A DNA stretch of 59,093 nt. It comes from Actinomycetota bacterium. GTDB lineage: Bacteria > Actinomycetota > Acidimicrobiia > IMCC26256 > VFJJ01. The position numbers and the translations under genes are program-made. The stretch's first letter is position 1. Each line of letters begins with the position of its first letter. The stretch is from the NCBI GenBank assembly GCA_009886115.1, contig VFJJ01000142.1, positions 1 through 59,093 on the forward strand. Reading direction: 5' to 3'. Positions 1-59,093 of the stretch are shown piece by piece. The notes under the pieces were generated by a model. The model did not search any database and was not told where the DNA came from. It was given only the letters and a program-made list of their open reading frames with translations.

Positions 1-96
1 CCGGCGTCGTGTACGGAGGATGATCCGGAGGAGCACCGATCCGTCGATCCCGAGGTCTGCCGAGCCCGGCTGACCGCGGTGGTCATCGGTCGGTAA
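1..96 (+). CDS. Possible C-terminal end of an unidentified protein (5' cut by window edge)
   Basis: Frame 1 is open from the left edge to a TAA at 94-96, giving 31 residues that end LTAVVIGR. Third codon positions are mostly G or C, as in real genes here. Ending here would make it converge with the minus-strand SDR, the arrangement seen at two of the other hairpin repeats. No domain can be recognised in so short a piece. The opposite strand over the same bases is also open and carries a receiver-like N-terminus, so at most one of the two readings is a living gene. Confidence 0.25.
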   Translation, partial: PASCTEDDPEEHRSVDPEVCRARLTAVVIGR

Positions 97-207
97 CGGG
101 GACGAAACATGTCGCTGATCGACTGCGGCGATGAGCGTCTCGCGCACCAATGCCATCACGCTGTCGTCGACCGCCAGCACCGTGCTCGCGGCGCCCTCGG
201 CTGCCAC
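1..207 (-). pseudogene. Response-regulator receiver N-terminal remnant (runs off left edge)
   Basis: From a GTG at 207 reading leftward the frame is open to the window edge. Residues 9-28 read STVLAVDDSVMALVRETLIA, which has the first strand and acidic pair (VLAVDDS) of CheY-like receiver domains. After about codon 28 the codons lose their GC-rich third positions (GAT, CGA, CAT, GTT, TTA) and the protein no longer resembles a receiver. It is therefore better read as a decayed fragment than as a working regulator. It starts about 54 bases beyond hairpin repeat 1. A receiver C-terminal fragment lies beside hairpin repeat 3. Confidence 0.35.
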
Positions 208-260
208 GCCTCGGTGGCCACCTCGATCTTCCTCTGACGAGCCCCACACCCCGCGTTCTG

Positions 261-297
261 TGTGCAGAAATCGTCGCCAGGCGACGATTTCTGCACA
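261..297. repeat. Dispersed hairpin element, copy 1 (subtype A)
   Basis: A perfect inverted repeat: left arm TGTGCAGAAATCGTCGCC (261-278), one-base centre at 279, right arm at 280-297. It is preceded by GTTC and followed by CATTTGGTGGGGGTGGTGG (298-316), a G-rich tract. Three related copies lie at 15080, 29386 and 44734, all in this orientation. It sits 22 bases beyond the 3' end of the SDR on the minus strand. It could end transcription from both sides, but there is no long T run. Confidence 0.85.
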
Positions 298-319
298 CAT
301 TTGGTGGGGGTGGTGGCCC

Positions 320-1135
320 TCAGCCGCCGGCGGCCTTGGCGGCCTGGTCGCGGGCGTAGGCGATGGTGCCCTGGAGGTACTGGCCGACGTCGGGGAACTT
401 GTGGGCCACGACGTCGCCGAACCATGCGGGCACGTAGATCTCGAAGGTCCCCGTCTCGAGCTGGGTCATCACCGGCTCGACGATGTCGGCAACCGGGAGG
501 GGCTCGACGGGAGCGGTGAACGGGTCGTTGTCGGGGAGCTGGAACAAGGGGGTGTCGATCACGCCCGGGTTGACGAGATGCACCGAGACCCCGGTGCCGT
601 CGAGGTCGACCAGCATCCCTTCCGAGAACGCGGTGAGCGCCGCCTTGCTGGCCGAGTAGGCGGCCTCGGCCGGTGGGCTGAGACGGGCCGCGACCGACGA
701 GATGTTGAGGATGGCCGCCCCGCCCCGCTGCGGCGCCCGTTCGATCATGCGGGGAAGTAGCGCCAAGATGATGCGGACGGGCGACGAGTAGTTGATCGCC
801 ATCACGGTGTCGCACACGTCGCCGTCGAGCATCTGGACCTTGCGGCGCTTGGGGATCCCGGCGTTGTTCACGAGGATGTCGATGCCGCCGAGCTCGTCGT
901 CGGCCCGCAACGCGAAGTCGCCGACCGACGCCAGCGCGGCGAGGTCGACCGTCCAGCTCCGGTGCCCGCTCCCGTGGGCCGAGCAGCGCGCCAGCACCTC
1001 GGCCAGCTTGTCGGCCCGCCGGGCGCAGATGCCGACCGTGGCACCCCGGGCGGCGAACCCCTCGGCCAGCGCTGCGCCGATCCCCGACGACGCTCCCGTC
1101 ACCAACACCCGCTTGCCATCCAGTGTCATCGCCAT
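320..1135 (-). CDS. Short-chain dehydrogenase/reductase
   Basis: A 271-residue cytoplasmic NAD(P)-dependent oxidoreductase of the classical SDR family. The nucleotide-binding glycine motif TGASSGIG is at 14-21, NNAG at 90-93, the catalytic serine in NISS (about 146), and YSASK at 160-164. The substrate cannot be deduced; the fold suits reduction or oxidation of a hydroxyl/keto group on a hydrophobic compound. The C-terminal tail after about 210 is longer than in many SDRs and carries a hydrophobic YVPAWFGDVVAHKF stretch, as in SDRs that touch membranes or lipids. It stands alone on the minus strand, with the hairpin repeat just past its stop, and diverges from the next SDR across 80 bases. 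Confidence 0.85.
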   Translation of the reverse strand: MAMTLDGKRVLVTGASSGIGAALAEGFAARGATVGICARRADKLAEVLARCSAHGSGHRSWTVDLAALASVGDFALRADDELGGIDILVNNAGIPKRRKVQMLDGDVCDTVMAINYSSPVRIILALLPRMIERAPQRGGAAILNISSVAARLSPPAEAAYSASKAALTAFSEGMLVDLDGTGVSVHLVNPGVIDTPLFQLPDNDPFTAPVEPLPVADIVEPVMTQLETGTFEIYVPAWFGDVVAHKFPDVGQYLQGTIAYARDQAAKAAGG

Positions 1136-1215
1136 GGGCGTCGATGCTACGGAGTTGCTACGTTCCCGGCATCCCGGTTGCCCGCTGAGGCCCGGCTACC
1201 TCTCGCCAACCTCGG

Positions 1216-2022
1216 ATGCGCATGGCTCTCACACCGCAGGCGGCATCGCTCGAAGGGAAGGTGGCTGTCGTCACCGGAGCCGGCGTGGGGATCGGCCGAG
1301 CCATCGCCGAGACCTTCGCCAACTTCGGCGCCGACGTGGCCGTGTGCGACCGTGACCGGGCCAACCTCGACCTCACCGCTGCGGCGATCACAGCGGCGGG
1401 CCGGCAGGTGATCACCGGCGAGCTCGACGTGCGCGACAGGGAAGCGGTCGAGCTTCATGTGGCGCAAGTGGTCGAGCGTTTCGGGCGGATCGACGTGCTC
1501 GTGAACAACGCCGGGGGGACGTTCTTCTCGGCGTTCACCGACGTGAGCGCCCGGGGTCAGGAGTCACTCGTGCGCGAGAACTTCCACTCGGTGACGAATT
1601 TCGTGCGAGCCTGCGTGCCCCACATGCCCGAGGGAGGCTCGATCGTCAACGTCACCTCGATCGAGGCCCATCGGGCCGGGCCCGGATACGCCGTCTATTC
1701 CGCGATGAAGGCTGCGGTCACGAGCCTGACGCAAACCCTGGCTCTGGAGCTCGGGTCGCGATTCATCAGGGTCAACACCATCGCCCCCGATCACATCACC
1801 ACGCCGGGCGTCGGCGTGATGGGCCCGGCGAACGGCCTGCCCCGCCCGGGAACGGCCGACGACTGCGCTGGTGCCGCGGTCTTCCTGGCCAGCGATCTGA
1901 GCGCGTTCGTGACGGGATCGTCGGTGCATGTCGACGGCGGAAACCTGGCTGCCGGAGGCTGGCGCCGCAAGGGTGTTCTGACGTACGACGGCGTCGGGTT
2001 GGGCCCATCGTCACCCCAGTAG
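1216..2022 (+). CDS. Short-chain dehydrogenase/reductase
   Basis: A 268-residue classical SDR. The cofactor loop TGAGVGIG is at 20-27, NNAG at 97-100, the catalytic Ser in VNVTS (148), and YSAMK at 161-165. The C-terminal FVTGSSVHVDGG signature is typical of 3-oxoacyl-ACP reductase-like SDRs. An aspartate in VAVCDRD at the end of strand 2 suggests preference for NAD(H). Two ATG codons (1216 and 1222) could serve as start, and neither has a clear ribosome-binding site. The LLM oxidoreductase follows 31 bases later on the same strand, so the two may be co-transcribed. Substrate unknown. Confidence 0.85.
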   Translation: MRMALTPQAASLEGKVAVVTGAGVGIGRAIAETFANFGADVAVCDRDRANLDLTAAAITAAGRQVITGELDVRDREAVELHVAQVVERFGRIDVLVNNAGGTFFSAFTDVSARGQESLVRENFHSVTNFVRACVPHMPEGGSIVNVTSIEAHRAGPGYAVYSAMKAAVTSLTQTLALELGSRFIRVNTIAPDHITTPGVGVMGPANGLPRPGTADDCAGAAVFLASDLSAFVTGSSVHVDGGNLAAGGWRRKGVLTYDGVGLGPSSPQ

Positions 2023-2053
2023 TCAACACGTGAATACCGAGCGGAGTCAGACC

Positions 2054-2926
2054 ATGAGCGACAGCGAAACCAGGGGTACCAGCGGGGTGAAGTTCGGCGT
2101 GGCCCTGGGGGCCCTGAACCCGGCCTTCCACGTCGAGATCACCCTGCTGGCCGAGGAGCTCGGCTTCGAGTCGGTGTGGATGCCCGAGCACCTCGTGCTG
2201 CCCGTCGCGATGGCCGGTTCGCCGCACGAGGGCGAGGAGCATCCTCCCGTCCCCCCGACGACCCCGGTGTACGACTGCTTCGGATACCTGTGCTACCTGG
2301 CCGGGCGCACGTCGCGGATCCGGCTGGGCTCGCACGTGTACAACCTCGGGCTGCGCCATCCGTTCATCGCGGCACGGGCGATCACGACGCTCGACGTGAT
2401 GTCGGGGGGACGGGCCGAGATCGGCATCGGCGCGAGCTGGCTCGAGAGCGAATGGACGGCCGTCGGGCTCGACTTCGCGACCCGCGGTCGGCGGGTCGAC
2501 GAGAACCTGGCCGTGTGCAAGCGCCTCTGGACCGAGGAGGTGGTCGAGCACCACGGCGAGTTCTCCGACTTCGGCCCGGTCATGTTCGAGCCCAAGCCGA
2601 CCACGAAGCCTCATCCGGCCATCCACGTCGGCGGCGAGTCGGGCGCGGCGCTGCGCAGAGCCGCCCGAGACGGCGACGGTTGGATCGGGATGACCAACAC
2701 GCTCGAATCGGTGGCCGCGCCCGTCGCTCAGCTGCGGGCGTTGCGCGACCGGTACGGGACGGCCGGGAACCGCTTCGAGGTCACCGTGGGCGGCCCGGTC
2801 ACGTCGCACGACGATCTGGCTCGTTGGCGCGACGCGGGTGTCGACCGGCTGGTCGTGTCGCCCTGGAGGCGTTCCCGCGAGGCGGTCGAGGGCCTGAAGG
2901 CCTTCGCCGAGCTCGTCTACGGGTGA
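2054..2926 (+). CDS. LLM-class, probably F420-dependent oxidoreductase
   Basis: A 290-residue luciferase-like TIM-barrel protein. Visible family features are FGVALGALNPAFHVEITLLAEELGFESVWMPEH at the start, SGGRAEIGIGASWLESEW in the middle and IHVGGESGAALRRAARDGDGWI near the flavin-binding half. Members of this actinobacterial group commonly use coenzyme F420 to reduce or oxidise secondary metabolites or acyl substrates. The ATG at 2054 is chosen because GGAG lies 7 bases upstream; an in-frame GTG at 2030 lacks that. It follows an SDR on the same strand. No cofactor assignment can be proved from sequence alone. Confidence 0.8.
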   Translation: MSDSETRGTSGVKFGVALGALNPAFHVEITLLAEELGFESVWMPEHLVLPVAMAGSPHEGEEHPPVPPTTPVYDCFGYLCYLAGRTSRIRLGSHVYNLGLRHPFIAARAITTLDVMSGGRAEIGIGASWLESEWTAVGLDFATRGRRVDENLAVCKRLWTEEVVEHHGEFSDFGPVMFEPKPTTKPHPAIHVGGESGAALRRAARDGDGWIGMTNTLESVAAPVAQLRALRDRYGTAGNRFEVTVGGPVTSHDDLARWRDAGVDRLVVSPWRRSREAVEGLKAFAELVYG

Positions 2927-2931
2927 CAGAG

Positions 2932-2995
2932 CCCCGACACACCGAGACCCCGACACACCGAGACCCCGACACGCCGAGACCCCGATGTGCCGACA
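2932..2995. repeat. 16-bp tandem repeat, four copies
   Basis: Unit CCCCGACACACCGAGA repeated at 2932, 2948, 2964 and 2980; the third has one change and the fourth several. It lies directly after the LLM stop and ahead of the glycosyltransferase. It overlaps an in-frame ATG at 2985, one reason for preferring the later GTG start at 3039. Confidence 0.9.
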
Positions 2996-3038
2996 CGGAC
3001 TCCACGAGGCTTCCGAGGTTCGGGGATACGGTGACGGG

Positions 3039-3893
3039 GTGATCTCGGTGGTGGTTCCGGCGCGCAACGCAGCGGGTGTGATCGAGGGCCAGTTGGCTGC
3101 CCTTGCTGCGCAGGTCGTCGCCGAGCCGTGGGAGGTGATCGTCGCCGACAACGGCTCCACCGACGACACCGCCGCCGTGGTGGCGGCCTGGGCCGACCGG
3201 CTGCCGGTGCGGGTCGTCGACGCCTCCCTGCGTGCGGGGGTCAACTACGCCCGCAACACCGGGGCCGGTGCTGCGCTCGGCGACCGGGTGTTGTTCTGCG
3301 ATGCCGACGACGAGGTCGAGTCGGGCTGGGTGAGTGCGCTCGCCGGTGGGCTCCGGGACCACGATGGCGTGGGCGGGCGGATCGATCGGCGACGGTTCAC
3401 CGACGTCTCCCGCCAGCGCCAGGGCCTCGTCGTGTCTGACGGGCTCACGCCATGGCCCGGCTACCTGTCATTCGTCACCGGCGCGAACTGCGGCATCCGG
3501 GCCGAGGTGCTCGCGGCGCTCGGAGGCTTCGACGAGGAGTTCTCCAACGGGGGCGACGACGTCGAGATCTCGTGGCGCCTGCAACTCGCTGGGTACGGTC
3601 TGGGCTTCGTGCCCGAAGCGGTGGTGCACTACCGCGAGCGCACCCACGGACGGGCCGCGGCCAAGCAGTCCTACGGCTATGGCCGCCAGGATCCCCATCT
3701 CCACCGCCGGTTCGAGGCCCACGGGATGCCCGGCTCAGGGATCGTCCAAGGGCTCAGGAGCTGGGGCCATCTGCTCGTGCGGGCCCCGAGCTACGTCCGG
3801 ACACCGGCGGGACGGGCCCAGTGGATTCGGAGCGCCAGCCGGCGTGCGGGCCGTATCGCGGGCAGCGTCGCCCACCGGAACCTGTACCTCTGA
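3039..3893 (+). CDS. Family 2 glycosyltransferase
   Basis: A 284-residue GT-A fold glycosyltransferase that would move a sugar from a nucleotide donor to a growing glycan. The nucleotide-binding ADNGSTDDT is at 36-44, the metal-binding DADD at 88-91 and the acceptor/base region GGDDVEISWR at 171-180. No membrane segment is seen; a basic C-terminal region may sit on the membrane surface. The GTG at 3039 places the first strand (ISVVVPARN) at the N-terminus; the upstream ATG at 2985 falls inside the tandem repeat. It converges, with only 15 bases between stops, on the phosphodiesterase-like gene. A second GT2 and a kinase-methyltransferase lie beyond. Confidence 0.85.
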   Translation: MISVVVPARNAAGVIEGQLAALAAQVVAEPWEVIVADNGSTDDTAAVVAAWADRLPVRVVDASLRAGVNYARNTGAGAALGDRVLFCDADDEVESGWVSALAGGLRDHDGVGGRIDRRRFTDVSRQRQGLVVSDGLTPWPGYLSFVTGANCGIRAEVLAALGGFDEEFSNGGDDVEISWRLQLAGYGLGFVPEAVVHYRERTHGRAAAKQSYGYGRQDPHLHRRFEAHGMPGSGIVQGLRSWGHLLVRAPSYVRTPAGRAQWIRSASRRAGRIAGSVAHRNLYL

Positions 3894-3908
3894 CACGGTG
3901 GTTCGCGA

Positions 3909-5393
3909 TCAGACGAGAGCGGGTCGCGGGTGTCCGTCGATCGCCGCCAACTCGATGCCCAGCCGCGCAGCGATCGTGGGCGCCAGGTCGACGACGTCGA
4001 TCGGGGCCGAACGCGGACCGGGCTCGACCCCGGGCGCTCGCAGCAGCGCCAGGCCGGAGGGGCGATGATCGCCGGAACGGATCCCCTGGTACGACCCACG
4101 CAGCACGCCGACGAGCGGTGAGCGGGCGCTGGTGATCGGGCCATCGCGGCGCCAGTCGACGAGCAGGTCGGGAAGGTCGTCTCGCATCTCGCCCGGGTAC
4201 AGGTCGTCGACGCGCAACACCCTCCGCACGAGGGGTTGGCCGGTGTCGGCGTCCTCGAGCTCGAGGAACCGCTCGCTCAACCAGCTCAGGAGCTCTTCGC
4301 TCTCGGGTCCGGGAGCCACCCGGCCCCGAGGCTCCCGTCCGATCAGGTTGAGCCGCACCGCGCCGAAGAGCTCGTTGTTGGGGATGGGATACACGCGGCG
4401 GGAACCGTCGACGCTCGTGGTCCGCGACGGCGGGTCGCCGGGCCGTCGCCACCGTGAGGCCTCCCGGCGAATCCTGTCGACACGGCGCCGGGCGATCTCG
4501 GCCACGCGGCGGCTGATCGGGGCCCGTCCCGATGCCATGTCGAGGCGCCTCACGATCTCGGCGAAGAGATGATCGCCGTCGTGGTGGGGTCCGATGCCGT
4601 GGCTCAGGAGCACCAGCACCGGGGTGTCGGCGTCGACGGCGTCGATGAGCCGGCCCAGCTCGCGATCGAGTGCCTCGTAGGTGGACTCGAGTGGATCACC
4701 GACTCGAGCGACCAACCCGGGGTCGTGGTCGGGCCAGGTGGGATCGTGCAGGCCCCAGAACTGGTGCCCGGCACAGTGCGACTCGCCGTACACGACGAGG
4801 AACAGGTCCCACGGCTCCCGGGCGAGGAGCTCGAGGCACATGTCGGTCTTGACGACCATCCCCTGGGCCAGGCGATCGCGCAGCTCGGCGTGCTCGCCGC
4901 GCCGCATGTAGCTGTCGCAGCTCCCCTGCACCGGATGGGCGCCGTGGCGGCTCACCAGGTCGTCGCCCAGCGGGCCGGGCGACCACGCGCGAGGGAGCAT
5001 GCGATCGTGTGTGCCCCACTCGATGACCTGCAGGCCGTTGATGTCAGCGGTGAGCGAGCTCAGCGGTGCGTCGAACACGCACACTCGGCGACCCTGGCGT
5101 GACAGCGTGCTCCAGAACGGGGTCGGCGTGATGTCGTTGGGCGTCCGGCGGGCGATCTCGTAGGTGCCGTTCACGAACTGGCGGAAGCAGTAGAAGCCGT
5201 GGCGACCCGGCCAGCGCCCGGTGGCGAACGAGGGCCAGACCGCGCCGACGACGATGCCGTCGGGATTCGTGGTCGGCGCCCAGGCCGACTTCGTGAGCAG
5301 CCGAGCCAGGGACGGCATGCGGCCCTCCCCGGCCAGCCGCCGGGCGAGGCCGGCGTCCATGGCGTCGAGGCCGATCACGAGCATCCCGGTCAT
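3909..5393 (-). CDS. Alkaline phosphatase superfamily protein (phosphodiesterase/nucleotide pyrophosphatase type)
   Basis: A 494-residue hydrolase. The metal-binding Asp lies in LVIGLDAMD (D10), and WPSFATG (53-59) followed by PGRHGF is where this family carries its Thr/Ser nucleophile. The second metal cluster is represented by SHGIGPHHDGDH in the middle and GDHRPSG (441-447). It ends VDLAPTIAARLGI, a common closing motif of the superfamily. There is no signal peptide, so it probably acts in the cytoplasm or at the inner membrane face. Lying between two glycosyltransferases, it may process a glycan donor, phosphoglycan or sulfated sugar, but the substrate is not visible. Confidence 0.8.
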   Translation of the reverse strand: MTGMLVIGLDAMDAGLARRLAGEGRMPSLARLLTKSAWAPTTNPDGIVVGAVWPSFATGRWPGRHGFYCFRQFVNGTYEIARRTPNDITPTPFWSTLSRQGRRVCVFDAPLSSLTADINGLQVIEWGTHDRMLPRAWSPGPLGDDLVSRHGAHPVQGSCDSYMRRGEHAELRDRLAQGMVVKTDMCLELLAREPWDLFLVVYGESHCAGHQFWGLHDPTWPDHDPGLVARVGDPLESTYEALDRELGRLIDAVDADTPVLVLLSHGIGPHHDGDHLFAEIVRRLDMASGRAPISRRVAEIARRRVDRIRREASRWRRPGDPPSRTTSVDGSRRVYPIPNNELFGAVRLNLIGREPRGRVAPGPESEELLSWLSERFLELEDADTGQPLVRRVLRVDDLYPGEMRDDLPDLLVDWRRDGPITSARSPLVGVLRGSYQGIRSGDHRPSGLALLRAPGVEPGPRSAPIDVVDLAPTIAARLGIELAAIDGHPRPALV

Positions 5394-5478
5394 CCCTGTC
5401 CCCAGATGCCTGTCATCCCGACTCCCTTGTCATCGCGACGCACTGGCGTCCCGGCTCCGCGTCACGAGCGAGTCGCGG

Positions 5479-6384
5479 TCATCTCCGAGTTCCGACATCG
5501 CGATCGGGGTGGGGGCCGTGCCGTCGCCCACGAGCTCCCGGCGTGGTCGAGGCCCATCGCGCCACGGTCGCGCGGCCGATGTGCACGACCGTCCGCAACC
5601 TGGGGCGGGTTCGAAACGACCCCAGGAACAACGCCTGCGCGTGCACGGGATCGCCGGTGGTCAGCGCCATCAGCCCGGCCCGGCACAATCGGAAGGCCCG
5701 AGCCCGGGGATGGGCCGCGAACCAGACCGACTGCTCGTCCATGAAGGCCAGGCTCTCACGGACCCTGACGTCGAGGCCGTTTCCCGAACGCACACCCTGG
5801 TGCAGGCGCACGAGGTATCCGACCCGGTCGTCGGTCGTCACCGGGCTGCGCTGGGCCGTGCGCCACCACCATTCGACGTCCTCCAGCGCTCGCCAGCGCT
5901 CGTCGAAGCGGGACATCACCGTTCGCCGAACCATGGTGGCGCCGAGGCTCGGCGTGAAGCCGTCGAGGATGGTCTCCGCGACGTTGCCTTCAAGTCGGCG
6001 GTGCCGACCGGTCGGGTCGTGGAGGTAGCGCGTGCCGCACACGGCGATCGGACCTCGCCCCAACCCGTCGAGGCCGATGGCGAGACGGTCCGGGCTGAAC
6101 AGGTCGTCGTCGTCGAGAAAGGCGAGCACGTCGCCACGGGAGGCGTCGATCCCGGCGTTGCGAGCCCGAGCCGGGCCCGGATCGCCGTCGAGCCTCAGGA
6201 GCCTGATCCGGGGATCCTCGGGAACCCGTGCCGGGGGATCGGATGCGCTGTCGACGACGATGAGCTCCCAGCCGTCGACCGTCTGCGCCTGCACCGACTC
6301 GATCGCCAGTGCCAGCAGGGCGGGGCGATTGCGGGTGGGGAGGATCACGGTGATCCGGCACGCGTGTGCCTCGGGTGGCCCCAT
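5479..6384 (-). CDS. Family 2 glycosyltransferase
   Basis: A 301-residue GT-A glycosyltransferase. It shows ITVILPTRNRP at 11-21, the DXD-type metal site LDDDD near 90-94 and an acceptor-side acidic pair in LEDVEWWWR (about 167-175). An ATG at 6438 directly follows the stop of the upstream gene, but the ATG at 6384 has AGAGG seven bases upstream and begins just before the conserved fold, so it is preferred. It lies in the same direction immediately downstream of the kinase-methyltransferase fusion and is probably in one operon with it. This suggests both act on the same surface glycan. Confidence 0.8.
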   Translation of the reverse strand: MGPPEAHACRITVILPTRNRPALLALAIESVQAQTVDGWELIVVDSASDPPARVPEDPRIRLLRLDGDPGPARARNAGIDASRGDVLAFLDDDDLFSPDRLAIGLDGLGRGPIAVCGTRYLHDPTGRHRRLEGNVAETILDGFTPSLGATMVRRTVMSRFDERWRALEDVEWWWRTAQRSPVTTDDRVGYLVRLHQGVRSGNGLDVRVRESLAFMDEQSVWFAAHPRARAFRLCRAGLMALTTGDPVHAQALFLGSFRTRPRLRTVVHIGRATVARWASTTPGARGRRHGPHPDRDVGTRR

Positions 6385-6438
6385 GCTGTTCCTCTGCCCG
6401 GTCACGCGTACATCCAAGCACGGCTGTGCGGCGGTCAT

Positions 6439-7884
6439 CTACATCCCCACCCGCCAACGGGCGTGCAGGATCACGTTCGGGTCGTCGGTGACGGCGATCT
6501 CGGAGACTCGTCGGCCGTGATGCTCCCACTGGGCGGCGAGCGAGGCCGCCCGGCTCGCGGGCACCTCCACGAGGAGCTCGTGGGCATCGGAGGTCACCAG
6601 CAGATGCACGACCGTGTCGTTCCACTGGGCCGTCGTGTGCCCGATCGCCACGATGACGTCGGCGCCCGATCGGAGCGCCGCGGCAGCCGCCGGGGCGAAC
6701 GGATCGGCGGCCCGGGTGGTGACGGCGTCGAGCTGGAAGGACTCGGCCAGGGCCGCGGCGGCGGCGATGCGATGGCCGGTGGGCGCAACGACGAGGGACG
6801 CCGCGGCACCCTCCATGCGGGCGAAGGTGGCCGCGAAACCGGCGTCGGGCCCCAGGTCGATGACGTGGCGACCCGACCAGGAGACGTGGGTTCGTACTCG
6901 CTCCCAGGTGGTCTCCCAACCCCGGTGCCCGATCCCGTGCAACCCGACGAGCTCGAAGCCCCACGGCTCGCTGGCTTCGGAAGCGGATCGATCGGTCGCG
7001 CCGAGCTCCCACACGTTGCCGAGCTCGAGCAGGCCGGTGATCTGGCGATCGATCCACGCTTTGTGCTTGACGACGCTCCGTCGCTCGCCCCGCTCGAGGC
7101 GGCGCTGCCACCGTCGGGCGTAGATCCGAGCGAGCGGGCCCGTCGGATGCCGAGCCAGCACCACCGAGCGCACGAGGTTCCTGAACGCCACGGGTGTGCG
7201 GTTGGGCCCGACACCCAGCACGTCACAGGCCAGCGCTCGCAGCCGGGATGCGCGCTGCGCCCGTCCGAAGTCGAGGATGTTCGCGTGCCCGTCGGGGCCC
7301 ACGATGATGTTCCCCACGCTGATGTCGCCGTGGGCCACGCCGGCCAGGTTCGTCCGCACGATCGCGGCGAGCGCCCGGAGGAGTGACACCTCGTTGCCTC
7401 GACCCAGGCCCAGGAGCCGATCGATGGTCTCGCCCTCGATCACCGGGATCCGCAGCATCTCCCAGTCGCCGTCGACCATGGTGTGCGTCGTGGCCAGACC
7501 GGTGCCCCGGATGTGCTCGGCGAGATGACGAGCGACCGCGTGCTCCCTCGTGAGGCCGGCGCCGAGCTTCAGGTGGGCGGCGGGTGTGTGCCGGTAGACC
7601 TTGACGATCTGGCGACCGTCGCGAAAGACCCGTCGTTCGCCGTCGTGCCAGCTCACCGAGATCAGCTCGGCCTTGGGCAGGTGACGTTCCTGGAACCCGC
7701 GCCAGGCCAGGGTGCGCTCGAGGTATTCGGAACGGACGGTTCTGGCGTGCGCGCCCGCTGCCGGCTGCGACGGCTGCGATGAGCCCCTCCCCGGCGCCCT
7801 GTCACGCTCCAGATCGGGCTCCCGGACCAGCGTGGGGCTGGCGGTGACGGGTGCCGTACGGCCGGCTCGTTCCTTCTGGCGCAT
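6439..7884 (-). CDS. Kinase-like / methyltransferase-like fusion protein, putative glycan chain modifier
   Basis: A 481-residue protein with two parts. The first half looks like a small-molecule or sugar kinase of the protein-kinase fold: a Lys in RQIVKVYRH (K95), a Glu in TREHAV (E114), the catalytic loop AHGDISVGN (184-192, Asp 187) and DFG at 205-207. The second half has a class I SAM-methyltransferase motif I, VIDLGPDAGFAA (341-352), followed by alternating strands and helices. Kinase and methyltransferase joined in one chain next to glycosyltransferases recalls WbdD, which caps O-polysaccharide by phosphorylation and methylation; in WbdD the methyltransferase comes first, here it comes last. 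Residues 1-60 look unstructured. No clear ribosome-binding site precedes the ATG, so a later start is possible. Function is inference. Confidence 0.65.
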   Translation of the reverse strand: MRQKERAGRTAPVTASPTLVREPDLERDRAPGRGSSQPSQPAAGAHARTVRSEYLERTLAWRGFQERHLPKAELISVSWHDGERRVFRDGRQIVKVYRHTPAAHLKLGAGLTREHAVARHLAEHIRGTGLATTHTMVDGDWEMLRIPVIEGETIDRLLGLGRGNEVSLLRALAAIVRTNLAGVAHGDISVGNIIVGPDGHANILDFGRAQRASRLRALACDVLGVGPNRTPVAFRNLVRSVVLARHPTGPLARIYARRWQRRLERGERRSVVKHKAWIDRQITGLLELGNVWELGATDRSASEASEPWGFELVGLHGIGHRGWETTWERVRTHVSWSGRHVIDLGPDAGFAATFARMEGAAASLVVAPTGHRIAAAAALAESFQLDAVTTRAADPFAPAAAAALRSGADVIVAIGHTTAQWNDTVVHLLVTSDAHELLVEVPASRAASLAAQWEHHGRRVSEIAVTDDPNVILHARWRVGM

Positions 7885-7971
7885 TCGGTGTCAATCGACC
7901 AGATCGCCCCATGACTTGAGCGATCGTGCCCCCGGCTCGGACCCCACAGCGCTCGTCAACGGTCCAGTTCG

Positions 7972-9687
7972 TCAGCCCCGAAGCACCGCTCCCGGGAGCG
8001 CTCCCGTGTGACGGCCGTCTCGCAGCATTGCGACGCCGTTGACGTACGTCGCGACGTAGCCTCTGGCGTCGACGACGAGGCGACCGGAATCGGCGGGGAG
8101 GTCGACGACCCACCGGGGATCGCCCGCCGCCAGGCGCGGGCGGTCGATGACGTTGATGTCGGCCCAGGAGCCCGGTCGAAGGGCACCGCGATCGCGAATC
8201 CCGTGGATCGTGGCCGGGATCGACGAGAGGCGGGCGACGGCCTGCTCGATGCTCAGCACGCCCGATGGCACCCATTCGCTCAGCAGCCGGGTCGGGTAGT
8301 CGGCCCCGACGAACGAGGCGAGATGGGCTCCGCCATCGGATGACCCGGCCATCACCAGCGGATGGCGGATGAGGATCTCGAGCGCCTCCTGACGGTCGCG
8401 AGACACCGGGGCGTTGAGTGTGAACACCGTCTCCAGGTTCTCGTCGAGCGACACGTCGAGATAGCAGTCGAAGGGGTCCTGGCCGCCCCGCTGGGCTGCG
8501 AGCTGCGGGACGGTCAGCCCCACCCAATGACCGTGCCGCTCGGGATCGGCGACCGACGCGCAACACACGATGTCCCACACGAACGAGAACGCCCGGCCGG
8601 TCGGATCGGCCAGCTCGGTGCGCATCTGCTCGCGCACGACGACATCGCGGAGCCGCTGCGAGCGCTCGGGCTCGGGCAGGCACAACGTGTCGCGCCAGGT
8701 CGGCATCTCGTCGTAGAGGAACGTGCTCCCGAGCGCGAAGAACACGCCCTGCTTGTTCGCGGCGAACATCGGGAAGATGCGGAGCCCGTCGCGTTGGGCC
8801 TCCTCGGCGAACGCCAGCGAGTCGCTCCAGCCGTTGGGGGCGTTGTGCATCCGCGTGAGCGTGTTGAGGTTCACCGGCTTGCCCGAGACCTCGGCCATGC
8901 GCCGGATGAGCGCTCGGTCGGAGGCGTCGTAGCCCACGAGGAACGTGCGGGGGATGAACTCGATCGCCCCGTGGTCGAACTCGGCGAGCACGGCCGCCAG
9001 GGCCACGATCTCGTCGGGCGCGGCCAGGTTCGACGGCACGGGTCGGCCGTCGTGCGCTTGATGGATGTCGAGTTGACTCGACGTGAAACCCATCGCTCCC
9101 TCGGCCATGGCGCTCCGCACGAGCGCGGCCATGGCCGTGGTCTCGTCGTCGGTCGCGACGCGCTCCTGGGCCTCGTCGCCCATCACCATGCGCCGCACGG
9201 CCGAGTGACCCACGTTGAATCCGGCGTTGACCCCGATACGCCCGTCGAGTCCGGCCATGAGATCGCCGACACCGCCACCCTCGAAGTCGACGCCGGCCTG
9301 CAGGGCTGCCGCGGGCATGCCCTCGACCCGGCTGAGCATCTGCAGCAACCACCCGACGTCGTCGGGTGTCGCCGGCGCGATCGTGAACCCGCAGTTGCCC
9401 GTGAGCAGCGTGGTGACGCCGTGCCACGAGGCCGGCGAGCACGTGGGCTCGAAGTGGAGCTGGGCGTCGTAGTGGGTGTGGATGTCGACGAAGCCGGGGG
9501 TGACGAGAAGGCCCTCGGCGTCGAGCACCTCGACCGCGGCCGCTCGCTCGGCTCCGGTGACCCGCCCGATCTTGGCGATGCGCCCGTCGCGCACGGCGAC
9601 ATCGGCGATGTACGACGGCAGGCCGGTGCCGTCGACGACCGTCCCGCGGGTGACGACGAGGTCGAACGGGGCCGGGCGGTCGCTCAC
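7972..9687 (-). CDS. N-acyl-D-amino-acid deacylase-like amidohydrolase
   Basis: A 571-residue metal-dependent amidohydrolase. A beta-sandwich start (VVTRGTVVDGTG) leads to the HTHYD metal motif at 70-74. GNCGFTIAP follows, then SSDGGAHL near the C-terminus, where the last metal ligand usually lies. This group acts on N-acyl-D-amino acids or related cyclic amides, and many actinobacterial members have no known substrate. The GTG start overlaps the stop of the upstream amidohydrolase (GTGA), indicating translational coupling. A much longer frame without stops runs back to 10752, but upstream of 9687 it is only the shadow of that neighbour. Confidence 0.85.
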   Translation of the reverse strand: MSDRPAPFDLVVTRGTVVDGTGLPSYIADVAVRDGRIAKIGRVTGAERAAAVEVLDAEGLLVTPGFVDIHTHYDAQLHFEPTCSPASWHGVTTLLTGNCGFTIAPATPDDVGWLLQMLSRVEGMPAAALQAGVDFEGGGVGDLMAGLDGRIGVNAGFNVGHSAVRRMVMGDEAQERVATDDETTAMAALVRSAMAEGAMGFTSSQLDIHQAHDGRPVPSNLAAPDEIVALAAVLAEFDHGAIEFIPRTFLVGYDASDRALIRRMAEVSGKPVNLNTLTRMHNAPNGWSDSLAFAEEAQRDGLRIFPMFAANKQGVFFALGSTFLYDEMPTWRDTLCLPEPERSQRLRDVVVREQMRTELADPTGRAFSFVWDIVCCASVADPERHGHWVGLTVPQLAAQRGGQDPFDCYLDVSLDENLETVFTLNAPVSRDRQEALEILIRHPLVMAGSSDGGAHLASFVGADYPTRLLSEWVPSGVLSIEQAVARLSSIPATIHGIRDRGALRPGSWADINVIDRPRLAAGDPRWVVDLPADSGRLVVDARGYVATYVNGVAMLRDGRHTGALPGAVLRG

Positions 9688-10814
9688 GGTTGCTCCATCC
9701 CGTACAACGCCAAGGCGTTGAGCCCGACGAGCCCTGCTCGAGACGTCGGCGTCATCGCCTCGGCGTGCTCGATGAGCTCGTCGACGACACCGGGGTACTT
9801 CGCGTCGCTGTGCGGGAAGTCGGACGCCCAGATCATGGTGTGCTGGCCGATGCGGTGGCCGAGGAGCGCAGCGGTGTGCTCGCCGGGGTCGAAGCTCACC
9901 CAGCACTGGCGGCGGAAGTACTCCGACGGCTTGAGCGTGAGGTCGGGGACCTGCCAACCGTACGACTCGATGAACTCGTCCATCCGGTCCATCCAGTGCG
10001 CCACCCATCCGCCTCCGCACTCGAGCACACCGATCTTCAGCTCCGGGTAGCGCTCGAGCACCCCGCCCCAGACCAGGTTCGACAGCGTCAGGTGCTGATC
10101 GAAGAACAGGATGGTCGCGTGGTGGGTGCCTGGGGCCATGAGGTCGGCCATGCGGCGACTGGTTCCGTCGACGTCCCACGGCCCGGCCGGATGGAACGCC
10201 AGCGGTAGCCCTTCCTCGATGAGCGCTTCGTAGACGGGGTGGAAGTCGGCGTGGTGGAGTTGCCGGCCCAGGAAGGGATTGGGTCGGCACCACCCGGCCT
10301 TCATGCCGAGGCGGGCGATGCGGTGCACCTCCTCGGCGGCTGCGGCGGGATCCTGCATGGGCAGCACGCCCGTGCCGATCAGACGCCCGGGATCGGCCTG
10401 GCACCAGTCGGCGAGCCAGTCGTTGTAGACCCGGCAATGGGCGACGGCGAGCTCGGGGTCTTCGATGCCTGCGAGCTTCAGGCTCAGCCCCCCGTACATC
10501 ACCGCAACGTCGATGCCCTCGGCGTCGAGCACCTTCAGACGCTCGTTGGCATCGAAACCGGCAGGGTTGAGGTCTTCGTAGTGCGTGCCTTGACCGAGGT
10601 TCACGTACGGGGTTCCGGCGTTGCCCAGCCCGGCGAGGCCCCTGTCGGTGAGCACCTTGTCCTCGACGAGGCACGTGTCGAAGCCGGTGTCGGCGTTCCA
10701 GCGCAAGCGCATCGCCCGGTCGCGCATCGAGGTCGGCAGGTTGTCCTCCCACAGCCGGGGGGGCTCGCAGAGATGCCCGTCGGCATCGACGACGTAGTGC
10801 CCGTGGTCGTTCAT
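9684..10814 (-). CDS. Amidohydrolase family 2 (metal-dependent hydrolase/decarboxylase)
   Basis: A 376-residue TIM-barrel protein of the amidohydrolase_2 group. The N-terminal DADGH (10-14) replaces the usual DxHxH metal pair, FHPAG provides a His in the middle and ASDFPHSDAKYP gives the late Asp. Relatives are often found in actinobacterial clusters for breakdown of aromatic or steroid-like compounds and can be hydrolases or non-oxidative decarboxylases. Its stop overlaps the GTG of the deacylase-like gene, so the two are made together. It diverges from the recombinase gene across roughly 100 bases, which must hold both promoters. Confidence 0.8.
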   Translation of the reverse strand: MNDHGHYVVDADGHLCEPPRLWEDNLPTSMRDRAMRLRWNADTGFDTCLVEDKVLTDRGLAGLGNAGTPYVNLGQGTHYEDLNPAGFDANERLKVLDAEGIDVAVMYGGLSLKLAGIEDPELAVAHCRVYNDWLADWCQADPGRLIGTGVLPMQDPAAAAEEVHRIARLGMKAGWCRPNPFLGRQLHHADFHPVYEALIEEGLPLAFHPAGPWDVDGTSRRMADLMAPGTHHATILFFDQHLTLSNLVWGGVLERYPELKIGVLECGGGWVAHWMDRMDEFIESYGWQVPDLTLKPSEYFRRQCWVSFDPGEHTAALLGHRIGQHTMIWASDFPHSDAKYPGVVDELIEHAEAMTPTSRAGLVGLNALALYGMEQP

Positions 10815-10920
10815 GGCCCTCCCGGGAAGCTCACGCGTGTCCAGCCGTCAGGGTGCGCTCGCGACCGTCGAGCGTCAACCACGTGCTTGTTATCGGACGC
10901 GTGACGGCTACCGTGGGGCC

Positions 10921-11766
10921 GTGGCTTCGACCCCGTCGGTCAACACCCGACGTGCCTATCGTGCCGACTGGGCCGACTTCGTCGCGTGGTGCGCCTCGCA
11001 GCGCCGGCGGGCCCTGCCGGCGACCCCGGCCACCGTGGCGGCGTACGTCGCGTGGTCGGGAGAGCGCCACCGACCGTCGACGGTCCATCGGCGCCTGGCT
11101 GCGATCTCGTTCGAGCACGCCGCCGTGGGTGCGCCGTCGCCGTGTCGGCACGACGGCGTTCGCGCCGCCGACGCCCTGGTCGCCTGGCACGGGCGTGACC
11201 TGCGCTCGCCGGCGGCGCCGGCGACGGTCGACCACGTGCTCTCGATCGTGCGCTGCTTCGACGAATCGGCGGCCGGGAGGCGTGATCACGCGCTCGTGCT
11301 CGTGATGTTCGGGGCCGGCCTGCGCCGGGCCCAGGTCGCGGCGCTCGATCTCGCAGACGTGCGTGTCGGGAGACGATCACTCCGCATCGCAGTTCCCGCC
11401 CGTCCCGAGATCCTCGTTCCGGCGGGCTCGAGACCGGAGCTGTGCGCGGTCACGGCATGGCGGGCCTGGCTCCGATTGCGATCGGTGCCCACGCCCGTTC
11501 GGGACCCGGGACCGGTTCCGGCGTTCTGCCCGGTCGATCGGTTCGACCGCATCCAGCCGGGCCGACTCTCCGATCGCGGGGTGTCGCGGGTGGTCGCTCG
11601 TGCTGCTGTGGCCGCAGGAATCGATCCTCACCAGATCACGACAGGTTCGTTGCGAGCTGGGCTGGTGAGGGTGGCCAAGGCGAGGGGCGTCGCCGACGAC
11701 ACGATCATGCGTCAGACGGGGCATCGCCAGGCGCGGCGTGTTCGGGAGCTCTCCCGGAGTCGCTGA
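10921..11766 (+). CDS. Tyrosine recombinase family protein lacking the catalytic tyrosine
   Basis: A 281-residue protein with a SAM-like N-terminal core-binding domain (NTRRAYRADWADFVAWC, 8-24) and a phage-integrase-type catalytic domain. The first catalytic Arg is present in GAGLRR (R135). Box II reads TTGSLRAG, keeping Arg 245 but with Gly 242 where the His usually is. QTGH keeps His 268. The position nine residues on, normally the tyrosine nucleophile, is Leu 277 and no tyrosine occurs before the stop. It cannot carry out normal strand exchange and may be a remnant or a DNA-binding derivative. The GTG at 10921 begins right at the conserved domain. No attachment site was recognised. It converges on the acyl-CoA ligase, 12 bases apart. 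Confidence 0.75.
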   Translation: MASTPSVNTRRAYRADWADFVAWCASQRRRALPATPATVAAYVAWSGERHRPSTVHRRLAAISFEHAAVGAPSPCRHDGVRAADALVAWHGRDLRSPAAPATVDHVLSIVRCFDESAAGRRDHALVLVMFGAGLRRAQVAALDLADVRVGRRSLRIAVPARPEILVPAGSRPELCAVTAWRAWLRLRSVPTPVRDPGPVPAFCPVDRFDRIQPGRLSDRGVSRVVARAAVAAGIDPHQITTGSLRAGLVRVAKARGVADDTIMRQTGHRQARRVRELSRSR

Positions 11767-11778
11767 GCCCGGTCAACC

Positions 11779-13428
11779 TCAGGCGCTGCGGTTGGTGCCG
11801 CCGGGGTAGGCGCCCCCGCCGAACTGCTCGTCGAGCGCGTCGTAGTCGACCAGGAAACCCTTGCGGGGCAAGGCGTCGATGAACTCGACGGTGCGAGGCT
11901 TCTTGTACGAGGCGATCCGGGTGCGGCAGTGCTCGATGAGCTCCTCGGCCGTGACGGACGGGCTGCCGGCGACAGGGTTGCCGTCGTTGCCGTCGCTGCT
12001 GTCGCTGCCGTCGTTGCCGTCGTTGCCGTCGCGCAGCACGACGATGGCCTTCACCGACTGGGTCCACCGGTCGTCGGGCACGCCGATGATCGCCACGTCG
12101 GCGACTGCGGGATGGGTGCGCAGACAGCTCTCGACCTCGGCCGGGTAGATGTTCTCGGCGGCCGACTTGAGCATGCGGCCCTTGGGTCCGATGAACGAGA
12201 TCGAACCGTCGGCTTCCCGCCGGCCCAGGTCGTTGGTGCGGTACCAGCCGTTGCTGGTGCGCCGGGCGTTCTCGTCGGCCCGGTCCCAGTAGCCGTTCAT
12301 GACCGTGAGGCCGCGCACGGCGATCTCGCCGACGTCGCCGTGCCGGCACTCGGCACCGTCGTCGTCGAGGATGCGGATCGACGTGACCGGCGACGCTCGC
12401 CCATGGGTCCCGAGGGGCCTGCTGGCCGGATCGTCGGGGTCGTCGAACGCGGTGAACGTGGTCATGCCCATCACCTCGGTCTGACCGAATCCGCCCGGGC
12501 GCCGCCCCCACGGGCTCTCGTCGGGCGACGTCATCGCGACCCACTCGGGACGGCCGCCCAGGATCCGCAGCGACGAGAGGTCGTAGCGCCCGTCACGGTT
12601 CGCCTCGACGATCTGGTCGATCGTGGGGCCCAGGATGTAGGCGCCGGTGCAGCGCTCCCGGTCGATCAGCTCGCACAGCTCCTCGGCCACGACCCGCCTG
12701 ACGAACACGTTGGTGCCGGCCATGTGGAAGGTCGCCAGCGTGAACATGAAGCAGCCGATGTGGAAGAGCGGCCCCGAGCACAGGTAGCGGTACTGCGGGG
12801 TGATCTGCTGGGCCATGGCGATCACGAGGTCCTGGCTGATGATCGCCAGATGGCTGAGCTGGGCGCCGTTGGGCCGGCCCGAGAACGCGGCCGTGTAGAT
12901 CTGCAGGACGGGGAGCTCGGCGCCGACCTCCATCTCGGGATCGTCGGCGGCGCCCGAGGCGAGGAACGCCTCGTACGAATCTGCTGCCGAATCGGCGCCG
13001 GCCGGGTGCACGGCGGTGTCGTGGCGCAGCCAGCGGGCATCAGACGTACGGGCCAACGCCCGTCCGGCCCGTACGTCTTCGCCGACCTCCTCCTCCTGCC
13101 AGATCACGATGGCCGGCGCGGAGTCGTCGATGACGAAGGCCAGCTCCTCGGGGGTCTGGCGCCAGTTCACCGGGCACAAGACGGCGCCGATCTTGGCGCA
13201 GGCGAGCAGGGCCTCCATGATGCGGAAGGAGTTCTGGCCCAACCAGAGCACCCGGCCGCCGACGCCGACTCCATGGGCGACGAGGGCGTTGGCGAGGCGA
13301 CTCACACGATCGTCGAGCTCGAGATAGGTGAGCCTGGTGGAGCCGTCGACGACGGCAGTCTGGAGCGGCCACGAGCGACGGTGCTCGCGGATGATGTCGC
13401 CGAGCGTGAGGTTGCGGATGGAGTCCAT
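11779..13428 (-). CDS. AMP-dependent acyl-CoA synthetase/ligase family, atypical P-loop
   Basis: A 549-residue member of the adenylate-forming superfamily, which normally activates a carboxylic acid as acyl-AMP and then acyl-CoA. The N-terminal fold and the hinge region NGWYRTNDLGRREADGSISFIGPKGRMLK are clear. The phosphate-binding loop, usually YTSGTTGxPKG, reads YTAAFSGRPNG (178-188), with Asn 187 in place of Lys. The C-terminal catalytic Lys region (ALPRKGFLVDYD) is also unusual. A run of Asn-Asp-Gly-type repeats (469-484) is inserted between C-terminal strands. Activity is therefore uncertain. It lies 9 bases downstream of an SDR on the same strand, probably one operon. Confidence 0.75.
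   Translation of the reverse strand: MDSIRNLTLGDIIREHRRSWPLQTAVVDGSTRLTYLELDDRVSRLANALVAHGVGVGGRVLWLGQNSFRIMEALLACAKIGAVLCPVNWRQTPEELAFVIDDSAPAIVIWQEEEVGEDVRAGRALARTSDARWLRHDTAVHPAGADSAADSYEAFLASGAADDPEMEVGAELPVLQIYTAAFSGRPNGAQLSHLAIISQDLVIAMAQQITPQYRYLCSGPLFHIGCFMFTLATFHMAGTNVFVRRVVAEELCELIDRERCTGAYILGPTIDQIVEANRDGRYDLSSLRILGGRPEWVAMTSPDESPWGRRPGGFGQTEVMGMTTFTAFDDPDDPASRPLGTHGRASPVTSIRILDDDGAECRHGDVGEIAVRGLTVMNGYWDRADENARRTSNGWYRTNDLGRREADGSISFIGPKGRMLKSAAENIYPAEVESCLRTHPAVADVAIIGVPDDRWTQSVKAIVVLRDGNDGNDGSDSSDGNDGNPVAGSPSVTAEELIEHCRTRIASYKKPRTVEFIDALPRKGFLVDYDALDEQFGGGAYPGGTNRSA
11979..12031 (-). repeat. In-frame 9-bp tandem repeat encoding Asn-Asp-Gly/Ser units
   Basis: Imperfect copies of a 9-base unit (TTGCCGTCG on the plus strand) inside the acyl-CoA ligase gene, translated as NDGNDGSDSSDGNDGN. 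Copy number can change without breaking the frame. Confidence 0.85.
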
Positions 13429-13437
13429 CGCGGCGCC

Positions 13438-14250
13438 CTACTTCCCGTCCGACTGCGCGGTGTTCCCCAGCGAACCCGCGATGCGGGCCGTGAGGGGGGC
13501 TGGGACGAGCTTGGTCAGCACGGCCCCGATCTTGTTCTGCACGCCGGGGATGCTCACGGCCCGGTTGCGGTCGAGATCGGCCAACGCCCGGGTCACGACC
13601 TGCTGGGCCGTCTGCCACAGCGCTTCGGGCACATTGGTGCCGCTGTAGCCCGAGCGTTCCTGGAACTCGGTGCGGGTGTACCCGGGGCACACGGCCATGA
13701 CGCTCACGCCCGTCGTGCGGCACTCGCCGCGAAGCGACTGGCTGAACGAGTTCACGAAGGCCTTCGTGGCCGAGTAGGTGGCCAACTGGGGGACGGGCGA
13801 GTACCCGCCGAGTGACGACACGTTCACGATCGCCCCGAACCGGCGGCGCACCATGGGGCCGAGCGCGGCATGGGCCAGGCGGACCAGCGCCACGACGTTG
13901 AGCTCGATCATCAGCTCCTCACGATCGACCGGCAACTCGTGGAACGGTCCGCCGGTGCCGAAGCCGGCGTTGTTGACGAGCAGATCGACCGGAGCCTGCT
14001 CGGACGCCGGCGTGGCGAGGCGGACCTCGACGGTCGCCCGTTCGCCAGCGTGGGTGAGGTTGGCGGGGAGCACCTCGACCGAGCGGCCGTGCTCGCGGCG
14101 CAAATCGGCTGCCAGCGCTTCCAGCCGCGAAACGTCGCGAGCCACGAGCACCAGGTTGCAACCGCGGGCCGCGAGCTGCCGCGAGAACTCGTCGCCGATG
14201 CCTGCCGAGGCGCCGGTGACGAGTGCGGTGGGCCAGTGTCGTCGTGCCAT
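13438..14250 (-). CDS. Short-chain dehydrogenase, DltE/17-beta-HSD-like
   Basis: A 270-residue SDR. TGASAGIG is at 12-19, NNAGFGTGGPF starts at 93, the catalytic Ser is in NVSS (145-146) and YSATK is at 159-163. The NNAGFG and GYSPVPQLATYSATKAFVNSFSQSL stretches are characteristic of the DltE-like subgroup, which acts on acyl or ketone substrates and is often membrane-associated. Residues VARDVSRL after strand 2 suggest NADP preference. It is the first gene of a likely two-gene operon with the ligase downstream, and it diverges from the hydroxyacyl-CoA dehydrogenase across 36 bases. Confidence 0.85.
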   Translation of the reverse strand: MARRHWPTALVTGASAGIGDEFSRQLAARGCNLVLVARDVSRLEALAADLRREHGRSVEVLPANLTHAGERATVEVRLATPASEQAPVDLLVNNAGFGTGGPFHELPVDREELMIELNVVALVRLAHAALGPMVRRRFGAIVNVSSLGGYSPVPQLATYSATKAFVNSFSQSLRGECRTTGVSVMAVCPGYTRTEFQERSGYSGTNVPEALWQTAQQVVTRALADLDRNRAVSIPGVQNKIGAVLTKLVPAPLTARIAGSLGNTAQSDGK

Positions 14251-14286
14251 GGGCCGGAGTCTCGCGCCGGAGGGTACCGTGGCTCC

Positions 14287-15069
14287 ATGGGAACCGAGAT
14301 CGACGACGTGTCACCGGCCGAGAACTCCACTGCGGGTTGGCGTTGCGCCGTGTTGGGTGCCGGCGTGATGGGCAGCGGGATCGCGCAGTCGCTGGCCCAG
14401 GCGGGCTACGAGGCCGTCTGCTACGACGTGAGCACCGAGGCCCTCGAACGGGCCGTCGAGGGTGTGCGCACGGGCCGCTACGGCGTCGAGCGTGCGGTCG
14501 AGCGAGGCAAGCTCACCCGTGAGGCTGCCGACGCCGCGTTGGGCCGCCTGTCGTTCACCGGGTCGTTCGACGACGCCGTCTCCCGGGCCGACCTCGTCGT
14601 CGAGGCCGTGTTCGAGGACCTGCCGCTCAAGATCCGCGTGTTCCGCGAGCTCGACGAGGCGGCCCCCGCCGGAGCGATCCTGGCGTCGAACACCTCGGGT
14701 TTCCCGATCGGGGCCATCGCCGCGGCAACCGATCGGCCCGAGCAGGTGATCGGCTGGCACTGGGCGTCACCGCCGCAGGTGATGCGCCTGGCCGAGATCG
14801 TCCGCCACCCGGCCACGAGCGACGCCGTCGTCGAGGCCGTGAGCGAGGCGGCCCGTCGCTGCGGCAAGAACCCCATCGTGGTCAACGACCAGCCCATGGC
14901 CTGGGGCTTCGTGGCCAACCGTGTGTACGGGGCCATGTTGCGCGAGGCCGAACGGGTGATCGGCGAAGGGGTGGCCAGCCGGGAGCAGGTGAACCAGCTC
15001 ATGGTCGACTGCTTCAACTGGCCCGTGGGTCCCTACGGGATGGTCGCCGGCGCCAAGGGCGGCTGGTAG
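14287..15069 (+). CDS. 3-hydroxyacyl-CoA dehydrogenase
   Basis: A 260-residue NAD-dependent enzyme oxidising 3-hydroxyacyl-CoA to 3-oxoacyl-CoA in beta-oxidation. The Rossmann motif GAGVMGSGIAQ starts at 24, SNTSGF follows strand 5 and the catalytic His lies in GWHWASPP. The C-terminal domain (GFVANRVYGAMLREA...) is present but ends soon after GPYGMVAGAKGGW, so the protein is slightly shorter than common 280-residue relatives. An upstream GGAGG lies 13-14 bases before the ATG. It is the only plus-strand gene in its stretch and is followed by hairpin repeat 2. Confidence 0.85.
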   Translation: MGTEIDDVSPAENSTAGWRCAVLGAGVMGSGIAQSLAQAGYEAVCYDVSTEALERAVEGVRTGRYGVERAVERGKLTREAADAALGRLSFTGSFDDAVSRADLVVEAVFEDLPLKIRVFRELDEAAPAGAILASNTSGFPIGAIAAATDRPEQVIGWHWASPPQVMRLAEIVRHPATSDAVVEAVSEAARRCGKNPIVVNDQPMAWGFVANRVYGAMLREAERVIGEGVASREQVNQLMVDCFNWPVGPYGMVAGAKGGW

Positions 15070-15079
15070 GCCGTTCTGT

Positions 15080-15114
15080 GCGCGGAAATGCTCACCCCGT
15101 GAGCATTTCCGCGC
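15080..15114. repeat. Dispersed hairpin element, copy 2 (subtype B)
   Basis: Perfect 16-base arms: GCGCGGAAATGCTCAC (15080-15095) and its complement (15099-15114), with a CCC loop. It is preceded by GTTCTGT, as in copy 1, and followed by AAATTTCGTGGTGGTGGGGG (15115-15134). It lies between the converging 3' ends of the hydroxyacyl-CoA dehydrogenase and the hot-dog dehydratase. Compared with subtype A, the outer arm changes from GTGCAG to GCGCGG with matching changes in the other arm. Confidence 0.85.
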
Positions 15115-15145
15115 AAATTTCGTGGTGGTGGGGGAGGTTGCGGGC

Positions 15146-15592
15146 TCAGGCGTCCTTCTTGCGGCGGACGATGAGGACGAACTTGGTCGTGAGGACCGGC
15201 GCCGCGGTGGTCTTGTTCTTCCAGGTGGTCGTCGAGACGTAGAACTCCATCACCCCGGTGGAGCCTTCCTTTTCGTACACCTCGTCGACGACGCCGTGGC
15301 CCTCGAGCACGTCGCCGACCCGGGGCCACGAGTGGTACTCGAACGACTGCTCGCCGTGGAGGATCAGCCCCCGCTTGCGCAGCTCGTTCATGTCGATGCC
15401 GCCGCCGACGGCCTCACCCGCGCTGTTCCAGTAGCTCATCACGAACGGGAACGTGGGCGGCACGGGAGCGTTGGCCGACTTGTACACCGGATCGTCGTCG
15501 AGGAGGGCCTGGGCGAAGACCTTCACCGGGCCGGCCTCGATGGTGACGACCTGCGAACCCAGGTCCAAGCCGATGTACTCGGTGAGCGCCAC
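15146..15592 (-). CDS. FAS1-like/MaoC N-terminal hot-dog dehydratase domain protein
   Basis: A 148-residue single hot-dog domain related to the MaoC_dehydrat_N (FAS1-like dehydratase) family. Such proteins usually form the non-catalytic or substrate-binding half of a heteromeric enoyl-CoA hydratase. Family features include DDDPVYKSANAPVPPTFPFVMSYW and HGEQSFEYHSWPRVGDVLEG. It resembles the 172-residue protein at 42295. No matching catalytic MaoC gene is adjacent; the one in this window is at 26231. An SDR lies about 100 bases upstream on the same strand, so both may belong to one acyl-CoA pathway. Confidence 0.8.
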   Translation of the reverse strand: MALTEYIGLDLGSQVVTIEAGPVKVFAQALLDDDPVYKSANAPVPPTFPFVMSYWNSAGEAVGGGIDMNELRKRGLILHGEQSFEYHSWPRVGDVLEGHGVVDEVYEKEGSTGVMEFYVSTTTWKNKTTAAPVLTTKFVLIVRRKKDA

Positions 15593-15695
15593 GGCTCTCC
15601 CCCTGCCTCGTGCCCCCGAACTCCGGGCCTCGGAACCCCAGGCCTCGTCGAGGCCTGGATGACGTGAACGTCAGCTTGTCACCGCTCGACGGTGG

Positions 15696-16595
15696 TCACC
15701 ACTCGACGACGAACGGGGCGAGCCGGGGCGATCCGCCGGCGAACAGCGCCTCCTTGTTGGCTGCGATGTCGGCGACCGTCCACCGCGCTTCGCGGCGGAT
15801 CTGCGACGCGACCGTCCAGCCCTGGAGGAGCTGCACCGTGCCGCCGAACACCACGAACACCTGCCCGGTCACCTCGGCTGCGTCGTCGGAGGCCAACCAG
15901 GCCACCGTGGGGGCCACGTTGGCCGGCTCGTAGGGGTCGAAGCCGTCGGGGGCCGCCATGTCGAAGGCGGCCTCGGTCATGCGGGTGCGGGCCCGGGGGG
16001 CGATCGCGTTGCACGTGACCCCGTACCGCTCCATCTCGCGAGCGAAGGTGATCGCCATGGCGGCGATACCGGCCTTGGCGGTGCCGTAGTTGATCTGGCC
16101 GGCCGCGCCCATGGTGCCGGCCTCCGAGGTCGTGAAGATCATGCGCCCGTTGACATCGCGGCCCGCCTTGATCTCGGCGCGCCAGTACGAGCAGGCGTGA
16201 CGGGCCATGGCGAAATGGCCCTTGAGGTGGACGCGAATGACGGCGTCCCACTCGGCCTCCTCCATGTTGAAGCTCATCTTGTCGCGCAAGATGCCGGCGT
16301 TGTTCACGAGGATGTCGAGACGGCCGAAGTCGGCCACGGCCTGCGCCACGATGCGGGCCGACCCGGCCCAGTCGGCAACGTCGTCGGCGTTGGCCGACGC
16401 CCGTCCGCCCTCAGCCACGATCTCGGCGACGACCTGCTCGGCAGGCGACCGATCGCCACCGGAGCCGTCGCCGCTCACCCCCACGTCGTTGACGACCACC
16501 GCTGCGCCCTCGCGAGCCAGCAGGAGGGCCTCTTCGCGACCGATGCCCCGTCCGGCGCCGGTGACGATGGCGACCTTCCCGTCGAGCGCTCCCAT
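15696..16595 (-). CDS. Short-chain dehydrogenase resembling the dehydrogenase part of multifunctional beta-oxidation enzymes
   Basis: A 299-residue SDR. TGAGRGIG is at 12-19, NDVG follows strand 2 (an NAD-type signature), NNAG is at 98-101, the catalytic Ser is 157 and YGTAK is at 170-174. The glycine-rich insert GVSGDGSGGDRSPAEQVVAEI after strand 2 is typical of the D-3-hydroxyacyl-CoA dehydrogenase part of MFE-2/HSD17B4-like proteins. Start choice is well supported: GGAGGT lies five bases before the ATG at 16595. It probably oxidises 3-hydroxyacyl-CoA esters, working with a hot-dog hydratase such as its downstream neighbour. Confidence 0.85.
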   Translation of the reverse strand: MGALDGKVAIVTGAGRGIGREEALLLAREGAAVVVNDVGVSGDGSGGDRSPAEQVVAEIVAEGGRASANADDVADWAGSARIVAQAVADFGRLDILVNNAGILRDKMSFNMEEAEWDAVIRVHLKGHFAMARHACSYWRAEIKAGRDVNGRMIFTTSEAGTMGAAGQINYGTAKAGIAAMAITFAREMERYGVTCNAIAPRARTRMTEAAFDMAAPDGFDPYEPANVAPTVAWLASDDAAEVTGQVFVVFGGTVQLLQGWTVASQIRREARWTVADIAANKEALFAGGSPRLAPFVVEW

Positions 16596-16706
16596 GGTGA
16601 CCTCCGAGATGGAATCCGAGCCGGCAGCTTGGCTGTCGGCCTCCACCCAGGTCCAACGGAGGCACTGCGTGTTGGGATACCCGTGGCGCGCTGGCAGAAT
16701 GGGTCG

Positions 16707-17720
16707 ATGGGCAAGAAGCGGCGAACCCCGGCACGTCGACCCGCCAGCGGGGGTCGCGTCGCGCTCGCCGAGCGCTCCCGACGCGACGGCCCGCTCCCTC
16801 CGAGCGTGCTGCCGGGCGAGGTGAGCCCGATGCGGATGGTGCCGCTGTCCATCGCCAGGCCCGACTACGCCGCCACCGGTCACCCGTCGAGCCGATTCTC
16901 GGCCAACGTCGTCAAGAACGCCGACCAGATCAGCCGGATGCGCACCGCGTGCCTGGCCGCTCGCGAGGTGCTCGACGAGATCTGCGTGCTCGTGGCCCCC
17001 GGGGTCACCACCGAGACGATCGACGAGGCCTGTCATGAGGCCTACCTCGCCCGAGGTGGCTACCCCTCGACGCTCAACTACCACGGCTACCCCAAGTCGC
17101 TGTGCACCTCGGTGAACGAGGTGATCTGCCACGGGATCCCCGACAGCCGTGCGCTGCGTGAGGGCGACATCGTCAACCTCGACGTGACGATCTTCCTCGA
17201 CGGGATGCACGGCGACTGCTCGGCCACGTACCTCGTCGGCGAGGTCGACGCCGTTTCGCGTCGGCTCGTCGAGGTCACGCACGAGTCGCTCTGGCGGGGG
17301 ATCGGCGCCATCGTCCCGGGCCAGCCGATCAACGTGGTCGGCCGGGCGATCCAGCGCTGTGCGGAGGCCGCCGACTTCGGCGTCGTGCGGGCCTTCGTGG
17401 GCCACGGCATCGGCGAGGTCTTCCACATGGAGCCCTCGGTCCCCCATTTCTACGATCCCGATGCCCGAGCCACCATGCGCCCGGGCATGACCTTCACCAT
17501 CGAGCCCATGATCACGATGGGCGCCTGGCGCCACGACACCTGGAAGGACGGGTGGACGGCCGTCACGGTCGACCGTCGGCGCACTGCCCAGTTCGAGCAC
17601 ACCGTGCTGGTCACCGACGACGGCGTCGACGTGCTCACCGCGGGCCCCGACGAGGTCGCGAGCTGGCGCGACCGGCTGGCGGCCGCCGAGCAGCTCGCGG
17701 GAGGCTCCGCACCGCGCTGA
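16707..17720 (+). CDS. map: Methionine aminopeptidase type I with N-terminal extension
   Basis: A 337-residue metallopeptidase removing initiator Met from new proteins. All five metal ligands can be seen: Asp 159 (NLDVT), Asp 170 (HGDCSATY), His 233 (GHGIG), Glu 266 (TIEPM) and Glu 297 (FEHTV). The substrate-side His in CHGIP is at 142. A basic, proline-rich extension of about 70 residues precedes the catalytic domain, as in one of the mycobacterial MetAP1 proteins, where a similar extension contacts the ribosome. The ATG at 16707 opens with GKKRR. It diverges from the SDR across 111 bases and is followed by the FGGY kinase. Confidence 0.9.
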   Translation: MGKKRRTPARRPASGGRVALAERSRRDGPLPPSVLPGEVSPMRMVPLSIARPDYAATGHPSSRFSANVVKNADQISRMRTACLAAREVLDEICVLVAPGVTTETIDEACHEAYLARGGYPSTLNYHGYPKSLCTSVNEVICHGIPDSRALREGDIVNLDVTIFLDGMHGDCSATYLVGEVDAVSRRLVEVTHESLWRGIGAIVPGQPINVVGRAIQRCAEAADFGVVRAFVGHGIGEVFHMEPSVPHFYDPDARATMRPGMTFTIEPMITMGAWRHDTWKDGWTAVTVDRRRTAQFEHTVLVTDDGVDVLTAGPDEVASWRDRLAAAEQLAGGSAPR

Positions 17721-17788
17721 GCCGGCAACGGCTGACGGGCTGACGGGGTGTCGAGCTGTTGGCTCCGGACGGCGATGGAGCGACGAAC

Positions 17789-17808
17789 GGGAACGGGGAC
17801 GGGGACGG
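17789..17808. repeat. Short GGGGAC-type tandem repeat ahead of the kinase start
   Basis: A GGGAAC unit followed by two GGGGAC units, ending just upstream of the ATG at 17811. The purine-rich units may double as ribosome-binding sequence. Confidence 0.7.
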
Positions 17809-17810
17809 TC

Positions 17811-19211
17811 ATGGTGAGCCGGGAGCTGACGGTCGGGATCGACATCGGCACCACGTCGGTGAAGGCCGTCGCCGCCGACCCCGATGGCGTGATCGTGGCC
17901 CGGGCCCGGGTCGTGCACCCGATCGAGGTCCCGGCCCCCGACCGGTTCCAGCACGACGCCGATCTCGCTTGGCGCCGCAACGTGCTGGAGGCCATGGCCC
18001 AGATCCGCGCCGAGGTGGGCGACGACGAGTCGATCAGGGCGGTCAACGTGGCGTCGATGGTGCCGTCACTGACAGCGGTCGACGGCGCCGGCGTCCCCAT
18101 CGCACCGGGCCTGCTCTACGGCGATGGCCGCGGCCGGGTCGAGGACTCGAGCGACCCCGACGATCGATCACCAGCGCGCCACGGGGAGTCGACCCAGTTC
18201 CTCCGGTGGCTGCACACCGAACACCCCGACGCCGCGGGCTTCTGGCCGGCGGTCGCCGTCGCCAACGCCGCGCTCGCCGGCGGGGGCCTCGAACACGGCG
18301 TGGTGGGGCGAGGGGGCGTTGCTCCGATGTTCCCGCTGTTCGACTTCGCGACCGGCGGCTGGAACACGGCGGTGCTCGACGACGTGGGCGTGAGCCCAGG
18401 GCAGCTGCCCGGGTTCTCGTCGGAGGCGACCGGACGGGTGGGAACCGTCGCCGGTCTGGCCCACATCGTGATCGGGCCGGGGACGGTCGACGCGACGGGC
18501 GAGCAGATCGTCAGCGGCGCCACCGAGGCGGGCGACGTCCTCGTGATCTGCGGCACCACGCTCATCACCTGGGGCGTGCTCGCCGCGATGGGCCAGGCGC
18601 CCGGGCTGTGGACGATCCCCCACAGCACGCCCGACCGGTTCCTCGTGGGCGGCCCGTCGAACGCCGGCGGCCTGTTCATCAACTGGGCCTTGAGTGCGCT
18701 GGCCGCGGTCGCCGACGGGGTGAGGCCCGAGCATCCCGAACGCGTACCGGTGTGGATGCCCTACGTGCGGGGCGAGCGCACACCGTTGCACGATCCCGAT
18801 CGCCGCTCCGAGATCCTGGGCCTCGACCTTTCGCACGGCGCGGTGGCGCTCCGGCGAGCCGTGTTCGAGGCCGCCGGGTTCGTGGTGCGCCACCATCTCG
18901 ATCTCGGAGCCGCTGCGGGACTGAATCCTCGGCGGATCGTGGCGACGGGCGGCGGCACCCGGGTCGGCGACTGGCTGCAGGCCCTGGCCGACTGCACCGG
19001 GGTGCCCGTCGACGTCGTCGCCGTGGCCGAGGGCGGCGCGCTCGGCGCGGCGTTCGGCGCTCGTATGGCCGCCGGCCTCGAGTCGAGCGAGGCCGACGGC
19101 GCCCGCTGGGCCCGGATCTCGCACCGGGTCGAGCCCGACCCCGCGTGGCGGGCCGCCTGCGACGCCCGGTACCTCGCGTTCCGCGAAGCTGCCGGTGGCC
19201 CCGCCGCGTAA
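17811..19211 (+). CDS. FGGY-family carbohydrate kinase
   Basis: A 466-residue ATP-dependent kinase of the FGGY group (xylulokinase/glycerol kinase fold). The phosphate-1 loop GIDIGTTSVKAV is at 9-20, the hinge ICGTTLITWG lies in the middle, and the adenosine motif GGGTRVGDWLQALAD leads into PVDVVAVAEGGALGAAFGA. Substrate-binding residues are too divergent to name the sugar; it could act on a pentulose or another polyol. The ATG at 17811 is used because the frame upstream is repeat-derived. The lipoprotein hydrolase follows 13 bases after its stop, so the two are probably one transcript, though no functional link is obvious. Confidence 0.85.
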   Translation: MVSRELTVGIDIGTTSVKAVAADPDGVIVARARVVHPIEVPAPDRFQHDADLAWRRNVLEAMAQIRAEVGDDESIRAVNVASMVPSLTAVDGAGVPIAPGLLYGDGRGRVEDSSDPDDRSPARHGESTQFLRWLHTEHPDAAGFWPAVAVANAALAGGGLEHGVVGRGGVAPMFPLFDFATGGWNTAVLDDVGVSPGQLPGFSSEATGRVGTVAGLAHIVIGPGTVDATGEQIVSGATEAGDVLVICGTTLITWGVLAAMGQAPGLWTIPHSTPDRFLVGGPSNAGGLFINWALSALAAVADGVRPEHPERVPVWMPYVRGERTPLHDPDRRSEILGLDLSHGAVALRRAVFEAAGFVVRHHLDLGAAAGLNPRRIVATGGGTRVGDWLQALADCTGVPVDVVAVAEGGALGAAFGARMAAGLESSEADGARWARISHRVEPDPAWRAACDARYLAFREAAGGPAA

Positions 19212-19224
19212 GGTGGCCAGGGTG

Positions 19225-20388
19225 ATGCGACGACTGCTCGCGCTGACCGCGCTCATCTCGTTGGCCGTGTCGGCCGCGTCCTGCGACGACGACGACGACG
19301 GCTCGGCCGTTGTTCCTGCGACTGCCGTTGGCGCCGACACTGCGGGAGCCGACACTGCGGGAGCCGACACTGCGGGCGCCGACACTGCGGGGGCGACCGC
19401 GGCGACGACGGTGGGAGTGGCGAGCGCTCCCGTCGACGCGACCGCGGGACCGGCGGCCCCGGCGACCACCACGTCGGATCCCGACGCCGGCCCGATCGGC
19501 GCACCGCCGACCAGCCGGCCGGCATCGGTGCCCGTGGTGGGGATCGCCACCGAGATCTTCGTCGACGATGCGCGTCCCACCACCGCCGTCGAGGGGGTCA
19601 CCGAGGCCGCCGACACCCGAACCCTGCCGACGACCGTGTGGTATCCCGCCCTGGCCCCGGAGCGCACCGACACGCCCGTGGCGGACGCCGAGCCCGACAC
19701 CGGGCGCGGCCCCTACCCGCTCATCGAGCTCTCGCACGGGCTCACCGGTTTCGCGTCCCAGTTCGCGACCCTCGCTCCCGTGCTGGTCGCCGCGGGCTAC
19801 GTCGTCGTCTCCCCGGATTTCCCCGAGACGACCGGGGGCGTGGGCTTCGGGGCCGCATCGAGCCTCAGGTTCCAGCCCGACGACGTGAGCTTCACGATCG
19901 ACTCGATCCTGGCCCTCGACGACGACCCCGGCTCGCGCTGGCACGACCTCGTCGACCCGGGCCGCATCGGCATCGGCGGCCATTCGTTCGGCGCCATGAC
20001 CACGATGCTCACGCTCTACAACACGGCGTACACCGAGCCGAGAGTCGATGCCGCCGTCGCCATCTCGGGCGCGGCGCTCCCCGTCGAGGGCGGCGACTTC
20101 GTCTACGAAGGCCGTCCGCCGCTGTTGCTCGTCCATGGTGACGGCGATCCGATCGTTCCCTATGCCGGCAGCACCGACATCTACGCCCGCGCCGACGCTC
20201 CCACGTACCTGCTCACCCTGAAGGGCCAGAACCACGGCAGCTTCTTCGACGCCGACGATCCCGATTTCGAGGCGTTCGCGACCACCGTGGTGACCTTCTT
20301 CGACGTGTACGTCAAGGGCGACACCACGATCGAGGTTCCAACGGCGATCGACGACGAGACCATGAGCCTCGTCGGACGGGCCGCGTAG
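19225..20388 (+). CDS. Secreted lipoprotein alpha/beta-hydrolase
   Basis: A 387-residue protein with an N-terminal signal and lipobox ending SAASC (Cys 20), so it is predicted to be lipid-anchored outside the cell. Five Asp residues follow the Cys. A low-complexity stalk contains four GADTA units. The hydrolase domain has the nucleophile elbow GHSFG (Ser 254), Asp 308 in HGDGDPIVP and His 337 in GQNHG, a complete triad. SHGLTGF near 170 may form the oxyanion hole. The overall pattern is like dienelactone-hydrolase or polyester-hydrolase relatives, so an extracellular ester is a likely substrate. The ATG at 19225 directly precedes the signal sequence. Confidence 0.8.
   Translation: MRRLLALTALISLAVSAASCDDDDDGSAVVPATAVGADTAGADTAGADTAGADTAGATAATTVGVASAPVDATAGPAAPATTTSDPDAGPIGAPPTSRPASVPVVGIATEIFVDDARPTTAVEGVTEAADTRTLPTTVWYPALAPERTDTPVADAEPDTGRGPYPLIELSHGLTGFASQFATLAPVLVAAGYVVVSPDFPETTGGVGFGAASSLRFQPDDVSFTIDSILALDDDPGSRWHDLVDPGRIGIGGHSFGAMTTMLTLYNTAYTEPRVDAAVAISGAALPVEGGDFVYEGRPPLLLVHGDGDPIVPYAGSTDIYARADAPTYLLTLKGQNHGSFFDADDPDFEAFATTVVTFFDVYVKGDTTIEVPTAIDDETMSLVGRAA
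19331..19390 (+). repeat. 15-bp in-frame tandem repeat, four copies
   Basis: Unit GCGCCGACACTGCGG, with G/A variation at one base, repeated at 19331, 19346, 19361 and 19376. It encodes the GADTA units in the surface stalk of the lipoprotein hydrolase. Confidence 0.9.
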
Positions 20389-20390
20389 CG

Positions 20391-21212
20391 ATGCGCTGGA
20401 GCCGGGCCTCGGGCACCCGGGCCGACGAGGCTCGTCCGGGCTGGGAGCCTCCCGGCGGATCGCCGACAGGGCTGACGGCGCAGGAGCGGTACGTCCTCGA
20501 CCTCAACGGGTACGTCGTGCTCCGAGGGGTGCTCGATGCCGGACAGGTCGCGTACCTCAACGAGGTGATCGACGACCGTGCCCTCCCGTCGCCCACGTCG
20601 ACCATCCAAAGCCAGCGCTTCACCGGGATGCTCATGTGGGACAAGGCATTTCGCGACCTCCTGAGCCATCCCCGGGTGCTGTCGGTGATGGCCGAGATGG
20701 TCGGCGACCGGCTGCGTCTCGACCACTGCTACGGGATCGTCATGGCTCCGGGCACCGACGGGTTGGGTCTGCACGGCGGCGGCACCCCGTTCGACCCTGC
20801 GCAGTACGCCACCTTCAGCGGCGGGCGGATGCACCACGGGTTGTCTGTGGCCATGTACTCGCTGGTCGACGTGGGGCCCGACGAGGGCGGATTCTGCTGC
20901 ATCCCCGGCAGTCACAAGGCGAACTACGGCGTGCCGAACGGGATCGACCGTGCGCCCGAGCACCTCGCCGTCGTGAGGCAGGTGCCCCATCGGGCCGGTG
21001 ACGTGATCGTGTTCACCGAGGCGCTCACGCACGGCACGTCCACCTGGCTGGCACCGCATCAGCGCCGCCACGTGCTCTACAAGTACAGCCCCGGCAACTC
21101 CACCTGGGGCGTGCCCGAGGAACCCTCGCCCGAGCTTGCGGCGCTCCTCGACGACCAGCAGCGCCAGCTCCTGGCCCTCCCGTCGGTCGCCGCCCGCCAC
21201 CGTGTGGTGTGA
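20391..21212 (+). CDS. Phytanoyl-CoA dioxygenase (PhyH) family protein
   Basis: A 273-residue protein of the PhyH/Fe(II)-2-oxoglutarate dioxygenase superfamily. A double-stranded beta-helix core is suggested by LNGYVVLRGVLDAGQVAYLNEVID at the N-terminus and by GPDEGGFCCIPGSHKANY and GDVIVFTEALTHGT, which carries the distal His (about 214). The proximal iron motif, usually HxD, reads LHGGG (His 128), so the acidic ligand is not where expected. The gene starts 2 bases after the lipoprotein hydrolase stop, so the two are translationally linked. The substrate may be a lipid-like acid or CoA ester. Confidence 0.75.
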   Translation: MRWSRASGTRADEARPGWEPPGGSPTGLTAQERYVLDLNGYVVLRGVLDAGQVAYLNEVIDDRALPSPTSTIQSQRFTGMLMWDKAFRDLLSHPRVLSVMAEMVGDRLRLDHCYGIVMAPGTDGLGLHGGGTPFDPAQYATFSGGRMHHGLSVAMYSLVDVGPDEGGFCCIPGSHKANYGVPNGIDRAPEHLAVVRQVPHRAGDVIVFTEALTHGTSTWLAPHQRRHVLYKYSPGNSTWGVPEEPSPELAALLDDQQRQLLALPSVAARHRVV

Positions 21213-21227
21213 GAGCCGACGCTGCGC

Positions 21228-21956
21228 TCAGGTGGCGACGAAGAGCGTGCCGATGGCCGCGGCCACCGTGCGGAGCTGAGCCGTCCTGTCGTCGGCCACC
21301 TGGAACACGCTGACGATCCAGGTGGCGTCGCCGTCCTTCACGAACAGGGTTGACTGTGGGGCCGACCAGGCGGCCTCGTCACCCACCCCGTCGACGGTTT
21401 CGGTGGCCTCGGTCTGTTGGGCGAAGTAGTCGCCCGGCGCCCGGGTCACGCTCACCGCCTGCCCGGCGTTCTCGCGGTAGTACACGCAGTTCGGGTCGGC
21501 GTAGGACGGGTTCGACTCGGCCAGCCCGATGGTGACGCCGATCTCCTGCGAGATGACCGCCTTGTCGACGGCCGGACACAGATCCTGCCCGGTGAGGTCG
21601 CGGGTGGGCGCGGGCGCCTGCCCGTTGGGGTCGCCCGTCGAGGCCGTGTCGGTGGAACCGACCGGCGTCCCGTCGGCCAGGGTGGCACCGGGAGCCACCC
21701 TGTCGACGGCGACATCGGCCGCTGTTGCACCGGCCGCCGATCCGTTCGGGCTCGACTGGCCGGCCTGGTCGGTGGAGCCGCCGGCCGGCGTGACCCCGGC
21801 CGGGCCGGCGCCTTCGGTGGGGGCGCCGCTGTCATCGTCGTCGGCGCAGGCGGCGAGCCCGAGCACGAGCACCAGCGCGCCCGCGAGCCCTGCGACGCGG
21901 TGGACGCGGCCCCGGCGATGGCGGGAAGGAACATGGACGTCGGGGGATGAGACCAT
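21228..21956 (-). CDS. Secreted lipoprotein, DUF3558-like
   Basis: A 242-residue lipoprotein. A basic N-terminus and hydrophobic segment lead to the lipobox LAAC (Cys 37), followed by Asp residues and a Gly/Ala/Ser/Thr-rich linker to about residue 115. The folded part begins DLCPAVDKAVISQEIG and contains one further Cys (NCVYY), giving a cysteine pair that could form a disulfide. The pattern (CxxVD..., later CxY) resembles actinobacterial DUF3558 lipoproteins, whose role is unknown. It converges with the PhyH gene, 15 bases apart, and diverges from the P450 gene across 75 bases. Confidence 0.65.
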   Translation of the reverse strand: MVSSPDVHVPSRHRRGRVHRVAGLAGALVLVLGLAACADDDDSGAPTEGAGPAGVTPAGGSTDQAGQSSPNGSAAGATAADVAVDRVAPGATLADGTPVGSTDTASTGDPNGQAPAPTRDLTGQDLCPAVDKAVISQEIGVTIGLAESNPSYADPNCVYYRENAGQAVSVTRAPGDYFAQQTEATETVDGVGDEAAWSAPQSTLFVKDGDATWIVSVFQVADDRTAQLRTVAAAIGTLFVAT

Positions 21957-22031
21957 CGCCCCACGCTACCTGCCCCGAACCGGGGTCCTGACCGCGCCCG
22001 CCCCGGTGTGGATTCCCGTAACCTCGACGCC

Positions 22032-23342
22032 ATGAAGCTCGACGATGCATCCGACGCGCCAGCCACCGACACAGCTGCATCCGACGCGCCAGCCACTGAC
22101 ACGGCAGCCACTGACACGGCCGGCGACCCCGGCGACTACCTCGACCTCGACCCCATGGCCCAGTTCTCGGGCGTGGCCGGCGACGTGCGCGACCCGTACC
22201 CCGCGCTGTGGGACAAGCGCCAGCACCATCCCGTGGAGCGGATCGAGACCACGAACTGGAAGGGCGAACCCATCGTCCAGTACACGGTGTACCCGTTCGA
22301 CCTCGTGTCGCAGGTGATGCGCGACAACGAGACGTTCGTGAGTGCCGCCATTCGCGAGACGATGGGCCTGGTGATGGGCGACACGCTCCTCGTGGGCCTC
22401 GACGAGCCCGAGCACCGACGACAGCGGGCGCTCGTGGCGCCGGCCTTCCGGGCCAAGGCCATGGCCCGGTGGGAGACCACGCTCATGAGCACGGTCATCG
22501 ACGAGCTCATCGACCGCTTCGCAGCACGCGGCCACGCCGAGCTGGTGCGCGAGCTCACGTTCCAGTTCCCGGTGCAGGTCATCGCGGAGATCCTCGGCAT
22601 CCCCCGCAGCGACTACCCGCGCTTTCACCGTTGGGCCATGGCCATCATCAACCTGGTCGCCGATCCCGGTGCGGGCTTCGCTGCTGCGCTCGACCTGCGC
22701 GAGTACCTGAAGCCGCTCATCGACGACCGCCGGGCCGAGCCCCGCGACGACGTGATCAGCGATCTCGTCACCGTCGAGCTCCCCGACGCCGAAGGCCAGC
22801 CAGAACGGCTGAGCGACGAGGAGATCAACTCGTTCCTGTGCCTCCTGCTCCCGGCCGGGGCCGAGACCACCTACCGGGCCTCGGGCAACCTGCTGTTCGG
22901 TCTGCTCAGCCATCCCGACCAGCTCGACGCGGTCCGGGCCGACCGGGCGCTCCTGCCCCAGGCCGTGGAGGAGGGGCTGCGCTGGGAGAACCCGCTCACG
23001 ATCACCATGCGGCGGGCGGCTCGCGACACCGAGCTCGGCGGCGTGCCCGTCGAGGCCGGGGCCGACGTGATCGCGCATCTCGGCGCAGCCAACCATGATC
23101 CCCAGCACTGGGATCGACCCGACGACTTCGACATCCACCGTCCCCAACGCCAGGCCGCGGTGTTCGGCTTCGGTCCCCACATGTGTCTGGGCATGCACCT
23201 CGCCCGGCTCGAGATCCGCTTGGCCGTGACCCACCTGCTCGATCGGTTCCCCGACCTCCGCCTCGACGTGGGCTCCGGCGGCGACCCGCACATCCATGGG
23301 GACAGGTTCCGCTCGCCGACGGCGTTGCCGGTGCTGTTGTGA
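22032..23342 (+). CDS. Cytochrome P450
   Basis: A 436-residue class I bacterial P450 mono-oxygenase. The I-helix oxygen-binding motif AGAETT is at 275-280, the ExxR pair at 314-317 and the haem loop FGFGPHMCLG has Cys 385 as ligand. It is probably reduced by the small ferredoxin encoded directly downstream. The P450 could hydroxylate a hydrophobic chain or ring before CoA-dependent breakdown; the substrate is unknown. The first 34 residues are a repetitive, acidic, disordered extension made by a DNA tandem repeat, which bacterial P450s normally lack. The ATG at 22032 is preferred over an upstream GTG at 22008. Confidence 0.88.
   Translation: MKLDDASDAPATDTAASDAPATDTAATDTAGDPGDYLDLDPMAQFSGVAGDVRDPYPALWDKRQHHPVERIETTNWKGEPIVQYTVYPFDLVSQVMRDNETFVSAAIRETMGLVMGDTLLVGLDEPEHRRQRALVAPAFRAKAMARWETTLMSTVIDELIDRFAARGHAELVRELTFQFPVQVIAEILGIPRSDYPRFHRWAMAIINLVADPGAGFAAALDLREYLKPLIDDRRAEPRDDVISDLVTVELPDAEGQPERLSDEEINSFLCLLLPAGAETTYRASGNLLFGLLSHPDQLDAVRADRALLPQAVEEGLRWENPLTITMRRAARDTELGGVPVEAGADVIAHLGAANHDPQHWDRPDDFDIHRPQRQAAVFGFGPHMCLGMHLARLEIRLAVTHLLDRFPDLRLDVGSGGDPHIHGDRFRSPTALPVLL
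22047..22121 (+). repeat. 30-bp in-frame tandem repeat with 15-bp half unit
   Basis: Two 30-base units (22047-22076 and 22077-22106) and a further 15-base half unit to 22121. It encodes the DAPATDTAAS-type N-terminal extension of the P450. Confidence 0.9.
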
Positions 23343-23391
23343 ATCTCTGAGTCCCCGCCCGAGCATCCTGGCCCAGGAGAGACGTGCGACC

Positions 23392-23601
23392 GTGAACATC
23401 GAGATCACCATCGATCCCGTGTCCTGCATGGGATCGGGCAACTGCTCGTACTGGGCGCCGGCGACGTTCGATCTCGGCGACGACGGGATCGCGTTCGTCG
23501 TCGACCCCTCTGGTGATCCGCTGGAGAAGGTCGTCCTGGCGGTGCAGGGCTGTCCGACCCGGGCCATCACCGTCACGCGCGACGGGCTGGTCCTGGGCTG
23601 A
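23392..23601 (+). CDS. Small 3Fe-4S-type ferredoxin, P450 partner
   Basis: A 69-residue electron carrier. Cluster ligands are Cys 12 and Cys 18 in CMGSGNC and Cys 54 in GCP. The middle position, occupied by Cys in four-iron ferredoxins, is Gly 15, so a three-iron cluster is expected, as in many actinobacterial P450-linked ferredoxins. It starts with GTG at 23392, with AGGAGA some 12 bases upstream, 49 bases after the P450 stop. Gene order indicates that it passes electrons to that P450; no ferredoxin reductase gene is nearby. Confidence 0.88.
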   Translation: MNIEITIDPVSCMGSGNCSYWAPATFDLGDDGIAFVVDPSGDPLEKVVLAVQGCPTRAITVTRDGLVLG

Positions 23602-23776
23602 GCACAGAACGTCGCGCCGTCTGCCACCAGTTCGGCGTCACGCTTCGCTACGCTGCTGCGGGCGGAACCAGAGCGAACCAGAGCATCGAGCACCACAGCA
23701 GCACAACCACGGAGCCGGGGTCACACACAGTCGAACGCGTACCGCGATCGCGCTACGCCCGTCGAGGAGCGTCCCC

Positions 23777-24301
23777 ATGCTGCATTCGGTCAATCGGTCA
23801 TCGACGCGTACCACTGCACACCTGGCGCTGCGCATCGCTGTCGGGCTGATCGTCGTGGTCGTGCTCGCCTCCTGCGGCGGCGACGACGACGACGACACCA
23901 CCAGCACGACCGCGTTCTCGCCGCCCCCGCTCGAGACGACCACCACCGCGTCGCTGACCCCGGTGACTGCGTCGGTCTCGGTGACGTCGCTCACGGCCGA
24001 CTCCGGCGCCACCAGCCCCACGCCGACCGCGGGTCCCGAGGGCACCTACACGGTCGCGTCCGGCGACACCCTCTCGCAGATCGCCGACCGGTTCCAGACC
24101 TCGACGCAGGCGTTCATGGACGCCAACGGCATCACCGACCCCGACAAGATCTTCGTGGGCCAGGAACTCGTCGTCCCGCCCCCCACCACGCCCACGATCC
24201 CCGCAGCCACCACGGCGACCACGGCCGCGGCAACCACGACCGTCGCACCGACGCCCGAGTCGTTGGCGGTCACCACCCAACCGGGCACGGGCACCGACTG
24301 A
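23777..24301 (+). CDS. LysM-domain lipoprotein
   Basis: A 174-residue exported protein. A hydrophobic signal (HLALRIAVGLIVVVVLASC) ends in the lipobox LASC with Cys 33, followed by five Asp. A Thr/Ser/Pro-rich linker leads to one LysM domain at about 89-134, reading GTYTVASGDTLSQIADRF...FVGQELVVP, which binds peptidoglycan or related glycans. Another Thr-rich tail follows. GAGGAGC seven bases before the ATG supports the start. It may tether or shape the cell envelope; no enzyme domain is attached. It converges with the acyl-CoA ligase across 64 bases. Confidence 0.85.
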   Translation: MLHSVNRSSTRTTAHLALRIAVGLIVVVVLASCGGDDDDDTTSTTAFSPPPLETTTTASLTPVTASVSVTSLTADSGATSPTPTAGPEGTYTVASGDTLSQIADRFQTSTQAFMDANGITDPDKIFVGQELVVPPPTTPTIPAATTATTAAATTTVAPTPESLAVTTQPGTGTD

Positions 24302-24321
24302 CCTGGCGTCAGTTGGGTGGC

Positions 24322-24345
24322 TCCCTGCCCGGTGGCCGGGGGGGA
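24322..24345. terminator. Possible bidirectional hairpin terminator
   Basis: CCCGG-TGG-CCGGG stem-loop extended by TCCC/GGGA on the outside, between the converging LysM and ligase genes. No T run follows, so function as a terminator is uncertain. Confidence 0.3.
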
Positions 24346-24365
24346 CCGGTCGGCGTGGGCGGCGG

Positions 24366-26048
24366 TCAGCCCGTCGGGGCGCCGCCGCGTCGCATGCCGT
24401 CGCGTAGCTCGAACTTCTTGATCTTGCCCGAGGGCGTGCGCGGGAACTCGTCGACGACGCGTACCTCCTCGGGCCACTTCTGTCGCGGTACCCCGGCCCG
24501 GTCGAAGAACGCCCTGACCCCGGCGAGATCGGGAGCCGTCGCGCCGGGGATCGGACGCACGAACGCGCAGGCATGCTCGCCGTAGCGCTCGTCGGGGGCC
24601 GCCACGACCGCGACCTCGGCCACGCCGGGCATGCGCTGGAGGACGTCCTCGATCTCGGCCGGGCTCAGGTTGAGACCCCCCCTGATCACGATGTCGCGCA
24701 AGCGATCGGTGATGGTGAGCCACCCCTCGTCGTCGACGACGGCCACGTCGCCCGTGCTGTACCACCCGTCACCCCGGGCGAATGCCTCGGCCGTGAGCGA
24801 CGGGTCGGTGTAACCGGCGAAGAGCTCGGGTCCGCGGGCGAGGATCTCGCCCGGGGTGCCGGCCGGCATGTCGCGTCCGTCCTCGTCGACGATGCGGATC
24901 TCGACGCCGGGCATGGCCCGGCCATCGGTGGAGAGACGCTTGTCGACCGGCTCGTCGTGCGATGCGCCCGTCGTCGACGGCAGCTCGGTGGAGCCGTACG
25001 AGCGCACGATCGAGATGCCCAGCCCGGTGGCCCGCTCGGCGACGGCGCGCGGTATGGGCGAGCCGCCCAGGCCGACGGAGCGCATCCGCTCGATGTGACG
25101 GGCTCCGAAGCCGGGCGCGTCGAGCAGCGAGGTGAGCAGGTAGGTGGAACCGCTCCCGGCACTCAGGTCGGCCTCGATCATGGCGTCGAGGATCGTCGGC
25201 GGGTCCCACTGGTCGATGAGGAACACCCCGTGGCCCTTGAGCAGGCACAGCAACAGGCCGCCGAGCATCCCCATGAAGTGGCTCACCGGCGCCCCCGTGA
25301 GCTGCGGACGGCCGCCCGTGCCGTTCATGGCCGAGAGCTGGCGGAGCTCGGCCAGCAGCGAGCGATGCGTGTGGATGACCCCCTTGGGGTTGGCGGTGGT
25401 TCCCGAGGTGTAGGCGATCAACGCGGGGGAGTCGGCGGTGATCGTGTGCGTGCGCGCGATCGGGGGCCCGCTGGCGTGGTCTTCGTCGAGCAGGCTCGCG
25501 AACTCGACGGCCCCGGTGGGCAGTGGGCGGGTGTCGGGAGCGCCTTCGGTGTCGGGCGCCCGGACGACGGCGACGAGCTCGAGGTCGGGGAGGTCGCGCC
25601 ACAGCCCGTCGATCATGGCCAGATGGTCGAGATGCCCGAAGCGGGACATGGTGAGATGGGCCCGCGACCGCGACTGGCGGAGCACGTGGCCGAGCTCCCG
25701 TGGGCCGTAGAAGTGCACGACCGGCACGAGCGTTGCGCCGGTCATCGCCGTGCCCCAGAAGGCGATCGCCGCCTCGACCCAGTTGGCGATCTGGAAGCTC
25801 ACGACATCGCCCGGACCGATGTCGCGAGCCGCCAGCGAGGCAGCCAGGCGCTTGGCTCCTGATGCGACGACGTCGAGCGGGCTGTGCCAGGGACGCGCGC
25901 GCGACCAGATCCGCACGTCCACCGACGATCCGAGCTCGTCGAGGCGGCGGGCGATGACACCGCCGAGGCGGTCGTCGGTCCACCAGCCCTGTTCGAGATA
26001 GCGGTCACGCAGGGCCGGCGCGGTCTCGCGGAGCTGCCAAGGAGCCAT
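24366..26048 (-). CDS. AMP-dependent acyl-CoA synthetase/ligase
   Basis: A 560-residue adenylate-forming ligase that would convert a carboxylic acid, ATP and CoA to acyl-CoA. The P-loop YTSGTTANPKG is at 213-223, the SYGSTE motif is in the middle, YSTGD and the hinge region ITDRLRDIVIRGG follow, and the catalytic C-terminal Lys is in PSGK (542). All key residues are intact, unlike two other ligases in this window. Subgroup features resemble long-chain or cyclohexane/steroid-type carboxylate ligases, but the substrate is not predictable. The ATG at 26048 begins the conserved part; an upstream in-frame start would add only nine residues. Confidence 0.88.
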   Translation of the reverse strand: MAPWQLRETAPALRDRYLEQGWWTDDRLGGVIARRLDELGSSVDVRIWSRARPWHSPLDVVASGAKRLAASLAARDIGPGDVVSFQIANWVEAAIAFWGTAMTGATLVPVVHFYGPRELGHVLRQSRSRAHLTMSRFGHLDHLAMIDGLWRDLPDLELVAVVRAPDTEGAPDTRPLPTGAVEFASLLDEDHASGPPIARTHTITADSPALIAYTSGTTANPKGVIHTHRSLLAELRQLSAMNGTGGRPQLTGAPVSHFMGMLGGLLLCLLKGHGVFLIDQWDPPTILDAMIEADLSAGSGSTYLLTSLLDAPGFGARHIERMRSVGLGGSPIPRAVAERATGLGISIVRSYGSTELPSTTGASHDEPVDKRLSTDGRAMPGVEIRIVDEDGRDMPAGTPGEILARGPELFAGYTDPSLTAEAFARGDGWYSTGDVAVVDDEGWLTITDRLRDIVIRGGLNLSPAEIEDVLQRMPGVAEVAVVAAPDERYGEHACAFVRPIPGATAPDLAGVRAFFDRAGVPRQKWPEEVRVVDEFPRTPSGKIKKFELRDGMRRGGAPTG

Positions 26049-26230
26049 GCCCCGACGGTACGCCAGAGTTGACACCTCGGGCAGCGAGCAGTGAGCATCG
26101 CCGCTGGCGAGCGTTGAACGACGGGCCCCGGGCGACGAACGCGCTGGTCGATCGACACGGATGGCGCCGGGGCTGGTGCTCGTCGGGCGTCTCCAGCGGC
26201 GGGTCTGGGAGCGGGTCAGGGAGCGGGCAC

Positions 26231-26656
26231 ATGGGCGAGCGGAAGTTGACGGGGATGGACGTGCACGTGGGCGATACCGGCCCTCCGGTCGTGCACACGC
26301 TCACGCGTACCGACCTGGTCATGTACGCGGGCGCCTCGGGCGACTTCAACCCGATGCACTCCGACGACGTCGCGGCTCGTGCTGGGGGCCTGCCGGGCGT
26401 GTTCGGGCACGGGATGTTCTCGGCCGCTCTGCTCGCCCGGGCGATCACCGACTACGTGGGTGTCGGCAACCTCACGAGCTACCAGGTCCGCTTCACCCGC
26501 CAGACCTGGCCCGGCGAGGTGCTCACGAGCTCGGTCACGGTGGTCGGGGCACGGGCCGTCGACGGTGCGCATCTCGTCGACCTCGAGTGCCGGCTGAGCA
26601 ACGAGGCGGGGGAGGTCAAGGTCGAGGGGCGAGCCGTCGCCGCTCTGGCGCCGTGA
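26231..26656 (+). CDS. MaoC-like hot-dog hydratase
   Basis: A 141-residue single hot-dog enoyl-CoA hydratase-like protein. The catalytic motif is visible in YAGASGDFNPMHSDDVAARAGGLPGVFGHGM, which contains the Asp, Asn and His of the R-hydratase signature. Such proteins add water to enoyl-CoA, often paired with a FAS1-like partner such as those at 15146 or 42295. GGAG seven bases before the ATG at 26231 sets the start; a later ATG at 26255 is weaker. It leads a plus-strand group of two DUF35 proteins, a CMD-like protein and a thiolase-like protein, an arrangement like ChsH1/ChsH2/Ltp2 in mycobacterial cholesterol side-chain degradation. Confidence 0.85.
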   Translation: MGERKLTGMDVHVGDTGPPVVHTLTRTDLVMYAGASGDFNPMHSDDVAARAGGLPGVFGHGMFSAALLARAITDYVGVGNLTSYQVRFTRQTWPGEVLTSSVTVVGARAVDGAHLVDLECRLSNEAGEVKVEGRAVAALAP

Positions 26657-26815
26657 TCCTCGGGGTCCGCCGACGCTCGCCGCCGGCTGACGCTCGCCGC
26701 TGCTTCGTCACTGGCTTCGTCGCTGGCGATCAGCGCCGGGATACCGTGCCCCGAATGCGCGCTGCGCACCTGCGGTACCCGTCTCGTCCACCGCCCGTCA
26801 GACTGCGAGTCAGCC

Positions 26816-27232
26816 ATGGCATCAGGACTCCGCTTCGACCTCCCGACGATCGACGACGAGACCCGGCCGTTCTGGGACGGCTGCAGCCAAGGCATGCTCC
26901 GGATCAAGCGCTGCCTGGCCTGTCGCAAGGTCTTCCACTACCCCCGCCCGTTCTGTCCCACCTGTTGGAGCGACGACGTGGAGTGGTTCACGGCATCGGG
27001 ACGGGGCACCGTCTACACCTACTCCATCGTCCACGTGAACGATCTGCCGCCGTGGGCCGAGCGGGTGCCGTACATCGCGGCGATCGTCGAGCTCGAGGAG
27101 GGGCCGCGCATCATGACCAACGTGATCGAGTGCGCCTTCGACGACGTGCGCTGCGGGCTCCCGGTCGAGGTGAGCTTCAAGGAGCACGCAGACGAGCTCT
27201 TCATCCCGGTGTTCAAGCCGGCGACGAGCTGA
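26816..27232 (+). CDS. DUF35 OB-fold/zinc-ribbon acyl-CoA-binding protein
   Basis: A 138-residue protein with a rubredoxin-like zinc ribbon (Cys 33, 36, 47, 50) followed by an OB-fold (GRGTVYTYSIVHVNDLPPWAERVPYIAAIVELEEGPRIMTNVI). DUF35 proteins bind acyl-CoA and stabilise thiolase-like aldolases or hydratases. It shares the operon with a second, different DUF35 protein at 27721 and a thiolase-like protein at 28146, so it may pair with either that protein or the MaoC hydratase. No strong ribosome-binding site is visible before the ATG. There are 159 bases between the MaoC stop and this start. Confidence 0.85.
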   Translation: MASGLRFDLPTIDDETRPFWDGCSQGMLRIKRCLACRKVFHYPRPFCPTCWSDDVEWFTASGRGTVYTYSIVHVNDLPPWAERVPYIAAIVELEEGPRIMTNVIECAFDDVRCGLPVEVSFKEHADELFIPVFKPATS

Positions 27233-27295
27233 GGATCTGAGGATGCTGAGCATGCTGAGCATGGCTCGTCTGTGGGCGCGTCGAGCGGGGGGCTC

Positions 27296-27724
27296 ATGAG
27301 CGACTGGAGCTTCCGCTGGGAGGCCCACCTCCACGACGTGTTCCCTCGCCTCTCGGACGACCTCTCGGCGTTGCTGGCCCGCATCGACGACCTCCCGGTG
27401 ATCGACCCCAAGACCCGCGAGCTCATTCGCCTGGTGTGCTCGGTGGCGACCCGGGGCCCGGCCGGGATCGAGCGTCACGCCATGCTGGCCCGCGAGTTCG
27501 GTGCCGGGTGGGACGAGGTGCTCGGTGCCATCGTATTGACCATGCCGGCGCTCGGCCTCCAGACCGTCGTCGATGCCATCGTCCCTGCCCGCAAGGGTTT
27601 CGACGCTGCGCCACTCGACGATCCGAGCGACGACGAGCCCGAGCCCGGTGCTCCGACCGATGCCGTCGACACGCCCGATGCCATCGATGCCGTCGACGCC
27701 GCCGATCCGATCGGAGCACCATGA
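27296..27724 (+). CDS. Carboxymuconolactone decarboxylase-like (AhpD fold) protein
   Basis: A 142-residue all-helical protein with a CMD-like core: PKTRELIRLVCSVATRGPAGIERHAMLAREFGAGWDEVLGAIVLTMPALGLQTVVDAI (about 38-95). The CxxC of peroxide-reducing AhpD proteins is absent (single Cys at 49), so a redox role is unlikely. The His in IERHAMLA matches the conserved CMD His. An acidic, Asp/Pro-rich tail of about 40 residues, rich in DAVD/DAID units, follows. Its stop overlaps the ATG of the next DUF35 gene (ATGA). Its role is unknown, but lying between two DUF35 genes it probably belongs to the same acyl-CoA pathway. Confidence 0.7.
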   Translation: MSDWSFRWEAHLHDVFPRLSDDLSALLARIDDLPVIDPKTRELIRLVCSVATRGPAGIERHAMLAREFGAGWDEVLGAIVLTMPALGLQTVVDAIVPARKGFDAAPLDDPSDDEPEPGAPTDAVDTPDAIDAVDAADPIGAP

Positions 27725-28146
27725 GCGAGTCGGGGTCGCCGCGCGATCACCGCATCCTGCCCAAGGTCACAGCGACCAACGAGCACTACTGGCGCGGTGG
27801 TGAGCACGGCACGCTCGTGCTCCTGCGCTGTCGCAGCTGCGGGTACCGGCTCCATCCCCCGACGCCCGTGTGCCCGCAGTGCCTGGGCCGTGATCTGGCG
27901 CCCGAGGCCGTCTCGGGACGGGCGACCGTCGCCACGTTCACGATCAACCACCAGCCCTGGTACCCGGGGCTCGAGGTGCCGTTCGTGCTGGCGATCGTCG
28001 AGCTCGACGAGCAGCCCGACGTGCGCATCACCACGAACATCGTCAACTGCCCGATCCCCGATGTGCGCATCGGGATGCGGGTGCAGGTCGTGTTCAGGGC
28101 CTACGACGACGTCTGGATCCCCTTCTTCGAACCCGAGGTGGCCTGA
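27721..28146 (+). CDS. DUF35 OB-fold/zinc-ribbon protein, partner of thiolase-like enzyme
   Basis: A 141-residue DUF35 protein. Zinc-ribbon cysteines are 37, 40, 51 and 54; the OB-fold follows with GRATVATFTINHQPWYPGLEVPFVLAIVELDEQPDVRITTNI. The start overlaps the CMD-like stop (ATGA) and the stop overlaps the thiolase-like start (TGATG). This is the gene order and coupling expected of a ChsH2-Ltp2-like complex, in which DUF35 binds and stabilises the thiolase-like aldolase. The N-terminal NEHYWRGGEHGTLVLLRC helix is typical of this subgroup. Confidence 0.88.
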   Translation: MSESGSPRDHRILPKVTATNEHYWRGGEHGTLVLLRCRSCGYRLHPPTPVCPQCLGRDLAPEAVSGRATVATFTINHQPWYPGLEVPFVLAIVELDEQPDVRITTNIVNCPIPDVRIGMRVQVVFRAYDDVWIPFFEPEVA

Positions 28147-29372
28147 TGGCCGGACCGTTCCAGGGCCGTGTCGCGATCACGGGCATCGGCCAGTCGGACG
28201 TGGGTCGGCGCCTGGGCCGAGATCCGCTCGAGCTCACGCTCGACGCGTGCCTAGCCGCCATCGCCGATGCCGGTCTGACCCCGGCCGACATCGACGGCAT
28301 CGCCACCTACCCGGGAGCGATGGACAACCCGCCGGGGTTCAGCGGAGCTGGCGTCACCGACGTTCACGACGCGCTCCGTCTGAAGCTCAACTGGTACTAC
28401 GGCGGGATCGAGTCGCCCGGCCAGACCGGCTCCACGATCAACGGGATGATGGCCGTGGCGACCGGGCTGGCGTCGCACGTGCTGTGCTTTCGCACCGTCT
28501 TCGAGGGCTCGGCCCAGGGCGCCCAGGGCCGCTCCGCGGTGATGACCGGCGGCGCGGCCGACGGGGGCAGTGGGGGCGGTTATCGGGCCGGGGGCTTCCA
28601 GCAGTGGGTGCTGCCGTACGGAGCGCCGTCGGCCGCCCCGTGGATCGCCATGTTCGCCCAGCGGCACTTCCACGAGTTCGGCACGACCAGGGAGCAGATG
28701 GCCCAGATCGCGCTCAACGCTCGAAAGAACGCCGCGTCGAACCCCAAGGCCATCTACGGCACGCCGCTCACGCTCGACGACTACCTGAGCGCCCGGATGA
28801 TCTCCGAGCCCTTCTGCCTCTTCGACTGCGACGTTCCGTGCGACGGGGCCACGGCGGTGATCGTGTCGCGCACCGACCTGGCCCGATCGCTACGCAAGCC
28901 GCCGATCATCGTCGAGTCGGCCGGGACGGCCATTCGCGGGCGCCCGTCGTGGGACCAGTGGGACGATCTCACCACCATGTCGGTGCGCGATGCGGGCTTG
29001 AGCCTTTGGGAGCGCACCCATCTGCGCCCGTCCGACGTCGAGGTCGCCGAGCTGTACGACGGGTTCAGCTTCATCGCCATGTCGTGGCTCGAGGCGCTGG
29101 GGTTCTGCGGCCGGGGTGAGAGCGGCCCGTTCATCGAGGGCGGTCACCGCATCGCGCTCGACGGCGAGCTTCCGCTGAACACCAACGGCGGGCAGCTCTC
29201 GTCGGGCCGTCTGCACGGCTACGGCTTCCTCCACGAGGCGTGCGTGCAGCTCTGGGGCGAAGGCGCCGGTCGCCAGGTGCTCTCCTCCGGTGGCGCCCGT
29301 CCCGAGCTCGCCGTCGCCGCAGCGGGGGGTGGCCCCACCGCCAGCTGCCTCCTGCTCTCGTGCGCCCGCTGA
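28146..29372 (+). CDS. Thiolase-like protein, probable retro-aldolase (Ltp2-type)
   Basis: A 408-residue thiolase-superfamily protein without the N-terminal nucleophilic Cys of true thiolases. Such SCP2-thiolase relatives, with a DUF35 partner, cleave 22-hydroxy-acyl-CoA by retro-aldol reaction in steroid side-chain degradation. Tyr 304 in ELYDGFSF and Tyr 359 in LHGYGF occupy places that appear to match two tyrosines reported important in Ltp2; this needs an alignment to confirm. NTNGGQLSSGRLHG is the C-terminal active-site loop. The start overlaps the DUF35 stop by one base. The paralogue at 37103 has Phe at both tyrosine positions. Confidence 0.82.
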   Translation: MAGPFQGRVAITGIGQSDVGRRLGRDPLELTLDACLAAIADAGLTPADIDGIATYPGAMDNPPGFSGAGVTDVHDALRLKLNWYYGGIESPGQTGSTINGMMAVATGLASHVLCFRTVFEGSAQGAQGRSAVMTGGAADGGSGGGYRAGGFQQWVLPYGAPSAAPWIAMFAQRHFHEFGTTREQMAQIALNARKNAASNPKAIYGTPLTLDDYLSARMISEPFCLFDCDVPCDGATAVIVSRTDLARSLRKPPIIVESAGTAIRGRPSWDQWDDLTTMSVRDAGLSLWERTHLRPSDVEVAELYDGFSFIAMSWLEALGFCGRGESGPFIEGGHRIALDGELPLNTNGGQLSSGRLHGYGFLHEACVQLWGEGAGRQVLSSGGARPELAVAAAGGGPTASCLLLSCAR

Positions 29373-29385
29373 CCGCCGCCATCTG

Positions 29386-29422
29386 TGTGCAGAAAACGTC
29401 GCCAGGCGACGTTTTCTGCACA
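29386..29422. repeat. Dispersed hairpin element, copy 3 (subtype A)
   Basis: Perfect 18-base arms TGTGCAGAAAACGTCGCC (29386-29403) and complement (29405-29422), centre A at 29404. Compared with copy 1, a T:A pair has become A:T in both arms. CATC precedes the left arm and AATTTGGGCGTGGGG (29423-29437) follows the right arm. It lies 13 bases after the thiolase-like stop, and a receiver-domain fragment begins on its right. Confidence 0.85.
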
Positions 29423-29436
29423 AATTTGGGCGTGGG

Positions 29437-29610
29437 GTGACCGCCGACGCGTTCGAGGTCGTCGGCTCCCTCGAATCCGTGCTCGGCTACACGACGATCG
29501 AGGTGGTCGGCAAGCCCTTCGGCGTGCGGCAGCTCGCCAACGCGATCAGGGCCGCTCTCGATGCCGGCTCAGGCGTGAAGACGGCTGGCGACAGCCGGGA
29601 CCACCTCTGA
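29437..29610 (+). pseudogene. Response-regulator receiver C-terminal remnant
   Basis: From a GTG at 29437 the frame runs 57 codons to a TGA at 29610. The middle reads YTTIEVVGKPFGVRQLANAI and then RAALDAG, matching the end of CheY-like receiver domains: a Lys-Pro-Phe before the last helix, then LxxxIRxAL. The first three-quarters of a receiver, including the phospho-acceptor Asp, is missing. It begins inside the flank of hairpin copy 3 and overlaps the end of the minus-strand LLM gene by 42 bases. It is probably the tail of a two-component protein cut off by rearrangement. Confidence 0.55.
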
Positions 29611-30462
29611 GGCGAATCGTTCGATGGTCTCCACCGAGCCGAAGTCGGTGAACTGCAGCACGAACGCCTCGACGCCGGCCCGCACGTCGGCCGCGAGTTG
29701 GTCGGCGATCTCGGTCGGCGTGCCCACGATGAGCCCTCCCCAGTTCCCGAAGCGGCGCTCGGCGATACCGACCACCTCGTCGCGATCGGCCTTCCCCGCT
29801 GCGAGCCCGATCACCCGCTGCATCGAGATCCGGGCCCGGCCCGCCTGGGGCCTCAGCGCGTCGAGCTGGTCGATGCCGTAGCTCGGGACGTTCCACCAGT
29901 CGGCGAATCGCCCGACGAGGGGCATGGTGAGCTTGGCGCCGATCCCGCCGATCATCACGGGGATGCGGCCGTTGACGGGCACCGGTCGTTGCTGGGCCTG
30001 ACGGAGTTGGGTGAACTCGCCCTCGTAGTCGACGGGCTCCCCGGTGAACAACGCCTCGAGGATCTCGAGCGTCTCACGCAGACGTCGACTGCGCACGGCT
30101 GGAGGCTCGTCGTGGATGCCGAAGGTCGCGAGCTCGGCCGGGAACGACCCCCAGCCGATACCGAGGACGAACCGACCACCGCTCAGGTGGTCGATGGTGA
30201 CGGCCATCTTGGCCAGCAGCGCCGGATGGCGGAACTGGTTGCAGGCCACGGCATGTCCGATGGTGATGCGGGAGGTCTGCACCGCCAGCGCGGCGGCCAT
30301 CGTGAACCCCTCCAGGCAGTCGCCGCTCGAGAGCATGGGCGGCTGCAGATGGTCCATGAGCCAGATCGCATCGAACCCGGCCCGTTCGGCGGCGAGCGTG
30401 CGCTCGGCGAGGACCGTCGGGGACATCCGCATCTGTGGCAGGAACAGCCCGTATTCGGTCAT
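29569..30462 (-). CDS. LLM-class, probably F420-dependent oxidoreductase
   Basis: A 297-residue luciferase-like TIM-barrel protein. It shows YGLFLPQMRMSPTVLAERTLAAERAGFDAIWLMDHLQP at the start, SGGRFVLGIGWGSFPAE in the middle, and a C-terminal GTPTEIADQLAADVRAGVEAFVLQF typical of F420-linked members. It differs from the LLM at 2054, so it probably has a different substrate. The reaction is likely hydride transfer between F420 and a carbonyl, alkene or alcohol. It lies alone on the minus strand with a 9-bp tandem repeat upstream, and its 3' end is overlapped by the receiver remnant. Confidence 0.82.
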   Translation of the reverse strand: MTEYGLFLPQMRMSPTVLAERTLAAERAGFDAIWLMDHLQPPMLSSGDCLEGFTMAAALAVQTSRITIGHAVACNQFRHPALLAKMAVTIDHLSGGRFVLGIGWGSFPAELATFGIHDEPPAVRSRRLRETLEILEALFTGEPVDYEGEFTQLRQAQQRPVPVNGRIPVMIGGIGAKLTMPLVGRFADWWNVPSYGIDQLDALRPQAGRARISMQRVIGLAAGKADRDEVVGIAERRFGNWGGLIVGTPTEIADQLAADVRAGVEAFVLQFTDFGSVETIERFASEVVPAVASRLHA

Positions 30463-30521
30463 GGCCGGGACGCTATCCGGCCGAGGCCGGTCGCCGATTC
30501 TTCGCGCTTTCGCGCAAGCGT

Positions 30522-30554
30522 GGGCAGGACGGGCAGGACGGGCAGGACGGGCAG
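30522..30554. repeat. 9-bp tandem repeat GGGCAGGAC, 3.7 copies
   Basis: Units at 30522, 30531 and 30540, with a partial unit at 30549. It lies between the LLM start and the 3' end of the helicase gene. Confidence 0.9.
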
Positions 30555-30565
30555 TCGGCTCGGCG

Positions 30566-32986
30566 TCAATCGAGGGGGCGGGGAAGCGGCGTCTCGTGGA
30601 CGAGGGCCAGGGTCCGGGTGGCCCTCGTGAGCGTGACGAAGAGCGCCCGGAGCCCGGCCAGGCCGTCGGACGGGTTGCCGGCGTCGACCTCGCGCACCAG
30701 TGCCGCCGGCTCGACCAGCACGACGGCGTCGAACTCCAGGCCCTTGACCTCGTCGGGCGAGAGCACGGCCACCGGGGCATCGAGGGCATCGGCCGAGGCG
30801 CCGACGGCTCCGACGTCGGCGAGCTCGTCGGTGATCGCCTCGCGCAGCTCGGCCGGGGCCACCACGGCGACGGTGCCCATCGGGTTGCCCTCGTCGCCAC
30901 CGGGATCAGCCAGCAAGCGGCGGACGATGCTCGAGGTGGCCGCGATGGCGTCGGTCGTGGCCACGATCCGGGGGAACTCACCCGTGGATCGGACGGCCAC
31001 CGTCGCAGCGACGTGGGGGGCGGCCACGGCCAGCACCCGGTTCGCGAAGTCGACGATCTCGGAGGGCGTCCGGTAGTTGACCGACAGCAAGACCGTGCGC
31101 CCCTGCCGACGTTGCGGCAGGAACGAGGCCACCTGGTCCCACGAGCGACACGCCCCGGGCCTCGACGCCTGACCGAAGTCACCAACGAGCGTGAAGGACC
31201 CCGACGGGCATCGCCGGGCGAGCATGCGCCATTGCATCGGCGTGAGGTCCTGCGCCTCGTCGACGATGACGTGGCCGAACTCTCGGGGCTCGTCGGGATT
31301 GATCGTCGTGCCGTCGTCATCGTTGGGACGTCGCGGCTTCGGGGCCTTGAACAGCCGAGCTGACGACCGGGGTCCGAGTGGGACGGTCAGCTCGTCGAGC
31401 AGCACCGTGTCGGCTTCGCTCCAGAGGGCATCGGCCCAGGTCTCGTCGGCCCGGCGGTCGCGCCGCAGCATCGCCTGCTCGGCCTCGCTCAGGATGCCGT
31501 CGGCTGCACGCCTCATCAGCGTGGGCAGGCTGAAGAGCGCGTACAGGAGCTCGGCCGGCTCCAGGTCGGGCCACATGCGAAAGAGCGCTTCACGGACCTC
31601 GGGAGTTCGCAACACCTCGTGGGCGAACTCGTCGCGGTACCAGCCCGGGACCTCGCCGCTCGCCATGGCCGTGAGGGCCTCGCGGTACGACCCGGGGATC
31701 GGCTCGTGCGATCGGCGGGCTGCGGCGATCGAGACGACATTGTCGACCGGTCCCGATCCAGGGCCGGCGTTCGCGCCGGCGCTCGCGGCCGCGCTCGGCG
31801 GGTCCTTCGGGGGGAGCGGTTCGTCGGGGAAGAGCTCGTCGGCGAAGGGATCGTCGTCGCCGGTGCGCCCGGCGAGTCCCAGGCGGACCTCGCGGGCCGC
31901 GGCGGCGCGGTGCTGGTCGAGCAGCGTGTCGACGATCCGCTGCGCGACCGCCGAGCGTCGTTCGTTGTGCGAGCCCTTCATCTTCCTGACCCGGTTGACG
32001 ATCCGGGCCGAGTCATCGACGCTGAGGCGCAGGGAATGACCTCGCCAACGCAGCACCATCGCCCTGGGCAGGGGCCGTTGGCGGTCGGCGAGCGCCCGGC
32101 TCAGCACCCGAGCCATGCGGGCGTCGCCCTTGAGCGCGGTGACCTGGGGCACGTCGGTGCGTGACGCCACCGATGGCCGTCGGATCGGACGGCCGGTCGA
32201 TGCCATCCCCGAGGGTGTCGAGAGCACCACGCCGTCCTCGCCGAGCGACGGGAGCACGTTGGAGATGTAGCGCAGGAACATGCGATTGGGCCCCACCACC
32301 AGGACGCCCGTCCCGGCCAGCGCCTGGCGATGGGTGTACAGCAGATACGCGGCCCGGTGCAGCGCCACGGCCGTCTTGCCCGTTCCGGGCCCACCCTGGA
32401 CGACCAGCACACCCGGGAGGGGGGCTCTGATCGCCTCATCCTGCTCGGCTTGGATCGTACCGACGATGTCGCCCATCCGACCGGTTCGTGACCGGGCCAG
32501 GGAAGCGAGCAGTGCGCCTTCGCCGACGAGGTGCAGGCCGGCCGCGTCGGATGCGTCGAAGTCGAAGACCTCGTCGTCGACGCCGATGAGCGTGCGGCTC
32601 CGGGCGTGGAAGTGCCGACGCCGGGCCACGCCCATGGGATCGACCGCGGTGGCCCGGTAGAACGGCGCCGAGGCGGGAGCTCGCCAGTCGAGGACGAACG
32701 GCTCCTGATCGGGCGTGGTGACCGCGACCCGTCCGACGTAGTGCAGGCGCCCGTCGCGGTGGTCGAGACGTCCGAAGCAGAGCTGGGCGTCGCCGAAGGT
32801 GAGCTGGGCGAGGCGTTGGTGCGCATGGGCGACCGCGACATCGCGTTCGTACATCGACTGCATGTGTGAGCCAACGCCCTGGTGCTGTTCGACCATGGCC
32901 ACGGCGGCGCGTCGGGCGTCTTCGAGGTAGGCGTAGGCCTGATCGAGGCGCTGCTGCTCGGCCTCGAGCTCGGGATGGTTGACCAC
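30566..32986 (-). CDS. helD: HelD-like UvrD/Rep-family helicase (RNA polymerase-associated)
   Basis: An approximately 806-residue superfamily 1 ATPase. An N-terminal coiled coil (ELEAEQQRLDQAYAYLEDARRAAV) leads to LDWRAPASAPFYRATAVDPMGVARRRHF, a HelD/HelR hallmark. Walker A is GGPGTGKTAVALHRAAYLLY, motif II is VDEAQDLTPMQW, motif III/IV is VGDFGQ, and NYRTPSEI and FVTLTRATRTL form motifs V/VI. HelD proteins enter RNA polymerase channels and release stalled or drug-bound enzyme. The acidic insert rich in Asp/Pro around 400-425 and the Ala/Gly linker are unusual. GTG at 32986 is preferred because AGGAG precedes it; frames back to 33022 or 33082 are possible. Confidence 0.82.
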   Translation of the reverse strand: MVNHPELEAEQQRLDQAYAYLEDARRAAVAMVEQHQGVGSHMQSMYERDVAVAHAHQRLAQLTFGDAQLCFGRLDHRDGRLHYVGRVAVTTPDQEPFVLDWRAPASAPFYRATAVDPMGVARRRHFHARSRTLIGVDDEVFDFDASDAAGLHLVGEGALLASLARSRTGRMGDIVGTIQAEQDEAIRAPLPGVLVVQGGPGTGKTAVALHRAAYLLYTHRQALAGTGVLVVGPNRMFLRYISNVLPSLGEDGVVLSTPSGMASTGRPIRRPSVASRTDVPQVTALKGDARMARVLSRALADRQRPLPRAMVLRWRGHSLRLSVDDSARIVNRVRKMKGSHNERRSAVAQRIVDTLLDQHRAAAAREVRLGLAGRTGDDDPFADELFPDEPLPPKDPPSAAASAGANAGPGSGPVDNVVSIAAARRSHEPIPGSYREALTAMASGEVPGWYRDEFAHEVLRTPEVREALFRMWPDLEPAELLYALFSLPTLMRRAADGILSEAEQAMLRRDRRADETWADALWSEADTVLLDELTVPLGPRSSARLFKAPKPRRPNDDDGTTINPDEPREFGHVIVDEAQDLTPMQWRMLARRCPSGSFTLVGDFGQASRPGACRSWDQVASFLPQRRQGRTVLLSVNYRTPSEIVDFANRVLAVAAPHVAATVAVRSTGEFPRIVATTDAIAATSSIVRRLLADPGGDEGNPMGTVAVVAPAELREAITDELADVGAVGASADALDAPVAVLSPDEVKGLEFDAVVLVEPAALVREVDAGNPSDGLAGLRALFVTLTRATRTLALVHETPLPRPLD

Positions 32987-33174
32987 GGGTCGATGGCTCC
33001 TGGGGGAACGGCGGCCGTCCATCGTGGCACGTCCGAGCGTGGCGGGCGCAACGAGGCTCGGGCGGACCCATCCCGTCGGCACGCGAAGGCGCCGGGAAGG
33101 GTGCCATGATGGCGCGATGCGGCAGGTCGCCCGACGAGCGGACGAGCCCGTCGGCTCTGGAGGAGGGTGCTCGG

Positions 33175-34836
33175 ATGAGCGCTGACATCGTGATCAAGGG
33201 CGGCACGGTCGTCGACGGCACGGGGGCCCCGGGCTACCGGGCCGACGTGGCGATCACCGGTGAACGGATCACCGGCATCGGCGACAACCTCACGGGAACC
33301 CGGGAGCTCGATGCGTCCGGTCAGATCGTCGCCCCCGGGTTCATCGACATCCACACCCACTACGACGCCCAGGTCTTCTGGGACCCGGCGCTCACCCCTT
33401 CGTGCTTCCACGGGGTCACGACGGTCGTCGCGGGGAACTGCGGGTTCTCGATCGCCCCGACCCGGCCCGAGCACCGCGACCTCATCGCCCGGACCCTCGA
33501 GAACGTCGAGGACATGAACGTCGCGTCGCTCGCCGCCGGGATCCCGTGGGATTTCGAGACCTTCCCCGAGTACCTGGCCTCGGTGCGTCGGCGCGGCACC
33601 GTCCTCAACTACGGCGCCTATGTCGGCCACACCGCCCTGCGCCTGTTCGTGATGGGCTTCGACGCCTACGAGCGGGCGGCCACGGCCGAGGAGGTCGAGA
33701 GCCTCTGTCGCGTCGTGGGTGAGTCGATGGATGCCGGGGCCTGCGGCATCGCAACCACGTTCGCGATCACCCACCGGGGTGTCGACGGCCTCCCCGTCCC
33801 CAGCCGCCACGCCGAGCTCTCGGAGTTCGAGGCCATGTGCCGGGTGCTGGCCGACAAGGGCAAGGGCGTCATCGAGGTGACGCCCGGCCAGCAACTGAGC
33901 ATCGCCGCTATCTACGACTTCCAGCGCCGTATCGGTCGGCCGGTCACCTACACGGCCCTGTTGACCTTCCCGGGGTTTCGCGACCACGCCGAGCTCAACG
34001 TGAGGGAATGGGCCACGGGCGCCGAGGTCTGGCCCCAGGTCTCGCCGCGGCCGCTGATGTTCTCGATGACCATGGCCGATCCCTTCACGCTCAACACCTC
34101 GCCGGTGTTCGCCGAGCTCATGGGGCGCCCACGAGCAGAGCGGGTCGCGGCCTACGCCGACCAGACCTGGCGCGATCGGGCGCTGGCGAGCCTGCAGCCG
34201 GGCGTCGCCATGGCCCCACGCTGGCACACCTACACGGTCATGGAGTCGGCGACGCGGCCCGAGCTCGAGGGCCGCATGGTCGAGGACCTCGCCGGCGAGT
34301 GGAGCTGCAGCCCCCTCGACGTGGTGTGCCGCATCGCCGTCGACGACGCACTCGAGACGCGGGTGCGTTCCACGGTCGCCAACGACGACATGGACGGCAT
34401 CGACTACCTGCTCAACCAGGAGCACTGCACGCTCGGGCTCTCCGACGCCGGCGCGCACGTCAGCCAGCTCTGCGACGCGCCCCAGGCCACCGACTTGTTG
34501 GGTAACTGGGTGCGAGACCGGGGGGCGTTGTCGGTCGAGTCGGCCGTCCGCAAGCTCTCGGGCCAGCAGGCCGACATCTTCGGCTTCGCCGACCGGGGCT
34601 ATCTGCGATCGGGTGCCTTTGCCGACGTCGCCGTGTTCGACCTCGAGACGGTGGCACCCGGCCCGCTGCGCCGGGTGCGTGACTTCCCGGCCGACGCCGA
34701 TCGGCTCACCGCCGACCAGCCCAGCGGCATGGTGCACGTGCTCGTGAACGGCACGCCCATCCAGGTCGACGGGCACTCGATGATCGAGCAGGTCGCTGCC
34801 GAGCGGCGTCCCGGTCACGTCGTCAGCCCGGCCTGA
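33175..34836 (+). CDS. N-acyl-D-amino-acid deacylase-like amidohydrolase
   Basis: A 553-residue zinc amidohydrolase, paralogue of the gene at 7972. VIKGGTVVDGTG opens the beta-sandwich, IDIHTHYD (58-64) carries the first metal His pair (60 and 62), AGNCGFSIAP follows, and LSDAGAHVSQLCD near 440 carries a late Asp. The C-terminal strand returns to the beta-sandwich (FADVAVFDLETV, MVHVLVNG). The start is supported by GGAGGAGGG upstream of the ATG. Substrate unknown; an N-acyl amino acid or cyclic amide is likely. It diverges from the helicase and is followed 49 bases later by a hydroxyacid dehydrogenase. Confidence 0.85.
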   Translation: MSADIVIKGGTVVDGTGAPGYRADVAITGERITGIGDNLTGTRELDASGQIVAPGFIDIHTHYDAQVFWDPALTPSCFHGVTTVVAGNCGFSIAPTRPEHRDLIARTLENVEDMNVASLAAGIPWDFETFPEYLASVRRRGTVLNYGAYVGHTALRLFVMGFDAYERAATAEEVESLCRVVGESMDAGACGIATTFAITHRGVDGLPVPSRHAELSEFEAMCRVLADKGKGVIEVTPGQQLSIAAIYDFQRRIGRPVTYTALLTFPGFRDHAELNVREWATGAEVWPQVSPRPLMFSMTMADPFTLNTSPVFAELMGRPRAERVAAYADQTWRDRALASLQPGVAMAPRWHTYTVMESATRPELEGRMVEDLAGEWSCSPLDVVCRIAVDDALETRVRSTVANDDMDGIDYLLNQEHCTLGLSDAGAHVSQLCDAPQATDLLGNWVRDRGALSVESAVRKLSGQQADIFGFADRGYLRSGAFADVAVFDLETVAPGPLRRVRDFPADADRLTADQPSGMVHVLVNGTPIQVDGHSMIEQVAAERRPGHVVSPA

Positions 34837-34885
34837 GCGAGCTCCGCCCACCCGCGCCGCGCGTGCCGACGGTCATGGAGCCGGG

Positions 34886-35836
34886 GTGAGGGTCGTCGTA
34901 CACCTTGCTGGCAACGGGATCGAGCGCGTCCGGCACGCGCTCGACGGGGCCGGGGTGTCCATGACCGAGGTCGAGCTGATCCCGGTCGATCCCGACGGGC
35001 CGGTGCCGGCGGGGATCGAGGCCGACGCGCTCCTCACGACGGCGATCGGTGGCGCCAACCTGGCCGAGGTCCTCGACGCGTCGGGCGTCGGCTGGGTCCA
35101 CGCTGTGGGCACCGGGGTCGACGGCTTCCCGCTCGAGCTGGTCGGCGATCGGGTCCTCACGTGCTCACGGGGCGCGTCGGCCGTGCCGATCGCCGAGTGG
35201 GTGTTGGCGGTCATGCTGGCCTTCGAGCAGCGACTCCCCGAGATGTGGCTCGCCGAGCCGCCTCGCCGCTGGCACTTCGCCGATCTCGGAGGGTTACGCG
35301 GGAAGACGTTGGGGCTCGTGGGTCTGGGCGGAATCGGCGCCGCCGTCGCCGAGCGGGCCCGGCCCTTCGGCTTGCGGATCGTCGCCCTGCGCCGCACGTC
35401 GGCGCCTAGCCCCGTCGCCGGTGTCGAGATCGCCGCCGATCTCGACGCCGTCCTCTCGGTCGCCGACCACCTGGTGCTCGCGGCCCCGGCCACGGGAGCC
35501 ACGCACCACCTGATCGACGGCGCCGCTCTGGCCCGGGTGAAGCCTGGCGTGCACCTCGTCAACATCGCCCGGGGCGCACTCGTCGACCAGGACGCGTTGC
35601 GGCTGGCTCTCGACGATGGTCGCGTCGCGATGGCGTCGCTCGACACGGTGACCCCCGAGCCCCTTCCGGCTGGGCACTGGATGTTCAGCCATCCTCGGGT
35701 GCGGGTGTCGGCCCACGTCTCGTGGTGCTCCCCCGAGATGCTCAGCGGGCTGTACCACGGCTTCGTCGCGAACCTCGGCCACCGGATCGCCGGCCGTCCC
35801 TTGGAGGGGATCGTCGACGTCGCCGCCGGGTACTGA
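34886..35836 (+). CDS. D-isomer-specific 2-hydroxyacid dehydrogenase family protein
   Basis: A 316-residue NAD(P)-dependent dehydrogenase. The Rossmann motif GLVGLGGIGAAVAERARPFG is in the middle; the catalytic Arg is in VNIARGALVDQDAL, the Glu in TPEPLPAGHWMF and the active-site His in VSAHVSWCSP. The substrate-binding domain is split around it as usual. It would reduce a 2-oxoacid or oxidise a 2-hydroxyacid in the cytoplasm. It starts with GTG at 34886, with GGAG a few bases upstream. It lies downstream of the amidohydrolase on the same strand, consistent with handling an acid released by it, but this is only context. Confidence 0.85.
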   Translation: MRVVVHLAGNGIERVRHALDGAGVSMTEVELIPVDPDGPVPAGIEADALLTTAIGGANLAEVLDASGVGWVHAVGTGVDGFPLELVGDRVLTCSRGASAVPIAEWVLAVMLAFEQRLPEMWLAEPPRRWHFADLGGLRGKTLGLVGLGGIGAAVAERARPFGLRIVALRRTSAPSPVAGVEIAADLDAVLSVADHLVLAAPATGATHHLIDGAALARVKPGVHLVNIARGALVDQDALRLALDDGRVAMASLDTVTPEPLPAGHWMFSHPRVRVSAHVSWCSPEMLSGLYHGFVANLGHRIAGRPLEGIVDVAAGY

Positions 35837-35921
35837 GCTGCGGTTCGCGGGCTGCGGCCGGTGACCCGCCGGGATGAGCGCGGGTCGGCGCCGCGATCTC
35901 GGATCGTTAGGCTGATCGGCG

Positions 35922-37106
35922 ATGAGCGAACCGTCGGCCCCGCCGGGCTACCACCCTGATCCCTGGTCGCCCGAGAACCTGCGGTGGTGGGACGGCGAGC
36001 GCTGGAGCGAGTCGACGATCCCGAAGCTCCCGGCCCTCCCCGGTGTCGCGGGTGAATCCTCCGTCCCACCGGCGCCGACCGTTCCTGGGGTCTCGGTCCC
36101 GGCCCCGCCCGAGACGGTCGGCGACGTCCTTCCGGCGTTCCCCCGGGCGGTCGCTGCCGATCCGGTCGGCGAGACGGCGCCCGCGGGATTGGCCTGGTCC
36201 GACGACCTCGCCCCGGCGCCATCACCCGGGGGTTCTCCGCGGTCGCGGCTGCGGGCGCCCCTGGTCGTCGCGGTCGTCGCGGTGGTCGTGCTCGTGTTCG
36301 GCGGTGTCGCGGTGCTCGCGCTGGGGGGCGACGACGACTCGACGGCGCTCGAGCCGGCGTCGTCGACCGCGTCGTCGATTTCGCCTTCGACCCCGTCGTC
36401 GTCATCGGGCGGGGCCGACGGCACATCAGGGCCGGCGTCAGCTCCCGCGACCAGCAGCCCCGGTTCGCCGTCACCGACGTCTGTCGTGTCACCGGCGAGC
36501 GGGTCCTCCGGGCCTTCCGGTTCCTCCGGGTCCTCCACGCCAGCTCCGACGGCCGGTTCCACCGCTCCGGGGGCGACCGCTGCGACCCCAGCTCCCACGG
36601 CGACGGGTCCCGTGCCGTCGGATCCCGCGCCTGCGCCGCCCCCGGTCGTGGGTCTCGGCGGGGCGTTCGGCGATCCCCTCGGGAATTTCCGTCTCGTCAC
36701 CGGACCGGCGTGGGAGCTCATCGTCGAGAGCGGTGAACTGGCCTCGAGCTGGTTCGTCGGTCCGTCCGTCGGGGGCCTGCGCGAGAACGTCAACGTGGTC
36801 ACCGAGACGCTGACGTCACCCGGCGTCACGGTCGAGGTCTACCTCGATGCGGCGATCGCGCAGCTCGACCGCGGCCAGCCCGATCTCGACGTGGTCGACC
36901 GGAGGAGCGTCACGCTCGTCTCGGGGGCCGTGGGGGGACGGGTCGAGTACGGCGGCTCCATCAACGACGTCGACGTCCGCATCGTGCAGATCGTGGCCAT
37001 CGGCTCGGGCAAGGCCGTCGTGGCCACCTTCACCGCCACACCGTCGCGATTCGACTCGACCCTCACCCAGGTCGAGCCGTTCCTCCTCACGCTCGAGGTG
37101 GTGTGA
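35922..37106 (+). CDS. DUF2510-domain single-pass membrane protein
   Basis: A 394-residue protein. The N-terminal DUF2510 motif reads PPGYHPDPWSPENLRWWDGERW (7-28). A Pro/Ala-rich segment leads to one membrane helix (about 112-134, PLVVAVVAVVVLVFGGVAVLALGG), then a long Ser/Pro/Thr-rich external linker (about 140-245), and a folded C-terminal domain from about 250 (GDPLGNFRLVTGPAWELIVESGELASSWF). The C-terminal part has the look of a small envelope or PsbP/LpqN-like domain, not assignable with confidence. Its stop overlaps the GTG of the thiolase-like gene (GTGA), an odd pairing of a membrane protein with a CoA enzyme. Confidence 0.75.
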   Translation: MSEPSAPPGYHPDPWSPENLRWWDGERWSESTIPKLPALPGVAGESSVPPAPTVPGVSVPAPPETVGDVLPAFPRAVAADPVGETAPAGLAWSDDLAPAPSPGGSPRSRLRAPLVVAVVAVVVLVFGGVAVLALGGDDDSTALEPASSTASSISPSTPSSSSGGADGTSGPASAPATSSPGSPSPTSVVSPASGSSGPSGSSGSSTPAPTAGSTAPGATAATPAPTATGPVPSDPAPAPPPVVGLGGAFGDPLGNFRLVTGPAWELIVESGELASSWFVGPSVGGLRENVNVVTETLTSPGVTVEVYLDAAIAQLDRGQPDLDVVDRRSVTLVSGAVGGRVEYGGSINDVDVRIVQIVAIGSGKAVVATFTATPSRFDSTLTQVEPFLLTLEVV

Positions 37107-38299
37107 GCGCCGGCCTCCGCGACCGCGCGGCCATCGTCGGTATCGGCCAGACCGCCTTCGGCCGCAACCTCGGACGGTCGGAGCTCGACCTCGCCTGCGA
37201 GGCCATCATGGCCGCCTGCGCCGACGCCGGGGTTCCCGTGGGCTCGATCGACGGGCTCGTGTCGTACGACATCGAGCAGGTCGCGGCCTGGCACCTCGGC
37301 TCGACGCTCGGCCTCGACGGTCTCCGCTTCTTTTGCGGGACGCCGTCGGGCGGTGGCGGTGTGGCATCGACGGTGGGGCTGGCGACCATGGCGGTGGCGA
37401 CGGGCGCTGCCGAGCACGTCATCTGCTTCCGATCGCGGAATCGATCGAAGGCCGCGTCGTACGGCCCGGGGCACAACCAGGGAGGGCGTCCCTGGGAGAA
37501 GACCACCTCCGGTCTCGCCGATCTCCGCCAGTTCCACCATCCGTTCGGGATCGCCGCTCCGGTCCAGGAGATGGCTCTGATCGCCCGGCGTCACATGGGC
37601 GTCTTCGGCACCCGAGCCGAGCACTTCGGCATGCAAGCCGTGGCCCAGCGTCATCACGCCTCACTCAACCCGGCCGCCATCATGCGGGCCCCGCTCACCC
37701 TCGACGACTGGGCGAGCTCGCGGATGATCGCCGACCCCATCCGGCTCCCCGACTGCTCGCTCGAGAACGACGGCGCCGTCGCCGTGCTCGTCACCTCGGC
37801 CGAACGGGCCCGTGACCTGCGCCAGCCACCGGCCTACGTGCTCGGCGCCGCCCAGGGATATCACACCATCCACACCGAGCTGGCCGACACGTTCGCCCGG
37901 AGCGGCCTCTTCGGCGGACCGTCGACGATCGGTGGTCGGGCCATCGCCGAGCGACTCTTCGGCATGGCCGGGGTCGGCCCCGGCGACGTCGACGCGGCGA
38001 TGATCTTCGATCACTTCACCATGGCCGTCCCGCTCACGTTGGAGCAGTACGGCTTCTGTCCCATGGGCGAAGGCGGGCCGTTCATCGCCACCGGAGCGAC
38101 CCGTTGGCCCGAGGGGCGGCTCCCCGTCAACACCCACGGCGGCTCGAATGGTGAGGCCTTCGTGCACGGCTTCAACCATCTTCCCGAGGCGGTCAGACAG
38201 GTCAGGGGGACAGCCGTCAATCAGGTCGAGGGTTGCGAGATCGTGTTCGTCAACGGGGCCATCACCGACACCCACGGCGCGGTGTTGCTGCGATGCTGA
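37103..38299 (+). CDS. Thiolase-like/SCP2-type protein, second paralogue
   Basis: A 398-residue thiolase-superfamily protein lacking the thiolase nucleophile Cys. It opens RAAIVGIGQTAFGRNLGR and ends with LPVNTHGGSNGEAFVHGFNHL, the C-terminal active-site loop. The positions matching Tyr 304 and Tyr 359 of the protein at 28146 are Phe 302 (MIFDHF) and Phe 357 (HGFNH), so its chemistry may differ. The likely partner is the DUF35 protein 76 bases downstream. The GTG start overlaps the previous stop. Activity could be retro-aldol cleavage, thioester transfer or none; the sequence does not decide. Confidence 0.8.
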   Translation: MSAGLRDRAAIVGIGQTAFGRNLGRSELDLACEAIMAACADAGVPVGSIDGLVSYDIEQVAAWHLGSTLGLDGLRFFCGTPSGGGGVASTVGLATMAVATGAAEHVICFRSRNRSKAASYGPGHNQGGRPWEKTTSGLADLRQFHHPFGIAAPVQEMALIARRHMGVFGTRAEHFGMQAVAQRHHASLNPAAIMRAPLTLDDWASSRMIADPIRLPDCSLENDGAVAVLVTSAERARDLRQPPAYVLGAAQGYHTIHTELADTFARSGLFGGPSTIGGRAIAERLFGMAGVGPGDVDAAMIFDHFTMAVPLTLEQYGFCPMGEGGPFIATGATRWPEGRLPVNTHGGSNGEAFVHGFNHLPEAVRQVRGTAVNQVEGCEIVFVNGAITDTHGAVLLRC

Positions 38300-38375
38300 T
38301 CGCAATGATTCCGGTCGGGCTGGTCGCCCCGGTTCCCTGTCCCCGTGGGGTGTGCAAGGTCCCGGTAGTCACATC

Positions 38376-38807
38376 ATGACTACCAAGCGGGTGTTTCCGT
38401 CCGAATTTCCGCGGCCCCTGCCCGGTACGGAGTTCTGGCCCTTCTGGGAGGCGTGTCGCCGCCGCGAGCTGCGCATCCAGCGCTGCCTCGAGTGCGGCGA
38501 GTTGCGGCACCATCCGCGGCCGTACTGCCCGGGCTGTCGGAGCCGCCGGTTCGAATGGGCGCTCATGAGCGGCCGCGCTCGTGTGGTGTCTTGGACGATC
38601 TGCCATCCGCCGGTGCTGCCTGCCTTCGCCGACCGGGTGCCGTATCAGGCGATCGTCGTCGAGCTCGAGGAGGGGCCGTTCCTCGTGAGCAACCTGATCG
38701 GCTGCGAGCTCGACGACCTGGCGTTCGATCTCCCGGTTCAGGTGTGCTTCGTCGACATCGACGACGAGCTCACCGTCCCCCAATTCGAAGTGATCCCCCG
38801 CCCCTGA
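38376..38807 (+). CDS. DUF35 OB-fold/zinc-ribbon protein
   Basis: A 143-residue DUF35 protein with zinc-ribbon cysteines 37, 40, 51 and 54, then the OB-fold (SGRARVVSWTICHPPVLPAFADRVPYQAIVVELEEGPFLVSNLI). It is most like the DUF35 protein at 26816. Placed after the thiolase-like gene at 37103, it probably forms a complex with that protein. Its last 38 bases overlap the 3' end of the ABC permease on the other strand, so the two transcripts must overlap. No convincing ribosome-binding site is seen before the ATG. Confidence 0.82.
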   Translation: MTTKRVFPSEFPRPLPGTEFWPFWEACRRRELRIQRCLECGELRHHPRPYCPGCRSRRFEWALMSGRARVVSWTICHPPVLPAFADRVPYQAIVVELEEGPFLVSNLIGCELDDLAFDLPVQVCFVDIDDELTVPQFEVIPRP

Positions 38808-39627
38808 GCCGGTCGCCCACGTAGTTGACGGCCAGGATCGTGATCGACAACACGGCTGCCGGGAACAGGGAGACATGGGGTGCATCGCGCAGCCGGCCCT
38901 GACCGCCGGCGATGATCCCGCCCCACGAGATCGTGTCGACCGGGACGCCGACACCGAGGAAGCTCAGCGCGCCCTCGATGATGATCACGATCCCGAAGGC
39001 CAAGAGGGCGAAGACGATCAGCGGGCCGATGACGTTGGGAAGGATCTCCTGACGCACGATCCGACCCGAACCGGCGCCGAGGCAGCGGGCGGCGGTCACG
39101 TACTCGCGCTCGACCGCCCCGAGCGTTCCGGCCCGGGCGATCCGGGCGAACAACGGCACCATCAAGACGCCGATGACCGCCGTCACGGTCGTGACGCTCT
39201 GGCCGCGAATCGAGGTCACGGCCACCGCGAGCACCAGCGCGGGGAAGGCGAGCATCGAGTCGAGCACCGTCACGATCAGGGTGTCGACCCGCCGCCGGAA
39301 GTAGCCGGCGATGAGCCCCAGCACGCCACCGATCGACATGCCGATCGTCACCGAGACGACCCCCACGATCAGCGAGACGCGGGTGCCGTGCAGCACCCGG
39401 GCCAGGATGTCGCGCCCGTTGCCGTCGAAGCCGAACGGGTGTCGCCACCCCGGCCCCTCGAGGCGGCGTAGGAGATGTCCACGGCCGGGATCGGTGGGCC
39501 ACATTGGGGCCAGCACGGCGACGACGACGAGCAGCGTCAGCCAACCCAGGGCCGCGCGGAACAGCACGCCCCGATCGGAGCTCGTACGAGGCTCTTGCGG
39601 GCGCGGCTCAGCCCGGCGGCGGAACAC
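38770..39627 (-). CDS. ABC transporter permease, DppC/OppC-like
   Basis: A 285-residue inner-membrane permease for an oligopeptide/nickel-type importer. One N-terminal helix (ALGWLTLLVVVAVLAPMW) precedes an OppC-like stretch (HPFGFDGNGRDILARVLHGTRVSLIVGVVSVTIG). The inner-membrane coupling (EAA) loop is REYVTAARCLGAGSGRIVRQEILPNV. Its start overlaps the end of the DppB-like gene by 20 bases, so it is translated with it. The cargo is unknown; peptides, opines or other small hydrophilic compounds are typical. No ATPase gene follows. Confidence 0.88.
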   Translation of the reverse strand: MFRRRAEPRPQEPRTSSDRGVLFRAALGWLTLLVVVAVLAPMWPTDPGRGHLLRRLEGPGWRHPFGFDGNGRDILARVLHGTRVSLIVGVVSVTIGMSIGGVLGLIAGYFRRRVDTLIVTVLDSMLAFPALVLAVAVTSIRGQSVTTVTAVIGVLMVPLFARIARAGTLGAVEREYVTAARCLGAGSGRIVRQEILPNVIGPLIVFALLAFGIVIIIEGALSFLGVGVPVDTISWGGIIAGGQGRLRDAPHVSLFPAAVLSITILAVNYVGDRLRGGGSLRIGGR

Positions 39628-40561
39628 GGCGGATCCTCGGGTCGATCGCCGAGTAGAGCGCGTCGACGAGCAGGTTGACGATCACGAAGGCGACCGCCAC
39701 GAAGAGCGTGACGCCCTGCACCACAGTGAAGTCGCGCGCCGGGATGGCGTCGAGCATGAGCTTGCCCATTCCAGGCAACGAGAACAGGCGCTCGACGACG
39801 ACCGAGCCACCGAGCAGCGTGCCGAAGTTGAGACCCACCAAGGTGACCAGGGTGAGCGACGACGGGCGTAAGGCGTGGCGGAGGATCACCCGTCGGCGGG
39901 GAAGGCCTCGACCCCGAGCGGCCGCGATGAAGTCCTGATCCATCGTCTCGAGCAGGTCGGCCCTGAGGACCCGGGTGTAGATCGCAGCCTGGCCGAGCGC
40001 CAGCGTGAACGCCGGCAACACCAACGAGTGCAGGTTGCCCGAGATGTCGTCTCCCAGGCGCGTGTACTCCGACGCCGGGAACACGTCGAGCTTCACCGCG
40101 AGGAGCAGGATCAAGACGATGCCGATCACGAACCCGGGGATCGAGACGACGACGAACGACGCCCCGCTGGCAACCCGGTCGAAGAGCGAGCCCGGCCGAG
40201 CGGCGCCCATGGCGGCCACGGGGATGGCGATCGAGAGCGCCAGGATCTGCGCCAGGAGCACCAGCTCGAGGGTGACGGGCACCCGCTCGCGCACCATGTC
40301 GGCGACGGGCCGGTTCTTGTCGTACGACCATCCGAGATCGCCGTGCGCGACATCGTTCACCCAACGCCCGTAGCGCGTGAGGAAAGGATCGTCGAGGCGA
40401 AGGTCGGACCGCACCTGGGCCAGCCGCTCGGGATCGGCTGTCGGCCCGAGGATCGCCACCTCGGGTCCGCCCGGCAGGAGATCGAGCAGGAGGTACGAGC
40501 CCAACGACACCAAGGCCAAGACGCCGACCAGCGAGAGGATGCGCCGACGCCAGAAGGCCAT
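39608..40561 (-). CDS. ABC transporter permease, DppB/OppB-like
   Basis: A 317-residue permease. The N-terminal RRILSLVGVLALVSLGSYLLLDLLPGGPE and periplasmic ADPERLAQVRSDLRLDDPFLTRYGRW are diagnostic of the DppB group. The coupling loop is DFIAAARGRGLPRRRVILRHALRPS. It forms the membrane pore with the DppC-like protein it overlaps. It lies 9 bases downstream of the solute-binding protein stop, giving the operon order binding protein, DppB, DppC. Confidence 0.88.
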   Translation of the reverse strand: MAFWRRRILSLVGVLALVSLGSYLLLDLLPGGPEVAILGPTADPERLAQVRSDLRLDDPFLTRYGRWVNDVAHGDLGWSYDKNRPVADMVRERVPVTLELVLLAQILALSIAIPVAAMGAARPGSLFDRVASGASFVVVSIPGFVIGIVLILLLAVKLDVFPASEYTRLGDDISGNLHSLVLPAFTLALGQAAIYTRVLRADLLETMDQDFIAAARGRGLPRRRVILRHALRPSSLTLVTLVGLNFGTLLGGSVVVERLFSLPGMGKLMLDAIPARDFTVVQGVTLFVAVAFVIVNLLVDALYSAIDPRIRRVPPPG

Positions 40562-40570
40562 GGGCCAAGA

Positions 40571-42268
40571 TCAGCCCGGCACCGTACGGAACATGTCGCG
40601 GGCCGGGAACTGCAGCCCGTGGATGGTTCCTGGGTCGATCCCGGCGACCCCGTCGATACAGGCCAAGCCGGTGATGAGGAACGTCCCGAACGTGACTGGC
40701 ACGTCGGTGGCGATGGTGCGGATCGCCTCGGCGTAGAGCTCTCGGCGCTCGTCGCTATCGGGGTTGACCCGGCCTTCGTCGAGGGCGGCGTCGACCGTGG
40801 GGCTCGAGTACTTCTCGAAGTTCAAAGAGCCGGTCGAGTGGAAGTAGTTGTAGAGGAGCACGTCGGGGTCGGCGAAGTCCTGCAACTGCCAGATCGACAT
40901 GTCGTAGTTGCCGGTGATGACGTTGACGATGAGCGTCGTCTGGTCGAGGGCTGTGTCGAGCGTGACGTCGAAGCCCACGTCTTCCCACATCTGCTCGAGC
41001 GCGATCGCCAGCTCGAGCAACGAATCGGACGAGGGCGTCTGATACGTGAACGTCGGCGACGAACCGGTCTCCTCGGTGTACTCGTCGACGAGCCGGCGGG
41101 CGTTCTCGGGATCGAACGTGGGATACCCCGTCTCTGCGACGTGCCAGGGCGAGCCCGGGGGGAAGGGCCCGTTGGCGATGACACCCGTCCCGCCGGCCAG
41201 GGCCTCGACCAGGGTCTCGCTGTCGGTGGCCTCCACCAGGGCCCGCCGCATGCGGGGATCGTCGAAGGGAGCTCGAGCGTTGTTGAAGAGGTTCATGAGC
41301 GGGATGCCCACGACCTCGACGAACCTGACCTCGCCTTCCTCGCCGAGCCTCCGAAGCGCGGTGATGTCGGCCTGGCCCACGTTGAAGCAGTCGACCTCCT
41401 CGGCCTCGAAGGCGGCCCGCCGGCCGGCGTCGTCGCTGATGGCCCGCATGACGATCTCGTCGAGCAACGGCGGATGGTCGAGATCCCAGAACTCGGGGTT
41501 GGGAACGAGCGTAAGGCTCACCTCGCGGTCCCACTCGGCGAGGAGATAGGGCCCGGTCGCCACGAGGTTGTTGGGCAGGTCGTCGCCGAGCTCGGCCGCC
41601 GATGCCGGCGAGATCATGACGCCCGGAGGCGCGGCCAGCACTGCGGGCAACGCCACCCAGGGCGCGTCGAGACGGAGGATGGCCGTGGTGGCGTCGACCA
41701 CCTCGATCTCGATGATCGGCGCGACCAGGGTCGCCGTGACGAGCGACGTGCGGTGCCGCTCGATGTTGAACCTCACCGCCTCGGCGTCGAGTGGGGTGCC
41801 GTCGTGGAACACGATCCCGTCCCGCAGGACGAGCGTCCAGCTCAGGCGATCGGCTGATTCGGTGAGCGATTCGGCGAGGTGGGGGAGGAGCTCGTCGGTG
41901 GCGGGGTCACGCCGCATCAGGGTGTCGGCGACGGCGTTGAAGACGGTCATCGCGGCGGAGTTCACGGCGCCGGTGGGGTCGAGGGTGTTGGGCTCGGAGC
42001 TCAGACCCAGGGTGATCGACCCACCGTCGGCCACCTCGGGCGGCGCGGTGGTGGGCGACTCGGTCGCCGGCGTGGTGGTGTCGCCACCGGGCGCCGCGGT
42101 GGCAGTGGTCGTCTCGGTCGGCTCACCGCCCGACGCCGCCGTGGTGACGCTCGAACCCCCCGAGGGTGAGGCCTGGCCCGTCGTGTCGTCGTCGCTGCTG
42201 CAGGCCGCGATGGTGCTCAGCATCACGATCAGGACCAGGGCCAGGGTCGTGGTGTGGCGACGGCTCAC
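40571..42268 (-). CDS. Solute-binding lipoprotein, SBP family 5 (peptide type)
   Basis: A 565-residue extracellular binding protein. The signal peptide ends at the lipobox TIAAC (Cys 23); a Ser/Thr/Gly-rich linker runs to about residue 82. The folded family-5 domain follows, with GSITLGLSSEPNTLDPTGAVNSAAM, LSWTLVLRDGIVFHDGTPLDAEAVRFNIERH and late PFDDPRMRRALVEATD. It captures cargo and delivers it to the DppBC-like permeases. The GTG start at 42268 is well supported by GAGGAGGA seven bases upstream. A hot-dog protein gene lies 26 bases upstream on the same strand and may share the transcript. Confidence 0.88.
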   Translation of the reverse strand: MSRRHTTTLALVLIVMLSTIAACSSDDDTTGQASPSGGSSVTTAASGGEPTETTTATAAPGGDTTTPATESPTTAPPEVADGGSITLGLSSEPNTLDPTGAVNSAAMTVFNAVADTLMRRDPATDELLPHLAESLTESADRLSWTLVLRDGIVFHDGTPLDAEAVRFNIERHRTSLVTATLVAPIIEIEVVDATTAILRLDAPWVALPAVLAAPPGVMISPASAAELGDDLPNNLVATGPYLLAEWDREVSLTLVPNPEFWDLDHPPLLDEIVMRAISDDAGRRAAFEAEEVDCFNVGQADITALRRLGEEGEVRFVEVVGIPLMNLFNNARAPFDDPRMRRALVEATDSETLVEALAGGTGVIANGPFPPGSPWHVAETGYPTFDPENARRLVDEYTEETGSSPTFTYQTPSSDSLLELAIALEQMWEDVGFDVTLDTALDQTTLIVNVITGNYDMSIWQLQDFADPDVLLYNYFHSTGSLNFEKYSSPTVDAALDEGRVNPDSDERRELYAEAIRTIATDVPVTFGTFLITGLACIDGVAGIDPGTIHGLQFPARDMFRTVPG

Positions 42269-42294
42269 GTGCTTGTCCTCCTCGTTCACTCGGG

Positions 42295-42813
42295 TCACTG
42301 CTCGGGGATGAACAGTCCGACGATCGTCTCGGTGACGACCGGAGCTCCGTGGATCGTGCGCCAGTGGGTCTCGTAGTGGGTCACCTGCATCGCTCCCCGC
42401 TTGCTGTGCTTGACGTAGGCCTCCGAGGTACGCCGCCGTCCTTCGAGCACGTCGCCGACGAGCGGCGTGCGGTGGTACTCGAAGTGCTGCTCTCCGTGGA
42501 GGTAGATGCCCTTCACATCGGCCAACGCGATGGTGGGGTTCTCGTCGCTGTCGGGCGCACCGCTCGCGGAACCGCCCGAGTCGGGGCCGGGCTGGAGGTC
42601 GGGCCAGGCCCCGCCGTGCTCCATGACGAAGGTGTACGTCGGTGGGCACGGGATGGCCGTGAAGCCCGCAGCGTGGGCCGCCTCGTCGGAGCGGTACACC
42701 GGGTTGCGGTCCTTGACGGCCTTGTTGAAGACGCTCACACCGGTGCGCTCGATCTGCACCCGGACGGGAGCGCTCCAGGGCTTCCAGGTCAGCTCGGGCA
42801 CATCGGCGTCCAT
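42295..42813 (-). CDS. FAS1-like/MaoC N-terminal hot-dog dehydratase domain protein
   Basis: A 172-residue hot-dog protein, paralogue of the gene at 15146. The shared signature is KDRNPVYRSDEAAHAAGFTAIPCPPTYTFVM and LHGEQHFEYHRTPLVGDVLEGRRRTSEAY. A hydrophilic insert (PDLQPGPDSGGSASGAPDSDENP) between strands makes it longer. Family members bind enoyl-CoA and usually pair with a catalytic MaoC subunit. It lies just upstream of the peptide-type importer genes and downstream of a VOC/SDR pair on the same strand, so it could belong to either group. Confidence 0.8.
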   Translation of the reverse strand: MDADVPELTWKPWSAPVRVQIERTGVSVFNKAVKDRNPVYRSDEAAHAAGFTAIPCPPTYTFVMEHGGAWPDLQPGPDSGGSASGAPDSDENPTIALADVKGIYLHGEQHFEYHRTPLVGDVLEGRRRTSEAYVKHSKRGAMQVTHYETHWRTIHGAPVVTETIVGLFIPEQ

Positions 42814-42928
42814 TGGTCGTCCCCTGTTCTGGTTTCCCGGTTGGCTGCGGACGGATCGTAGCGACCCGACCGCATACGTACATCGCAGCGGTCCGCTGGC
42901 GGTCCGCTGGCGGATGGCCCCGCGGCGT

Positions 42929-43330
42929 TCAGCCCGTGGCCAGGAGCTCGAGGAGGTTGCCGTCGGGATCCCTGAAGTACACCGACTCGCCGCGGACGCC
43001 GTCGGCCGAGGTGCGGGCCACCGGCCCTTCGATGATCTCGACGTCGACGCCCCGCAACAGGGCGATGACCGTCCCGACCGGACCGTGCCAGCGAAAGCAC
43101 AGGTCGGCCGAGCCGGCGGTCGGACGGGTCGCGTGCGGCGACACCGGCGCGGACGCCGGGTGCACGTTCACGCGACTGGCGCCGATCACCAACGACACCA
43201 CGGGACTGGCGCCGGCTCGCCACTCCTTCTCGTAGAGCACCTGGGCACCCAACACCGAGCGGTACCACGAGAACGTGGTCTCGATGTCGGCCACGGTGAT
43301 GGCCACGTGGTCGAGGCCCCGGATGGTCAT
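42929..43330 (-). CDS. VOC-superfamily protein (glyoxalase/dioxygenase fold)
   Basis: A 133-residue vicinal-oxygen-chelate protein. Two beta-alpha-beta-beta-beta modules are visible: LDHVAITVADIETTFSWYRSVLGAQVL with a metal His at 8, and the late module ending VYFRDPDGNLLELL with a Glu metal ligand. Such proteins may be glyoxalases, epimerases (for example methylmalonyl-CoA epimerase) or dioxygenases. Its ATG overlaps the stop of the upstream SDR (ATGA), so the two are translated together and probably act on the same compound. Confidence 0.8.
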   Translation of the reverse strand: MTIRGLDHVAITVADIETTFSWYRSVLGAQVLYEKEWRAGASPVVSLVIGASRVNVHPASAPVSPHATRPTAGSADLCFRWHGPVGTVIALLRGVDVEIIEGPVARTSADGVRGESVYFRDPDGNLLELLATG

Positions 43331-44127
43331 CGGTCGGTCCCCGAGTCGGCTGCCGGCTCGTGCTGGTCCCAGATCGTGCGTCGTCCGGCCATCCCGCCTC
43401 CGTCGATCACGAACTCCGATCCGGTGATGAAGCTCGACGCGTCGGACGCCAGGAACACGATCAGGTCGGCCACCTCGTCGACCTGACCCGAACGGGCCAG
43501 GGGCAGGTGCGCGAACCGGGCGTCGCCCAGGCCGGCGTCGTCGGGCCCGAGCATGGCCGTGGCGATGGGCCCGGGGTGCACCGAGTTGACCCGAACGGCT
43601 GGACCCAGCTCCACCGCCGCCACCTTCGTCATCCCACGCACCGCCCACTTCGAGGCGCCGTACGAGAGATGTCCCGAGTACCCCGTGAGCCCCGCCGTCG
43701 ACGAGATGTTGACGATCGAGCCGCCGGCCCGCCCCGGCCGGTCGAGCATCACGGGAGCGACCGTGCGCATGCCGATGAACGTGCCCACGAGGTTCACCGC
43801 GAGGACCTTCTCGAGCCCGGCCACCGTCTCGTCGAGGATCGACACGAAGCGGTGGATGGCCGCATTGTTGACCAGCACGTCGACGGTCCCGAAGCGTTCG
43901 ACCGTGAGATCGACGACCCGGCGCCAGTCGTCCTCGATCGACACGTCGTGATGCACGAAGACAGCTCGGTCGGCCGGCAGCGTGCCTGCGACCGCAGCGC
44001 CGTCGGCATCGAGCACGTCGGTGAACACGACGCATGCGCCTTCGGCCACGAAACGCCGCGCCTCGGCCTCCCCTTGACCCCGCGCTCCCCCGGTGACGAT
44101 GGCCACCTTGCCCTCGAGTGCTCCCAT
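43327..44127 (-). CDS. Short-chain dehydrogenase, 3-alpha/20-beta-hydroxysteroid dehydrogenase-like
   Basis: A 266-residue SDR. TGGARGQGEA (12-21) replaces the common GIG with GQG, as in the 3-alpha(20-beta)-hydroxysteroid dehydrogenase group. FTDVLD after strand 2 suggests NAD. NNAA is at 87-90, the catalytic Ser in NISS (142-143), and YGASK at 156-160. The C-terminus has FITGSEFVIDGG. It is translationally coupled to the VOC protein. The steroid label rests on motif similarity only. It diverges from the SnoaL-like gene across 86 bases. Confidence 0.85.
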   Translation of the reverse strand: MGALEGKVAIVTGGARGQGEAEARRFVAEGACVVFTDVLDADGAAVAGTLPADRAVFVHHDVSIEDDWRRVVDLTVERFGTVDVLVNNAAIHRFVSILDETVAGLEKVLAVNLVGTFIGMRTVAPVMLDRPGRAGGSIVNISSTAGLTGYSGHLSYGASKWAVRGMTKVAAVELGPAVRVNSVHPGPIATAMLGPDDAGLGDARFAHLPLARSGQVDEVADLIVFLASDASSFITGSEFVIDGGGMAGRRTIWDQHEPAADSGTDR

Positions 44128-44213
44128 GGCAGTCGACCCTCTCGGCCCGCCGGTTGGCTCAAGGTGCGTGCGGGCGGCGCAGCCTACCGGGACCTTCGCC
44201 TAGATTCGCCGGC

Positions 44214-44684
44214 ATGACTCCTGGATACATCGCCATCACGACACTGATCTACACCTACGCCGAGCGCATCGACCTGGGCGACTTCGACGGCGTGGCCGAC
44301 CTCTTCAGCGATGCCACCATCACCGTCGAAGGCACCGATACCCAGATGTCGGGCAAGGCGCCGGTGCTCGCCATGTACCAGGCGACGACCCGCCTGTATC
44401 CCGACAACGGCACGCCGCACACCAAGCACGTCACGACCAACCTCATCATCGACATCGACGAGGGCGCGGGGACGGGTAGGTGCCGTTCGTACTTCACGGT
44501 GTTCCAGGGCGTCGACGACTTCCCGGCCCAGCCGGTGATCGCCGGGCGCTATCACGACCGTTTCGAGCGTGTCGACGGGGGGTGGCGCTTCGCCCACCGC
44601 CACATGTTCTGCGACCTGTTCGGTGATCTCTCCCGGCACATGCTCATCCCCATCGGGCCCGGCGGCGAGCTCCCCACGCTGTGA
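44214..44684 (+). CDS. SnoaL-like/NTF2-fold protein
   Basis: A 156-residue protein of the NTF2-like alpha+beta barrel fold. It begins with a helix pair (YIAITTLIYTYAERIDLGDFDGVADLFSDATITVEG), then TKHVTTNLIIDID, and ends in the strands PVIAGRYHDRFERVDGGWRFAHRHMFCDLFGDLS. This group includes polyketide cyclases, dehydratases, ketosteroid isomerase relatives and ring-hydroxylating dioxygenase small subunits; acidic and aromatic pocket residues are present but do not settle which. It stands alone on the plus strand between a divergent SDR and hairpin copy 4. Confidence 0.75.
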   Translation: MTPGYIAITTLIYTYAERIDLGDFDGVADLFSDATITVEGTDTQMSGKAPVLAMYQATTRLYPDNGTPHTKHVTTNLIIDIDEGAGTGRCRSYFTVFQGVDDFPAQPVIAGRYHDRFERVDGGWRFAHRHMFCDLFGDLSRHMLIPIGPGGELPTL

Positions 44685-44702
44685 CCCCACGGCGGTGACC
44701 CA

Positions 44703-44724
44703 CCCCACCCCCACCCCCTACCCC
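44703..44724 (-). other. Potential four-tier G-quadruplex motif
   Basis: The plus strand has C-runs of 4, 5, 5 and 4 at 44703-44706, 44708-44712, 44714-44718 and 44721-44724. The minus strand therefore has four long G-runs with loops of only 2, 1 and 1 bases. It lies just left of hairpin copy 4 and after the SnoaL-like stop. Confidence 0.6.
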
Positions 44725-44733
44725 ACGAAATGA

Positions 44734-44768
44734 GCGCGGAAATGCGCACCCGGTGAGCATTTCCGCGC
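44734..44768. repeat. Dispersed hairpin element, copy 4 (subtype B, one mismatch)
   Basis: Arms GCGCGGAAATGCGCAC (44734-44749) and GTGAGCATTTCCGCGC (44753-44768), loop CCG. One G:A mismatch (44746/44756) occurs where copy 2 has T:A. Here both flanks are related: CCCCACGAAAT on the left and ACATTTGGGG on the right, so the palindrome is loosely extended. Unlike the other copies it lies between two genes on the same strand, 49 bases before the GH15 start. Confidence 0.82.
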
Positions 44769-44817
44769 ACATTTGGGGAGATGGCGGAGCACCGGCACGA
44801 GCACAGGGGCCGAGGTG

Positions 44818-46626
44818 ATGGACACGAGGGCGATCGGCGACCTCGCGCTCCTCTCCGACTGCCATGGGGCGGCGATCGTCGACCGCGCCGGCTCGATCGT
44901 GTGGCTGTGCCTGCCCCGCTTCGACAGCCCGGCGGTGTTCGGCCGTCTGCTCGATCCCGCGGCCGGCGAGTGGTCGATCACCCCGAGCGACGAGTTCGAG
45001 GTGACGCGTCGGTATCTCGACGCCACGATGGTGCTGGAGACGACGTTCCGCACGGCCACCGGCTCGGTGGTGCTCACCGATGCGCTGGCGCTCGGCGACG
45101 GAGACCGCGGGCACGACATCGGCTCGGGATCGCCCCACGTCGTGCTCCGCCAGGTGCGTGGCCTCTCGGGCTCGGTGACGATGCTCATGCGGTGCGCTCC
45201 CCGCCCCGAGTACGGGCTCGTGCGTCCCCTCGTGGCCCTGGTCGAGCACGGAGCGAACGTCATGGGTGGGCCCGACGTGCTCACGTTGTCGGCGTCGGTC
45301 CCGCTCGGGGTGGAGCGCTCCACGGTGACGGCTGCGTTCACGATCGACGCGGGATCGTCGACGAGCTTCGCGCTCCATCGCCGGTCACGATCGCAGAGCC
45401 CGGCGTCGGTGATGTCGTCGGGCGAGATCAGCCGTCGTCTCGATGACACGATCGAAGGTTGGCGGTCGTGGTCCGGCGATCACCAGAGCTACCAAGGGCC
45501 CTGGCGCGATCTCGTCCACCACAGCGGTCGCGTGCTCCAGGCCCTCACGTATCAACCGACGGGCGCCATCGTGGCCGCCGCGACCACGTCACTTCCCGAG
45601 GCCATCGGCGGCAACCGGAACTGGGACTACCGGTACACCTGGGTTCGTGATGCCAGCTTCACCCTCGACGCGCTCTGGGTCGCCGCCTGCCCCCACGAGG
45701 CCAACGGGTTCTTCTCGTTCATCTCCCGTTCGGCTGCGGCCGGCCTCGACGACGGTTCCGATCTCCAGATCATGTTCGGGGTGGGTGGCGAGCACGACCT
45801 CGCCGAACGGGAGCTGGCGCATCTCGCCGGGTGGCGCGATTCCCGGCCGGTGCGCGTCGGAAACGGCGCCTGGAACCAGAAGCAGCTCGACGTGTACGGC
45901 GAGCTGCTCGCCGCTGCGGCTCGCCTGCCGCACGTGATCGATCGACTCGACGAACCGACACGTCACTTCCTCGTGTGCTGTGCCGACGCGGCTGCCGCGC
46001 GCTGGACGGAAACCGACCAGGGGATCTGGGAGGTACGAACGGGGCCCGCGCACTTCACGTACTCCAAGCTCATGTGCTGGGTGGCGCTCGACCGGGCGAT
46101 CTCGATGGCCGCGGCGCTGCGTGCCGAGAGCCACGTGGCGCGGTGGGAGCTCGTGCGGTCAGAGATCGCCGAGGCGATCGAGCGCGATGGCTGGAGCGAC
46201 CGGGCCGGTGCCTACACGCAGTCGTTCGGATCGCACGTGCTCGACGCCTCGGTGCTCATGATGCCCATCGTGGGCTTCATCGACCCGCGTCACCCGCGCA
46301 TGCTGGCCACCCTCGAAGCCATCGAACGCAGCCTCACCGACGTGCGCGGCCTGGTGTACCGGTATCTCGAGCCCGATGGCCTCGAAGGCGACGAAGGCTC
46401 GTTCTTGTTGTGCACCTTCTGGTTGGCGCAGGCTCGGGCTCTGGCCGGCGAGGTCGAGCACGCCACCGAGATCTTCGAGCGGGCAGTCAGGTACGTGAAC
46501 GACGTGGGGCTGCTGGCCGAGGAGGTCGACGCCCGCACGGGCGAGCTCCTCGGCAACTTCCCTCAGGCGTTCAGCCACATCGGGCTCGTCAACGCAGCCT
46601 GGGCGATCTCCCAAGCCCGGGGCTGA
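44818..46626 (+). CDS. Glycoside hydrolase family 15 (glucoamylase/trehalase-like)
   Basis: A 602-residue cytoplasmic enzyme of the bacterial GH15 group, which hydrolyses alpha-glucosidic bonds in maltooligosaccharides or trehalose. An N-terminal beta-sandwich (IGDLALLSDCHGAAIVDRAGSIVWLCLPRFDSPAVFGRLLD) precedes the (alpha/alpha)6 barrel. GGNRNWDYRYTWVRDASFTLDAL is the substrate-binding signature, and EGDEGSFLLCTFWLAQA carries one of the catalytic acids. No signal peptide is present. The ATG at 44818 opens the conserved domain; AGGGGCCGAGG lies upstream. An earlier TTG inside the hairpin flank is unlikely. It may serve storage-sugar or trehalose turnover. Confidence 0.88.
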   Translation: MDTRAIGDLALLSDCHGAAIVDRAGSIVWLCLPRFDSPAVFGRLLDPAAGEWSITPSDEFEVTRRYLDATMVLETTFRTATGSVVLTDALALGDGDRGHDIGSGSPHVVLRQVRGLSGSVTMLMRCAPRPEYGLVRPLVALVEHGANVMGGPDVLTLSASVPLGVERSTVTAAFTIDAGSSTSFALHRRSRSQSPASVMSSGEISRRLDDTIEGWRSWSGDHQSYQGPWRDLVHHSGRVLQALTYQPTGAIVAAATTSLPEAIGGNRNWDYRYTWVRDASFTLDALWVAACPHEANGFFSFISRSAAAGLDDGSDLQIMFGVGGEHDLAERELAHLAGWRDSRPVRVGNGAWNQKQLDVYGELLAAAARLPHVIDRLDEPTRHFLVCCADAAAARWTETDQGIWEVRTGPAHFTYSKLMCWVALDRAISMAAALRAESHVARWELVRSEIAEAIERDGWSDRAGAYTQSFGSHVLDASVLMMPIVGFIDPRHPRMLATLEAIERSLTDVRGLVYRYLEPDGLEGDEGSFLLCTFWLAQARALAGEVEHATEIFERAVRYVNDVGLLAEEVDARTGELLGNFPQAFSHIGLVNAAWAISQARG

Positions 46627-46659
46627 CGTTTTCCTCGATTGCCTGACGGACGGCCCTGG

Positions 46660-47568
46660 TCACACCTCGCCACCCTCCGGCGTGTGCTCGACGTCGAAGG
46701 ACGGCCCGCCGCCGCGCGCCGCGGCCTCGGCAGCCTTGCGGGCCCACTCGGCCTTGAGATCCTCGGTGGTACGCAGCACCCCGTCGACCTTCAGCTCGCC
46801 GGTGACGTGCACCTCGCCCATGACCTCGTCCATGTAGGCCGGGCCCTCGTTGGTGGGGATGAACCATCCGGTTGGGCACATGGTGAGGATCTCGACGAAC
46901 GAGAACCCCTGTCTGGCGATCTGGGTCTCGAAGGCCTTCTTGAGATAGCGCTTGGCTCGGGCGACACCGGCCGGGTTGTGCACCGACGCCCGGGCGCAAT
47001 ACACGGTCCCCTGGAGCGGGGCGAGCATGTCACCGATGAGGATGGGATACCCGTGGTAATCGGGGTCGCGCCCTTCGAGGCTGTTCTTGGTGCGCTGCCC
47101 GAGGACGGTGGTCGCGGTCATGTGTCCACCGGTCTCACCGAAGACCCCGTTGTTGACGAGGATGCACGTGATGTGCTCGCCCCGCGCTGCGGTGTGGATC
47201 ACCTCCTGCAACCCCTCGTTGACCATGTCGCCGTCGCCCTGGAGCGTGAACACCACGGTGTCGGGCTTCATGCGCTTGACGCCGGTGGCGAGCGACGGCG
47301 CTCGGCCGTGCAGGGCCTGCACCGTGTCGATCGCCAGCGACATCGAGAACGTCGTGTAACACCCGATCCCGGCGACCACGATCACGTTGTTGCCCTGACC
47401 GAGATCCTCGATGGCCTCGCAGAAGCAGCGCACGGCCAACGGCTCGCCGCACCCCGGGCACATGTCGTGCTCGTCGGTGAGCAACAGGCGCGGTCGGTCG
47501 TCGACGATACGGCGCGATGGCTCCGACGGGGCCACGTCGGTGCGGAGATACACGGGGGTGACGGTCAT
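46660..47568 (-). CDS. 2-oxoacid:ferredoxin oxidoreductase, beta subunit
   Basis: A 302-residue thiamine-diphosphate-binding subunit. CPGCGEPLAVR (37-47) opens the domain, and the TPP/Mg motif is GDGDMVNEGLQEVIHTAARGEHITCILVNNGVFGETGGH. It forms the active site with the alpha subunit, decarboxylating a 2-oxoacid to acyl-CoA and passing electrons to ferredoxin. The C-terminal 60 residues are longer than in many pyruvate enzymes. GAGGAG six bases before the ATG supports the start. It is the last gene of the operon gamma, delta, alpha, beta. The specific 2-oxoacid (branched-chain, aryl or other) is undetermined. Confidence 0.9.
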   Translation of the reverse strand: MTVTPVYLRTDVAPSEPSRRIVDDRPRLLLTDEHDMCPGCGEPLAVRCFCEAIEDLGQGNNVIVVAGIGCYTTFSMSLAIDTVQALHGRAPSLATGVKRMKPDTVVFTLQGDGDMVNEGLQEVIHTAARGEHITCILVNNGVFGETGGHMTATTVLGQRTKNSLEGRDPDYHGYPILIGDMLAPLQGTVYCARASVHNPAGVARAKRYLKKAFETQIARQGFSFVEILTMCPTGWFIPTNEGPAYMDEVMGEVHVTGELKVDGVLRTTEDLKAEWARKAAEAAARGGGPSFDVEHTPEGGEV

Positions 47569-47618
47569 CGTCGGCTCCTCGATCGTTTGCCCACACTCTT
47601 GCGTACGTGCGCGCCCAC

Positions 47619-48701
47619 TCACGCGCTCACAGGTTCGAGCGCCGACAGGATGCGCTCTCGTACCACGGCCGGATCGAGCAATGCTCCCATTCCGAAGCCC
47701 GAACCATCGGTGGAGATACCGCCGATCGCCACCACGGGGCAGCGTCCCAGCACAGAGAGACGAACGTCGTCGATCATCTGGCCGGCGTTGTTCTCGAGCA
47801 CGGCAACCGTCCGGACGTGAGACCCCGACGCAGCCGCGGCCACCGCGGGCTCGGGGAACGGCCACAAGGTGATGGGCCGTACGTAACCCACCCGATGGCC
47901 CTCGGCGCGGAGCTCCTTCACGACGTAGCGCACGAACTTGGCCAGCGTGCCGAAGGCGACCACGATCACCTCGGCGTCGTCGCAGAACGCCGTCTCGGAA
48001 CGTTGCTCCTGCTCGCGCATGACGGCCCACTTCTCGGCCAGCCGAAGCCAGTGAGCTTGCGGGCCCACATGGGGCCGGCCGACCTTGTCGAAGCCGAGGG
48101 AGCTGACGAGCTTGGCGTCGAGCGTGCCCGAGGACGACCCGTCGACCGCCCACGGCTTGTCGGGCACGGGGCCGTAGTCGATCTCGGTGACCTCGACGGC
48201 CTCGTAGGTGTGGGTGAGGAGGTAATCGCCCATGAACAAGACGGGGTTGCGCCACTTCTCGGCGAGCCAGAACGCGAGCTGGCAGTGCTCGACCGCCTCG
48301 GTCACGTCCATCGGGGCCAAAACGATCTGGCGATAGTCGCCATGGCCACCGCCGCGTGTGGACTGGTAGTAGTCGTACTGGCCGCGAGCGATGTTGAACA
48401 ACACGATGGGCAGCTCCGCCATGGTGATCTCGGAAAAGCTCTCCTGCATGAGCGAGAGGCCCTGGCCCGTGCTCCCGGTAGCTGCCCGATTCCCGGTGGC
48501 GACAGCACCCCAGGCCATTCCCACCGCCTCGAGCTCCGACTCGGCGTTGATGCACACCCCGCCGACCTTGGGCAGCTTCACCGCGAAGTGCTCGAGCACC
48601 TCGGTGAACGGGGTCATCGGATACCCGGCAAAGAACCGGCAGCCGGCGACGACCGCCGCCTCGGCGATGGCCTCCGACCCTTCCATCAACCGCTTGCTCA
48701 C
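47619..48701 (-). CDS. 2-oxoacid:ferredoxin oxidoreductase, alpha subunit
   Basis: A 360-residue subunit with the pyrimidine-binding domain. AEAAVVAGCRFFAGYPMTPFTEVLEHF is the family opening, ESELEAVGMAWGAVATGNRAATGSTGQGLSLMQE carries the Glu that activates thiamine diphosphate, and a transketolase C-like domain follows (AEVIVVAFGTLAKFVRYVV...RVGYVRPITLWPFPE). The pattern resembles the VorB/KorA group more than pyruvate enzymes. The ATG overlaps the stop of the ferredoxin-like delta subunit. The beta gene starts 50 bases after this stop. Confidence 0.9.
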   Translation of the reverse strand: MSKRLMEGSEAIAEAAVVAGCRFFAGYPMTPFTEVLEHFAVKLPKVGGVCINAESELEAVGMAWGAVATGNRAATGSTGQGLSLMQESFSEITMAELPIVLFNIARGQYDYYQSTRGGGHGDYRQIVLAPMDVTEAVEHCQLAFWLAEKWRNPVLFMGDYLLTHTYEAVEVTEIDYGPVPDKPWAVDGSSSGTLDAKLVSSLGFDKVGRPHVGPQAHWLRLAEKWAVMREQEQRSETAFCDDAEVIVVAFGTLAKFVRYVVKELRAEGHRVGYVRPITLWPFPEPAVAAAASGSHVRTVAVLENNAGQMIDDVRLSVLGRCPVVAIGGISTDGSGFGMGALLDPAVVRERILSALEPVSA

Positions 48702-49057
48702 GATCGGTCTCCCTTGGGGCCATTGGAGGCCTTGGGGCCATTGGAGGCATTGGCCTTGGCCGCAGGGCCCGTCACGGAGCCAGCGTCGGGGTCATCGTTC
48801 ACCTCGACGGCATGCTCGAGGGGCGTCGTGTACTTGAAGACCTCGAAACAGAAGTCGGGGCAGACCATGACGCAGGCCGCGCACCCGGTGCATCCGGCGC
48901 GCAGCATGGGATAGCGAAATCCCTTGCTGTTGACCGCGCTCGACATGTCGAGGACCTTGGGCGGGCACACCGGGATGCAGAGGTCGCAGCCCTTGCAGCG
49001 CTCGATGGCGATGGTGACGGTTCCTCTGGTCTTGACCGTGACCATGTGGGTGCTCAT
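48698..49057 (-). CDS. 2-oxoacid:ferredoxin oxidoreductase, delta (ferredoxin-like) subunit
   Basis: A 119-residue electron-transfer subunit with two [4Fe-4S] motifs: CKGCDLCIPVCP (21-32) and CTGCAACVMVCP (56-67). It relays electrons from the thiamine site to an external ferredoxin. The tail carries a repeated ASNGPK element made by an 18-bp DNA repeat and is probably disordered. Both ends overlap neighbouring genes (ATGA junctions with gamma upstream and alpha downstream), so the subunits are translated in fixed proportion. Confidence 0.9.
   Translation of the reverse strand: MSTHMVTVKTRGTVTIAIERCKGCDLCIPVCPPKVLDMSSAVNSKGFRYPMLRAGCTGCAACVMVCPDFCFEVFKYTTPLEHAVEVNDDPDAGSVTGPAAKANASNGPKASNGPKGDRS
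48712..48747 (-). repeat. 18-bp in-frame tandem repeat, two copies
   Basis: Unit CCTTGGGGCCATTGGAGG at 48712 and 48730, followed by a partial third. It encodes repeated ASNGPK residues at the C-terminus of the delta subunit, right before the alpha start. Confidence 0.85.
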
Positions 49058-49638
49058 ACCGGCGCTCCCGTGCTCTGCCAGGCTGGTGCCGCCAAGGCCT
49101 CGACCGACTCGTGACCCAGGCGGATGGCCCGCTCGTTCATCTCGATGTGCTGCTGGCGGTACGACGGGATCGAGCCGCGCATCGCCTCCACCGCCGACTC
49201 CAGGCCGACGAGCCCGGTGATGGCCACGTAGGCCCCGGTCATGACCATCGATGCCGCGAGGAGGTTGCCGACCGTCGTGGCGGCCAGCGTGGTGACGGGC
49301 ACCTCGAAGACCCGATACCGATCGCGGTCGATCTCGGCCTCGAAGAGCGTCGAGTTCACGAGCAGAACGGCCCCGTCGCGGAGCTTGGCTCGGGTGGGTT
49401 CCCAGAACTCGTGGTGCATGGCGATCGCCGACCAGGTCTTGGCGATGATCGGGGGAGCGTCGAGTGTCCCGTCGGAGACCACGACGGTGGAGTCGGTGTT
49501 CCCCCCGCGCATCATCCCGCCGTACACGCCGAAGAACATGACCCCGCGGCCCTCCAACGTGGCGGCCCGGGCGATCACCTGGGCGGCGAGCTGCACGCCC
49601 TGGCCGCCGATCCCGGTCAGCATCAACTCACGTTCCAC
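49054..49638 (-). CDS. 2-oxoacid:ferredoxin oxidoreductase, gamma subunit
   Basis: A 194-residue subunit. The opening LMLTGIGGQGVQLAAQVIARAATLEGRGVMFFGVYGGMMRGG is the gamma-domain signature, a Rossmann-like fold contacting CoA and the alpha subunit. The GTG at 49638 has AGGGAG about 8 bases upstream and lies inside the end of the TetR gene (11-base overlap), so regulator and enzyme may share one transcript. It is the first enzyme gene of the operon. Confidence 0.88.
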   Translation of the reverse strand: MERELMLTGIGGQGVQLAAQVIARAATLEGRGVMFFGVYGGMMRGGNTDSTVVVSDGTLDAPPIIAKTWSAIAMHHEFWEPTRAKLRDGAVLLVNSTLFEAEIDRDRYRVFEVPVTTLAATTVGNLLAASMVMTGAYVAITGLVGLESAVEAMRGSIPSYRQQHIEMNERAIRLGHESVEALAAPAWQSTGAPV

Positions 49639-50368
49639 CAGGCGCTCCCTGTCTCGTGCTCGGGTCGTTGACCGTTGCGCCCAGTCCTCGCAGGACGAAG
49701 GCGACCACGTGCTCGGTGTCGCGGCGCGACGGCGTCGTGCGCTCGACGAGGTGTCGATGCATGCGTCCCATGGCCAGTTGGTACGCGGCATCGGCACCGC
49801 GGCGTACGTCGGTGTCGGCTGGGAGTTGCCCGGCGGTCACGGCATCGGCGACGGCGGTGAGCAGCAGCTCGGTGAGCGCCTCGATCGAAGCATGCTGCTC
49901 GGTCGGGAAGGCGTCGGTCAGACGATCGCCGCTCAGAGCGAAGGGCCGGGTTCGAGCGGCAGCCTCGGGATCGACCGCCTGGGCGAGGACGCCTTCGACC
50001 CACCGCCGGATGCGACCGAGCGGGTGCGGCGCGCCGTCCATCCGGTGAGCCAGGTACGACACGAGCCGCCGCCGGCCGTCGTCGAGGATGGCCACGAGCA
50101 GCTCGTCCTTGGAGCGGAAGTGGCGGTAGAACGCCTGGTTGGAGAGGCGGGCCTCGGCGACGATCTCGCTCACCTTGGGATCGACGCTGCCCGTGCGCGA
50201 CACCACCCGGTACGTGGCGTCGACGAGGCGTTGCACCTCGTCGACCGATACGGAGTACCGCGCGGCCACCGAGCGTTGAGCGACGTCGAGGACGATCGGG
50301 CGGGCCTGATCGTCGTCTGTCCAAGGAGCGTCCGTCCTTGGAGTGATTGAGGGAACGGCATTCCGCAT
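49628..50368 (-). CDS. TetR-family transcriptional regulator
   Basis: A 246-residue repressor-like protein. The helix-turn-helix is VSEIVAEARLSNQAFYRHFRSKDELL, preceded by VDATYRVVSRTG; the rest is a helical ligand-binding domain (SGDRLTDAFPTEQHASIEALTELLLTAVADAV). The ATG at 50368 lies within an inverted repeat that could be its operator, indicating autoregulation. Its 3' end overlaps the gamma subunit start, and the PaaK-like ligase diverges from it, so it probably controls both directions. The natural ligand is probably the pathway acid or its CoA ester. Confidence 0.85.
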   Translation of the reverse strand: MRNAVPSITPRTDAPWTDDDQARPIVLDVAQRSVAARYSVSVDEVQRLVDATYRVVSRTGSVDPKVSEIVAEARLSNQAFYRHFRSKDELLVAILDDGRRRLVSYLAHRMDGAPHPLGRIRRWVEGVLAQAVDPEAAARTRPFALSGDRLTDAFPTEQHASIEALTELLLTAVADAVTAGQLPADTDVRRGADAAYQLAMGRMHRHLVERTTPSRRDTEHVVAFVLRGLGATVNDPSTRQGAPGGT

Positions 50369-50377
50369 TCTCGGAAT
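50360..50377. promoter_or_regulatory. Candidate TetR operator
   Basis: A perfect inverted repeat ATTCCG-N6-CGGAAT (50360-50365 and 50372-50377) overlaps the TetR start codon. TACTAT, a possible -10 for the divergent ligase, begins at its right edge (50377). Size and place suit TetR self-repression. Confidence 0.5.
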
Positions 50378-50449
50378 ACTATTTCGGGCGCTGGGTTCGC
50401 GCAATCACGTAGCTTCAGAGACAGCGAGATCGTCGACGGGAGCCCGGCC

Positions 50450-51808
50450 ATGAGCGATCAGAACTCGGCGCGCGAGATCTCCCGTGAGAGCGACCTCGGT
50501 GACGACCGCTTCTTCGACCCCGACATCGAGACCGCCTCTCGTTCGGCCTTGGCGGCGTTGCACGAGGAGAAGCTCCTCGAGCTCGTCCCCTACGCCTACG
50601 AGCGCTCGCCGTTCTACCGCAAGCACTGGAGCGAGGCCGGCGTCCACCCCCGCGACATCTTGACCGTCGACGACTTCCGTGAGCGCATCCCCTTCATGGA
50701 CAAGGACGCCATCCGAGCGTTCCGTGACGCGCATGGCGATCCGTACGGCGGGCTGCTGTGCATCCCCGAGTCCGAGCTCACTGCCATCAACTCCACGTCG
50801 GGCACCACGGGCGACCCGACGCTGGTTCCCGAGCGATGGGCGGCGGGAGGCTCCGGCCCGGCGTTGGCGCGCGACTTCTGGGAGCTGGGGGTGCGCCCGG
50901 GCGACCATGTCGCCATCCCGATGTTCACGTTCCGCGGACCGATCTACAACTTCCCGCACGTCCTCGGCGCCGTGCCCCTGATCTTCGACCACTCCCCGGC
51001 GGAGCTCCCGCGAATCTGCGAGCTCGTGCGTCGGTATCGGCCCACGAGCTGGTACACGATGAGCGGGCCATTCCTGCTGGCGCTGGCCGAGCTGGAGCAG
51101 TCCACCGACGTCGACCTCCGCGACGTGTTCTCGAGCTTCTCGTCGATCGTCTTCGCAGGCGAGCCCTTGGGAGTGAGGGCCAAGGCCAACGCCGAGCGCT
51201 GGGGCATGCCGCTGTTCCACCACTCCGCGGCCGGTGACGTGGGCGCGGCGTTCGAGTGTCGCGAGCACGACGGCCTGCACGTGTGGGAGGACGTCGGCTT
51301 CTACGAGTGCATCGAGCCCGACGCCACCGGTCCGGGCGACGCCACGCCGGTTGCCGACGGGGCTGTCGGCGAGCTCGTGGCCACCTCGCTGGGCAGCGAC
51401 GTGTTCCCGCTCATCCGCTACCGGTCCGACGATCTCGACCGCTTCACCCGGCAGCGATGTGCCTGTGGTCGTACCCATGCCCGGCTGTGGACCTTGGGGC
51501 GCAAGGGTGACGAGGTGATCGTCGACGGTCGCTCGGTGCTCCCGGTCGACGTGTGGGGTGCCGTCGAGGCGCTCGACGAGACCGCGGCCGGCCTGTTCCA
51601 GATCATCCGCACGCAGCGCCAGGTCGACGTGCTGCGTCTCCGGGTCGGATACGCCGGCGCTCCCAGCGACCTGGGCGCGTTGGCCGGGCTCATCGCCGAC
51701 TCGGTCGAGGCCGGTGTCGGCGTCCGTCCGCAGGTCGAGCTGGTCGCCAACGCCGAGCTGCTGAAGCTGGGCCCGCCCCACAAGATCCCCCGCGTGGCCA
51801 AGCGGTAG
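50450..51808 (+). CDS. PaaK-like AMP-forming CoA ligase
   Basis: A 452-residue ligase of the phenylacetate-CoA ligase type. The N-terminal YAYERSPFYRKHWSEAGVHPRDI is characteristic, the P-loop is NSTSGTTGDPT (114-124), and CACGRTHARL (about 338) is a zinc-binding element seen in this family. The C-terminal Lys lies in GPPHKIPRVAKR. It activates an aromatic or similar acid to its CoA ester. GGAG seven bases before the ATG supports the start. Divergence from TetR and the 2-oxoacid oxidoreductase suggests they form one pathway, such as aryl-acid or 2-oxo-aryl-acid breakdown; this is inference. Confidence 0.85.
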   Translation: MSDQNSAREISRESDLGDDRFFDPDIETASRSALAALHEEKLLELVPYAYERSPFYRKHWSEAGVHPRDILTVDDFRERIPFMDKDAIRAFRDAHGDPYGGLLCIPESELTAINSTSGTTGDPTLVPERWAAGGSGPALARDFWELGVRPGDHVAIPMFTFRGPIYNFPHVLGAVPLIFDHSPAELPRICELVRRYRPTSWYTMSGPFLLALAELEQSTDVDLRDVFSSFSSIVFAGEPLGVRAKANAERWGMPLFHHSAAGDVGAAFECREHDGLHVWEDVGFYECIEPDATGPGDATPVADGAVGELVATSLGSDVFPLIRYRSDDLDRFTRQRCACGRTHARLWTLGRKGDEVIVDGRSVLPVDVWGAVEALDETAAGLFQIIRTQRQVDVLRLRVGYAGAPSDLGALAGLIADSVEAGVGVRPQVELVANAELLKLGPPHKIPRVAKR

Positions 51809-51854
51809 CCCGTCGCCCACGGCCCGCGCCCCGCCCGCCAGCCCCGTCCCGAGA

Positions 51855-51888
51855 GCCCGACAGCGCAGCCCGACAGCGCAGCCCGACA
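51855..51888. repeat. 13-bp tandem repeat, 2.6 copies
   Basis: Unit GCCCGACAGCGCA at 51855 and 51868, with a partial at 51881, between the PaaK-like gene and the next gene. Confidence 0.85.
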
Positions 51889-51911
51889 ACCGGAGACCCG
51901 AGAGGAACCAG

Positions 51912-52577
51912 ATGGCCCGCACCATTGCACCGCCCGAGCTGTGGGGAGTCGGCCAGTTCCGCGTCGGCGCCGGGTCGGTCACCTGGGAGCTGTCGCAGGC
52001 CGAGATCATGCGCGATGCCCAGTCGGCCACCGGCGTCCTCTCGGCGATCGGCTTGGCGCCCGGAGGCCGGGTCCTCGTCACCTCGTTGCTCTCGGAGGCC
52101 CCACACGTGTGGCCGCTCACGCTCGGGGTCCTGATGAACGGCGCGCAGCTCTCGTCGGCCGACGCCACCCCGTTCGATGCGTACCGCACGGCGATGTTCC
52201 TCCGCACGCTCCGCTACGACATGGCCCTGGGCGTGAGCGACGCCGTGGTCGACGGGCTCGAGCAGATGGGAGTTGATCTGGCGACCGCCTTCGCCGATGT
52301 GGCCGTGATCGTCGCCCGAGGAGTCGCCTACGACCGGCTGGAGAGCGCGGGCCTGCGGCCGACACGGATGCTGCTGCTCGGACCGGCCACCGCCATCGCC
52401 CGGGCCCCTGGCGGGCCGGCCGAGGTCGATCCCGAGCTGTGGGCCCTCGACACGGTCGACGGCCAAGTCGTCGTCACCAGCCTCACCGAACGTCGACAGG
52501 CGTTCGCGCGTCAGCCGACGGGCGTCGCGGGCACAGTCGACGGCTCCCGCGTGATCCTCGCTCGAGGCTCATCCTGA
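51912..52577 (+). CDS. Stand-alone protein resembling the N-terminal subdomain of acyl-CoA ligases
   Basis: A 221-residue protein. Residues about 24-120 (WELSQAEIMRDAQSATGVLSAIGLAPGGRVLVTSLLSEAPHVWPLTLGVLMNGAQLSSADATPFDAYRT) follow the strand-helix pattern of the first subdomain of AMP-binding enzymes, where ligases have GDRVAI and a neighbouring acyl site. The P-loop, hinge and catalytic Lys are all absent, so it cannot adenylate alone. It follows the PaaK-like ligase by about 100 bases on the same strand with a good ribosome-binding site (GAGAGGAA). It could be an accessory subunit, a binding protein or a truncated relic. Not otherwise recognised. Confidence 0.5.
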   Translation: MARTIAPPELWGVGQFRVGAGSVTWELSQAEIMRDAQSATGVLSAIGLAPGGRVLVTSLLSEAPHVWPLTLGVLMNGAQLSSADATPFDAYRTAMFLRTLRYDMALGVSDAVVDGLEQMGVDLATAFADVAVIVARGVAYDRLESAGLRPTRMLLLGPATAIARAPGGPAEVDPELWALDTVDGQVVVTSLTERRQAFARQPTGVAGTVDGSRVILARGSS

Positions 52578-53691
52578 GCCGCCCCGGCGGGGCCTGAGCT
52601 GTGCCAACGCCCGTTCCTCAACCTTGCCGCGAGGTGGCGACAGCTCCGGCGACGAGTTCTTGTTCCCGCGCGGGCTGGTTGGTCGTCGGCGCCGATCTTC
52701 GAGGTGGTCGCGGATGTCGACGTGGCCGAAGTGTTCAGCCCATCCGGCCGCAGTGGCGTTGTGATCGTCGTCGATGATGGATGGGTCAGCGCCGAGCGCG
52801 ATGAGAGCGTGGACGATCTCCATCGTGCCGAGCATGGCCGCTTCGTGAAGTGCGGTGGTGTGGTTCTTCGCGTTGACATGCCATCCAAGCTCGCCGAGTT
52901 GGCGGATGGTGTCGACTGGCTTGGCGAGTTCGCAGGCGACACGTATGAGGTCGGGTATGTGCTCTCGAGCGGTGGCTGGTTCGGTGAGGCGGTCTCCGAA
53001 GCGCCGGTACCACGGACCATCCGACGGATTGCCGAAGCCGCGCTCGAAGAGAGCCTCCAGCCAATCGATGTCGTCGTCGGGCCGGGCGTTCCCGATGCCA
53101 GCGTTGTAGATGGCCTGCCCGTCGTTGGGGTCGGCCCCAGCCTCGAGCAGCACCCGGAGCAACTTGACGTGATCGACATGCGCTCGGCTTCCTTGCTCGC
53201 CACGGCCGATCGCACCGGTGATCGCGGTGAACGGTGGCAGCAGGCCATCCCAGAGAAATCCGCTGTTCGGACGGCGCCAAACTGCAGCAACACTCGAGGG
53301 GTTTCCGTGAAGTCGTGCACTGGGTCGCCCGTGACGAGTCGCGAGTAGGTCGCATACAGCATGGGAGGCCAATCGAAGGGCCCACCCGAACGACTGGCCG
53401 CAGCACCATCTTCGGACACGAGCCGTGCGACCACCGCGTGATCGCCGGCCGCAGCCGCGGCGAAGACAGACGACGAGACAAGCGCCGGGTTCGATCGCCA
53501 CAGTTCGAACGCAGCCGCGGGACGACTCGCTGAGTCGTCGCCATGGTTCATGCACGCCAACCGAACCAGCTCGTCACCGTCGCGCGCGGTCGCGCCGCCG
53601 AGCTGTTCATGCGGCGACCGGCTCAGCGGTCGCATCGCTTCGACACACCGCACGAGGTTGGGCCAGCTTGCGAACCCATGAGCCCGCAGCG
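52569..53691 (-). pseudogene. Ankyrin-repeat protein, 5'-truncated and frameshifted
   Basis: Two frames together give one ankyrin-repeat protein. The upstream frame (from about 53691) reads LRAHGFASWPNLVRCVEAM, then GDELVRLACMNHGDD, SSVFAAAAAGDHAVVARLVSEDG and PRVLLQFGA. The downstream frame continues PNSGFLWDGLLPPFTAITGA, LLRVLLEAGADPNDG and LHEAAMLGTMEIVHALIALGADPS, to the stop at 52569. At 53271-53272 the Asp codon of the expected GADPN motif has only two bases, so a single base is lost and the frame breaks. The N-terminus is replaced by the front of a zinc-finger gene. It is therefore inactive unless the base loss is a sequencing error. Confidence 0.75.
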
Positions 53692-53805
53692 CATGCACAT
53701 CCGCAGGTGGACCCACTGGCTGCCGATGCGCAGGCAGTCTTCGCAGCCGTCACTCGTTGGGGTCACCTCGGTCACGGTGTCGAGGTGGGTGCAGGTGTCA
53801 GCCAT
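53623..53805 (-). pseudogene. UBP-type zinc-finger protein, truncated at a fusion junction
   Basis: A 60-residue frame starting MADTCTHLDTVTEVTPTSDGCEDCLRIGSQWVHLRMCMRCG, the first 41 residues of the small bacterial UBP-type zinc-finger family. The expected continuation, CGHVGCC...HATAHFHATGHP, with the remaining zinc ligands, is missing. From about 53690 the DNA continues into the ankyrin gene in another frame, and this frame stops soon after. The ATG overlaps the DUF5996 stop by 8 bases, which looks like an old operon junction. Confidence 0.7.
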
Positions 53806-54247
53806 GGCGGGGGCCTCCGTTCGGTCGTTCGAGCGCGTCGCGGTCCCACGCTGCTGTCGTAGCCGCGGCGTCATAGGTGCTTTGCAGGAAGTCGAGCAGT
53901 GCGGCGTTGGGGTCGGCGAAAGTGCGGACGAGCTCGTAGGGGAACGGGATGGCATCGGGGATCTCGACAGGCATCGGCCAGATCTCGGTGGCCACGCCGA
54001 GGTCGTCGAGGATGCCCATGACCGCGGCGTAGAAGTTGGCCACCGGACGGGGTTCGAGGTCGAGGGACCGGGTGGCGCCGGCGACGGTGGTCACATCGAG
54101 TCGATGGTCGAGGAAGTCGAAGTCGATCTGGAACGCCGGTCCGGTCGGATGTGGCATCAGCGACGTGGTCAGTCCGCGGGCCGAGACGTACAGGGGCAGT
54201 TTCCACCAGTGGTTGGTGAGTGGCTCGTTGGCAAGCCGGACCTTGCC
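53798..54247 (-). pseudogene. DUF5996 protein, N-terminal part missing
   Basis: The frame from 54247 reads GKVRLANEPLTNHWWKLPLY, then VSARGLTTSLMPHPTGPAFQ, IDFDFLDHRL and VANFYAAVMGILDDLGV, and ends LLDFLQSTYDAAATTAAWDR with a short tail. These are conserved blocks of DUF5996, a family of about 300 residues and unknown function. The first 60 or so residues are absent; the sequence begins inside a conserved block at a junction with an FMN reductase fragment. An internal ATG at 54157 could allow a shorter product. Confidence 0.7.
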
Positions 54248-54501
54248 GCGATCACGAACCCGTTGGCCGCCTCGAGCCTTTCCCGGAAACGCTGGGCGCC
54301 CGGAGGCAGTCCGCCGGATTCCTCGACGTCGCCGTCGAAGGACGGCGCGTCGAAGTCAGCCATGGAAGCCAGGTCGACCGTGGCGCCGTTGGCCTCGATC
54401 ATCTTGGCGGCCAGCTCAGCCAGGCGGGCATTGAGCGAGCCTGCGCGCAGCGACGCCGCAAACACGAGAAACCGCAGCGGCTCGCGGCCTTCGACCGTCA
54501 C
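54169..54501 (-). pseudogene. NADPH-dependent FMN reductase, truncated by fusion
   Basis: The GTG at 54501 with GGAGG upstream opens VTVEGREPLRFLVFAASLRA, GSLNARLAELAAKMIEANGA, TVDLASMADFDAPSF and then ERLEAANGFVIAA: the flavodoxin-like first half of the NADPH-dependent FMN reductase family. At about 54244-54248 the frame leaves the family, where PEYN and the rest of the flavin site should follow, and stops at 54169. The bases beyond belong to DUF5996 in another frame. A short shared CGGCA at the joint suggests an end-joining deletion. About 100 C-terminal residues are missing. Confidence 0.7.
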
Positions 54502-54807
54502 GATGTCACCCTCCGCGTCTGCATCGATCGCTCCTGCTCGTCCGGCTACCTGTAAACGGCTCGTTCTCCCAACCGAGGGCGACGAGCACGACGCAGGTGG
54601 GGTAGGACAGGCCTGAGCGAGGCAACGTGGCTGGGTGTGTTCGGCAATCTGGTGCAGCGCGCCTCGTCGGAAGGTCGGATCTCGAGCGGGTGCTGTCGTC
54701 GAGGCAGGTGAGGCGCCCGGGGTTCGCGGCTGCTGGAGTCGGAGAAACGGCACGGAAGGCCCGAATCGACTCCGGCGGGGTTCCCGAAAACCACGCTCCG
54801 CGCGAAG
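54502..54807. other. Gene-free stretch
   Basis: About 306 bases between the FMN reductase fragment and the GGDEF gene. Open frames here lack start signals and family resemblance. It presumably holds divergent promoters, but no clear -35/-10 pair or RNA gene was recognised. Confidence 0.4.
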
Positions 54808-55893
54808 ATGCCTCAGATCGACGCCTTCCGCACCTCGTCCTCGAACCCAGAGTGGAGATCCCATGGCGCCGTCGGCGACACCATGATCTCCGACCTGCTC
54901 AGCACCCTCCATCGGCTGTGGACCGGTCCGGTCGATTCCAGCAGCGACGTCCTGGCCGAGTGCCTGAGCGCCGGGCGGGCTGCGCTGTCGATGTCGACGG
55001 GCTTCGTGGCCGAGATCATCGACGACGAGATCTGCGTCCGGGCCGTCGACTCCGATGACCCGTCGCTCGGGCTCGGCGACTGCCTTGCACTGGCCCATTC
55101 CCCCTGCGCCGAGCTCGTCCGGACCGGCCGTTCGGTCGTCACCGACGGCTTGTCGAGCGCCGCCTCCGACGGCGCGCTGGACCTATCGCAGGCGGATACC
55201 GCAACGATGCTCGGCCGGGCCTCCGCACACTCGTCGGTCTGGATCCCGGTCCACGTCGGGGGACGGCTCTTCGGCGCCCTCGTGTTCGCTGATCGGGATC
55301 GGATCGACCCGTTCTCCGATGTCGACCGCGCCTTCGTCGAGCTCCTGGCCTGTCGGGCCGGGTCGGCCCTCGAGAGCGAGTGGCTGTCGGAAGCGGCACT
55401 CCACGATCAGCTGACCGGCCTGCCGAACGGGCGTCTGCTCATCGATCGACTCCGCCAGGCATTGGCCCGTCGAGGCCGCCAGTCGGGTGTGCTCGCCGTC
55501 TTGTTCGTCGATCTCGACCAGTTCAAGCGGGTGAACGACACGTGGCGGCACGAGGGTGGCGACATCGTCCTGCGTGAGACGGCGCGGCGGATCGCTCGGG
55601 CCGTGCGACCGGGCGACACCGTGGCCCGTCCGCACGGCGACGAGTTCGTCGTCGTCTGCGAGGACATCCCCGACACGGCGCGGGCCGAGGCGTTGGCCCT
55701 CAGGATCGTCGCTGGCGTCTCGGAGCCCGTGCTGATCGGCCACGACAGCGTGACGGTCACGTGCTCGGTCGGGATCGCGCTGATCGGAGACGATCCGGCA
55801 ACGGCCGAGAGCGTCCTCGACCGGGCCGACGCCGCGATGTTCCGAGCCAAGGCTGCAGGCCGCAACGGGATCGAGCTCAGCATCGGCCTGTGA
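54808..55893 (+). CDS. GAF-GGDEF protein, diguanylate cyclase-like
   Basis: A 361-residue signalling protein. Residues about 45-190 look like a GAF sensor domain (LSMSTGFVAEIIDDEICVRAV... SVWIPVHVGGRLFGALVFADRD). The GGDEF domain follows from about 197 (LHDQLTGLPNGRLLIDRL), with metal Asp in VDLDQFKRVND. The signature is HGDEF (276-280), His in place of the first Gly. The inhibitory I-site RPGD (267-270) lies five residues upstream, as in product-regulated cyclases. It may make cyclic di-GMP or bind it as a degenerate sensor. No membrane helix. A start at 54883 is possible. Confidence 0.82.
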   Translation: MPQIDAFRTSSSNPEWRSHGAVGDTMISDLLSTLHRLWTGPVDSSSDVLAECLSAGRAALSMSTGFVAEIIDDEICVRAVDSDDPSLGLGDCLALAHSPCAELVRTGRSVVTDGLSSAASDGALDLSQADTATMLGRASAHSSVWIPVHVGGRLFGALVFADRDRIDPFSDVDRAFVELLACRAGSALESEWLSEAALHDQLTGLPNGRLLIDRLRQALARRGRQSGVLAVLFVDLDQFKRVNDTWRHEGGDIVLRETARRIARAVRPGDTVARPHGDEFVVVCEDIPDTARAEALALRIVAGVSEPVLIGHDSVTVTCSVGIALIGDDPATAESVLDRADAAMFRAKAAGRNGIELSIGL

Positions 55894-55924
55894 CGAGCGC
55901 GGCAGTGCGCCCCGGTGGGATGCG

Positions 55925-55950
55925 GGTCGGCCGCCGGTCGGCCGCCGGTC
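55925..55950. repeat. 11-bp tandem repeat, two copies plus partial
   Basis: Unit GGTCGGCCGCC at 55925 and 55936, then GGTC, between the converging GGDEF and ligase genes. Confidence 0.8.
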
Positions 55951-55968
55951 ATCGGTCGGTCAGCGGCG

Positions 55969-57468
55969 TCAACCGGCGACGATGCGTTCGACGATGAGGG
56001 TTCGCTGGATCTGACCCGTTGCCGCTGTGCGCGGGAAGGCGTCGACGATCTCCAGTCGGCGCGGGTGCTTGTACGACGCCAGGTGGGGCGCGCAATGAGC
56101 CCGCAGCTCCTCGAGCGTCGGCGTTGTGTGACCGGCTCGGGCCACGACGACGGCGCACACGACCTCGCCCCACGTCGCGTCGGGGATGCCGACCACAGCG
56201 ACGTCGGCGACCGCGGGGTGCGAGGCCAGCACGCTCTCGATCTCGGGGGGCGCGACCCACTCGCCGGCGCTGCGGATCAGATCGCGCGCCCGTCCGACGA
56301 TCGACAGGTAGCCCTCGTCGTCGAAGACCCCCCGGTCGCCGGTCTGGTACCAGCCGTCGACGAGCGCGGCGGCCGTCGCCTCCTCGTTGTCGAAGTACCC
56401 GTCGAACAGGAACACGTTGCGGATCTGCACCTCGCCGGTCTCGGAGAGCCTGACCTCGACGCCCGGCTGAGGGAGCCCGCAGCTGCCCGGCTTGCGTTCG
56501 AGATCGGTGTGGGCGAGCTGGGTACCTGAGCCGGCCTCGGTGCTGCCGTAGAACACGCGGGTTCGGGTGTGGGGCAGCGCGTCGCGCATCGCGCTCAGCA
56601 GTTCGGGCGGCGTGGCCGAGGTCCCCGTGTCGGCGAAGACCAGTGACGACAAGGCCTGGCGGCGCTCGGCCGGAGCGTCGTTGAGGGCGTCGAGGATCCG
56701 TCGCCACACCGCGGGGATGCAGTAGAGCCGCTCGGGACGGGTGTCGCGGCAGGCGTCGAGGAGGTTGTCGGCGGTGGGGTCGGGCACGAACGTGATCGGC
56801 GAGCGGGTCTGCCAGCAACCGAGCGCGATCGACCAGCCCGACATGTGGAACAGCGGGAACATGCAGACCGTCCCGGCCCGCTCGTCGAGGATGGCGCCAC
56901 CGAACGACCGGAGCCAGTTGGCCCGGTGCGACAGGATCACCCCCTTGGGGCGCCCGGTGCTGCCGCTCGTGAAGAAGATCACGTGCGGATCGCCGGAGCG
57001 CAGGCGGGGTTCGAGCACGTCGGAGTCGGCGCTGCCGAGGCTGGCATCGCACAGCGAGGCGCCAGGCCCGGAAGCTCCGGCGCCCATACAGGCCAAGGCA
57101 ATCCCGAGCGTGGTCGCCATCGATTCGCCCTCGGCGGCGTGAACTGCGTCGACCACGAGCAGCCGGGGCCGTGCATACTCGACGATCGCTCGGGCCTCAT
57201 CCCCCGAGAGCCGGGCGTTGACTGGGGCGTAGACGGCGCCGAGCTTGGCGCAGGCTGCGAACAGCGGGAGGGCGTCGAGCGACGTCTCGTTCCAGACGAC
57301 AACCCGATCGCCGAGCCCGATCCCCATACCCCGCAAGGCACTGGCGTGACGGTTCGCGTCGCGGTCGAGCTCCGAGAACGTGAGGACACGCTCTCCCAGA
57401 CGCGCGGCCTCTCGCGTGGGCGCCGCTCGCGCCGCGTTGCGGAACACGTCGCCGATCAGGGTCTCCAT
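55969..57468 (-). CDS. AMP-dependent acyl-CoA synthetase/ligase, catalytic Lys replaced by Gln
   Basis: A 499-residue adenylate-forming ligase. The P-loop FFTSGSTGRPKGV is normal, with FYGSTEAGSGTQ, YQTGD and the hinge SIVGRARDLIRSAGEWV. The C-terminal motif usually reading TGKIQR is TGQIQR, so the catalytic Lys of the first half-reaction is Gln 486. Without it, adenylation is expected to be slow, though thioester formation might persist. The rest of the sequence is full length and well conserved, which argues against simple decay. It diverges from the final ligase across about 100 bases that contain a GGTCGGCC-type repeat. Confidence 0.85.
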   Translation of the reverse strand: METLIGDVFRNAARAAPTREAARLGERVLTFSELDRDANRHASALRGMGIGLGDRVVVWNETSLDALPLFAACAKLGAVYAPVNARLSGDEARAIVEYARPRLLVVDAVHAAEGESMATTLGIALACMGAGASGPGASLCDASLGSADSDVLEPRLRSGDPHVIFFTSGSTGRPKGVILSHRANWLRSFGGAILDERAGTVCMFPLFHMSGWSIALGCWQTRSPITFVPDPTADNLLDACRDTRPERLYCIPAVWRRILDALNDAPAERRQALSSLVFADTGTSATPPELLSAMRDALPHTRTRVFYGSTEAGSGTQLAHTDLERKPGSCGLPQPGVEVRLSETGEVQIRNVFLFDGYFDNEEATAAALVDGWYQTGDRGVFDDEGYLSIVGRARDLIRSAGEWVAPPEIESVLASHPAVADVAVVGIPDATWGEVVCAVVVARAGHTTPTLEELRAHCAPHLASYKHPRRLEIVDAFPRTAATGQIQRTLIVERIVAG

Positions 57469-57484
57469 CGAATCTCGCTCCTCG

Positions 57485-57510
57485 CCGGTCGGCCGGTCGG
57501 CCAGTCGGCC
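57485..57510. repeat. 8-bp CGGTCGGC-type tandem repeat
   Basis: About three imperfect units between the two divergent acyl-CoA ligase genes. Confidence 0.75.
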
Positions 57511-57569
57511 GCGAGAACCCAGCGTGTCATCTCAGCAGCCGAGGGCGCTCGTGTAGCAAGATCGGGAAC

Positions 57570-59093
57570 ATGACCGCACTGCCCAAGGCCGGCCCGTTCG
57601 CCCAGGCGCGACTGCGACCCGACGCCGCCGCGTTGATCAACGGCGAGGTCACGATCAGCTACGCCCGGTTCGACGACGATGCTCGTCGAGCCTCGTTCGC
57701 CTTGCACGCCTTGGGTGTACGGCGCGGTGACCGTGTCGCCATCATGCTGCGGAACTGTCCCGAGTGGTTCGTGGCTGCACATGCCTGCGGGCGTCTCGGG
57801 GCGACGGTCGTCCCGATCAACTGGCACTTCAAGGCCTACGAGGCGGGCTGGCTCGTGACCGACTCCGAGTCGAAGGTTGTGGTGACAGCGGTGGAGTTCG
57901 AGCCGGCGCTGGTCGACTGCCCCGACGTGCCTCGGCTGCTGGTCGGCTCCACCTGGGAGCAGGAGCTGACTGGGGCACCCGCCGCTGGGGAGGTCGATCC
58001 GCCCGAGACGATGGGCGACGCATGGCCGGCGTCGATGTCGTACACCTCGGGCACGACCGGTCGGCCCAAGGGCGTGGCGATCCACCGGGGCGACTTCCGC
58101 ATCAACGCCGAGGGCGTCGCTGGTGCCGGAGACCGGTGGGGGCTGGGTCCGGGTGCGAGGCATCTCCTGGTGGGTCCGGCCTACCACGCCGGTCCGGGGT
58201 TCTGGGCCCAGATGCACCTGGCGTTCGGCGGGACGATCGTCATCATGGACAGGTGGGACCCGATCCGCTGGCTGGCCTTGGTCGAGCAGCACCGCATCAC
58301 CAACTCGCACATGGTCCCGGCGAACTTCATCCGGCTCCTCGAGGTGCCAGAGGCCGAGCGCTCCCGGTACGACCTGTCGTCGCTCACGATGATCGTGCAC
58401 GCGGCGGCCCCCTGCCCCGTCCCGGTGAAGCGGGCCATCATGGACTGGGTCGGCGCCGACAAGGTCTTCGAGTACTACGGAGCCTCAGAGGGTGGCGGCA
58501 CGACCATCACCCCGCAGGAGTGGCTCGAGCACCCGGGCAGCGTCGGACGCCCCATGGACGGCACCGAGGTCCGAGCCGTCGACGACGACGGACGGGTGCT
58601 GCCGGCTGGTGAGGTGGGCACGATCTACGTGCGCCTCGCCACCGGGGGCTTCGACTACCACAACGATCCCGACAAGACGGCGGCGGCGCGCCGGTCGATC
58701 GACGGCGTCGACGGCTGGTTCACGGTCGGCGACATCGGCCATCTCGATGCCGACGGCTACCTCTACATCACCGATCGCAAGAGCGACATGGTGATCTCGG
58801 GCGGCGTGAACATCTACCCCCGCGAGATCGAGGACTGCCTCTACCGACACCCCTCGGTCGCCGACTGCGTCGTGTTCGGCGCACCCGAGCCCGCCTGGGG
58901 CGAGCAGATCGTGGCTGTCGTCCAGCCCCGGGCGGGAACCCATCCAACGTCCGACGAGCTCATCGCCTGGGTGCGCTCGCAGCTCGCCGACTACAAGCGC
59001 CCCCGCATCGTGGAGCTCGTCGACGAGCTCGCCCGCGACGACAACGGCAAGATCAGAAAGCCCGTCTTCCGCCGCGAGTGGCTCGTTGCCCAC
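57570..59093 (+). CDS. AMP-dependent acyl-CoA synthetase/ligase (3' end beyond window)
   Basis: The frame is open from the ATG at 57570 to the right edge, 508 codons so far. The P-loop YTSGTTGRPKG (about 158-168), EYYGASEGGG, FTVGDIGHLDADGYLYITDRKSDMVISGG and the C-terminal DNGKIRK with catalytic Lys 494 are all intact. Length and motifs show that only a few residues are missing. It belongs to the fatty-acid/aryl-acid ligase group without a clear substrate. It diverges from the Gln-substituted ligase at 55969; perhaps the pair is controlled together. Confidence 0.9.
   Translation, partial: MTALPKAGPFAQARLRPDAAALINGEVTISYARFDDDARRASFALHALGVRRGDRVAIMLRNCPEWFVAAHACGRLGATVVPINWHFKAYEAGWLVTDSESKVVVTAVEFEPALVDCPDVPRLLVGSTWEQELTGAPAAGEVDPPETMGDAWPASMSYTSGTTGRPKGVAIHRGDFRINAEGVAGAGDRWGLGPGARHLLVGPAYHAGPGFWAQMHLAFGGTIVIMDRWDPIRWLALVEQHRITNSHMVPANFIRLLEVPEAERSRYDLSSLTMIVHAAAPCPVPVKRAIMDWVGADKVFEYYGASEGGGTTITPQEWLEHPGSVGRPMDGTEVRAVDDDGRVLPAGEVGTIYVRLATGGFDYHNDPDKTAAARRSIDGVDGWFTVGDIGHLDADGYLYITDRKSDMVISGGVNIYPREIEDCLYRHPSVADCVVFGAPEPAWGEQIVAVVQPRAGTHPTSDELIAWVRSQLADYKRPRIVELVDELARDDNGKIRKPVFRREWLVAH

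Follow-up and report, generated by a model that had tools for sequence, protein, structure and literature searches.

P0001 is a rare bacterial fusion of a kinase and a half-eroded methyltransferase, encoded beside sugar-transfer genes in a 59,093-nucleotide stretch of DNA from an Actinomycetota bacterium (contig VFJJ01000142.1 of GenBank assembly GCA_009886115.1; the whole stretch is referred to here as the window). Only two members of this type of fusion are known, P0001 itself and a homologue, P0002. We tentatively favor, at a little short of even confidence, a reading in which P0001 is a glycan-phosphorylating kinase that carries a degenerate methyltransferase-derived domain and works with the adjacent GT2 glycosyltransferase, the methyltransferase activity having been lost or become weak.

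Glycan-finishing fusions of a kinase and a methyltransferase arose more than once, as WbdD, ORF6 of K. pneumoniae O7, and the NoeA-type proteins illustrate. If true, our reading would add a further sparse family with another type of kinase and with a member that is losing its methyltransferase, pointing to a ready recombination of such parts, and would indicate phosphorylated glycans in a lineage of uncharted surface chemistry.

The gene and its reading frame

The P0001 gene occupies the coordinates given for it in the original prediction, on the minus strand, which that prediction had not specified; read on the plus strand, this stretch is interrupted by stops. The features considered here are as follows.

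6439..7884, minus strand, P0001, kinase-methyltransferase-type fusion protein of 481 aa (translation, and the homologue P0002 of identical order)
7195..7674, minus strand, kinase domain core, about residues 71-230 (motif positions, weak Pfam kinase matches, and profile matches to PknA and WbdD in the PDB)
6442..7000, minus strand, methyltransferase-derived domain, residues 295-481 approximately (supported by its relationship to the second half of P0002)
5479..6438, minus strand, GT2 glycosyltransferase, next gene of the operon (PF00535, E=3e-25; junction sequence)
3909..5393, minus strand, alkaline-phosphatase-superfamily (Phosphodiest) protein of 494 aa, third gene of the set (PF01663, E=7e-22)
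2985..3893, plus strand, second GT2 glycosyltransferase (PF00535, E=5e-24)

The GC content of third codon positions (GC3) is steady, at 0.84-0.94, over the full length of the frame, and this evenness of GC by codon position along the gene argues that the frame is genuine up to its end. A frameshift or assembly error as the origin of the degenerate C-terminal half was considered and is unlikely, because GC3 holds at 0.85-0.91 as far as the stop codon, which lies directly against the start of the next gene. Residues 1-50 seem to be disordered. Single-sequence structure models of P0001 reached pLDDT values of 36 and 46 and are unreliable, and structural claims are therefore withheld; toward the C-terminus, these unreliable models place strands and a helix in an order that would fit the sheet of a methyltransferase.

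The kinase half

The N-terminal half has the residue set of the protein-kinase fold, with K95, the alpha-C glutamate E114, D187, N192, and D205-G207, and its catalytic residues are intact as judged by motif position. The individual motifs lie exactly where they had been predicted, with HGDISVGN at 185-192 and DFG at 205-207. Pfam and NCBIfam searches with the whole protein returned weak kinase matches, and the best PDB match of a two-sequence profile of P0001 and P0002 is PknA (1.3e-6). In pairwise comparisons, the score of the kinase half is 84 with WbdD and 86-117 with a control set of 40 ordinary bacterial kinases of the Ser/Thr and UbiB types. Because the WbdD score falls below that range and PknA is the better PDB match, kinship with WbdD is not specific, and a particular relationship between the two kinases was dropped after this control. 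The kinase of P0002 is nearer to that of P0001 than is any of the 40 ordinary kinases (z=23), and shuffle tests of the two kinase halves give z=24. Overall, the similarity of the kinase half to known kinases is general, and would be compatible with a protein or small-molecule kinase too.

The methyltransferase half

The domain at residues 295-481 opens with the lead-in GWETTWERVRTHVSWSGRHV, followed by the methyltransferase motif I DLGPDAG at 343-349, which begins at D343 as foreseen from the sequence. Across the lead-in and motif I, P0001 and P0002 are clearly related in shuffle tests (z=13.6). Beyond motif I their similarity is at the level of noise, with z=2.0 and 25 of 500 shuffles scoring equally well. 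Clear sequence support for the methyltransferase half of P0001 is thus confined to the lead-in and motif I. A faint match to CmoB-type methyltransferases, from the Pfam and NCBIfam searches, covers residues 324-368, and a Pfam search with the methyltransferase half alone found no methyltransferase.

The two homologues differ at the positions that mark an active class I SAM methyltransferase. Motif I reads GCNLG in P0002 and GPDAG in P0001, and the segment that follows is AVDID in P0002 (with the acid D318) and VVAPTG in P0001. The position of the ribose-binding acid is Ala367 in P0001 and D318 in P0002, the latter aligned with D82 of WbdD, the acid that holds SAM in that enzyme (PMC3482155). 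P0001 therefore has an altered motif I and lacks the acid after beta-2, whereas P0002 has both elements. Because similarity is almost wholly lost past motif I, including the acidic residue for the SAM ribose, the methyltransferase of P0001 is probably weak or dead.

The homologue P0002 and the distribution of the fusion

P0002 is a protein of 429 aa encoded on the minus strand (L050:11168..9879) of genome G523, which belongs to a different class of the same phylum. P0001 aligns with it at 30% identity over residues 64-385 (E=2.5e-21 in G523), with both halves included in the alignment and the kinase, linker, and motif I all homologous. The order is again kinase first and methyltransferase second, with Pfam matches to an APH-like kinase in the first half (1.5e-4) and to Methyltransf_25 in the second (5e-8), and the methyltransferase is intact by motif.

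P0002 was the one homologue recovered from a phylum sample of 396 genomes. No homologue was present in 58 genomes of the order of P0001 or 395 of its class, and no further homologue among 66 genomes of the class of P0002. Viral contigs, phages, plasmids, and a named genome collection likewise yielded none, where the collection scans used exact peptide patterns, which are insensitive to relatives at 30% identity and so are no proof of absence from the collection. The occurrence of P0002 in another class means that the fusion is no accident of one genome. The fusion is thus old enough to span two classes, yet it is very patchy.

Neighboring genes and partners

The TAG stop of P0001 directly abuts the ATG of the GT2 gene at 6438, with a gap of zero. 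Relatives of this GT2 include one at 48% identity in a polysaccharide/sulfotransferase-type cluster (G048), and one at 40% beside an ABC transporter (G012). The original prediction of two neighboring GT2 genes was correct as to their presence; the second is on the opposite strand and convergent with the phosphodiesterase-like gene, and thus lies near P0001 and outside its operon. Upstream of P0001, the nearest frame on the same strand ends 87 bases before the start and is hydrolase-like by eye. The surroundings of the gene set are mostly catabolic-looking, with no polysaccharide cluster. P0002, in contrast, lies in a glycan cluster with a WbaP-type sugar transferase, two GT4 proteins, and a flippase-like protein without a Pfam match, and its neighborhood has no homologues of the window's GT2 (6438..5479) or phosphodiesterase-like gene.

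P0001 could instead be a protein kinase, or a small-molecule kinase of antibiotic or choline type, that lies beside glycosyltransferases by chance and retains a non-functional methyltransferase remnant. The catabolic surroundings would fit such an enzyme, as would the scores of 86-117 with PknA/B-like and UbiB-like kinases and the top PDB match to PknA. We nonetheless regard it as improbable, given the direct coupling of P0001 to a GT2, the location of P0002 in a polysaccharide cluster, the closer relationship to P0002 (z=23) than to any of those kinases, and the fact that the activation-loop and regulatory features of PknA/B were not seen in P0001.

In G040 and G043, which represent two genera from the order of P0001, a single chain combines a homologue of the phosphodiesterase-like protein with a GT2, an arrangement that argues that the phosphodiesterase-like protein and the GT2 are partners. 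The fused proteins, of 854 and 890 aa (L076:6798-9362 and L077:6872-9544, both on the minus strand), have sulfatase-like frames nearby. In the window's own protein (3909-5393, minus strand), an alignment of six relatives, inspected by eye, shows what seem to be replacements at two positions, those of the customary Thr nucleophile and of the Asp in the metal motif DHG (WPSFATG and LSHG), so that this branch may differ from ordinary phosphodiesterases. Elsewhere in the window, a tyrosine-recombinase-like frame (10813-11766, plus strand) has a degenerate-looking stretch, TGSLRAG, in place of the usual catalytic HxxR-type one.

Proposed function

From the evidence above we infer a glycan substrate, an order of reactions, and a loss of methylation for P0001. 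The protein would be a soluble cytoplasmic enzyme of surface-glycan or glycolipid assembly, in which the N-terminal kinase-fold domain would transfer phosphate to a hydroxyl group on a sugar of the glycan intermediate that the adjacent GT2 makes. Because the second domain of P0002 looks like a working methyltransferase, the ancestral fusion probably acted twice on one acceptor, adding a phosphate and then a methyl group, and the methylation step is probably still active in the P0002 lineage and lost or weak in P0001. With the SAM-site acid and most identity gone, P0001 probably acts mainly as a kinase, its second domain being residual, acceptor-holding, or structural. The GT2, the alkaline-phosphatase-superfamily protein, and P0001 would form one functional unit. 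In a bolder version, which we think rather unlikely, P0001 and P0002 would found a separately evolved family of glycan-modifying kinase-methyltransferases, with a kinase unrelated to that of WbdD or NoeA, and the methyltransferase of P0001 would have become a non-catalytic device for acceptor recognition, so that the product would carry an unmethylated phosphate in place of the methyl phosphate made by its relatives.

Relationship to the NoeA family

The reversed domain order had been taken for a novel, independent invention. That claim does not hold, because kinase-first fusions were already published as the Lani_1194/NoeA family, which joins a kinase and a methyltransferase in one chain and numbers about 2,000 homologues across 1,201 species, the largest group being the actinobacterial order Micromonosporales (PMC9758233, the Legionella pan-kinome). 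The order was confirmed in the sequences of S. meliloti NoeA and four relatives, where the kinase invariants D129, N134, and D146 precede a DLG at 307. The arrangement of P0001 is thus already known from thousands of other proteins.

The NoeA family is linked to glycan decoration, and P0001 could be a fully active decorator of the same kind, phosphorylating and methylating a small glycan or a glycolipid that is then exported, as has been proposed for NoeA of the NodL-NoeA-NoeB operon. Both proteins are kinase-first and of similar size (476 aa in NoeA, 481 in P0001), and comparison of the methyltransferase halves with NoeA detects similarity for P0002 (z=9.4, with 0.8 for P0001); motif I is widespread in class I methyltransferases. 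Alkaline-phosphatase-superfamily genes are also found near each, as NoeB belongs to this superfamily by fold prediction (PMC9758233), the sulfatase-like and LTA-synthase-like neighbors of NoeA belong to it by annotation, and the window has such a gene two genes downstream of P0001. However, the kinase halves are dissimilar (z=-0.5 for P0001 and 1.2 for P0002), a profile comparison by hhalign with the NoeA family aligns 49 columns, at motif I only, with a probability of 42%, and NoeB-type proteins and the window's phosphodiesterase are separate families. The residues differ as well: NoeA has an Arg for Lys and no recognized alpha-C Glu, where P0001 has K95 and E114, and NoeA retains a His-His pair and the SAM acid, neither of which is found in P0001. 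We consider an active decorator of this sort unlikely, and since no relationship between the kinase halves was detected, membership of P0001 and P0002 in the NoeA family is not claimed.

Within the NoeA family, the His-His pair of the methyltransferase domain is invariant and placed like H132/H133 of WbdD in an alignment (L056:11285-12712, plus strand), and by analogy this position suggests that NoeA may methylate a phosphate.

Comparison with WbdD and the question of chain termination

WbdD of E. coli O9a (PDB 4AZS and 4AZW) is a single chain that acts on glycans, with the methyltransferase followed by the kinase (PMC3482155). It has in common with P0001 the joining of a protein-kinase-fold domain to a class I methyltransferase or a domain derived from one, in the opposite order to the kinase (71-230) and methyltransferase-derived domain (295-481) of P0001. 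The WbdD sequence compared here is an O9-type one from another strain; WbdD of E. coli IAI1 is of the O8 type, which has no kinase. The profile of P0001 and P0002 matches WbdD in the PDB (1.2e-4) in two stretches, domain to like domain, in swapped order. This match, together with the order of domains in P0002, bears out the prediction of a kinase-first fusion beside glycosyltransferases. The further description of P0001 as like WbdD survives for the parts, but not for kinship beyond general folds, given the kinase score and a methyltransferase half that scores no higher against WbdD than do shuffled sequences.

The prediction had also cast P0001 as a chain terminator, which would phosphorylate and methylate the non-reducing end of a glycan, halting polymerization and fixing chain length. 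Both activities are represented by fold, with the swapped profile match, and the genome does encode Wzt proteins whose C-terminal domain is of the carbohydrate-binding kind, but only on other contigs (C56 and C190). WbdD, however, has a long coiled coil, a membrane region, the essential phosphate-binding residues R203 and H132/H133, the essential SAM acid D82, and linked WbdA, Wzm, and Wzt. P0001 ends right after the methyltransferase-derived domain, with nothing beyond residue 481 that could be a coiled coil or membrane anchor (its top hydrophobic 19-residue stretch is at 1.45), and no linked Wzm/Wzt or multi-domain polymerase was found among the neighboring genes examined. The His-His pair is absent, VAIGHTTAQW standing at the beta-4 position, A367 replaces D82, and a counterpart of R203 could not be assigned by alignment. 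The kinase is no nearer to WbdD than to any Ser/Thr kinase, and P0002 lies in a WbaP/flippase-type cluster, where WbdD-type capping is not the rule. Chain termination by P0001 is thus very improbable, and the protein does not reopen the question of chain length.

A demonstrated terminator, ORF6 of K. pneumoniae O7, has the methyltransferase first and carries a coiled coil and GT2 polymerase modules within the one chain (PMC11231755). It shares with P0001 the pairing of a kinase and a methyltransferase, and acts on a glycan, but the two kinases are of unrelated types.

On contig C190 of the same genome, a locus on the minus strand (L081:1422-3813) encodes a Wzt with a carbohydrate-binding domain, then a 363-aa protein that is methyltransferase-like by eye and matches nothing in Pfam or NCBIfam, and a GT4. 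An O8-type glycan terminator of this genome would more naturally be sought at this locus.
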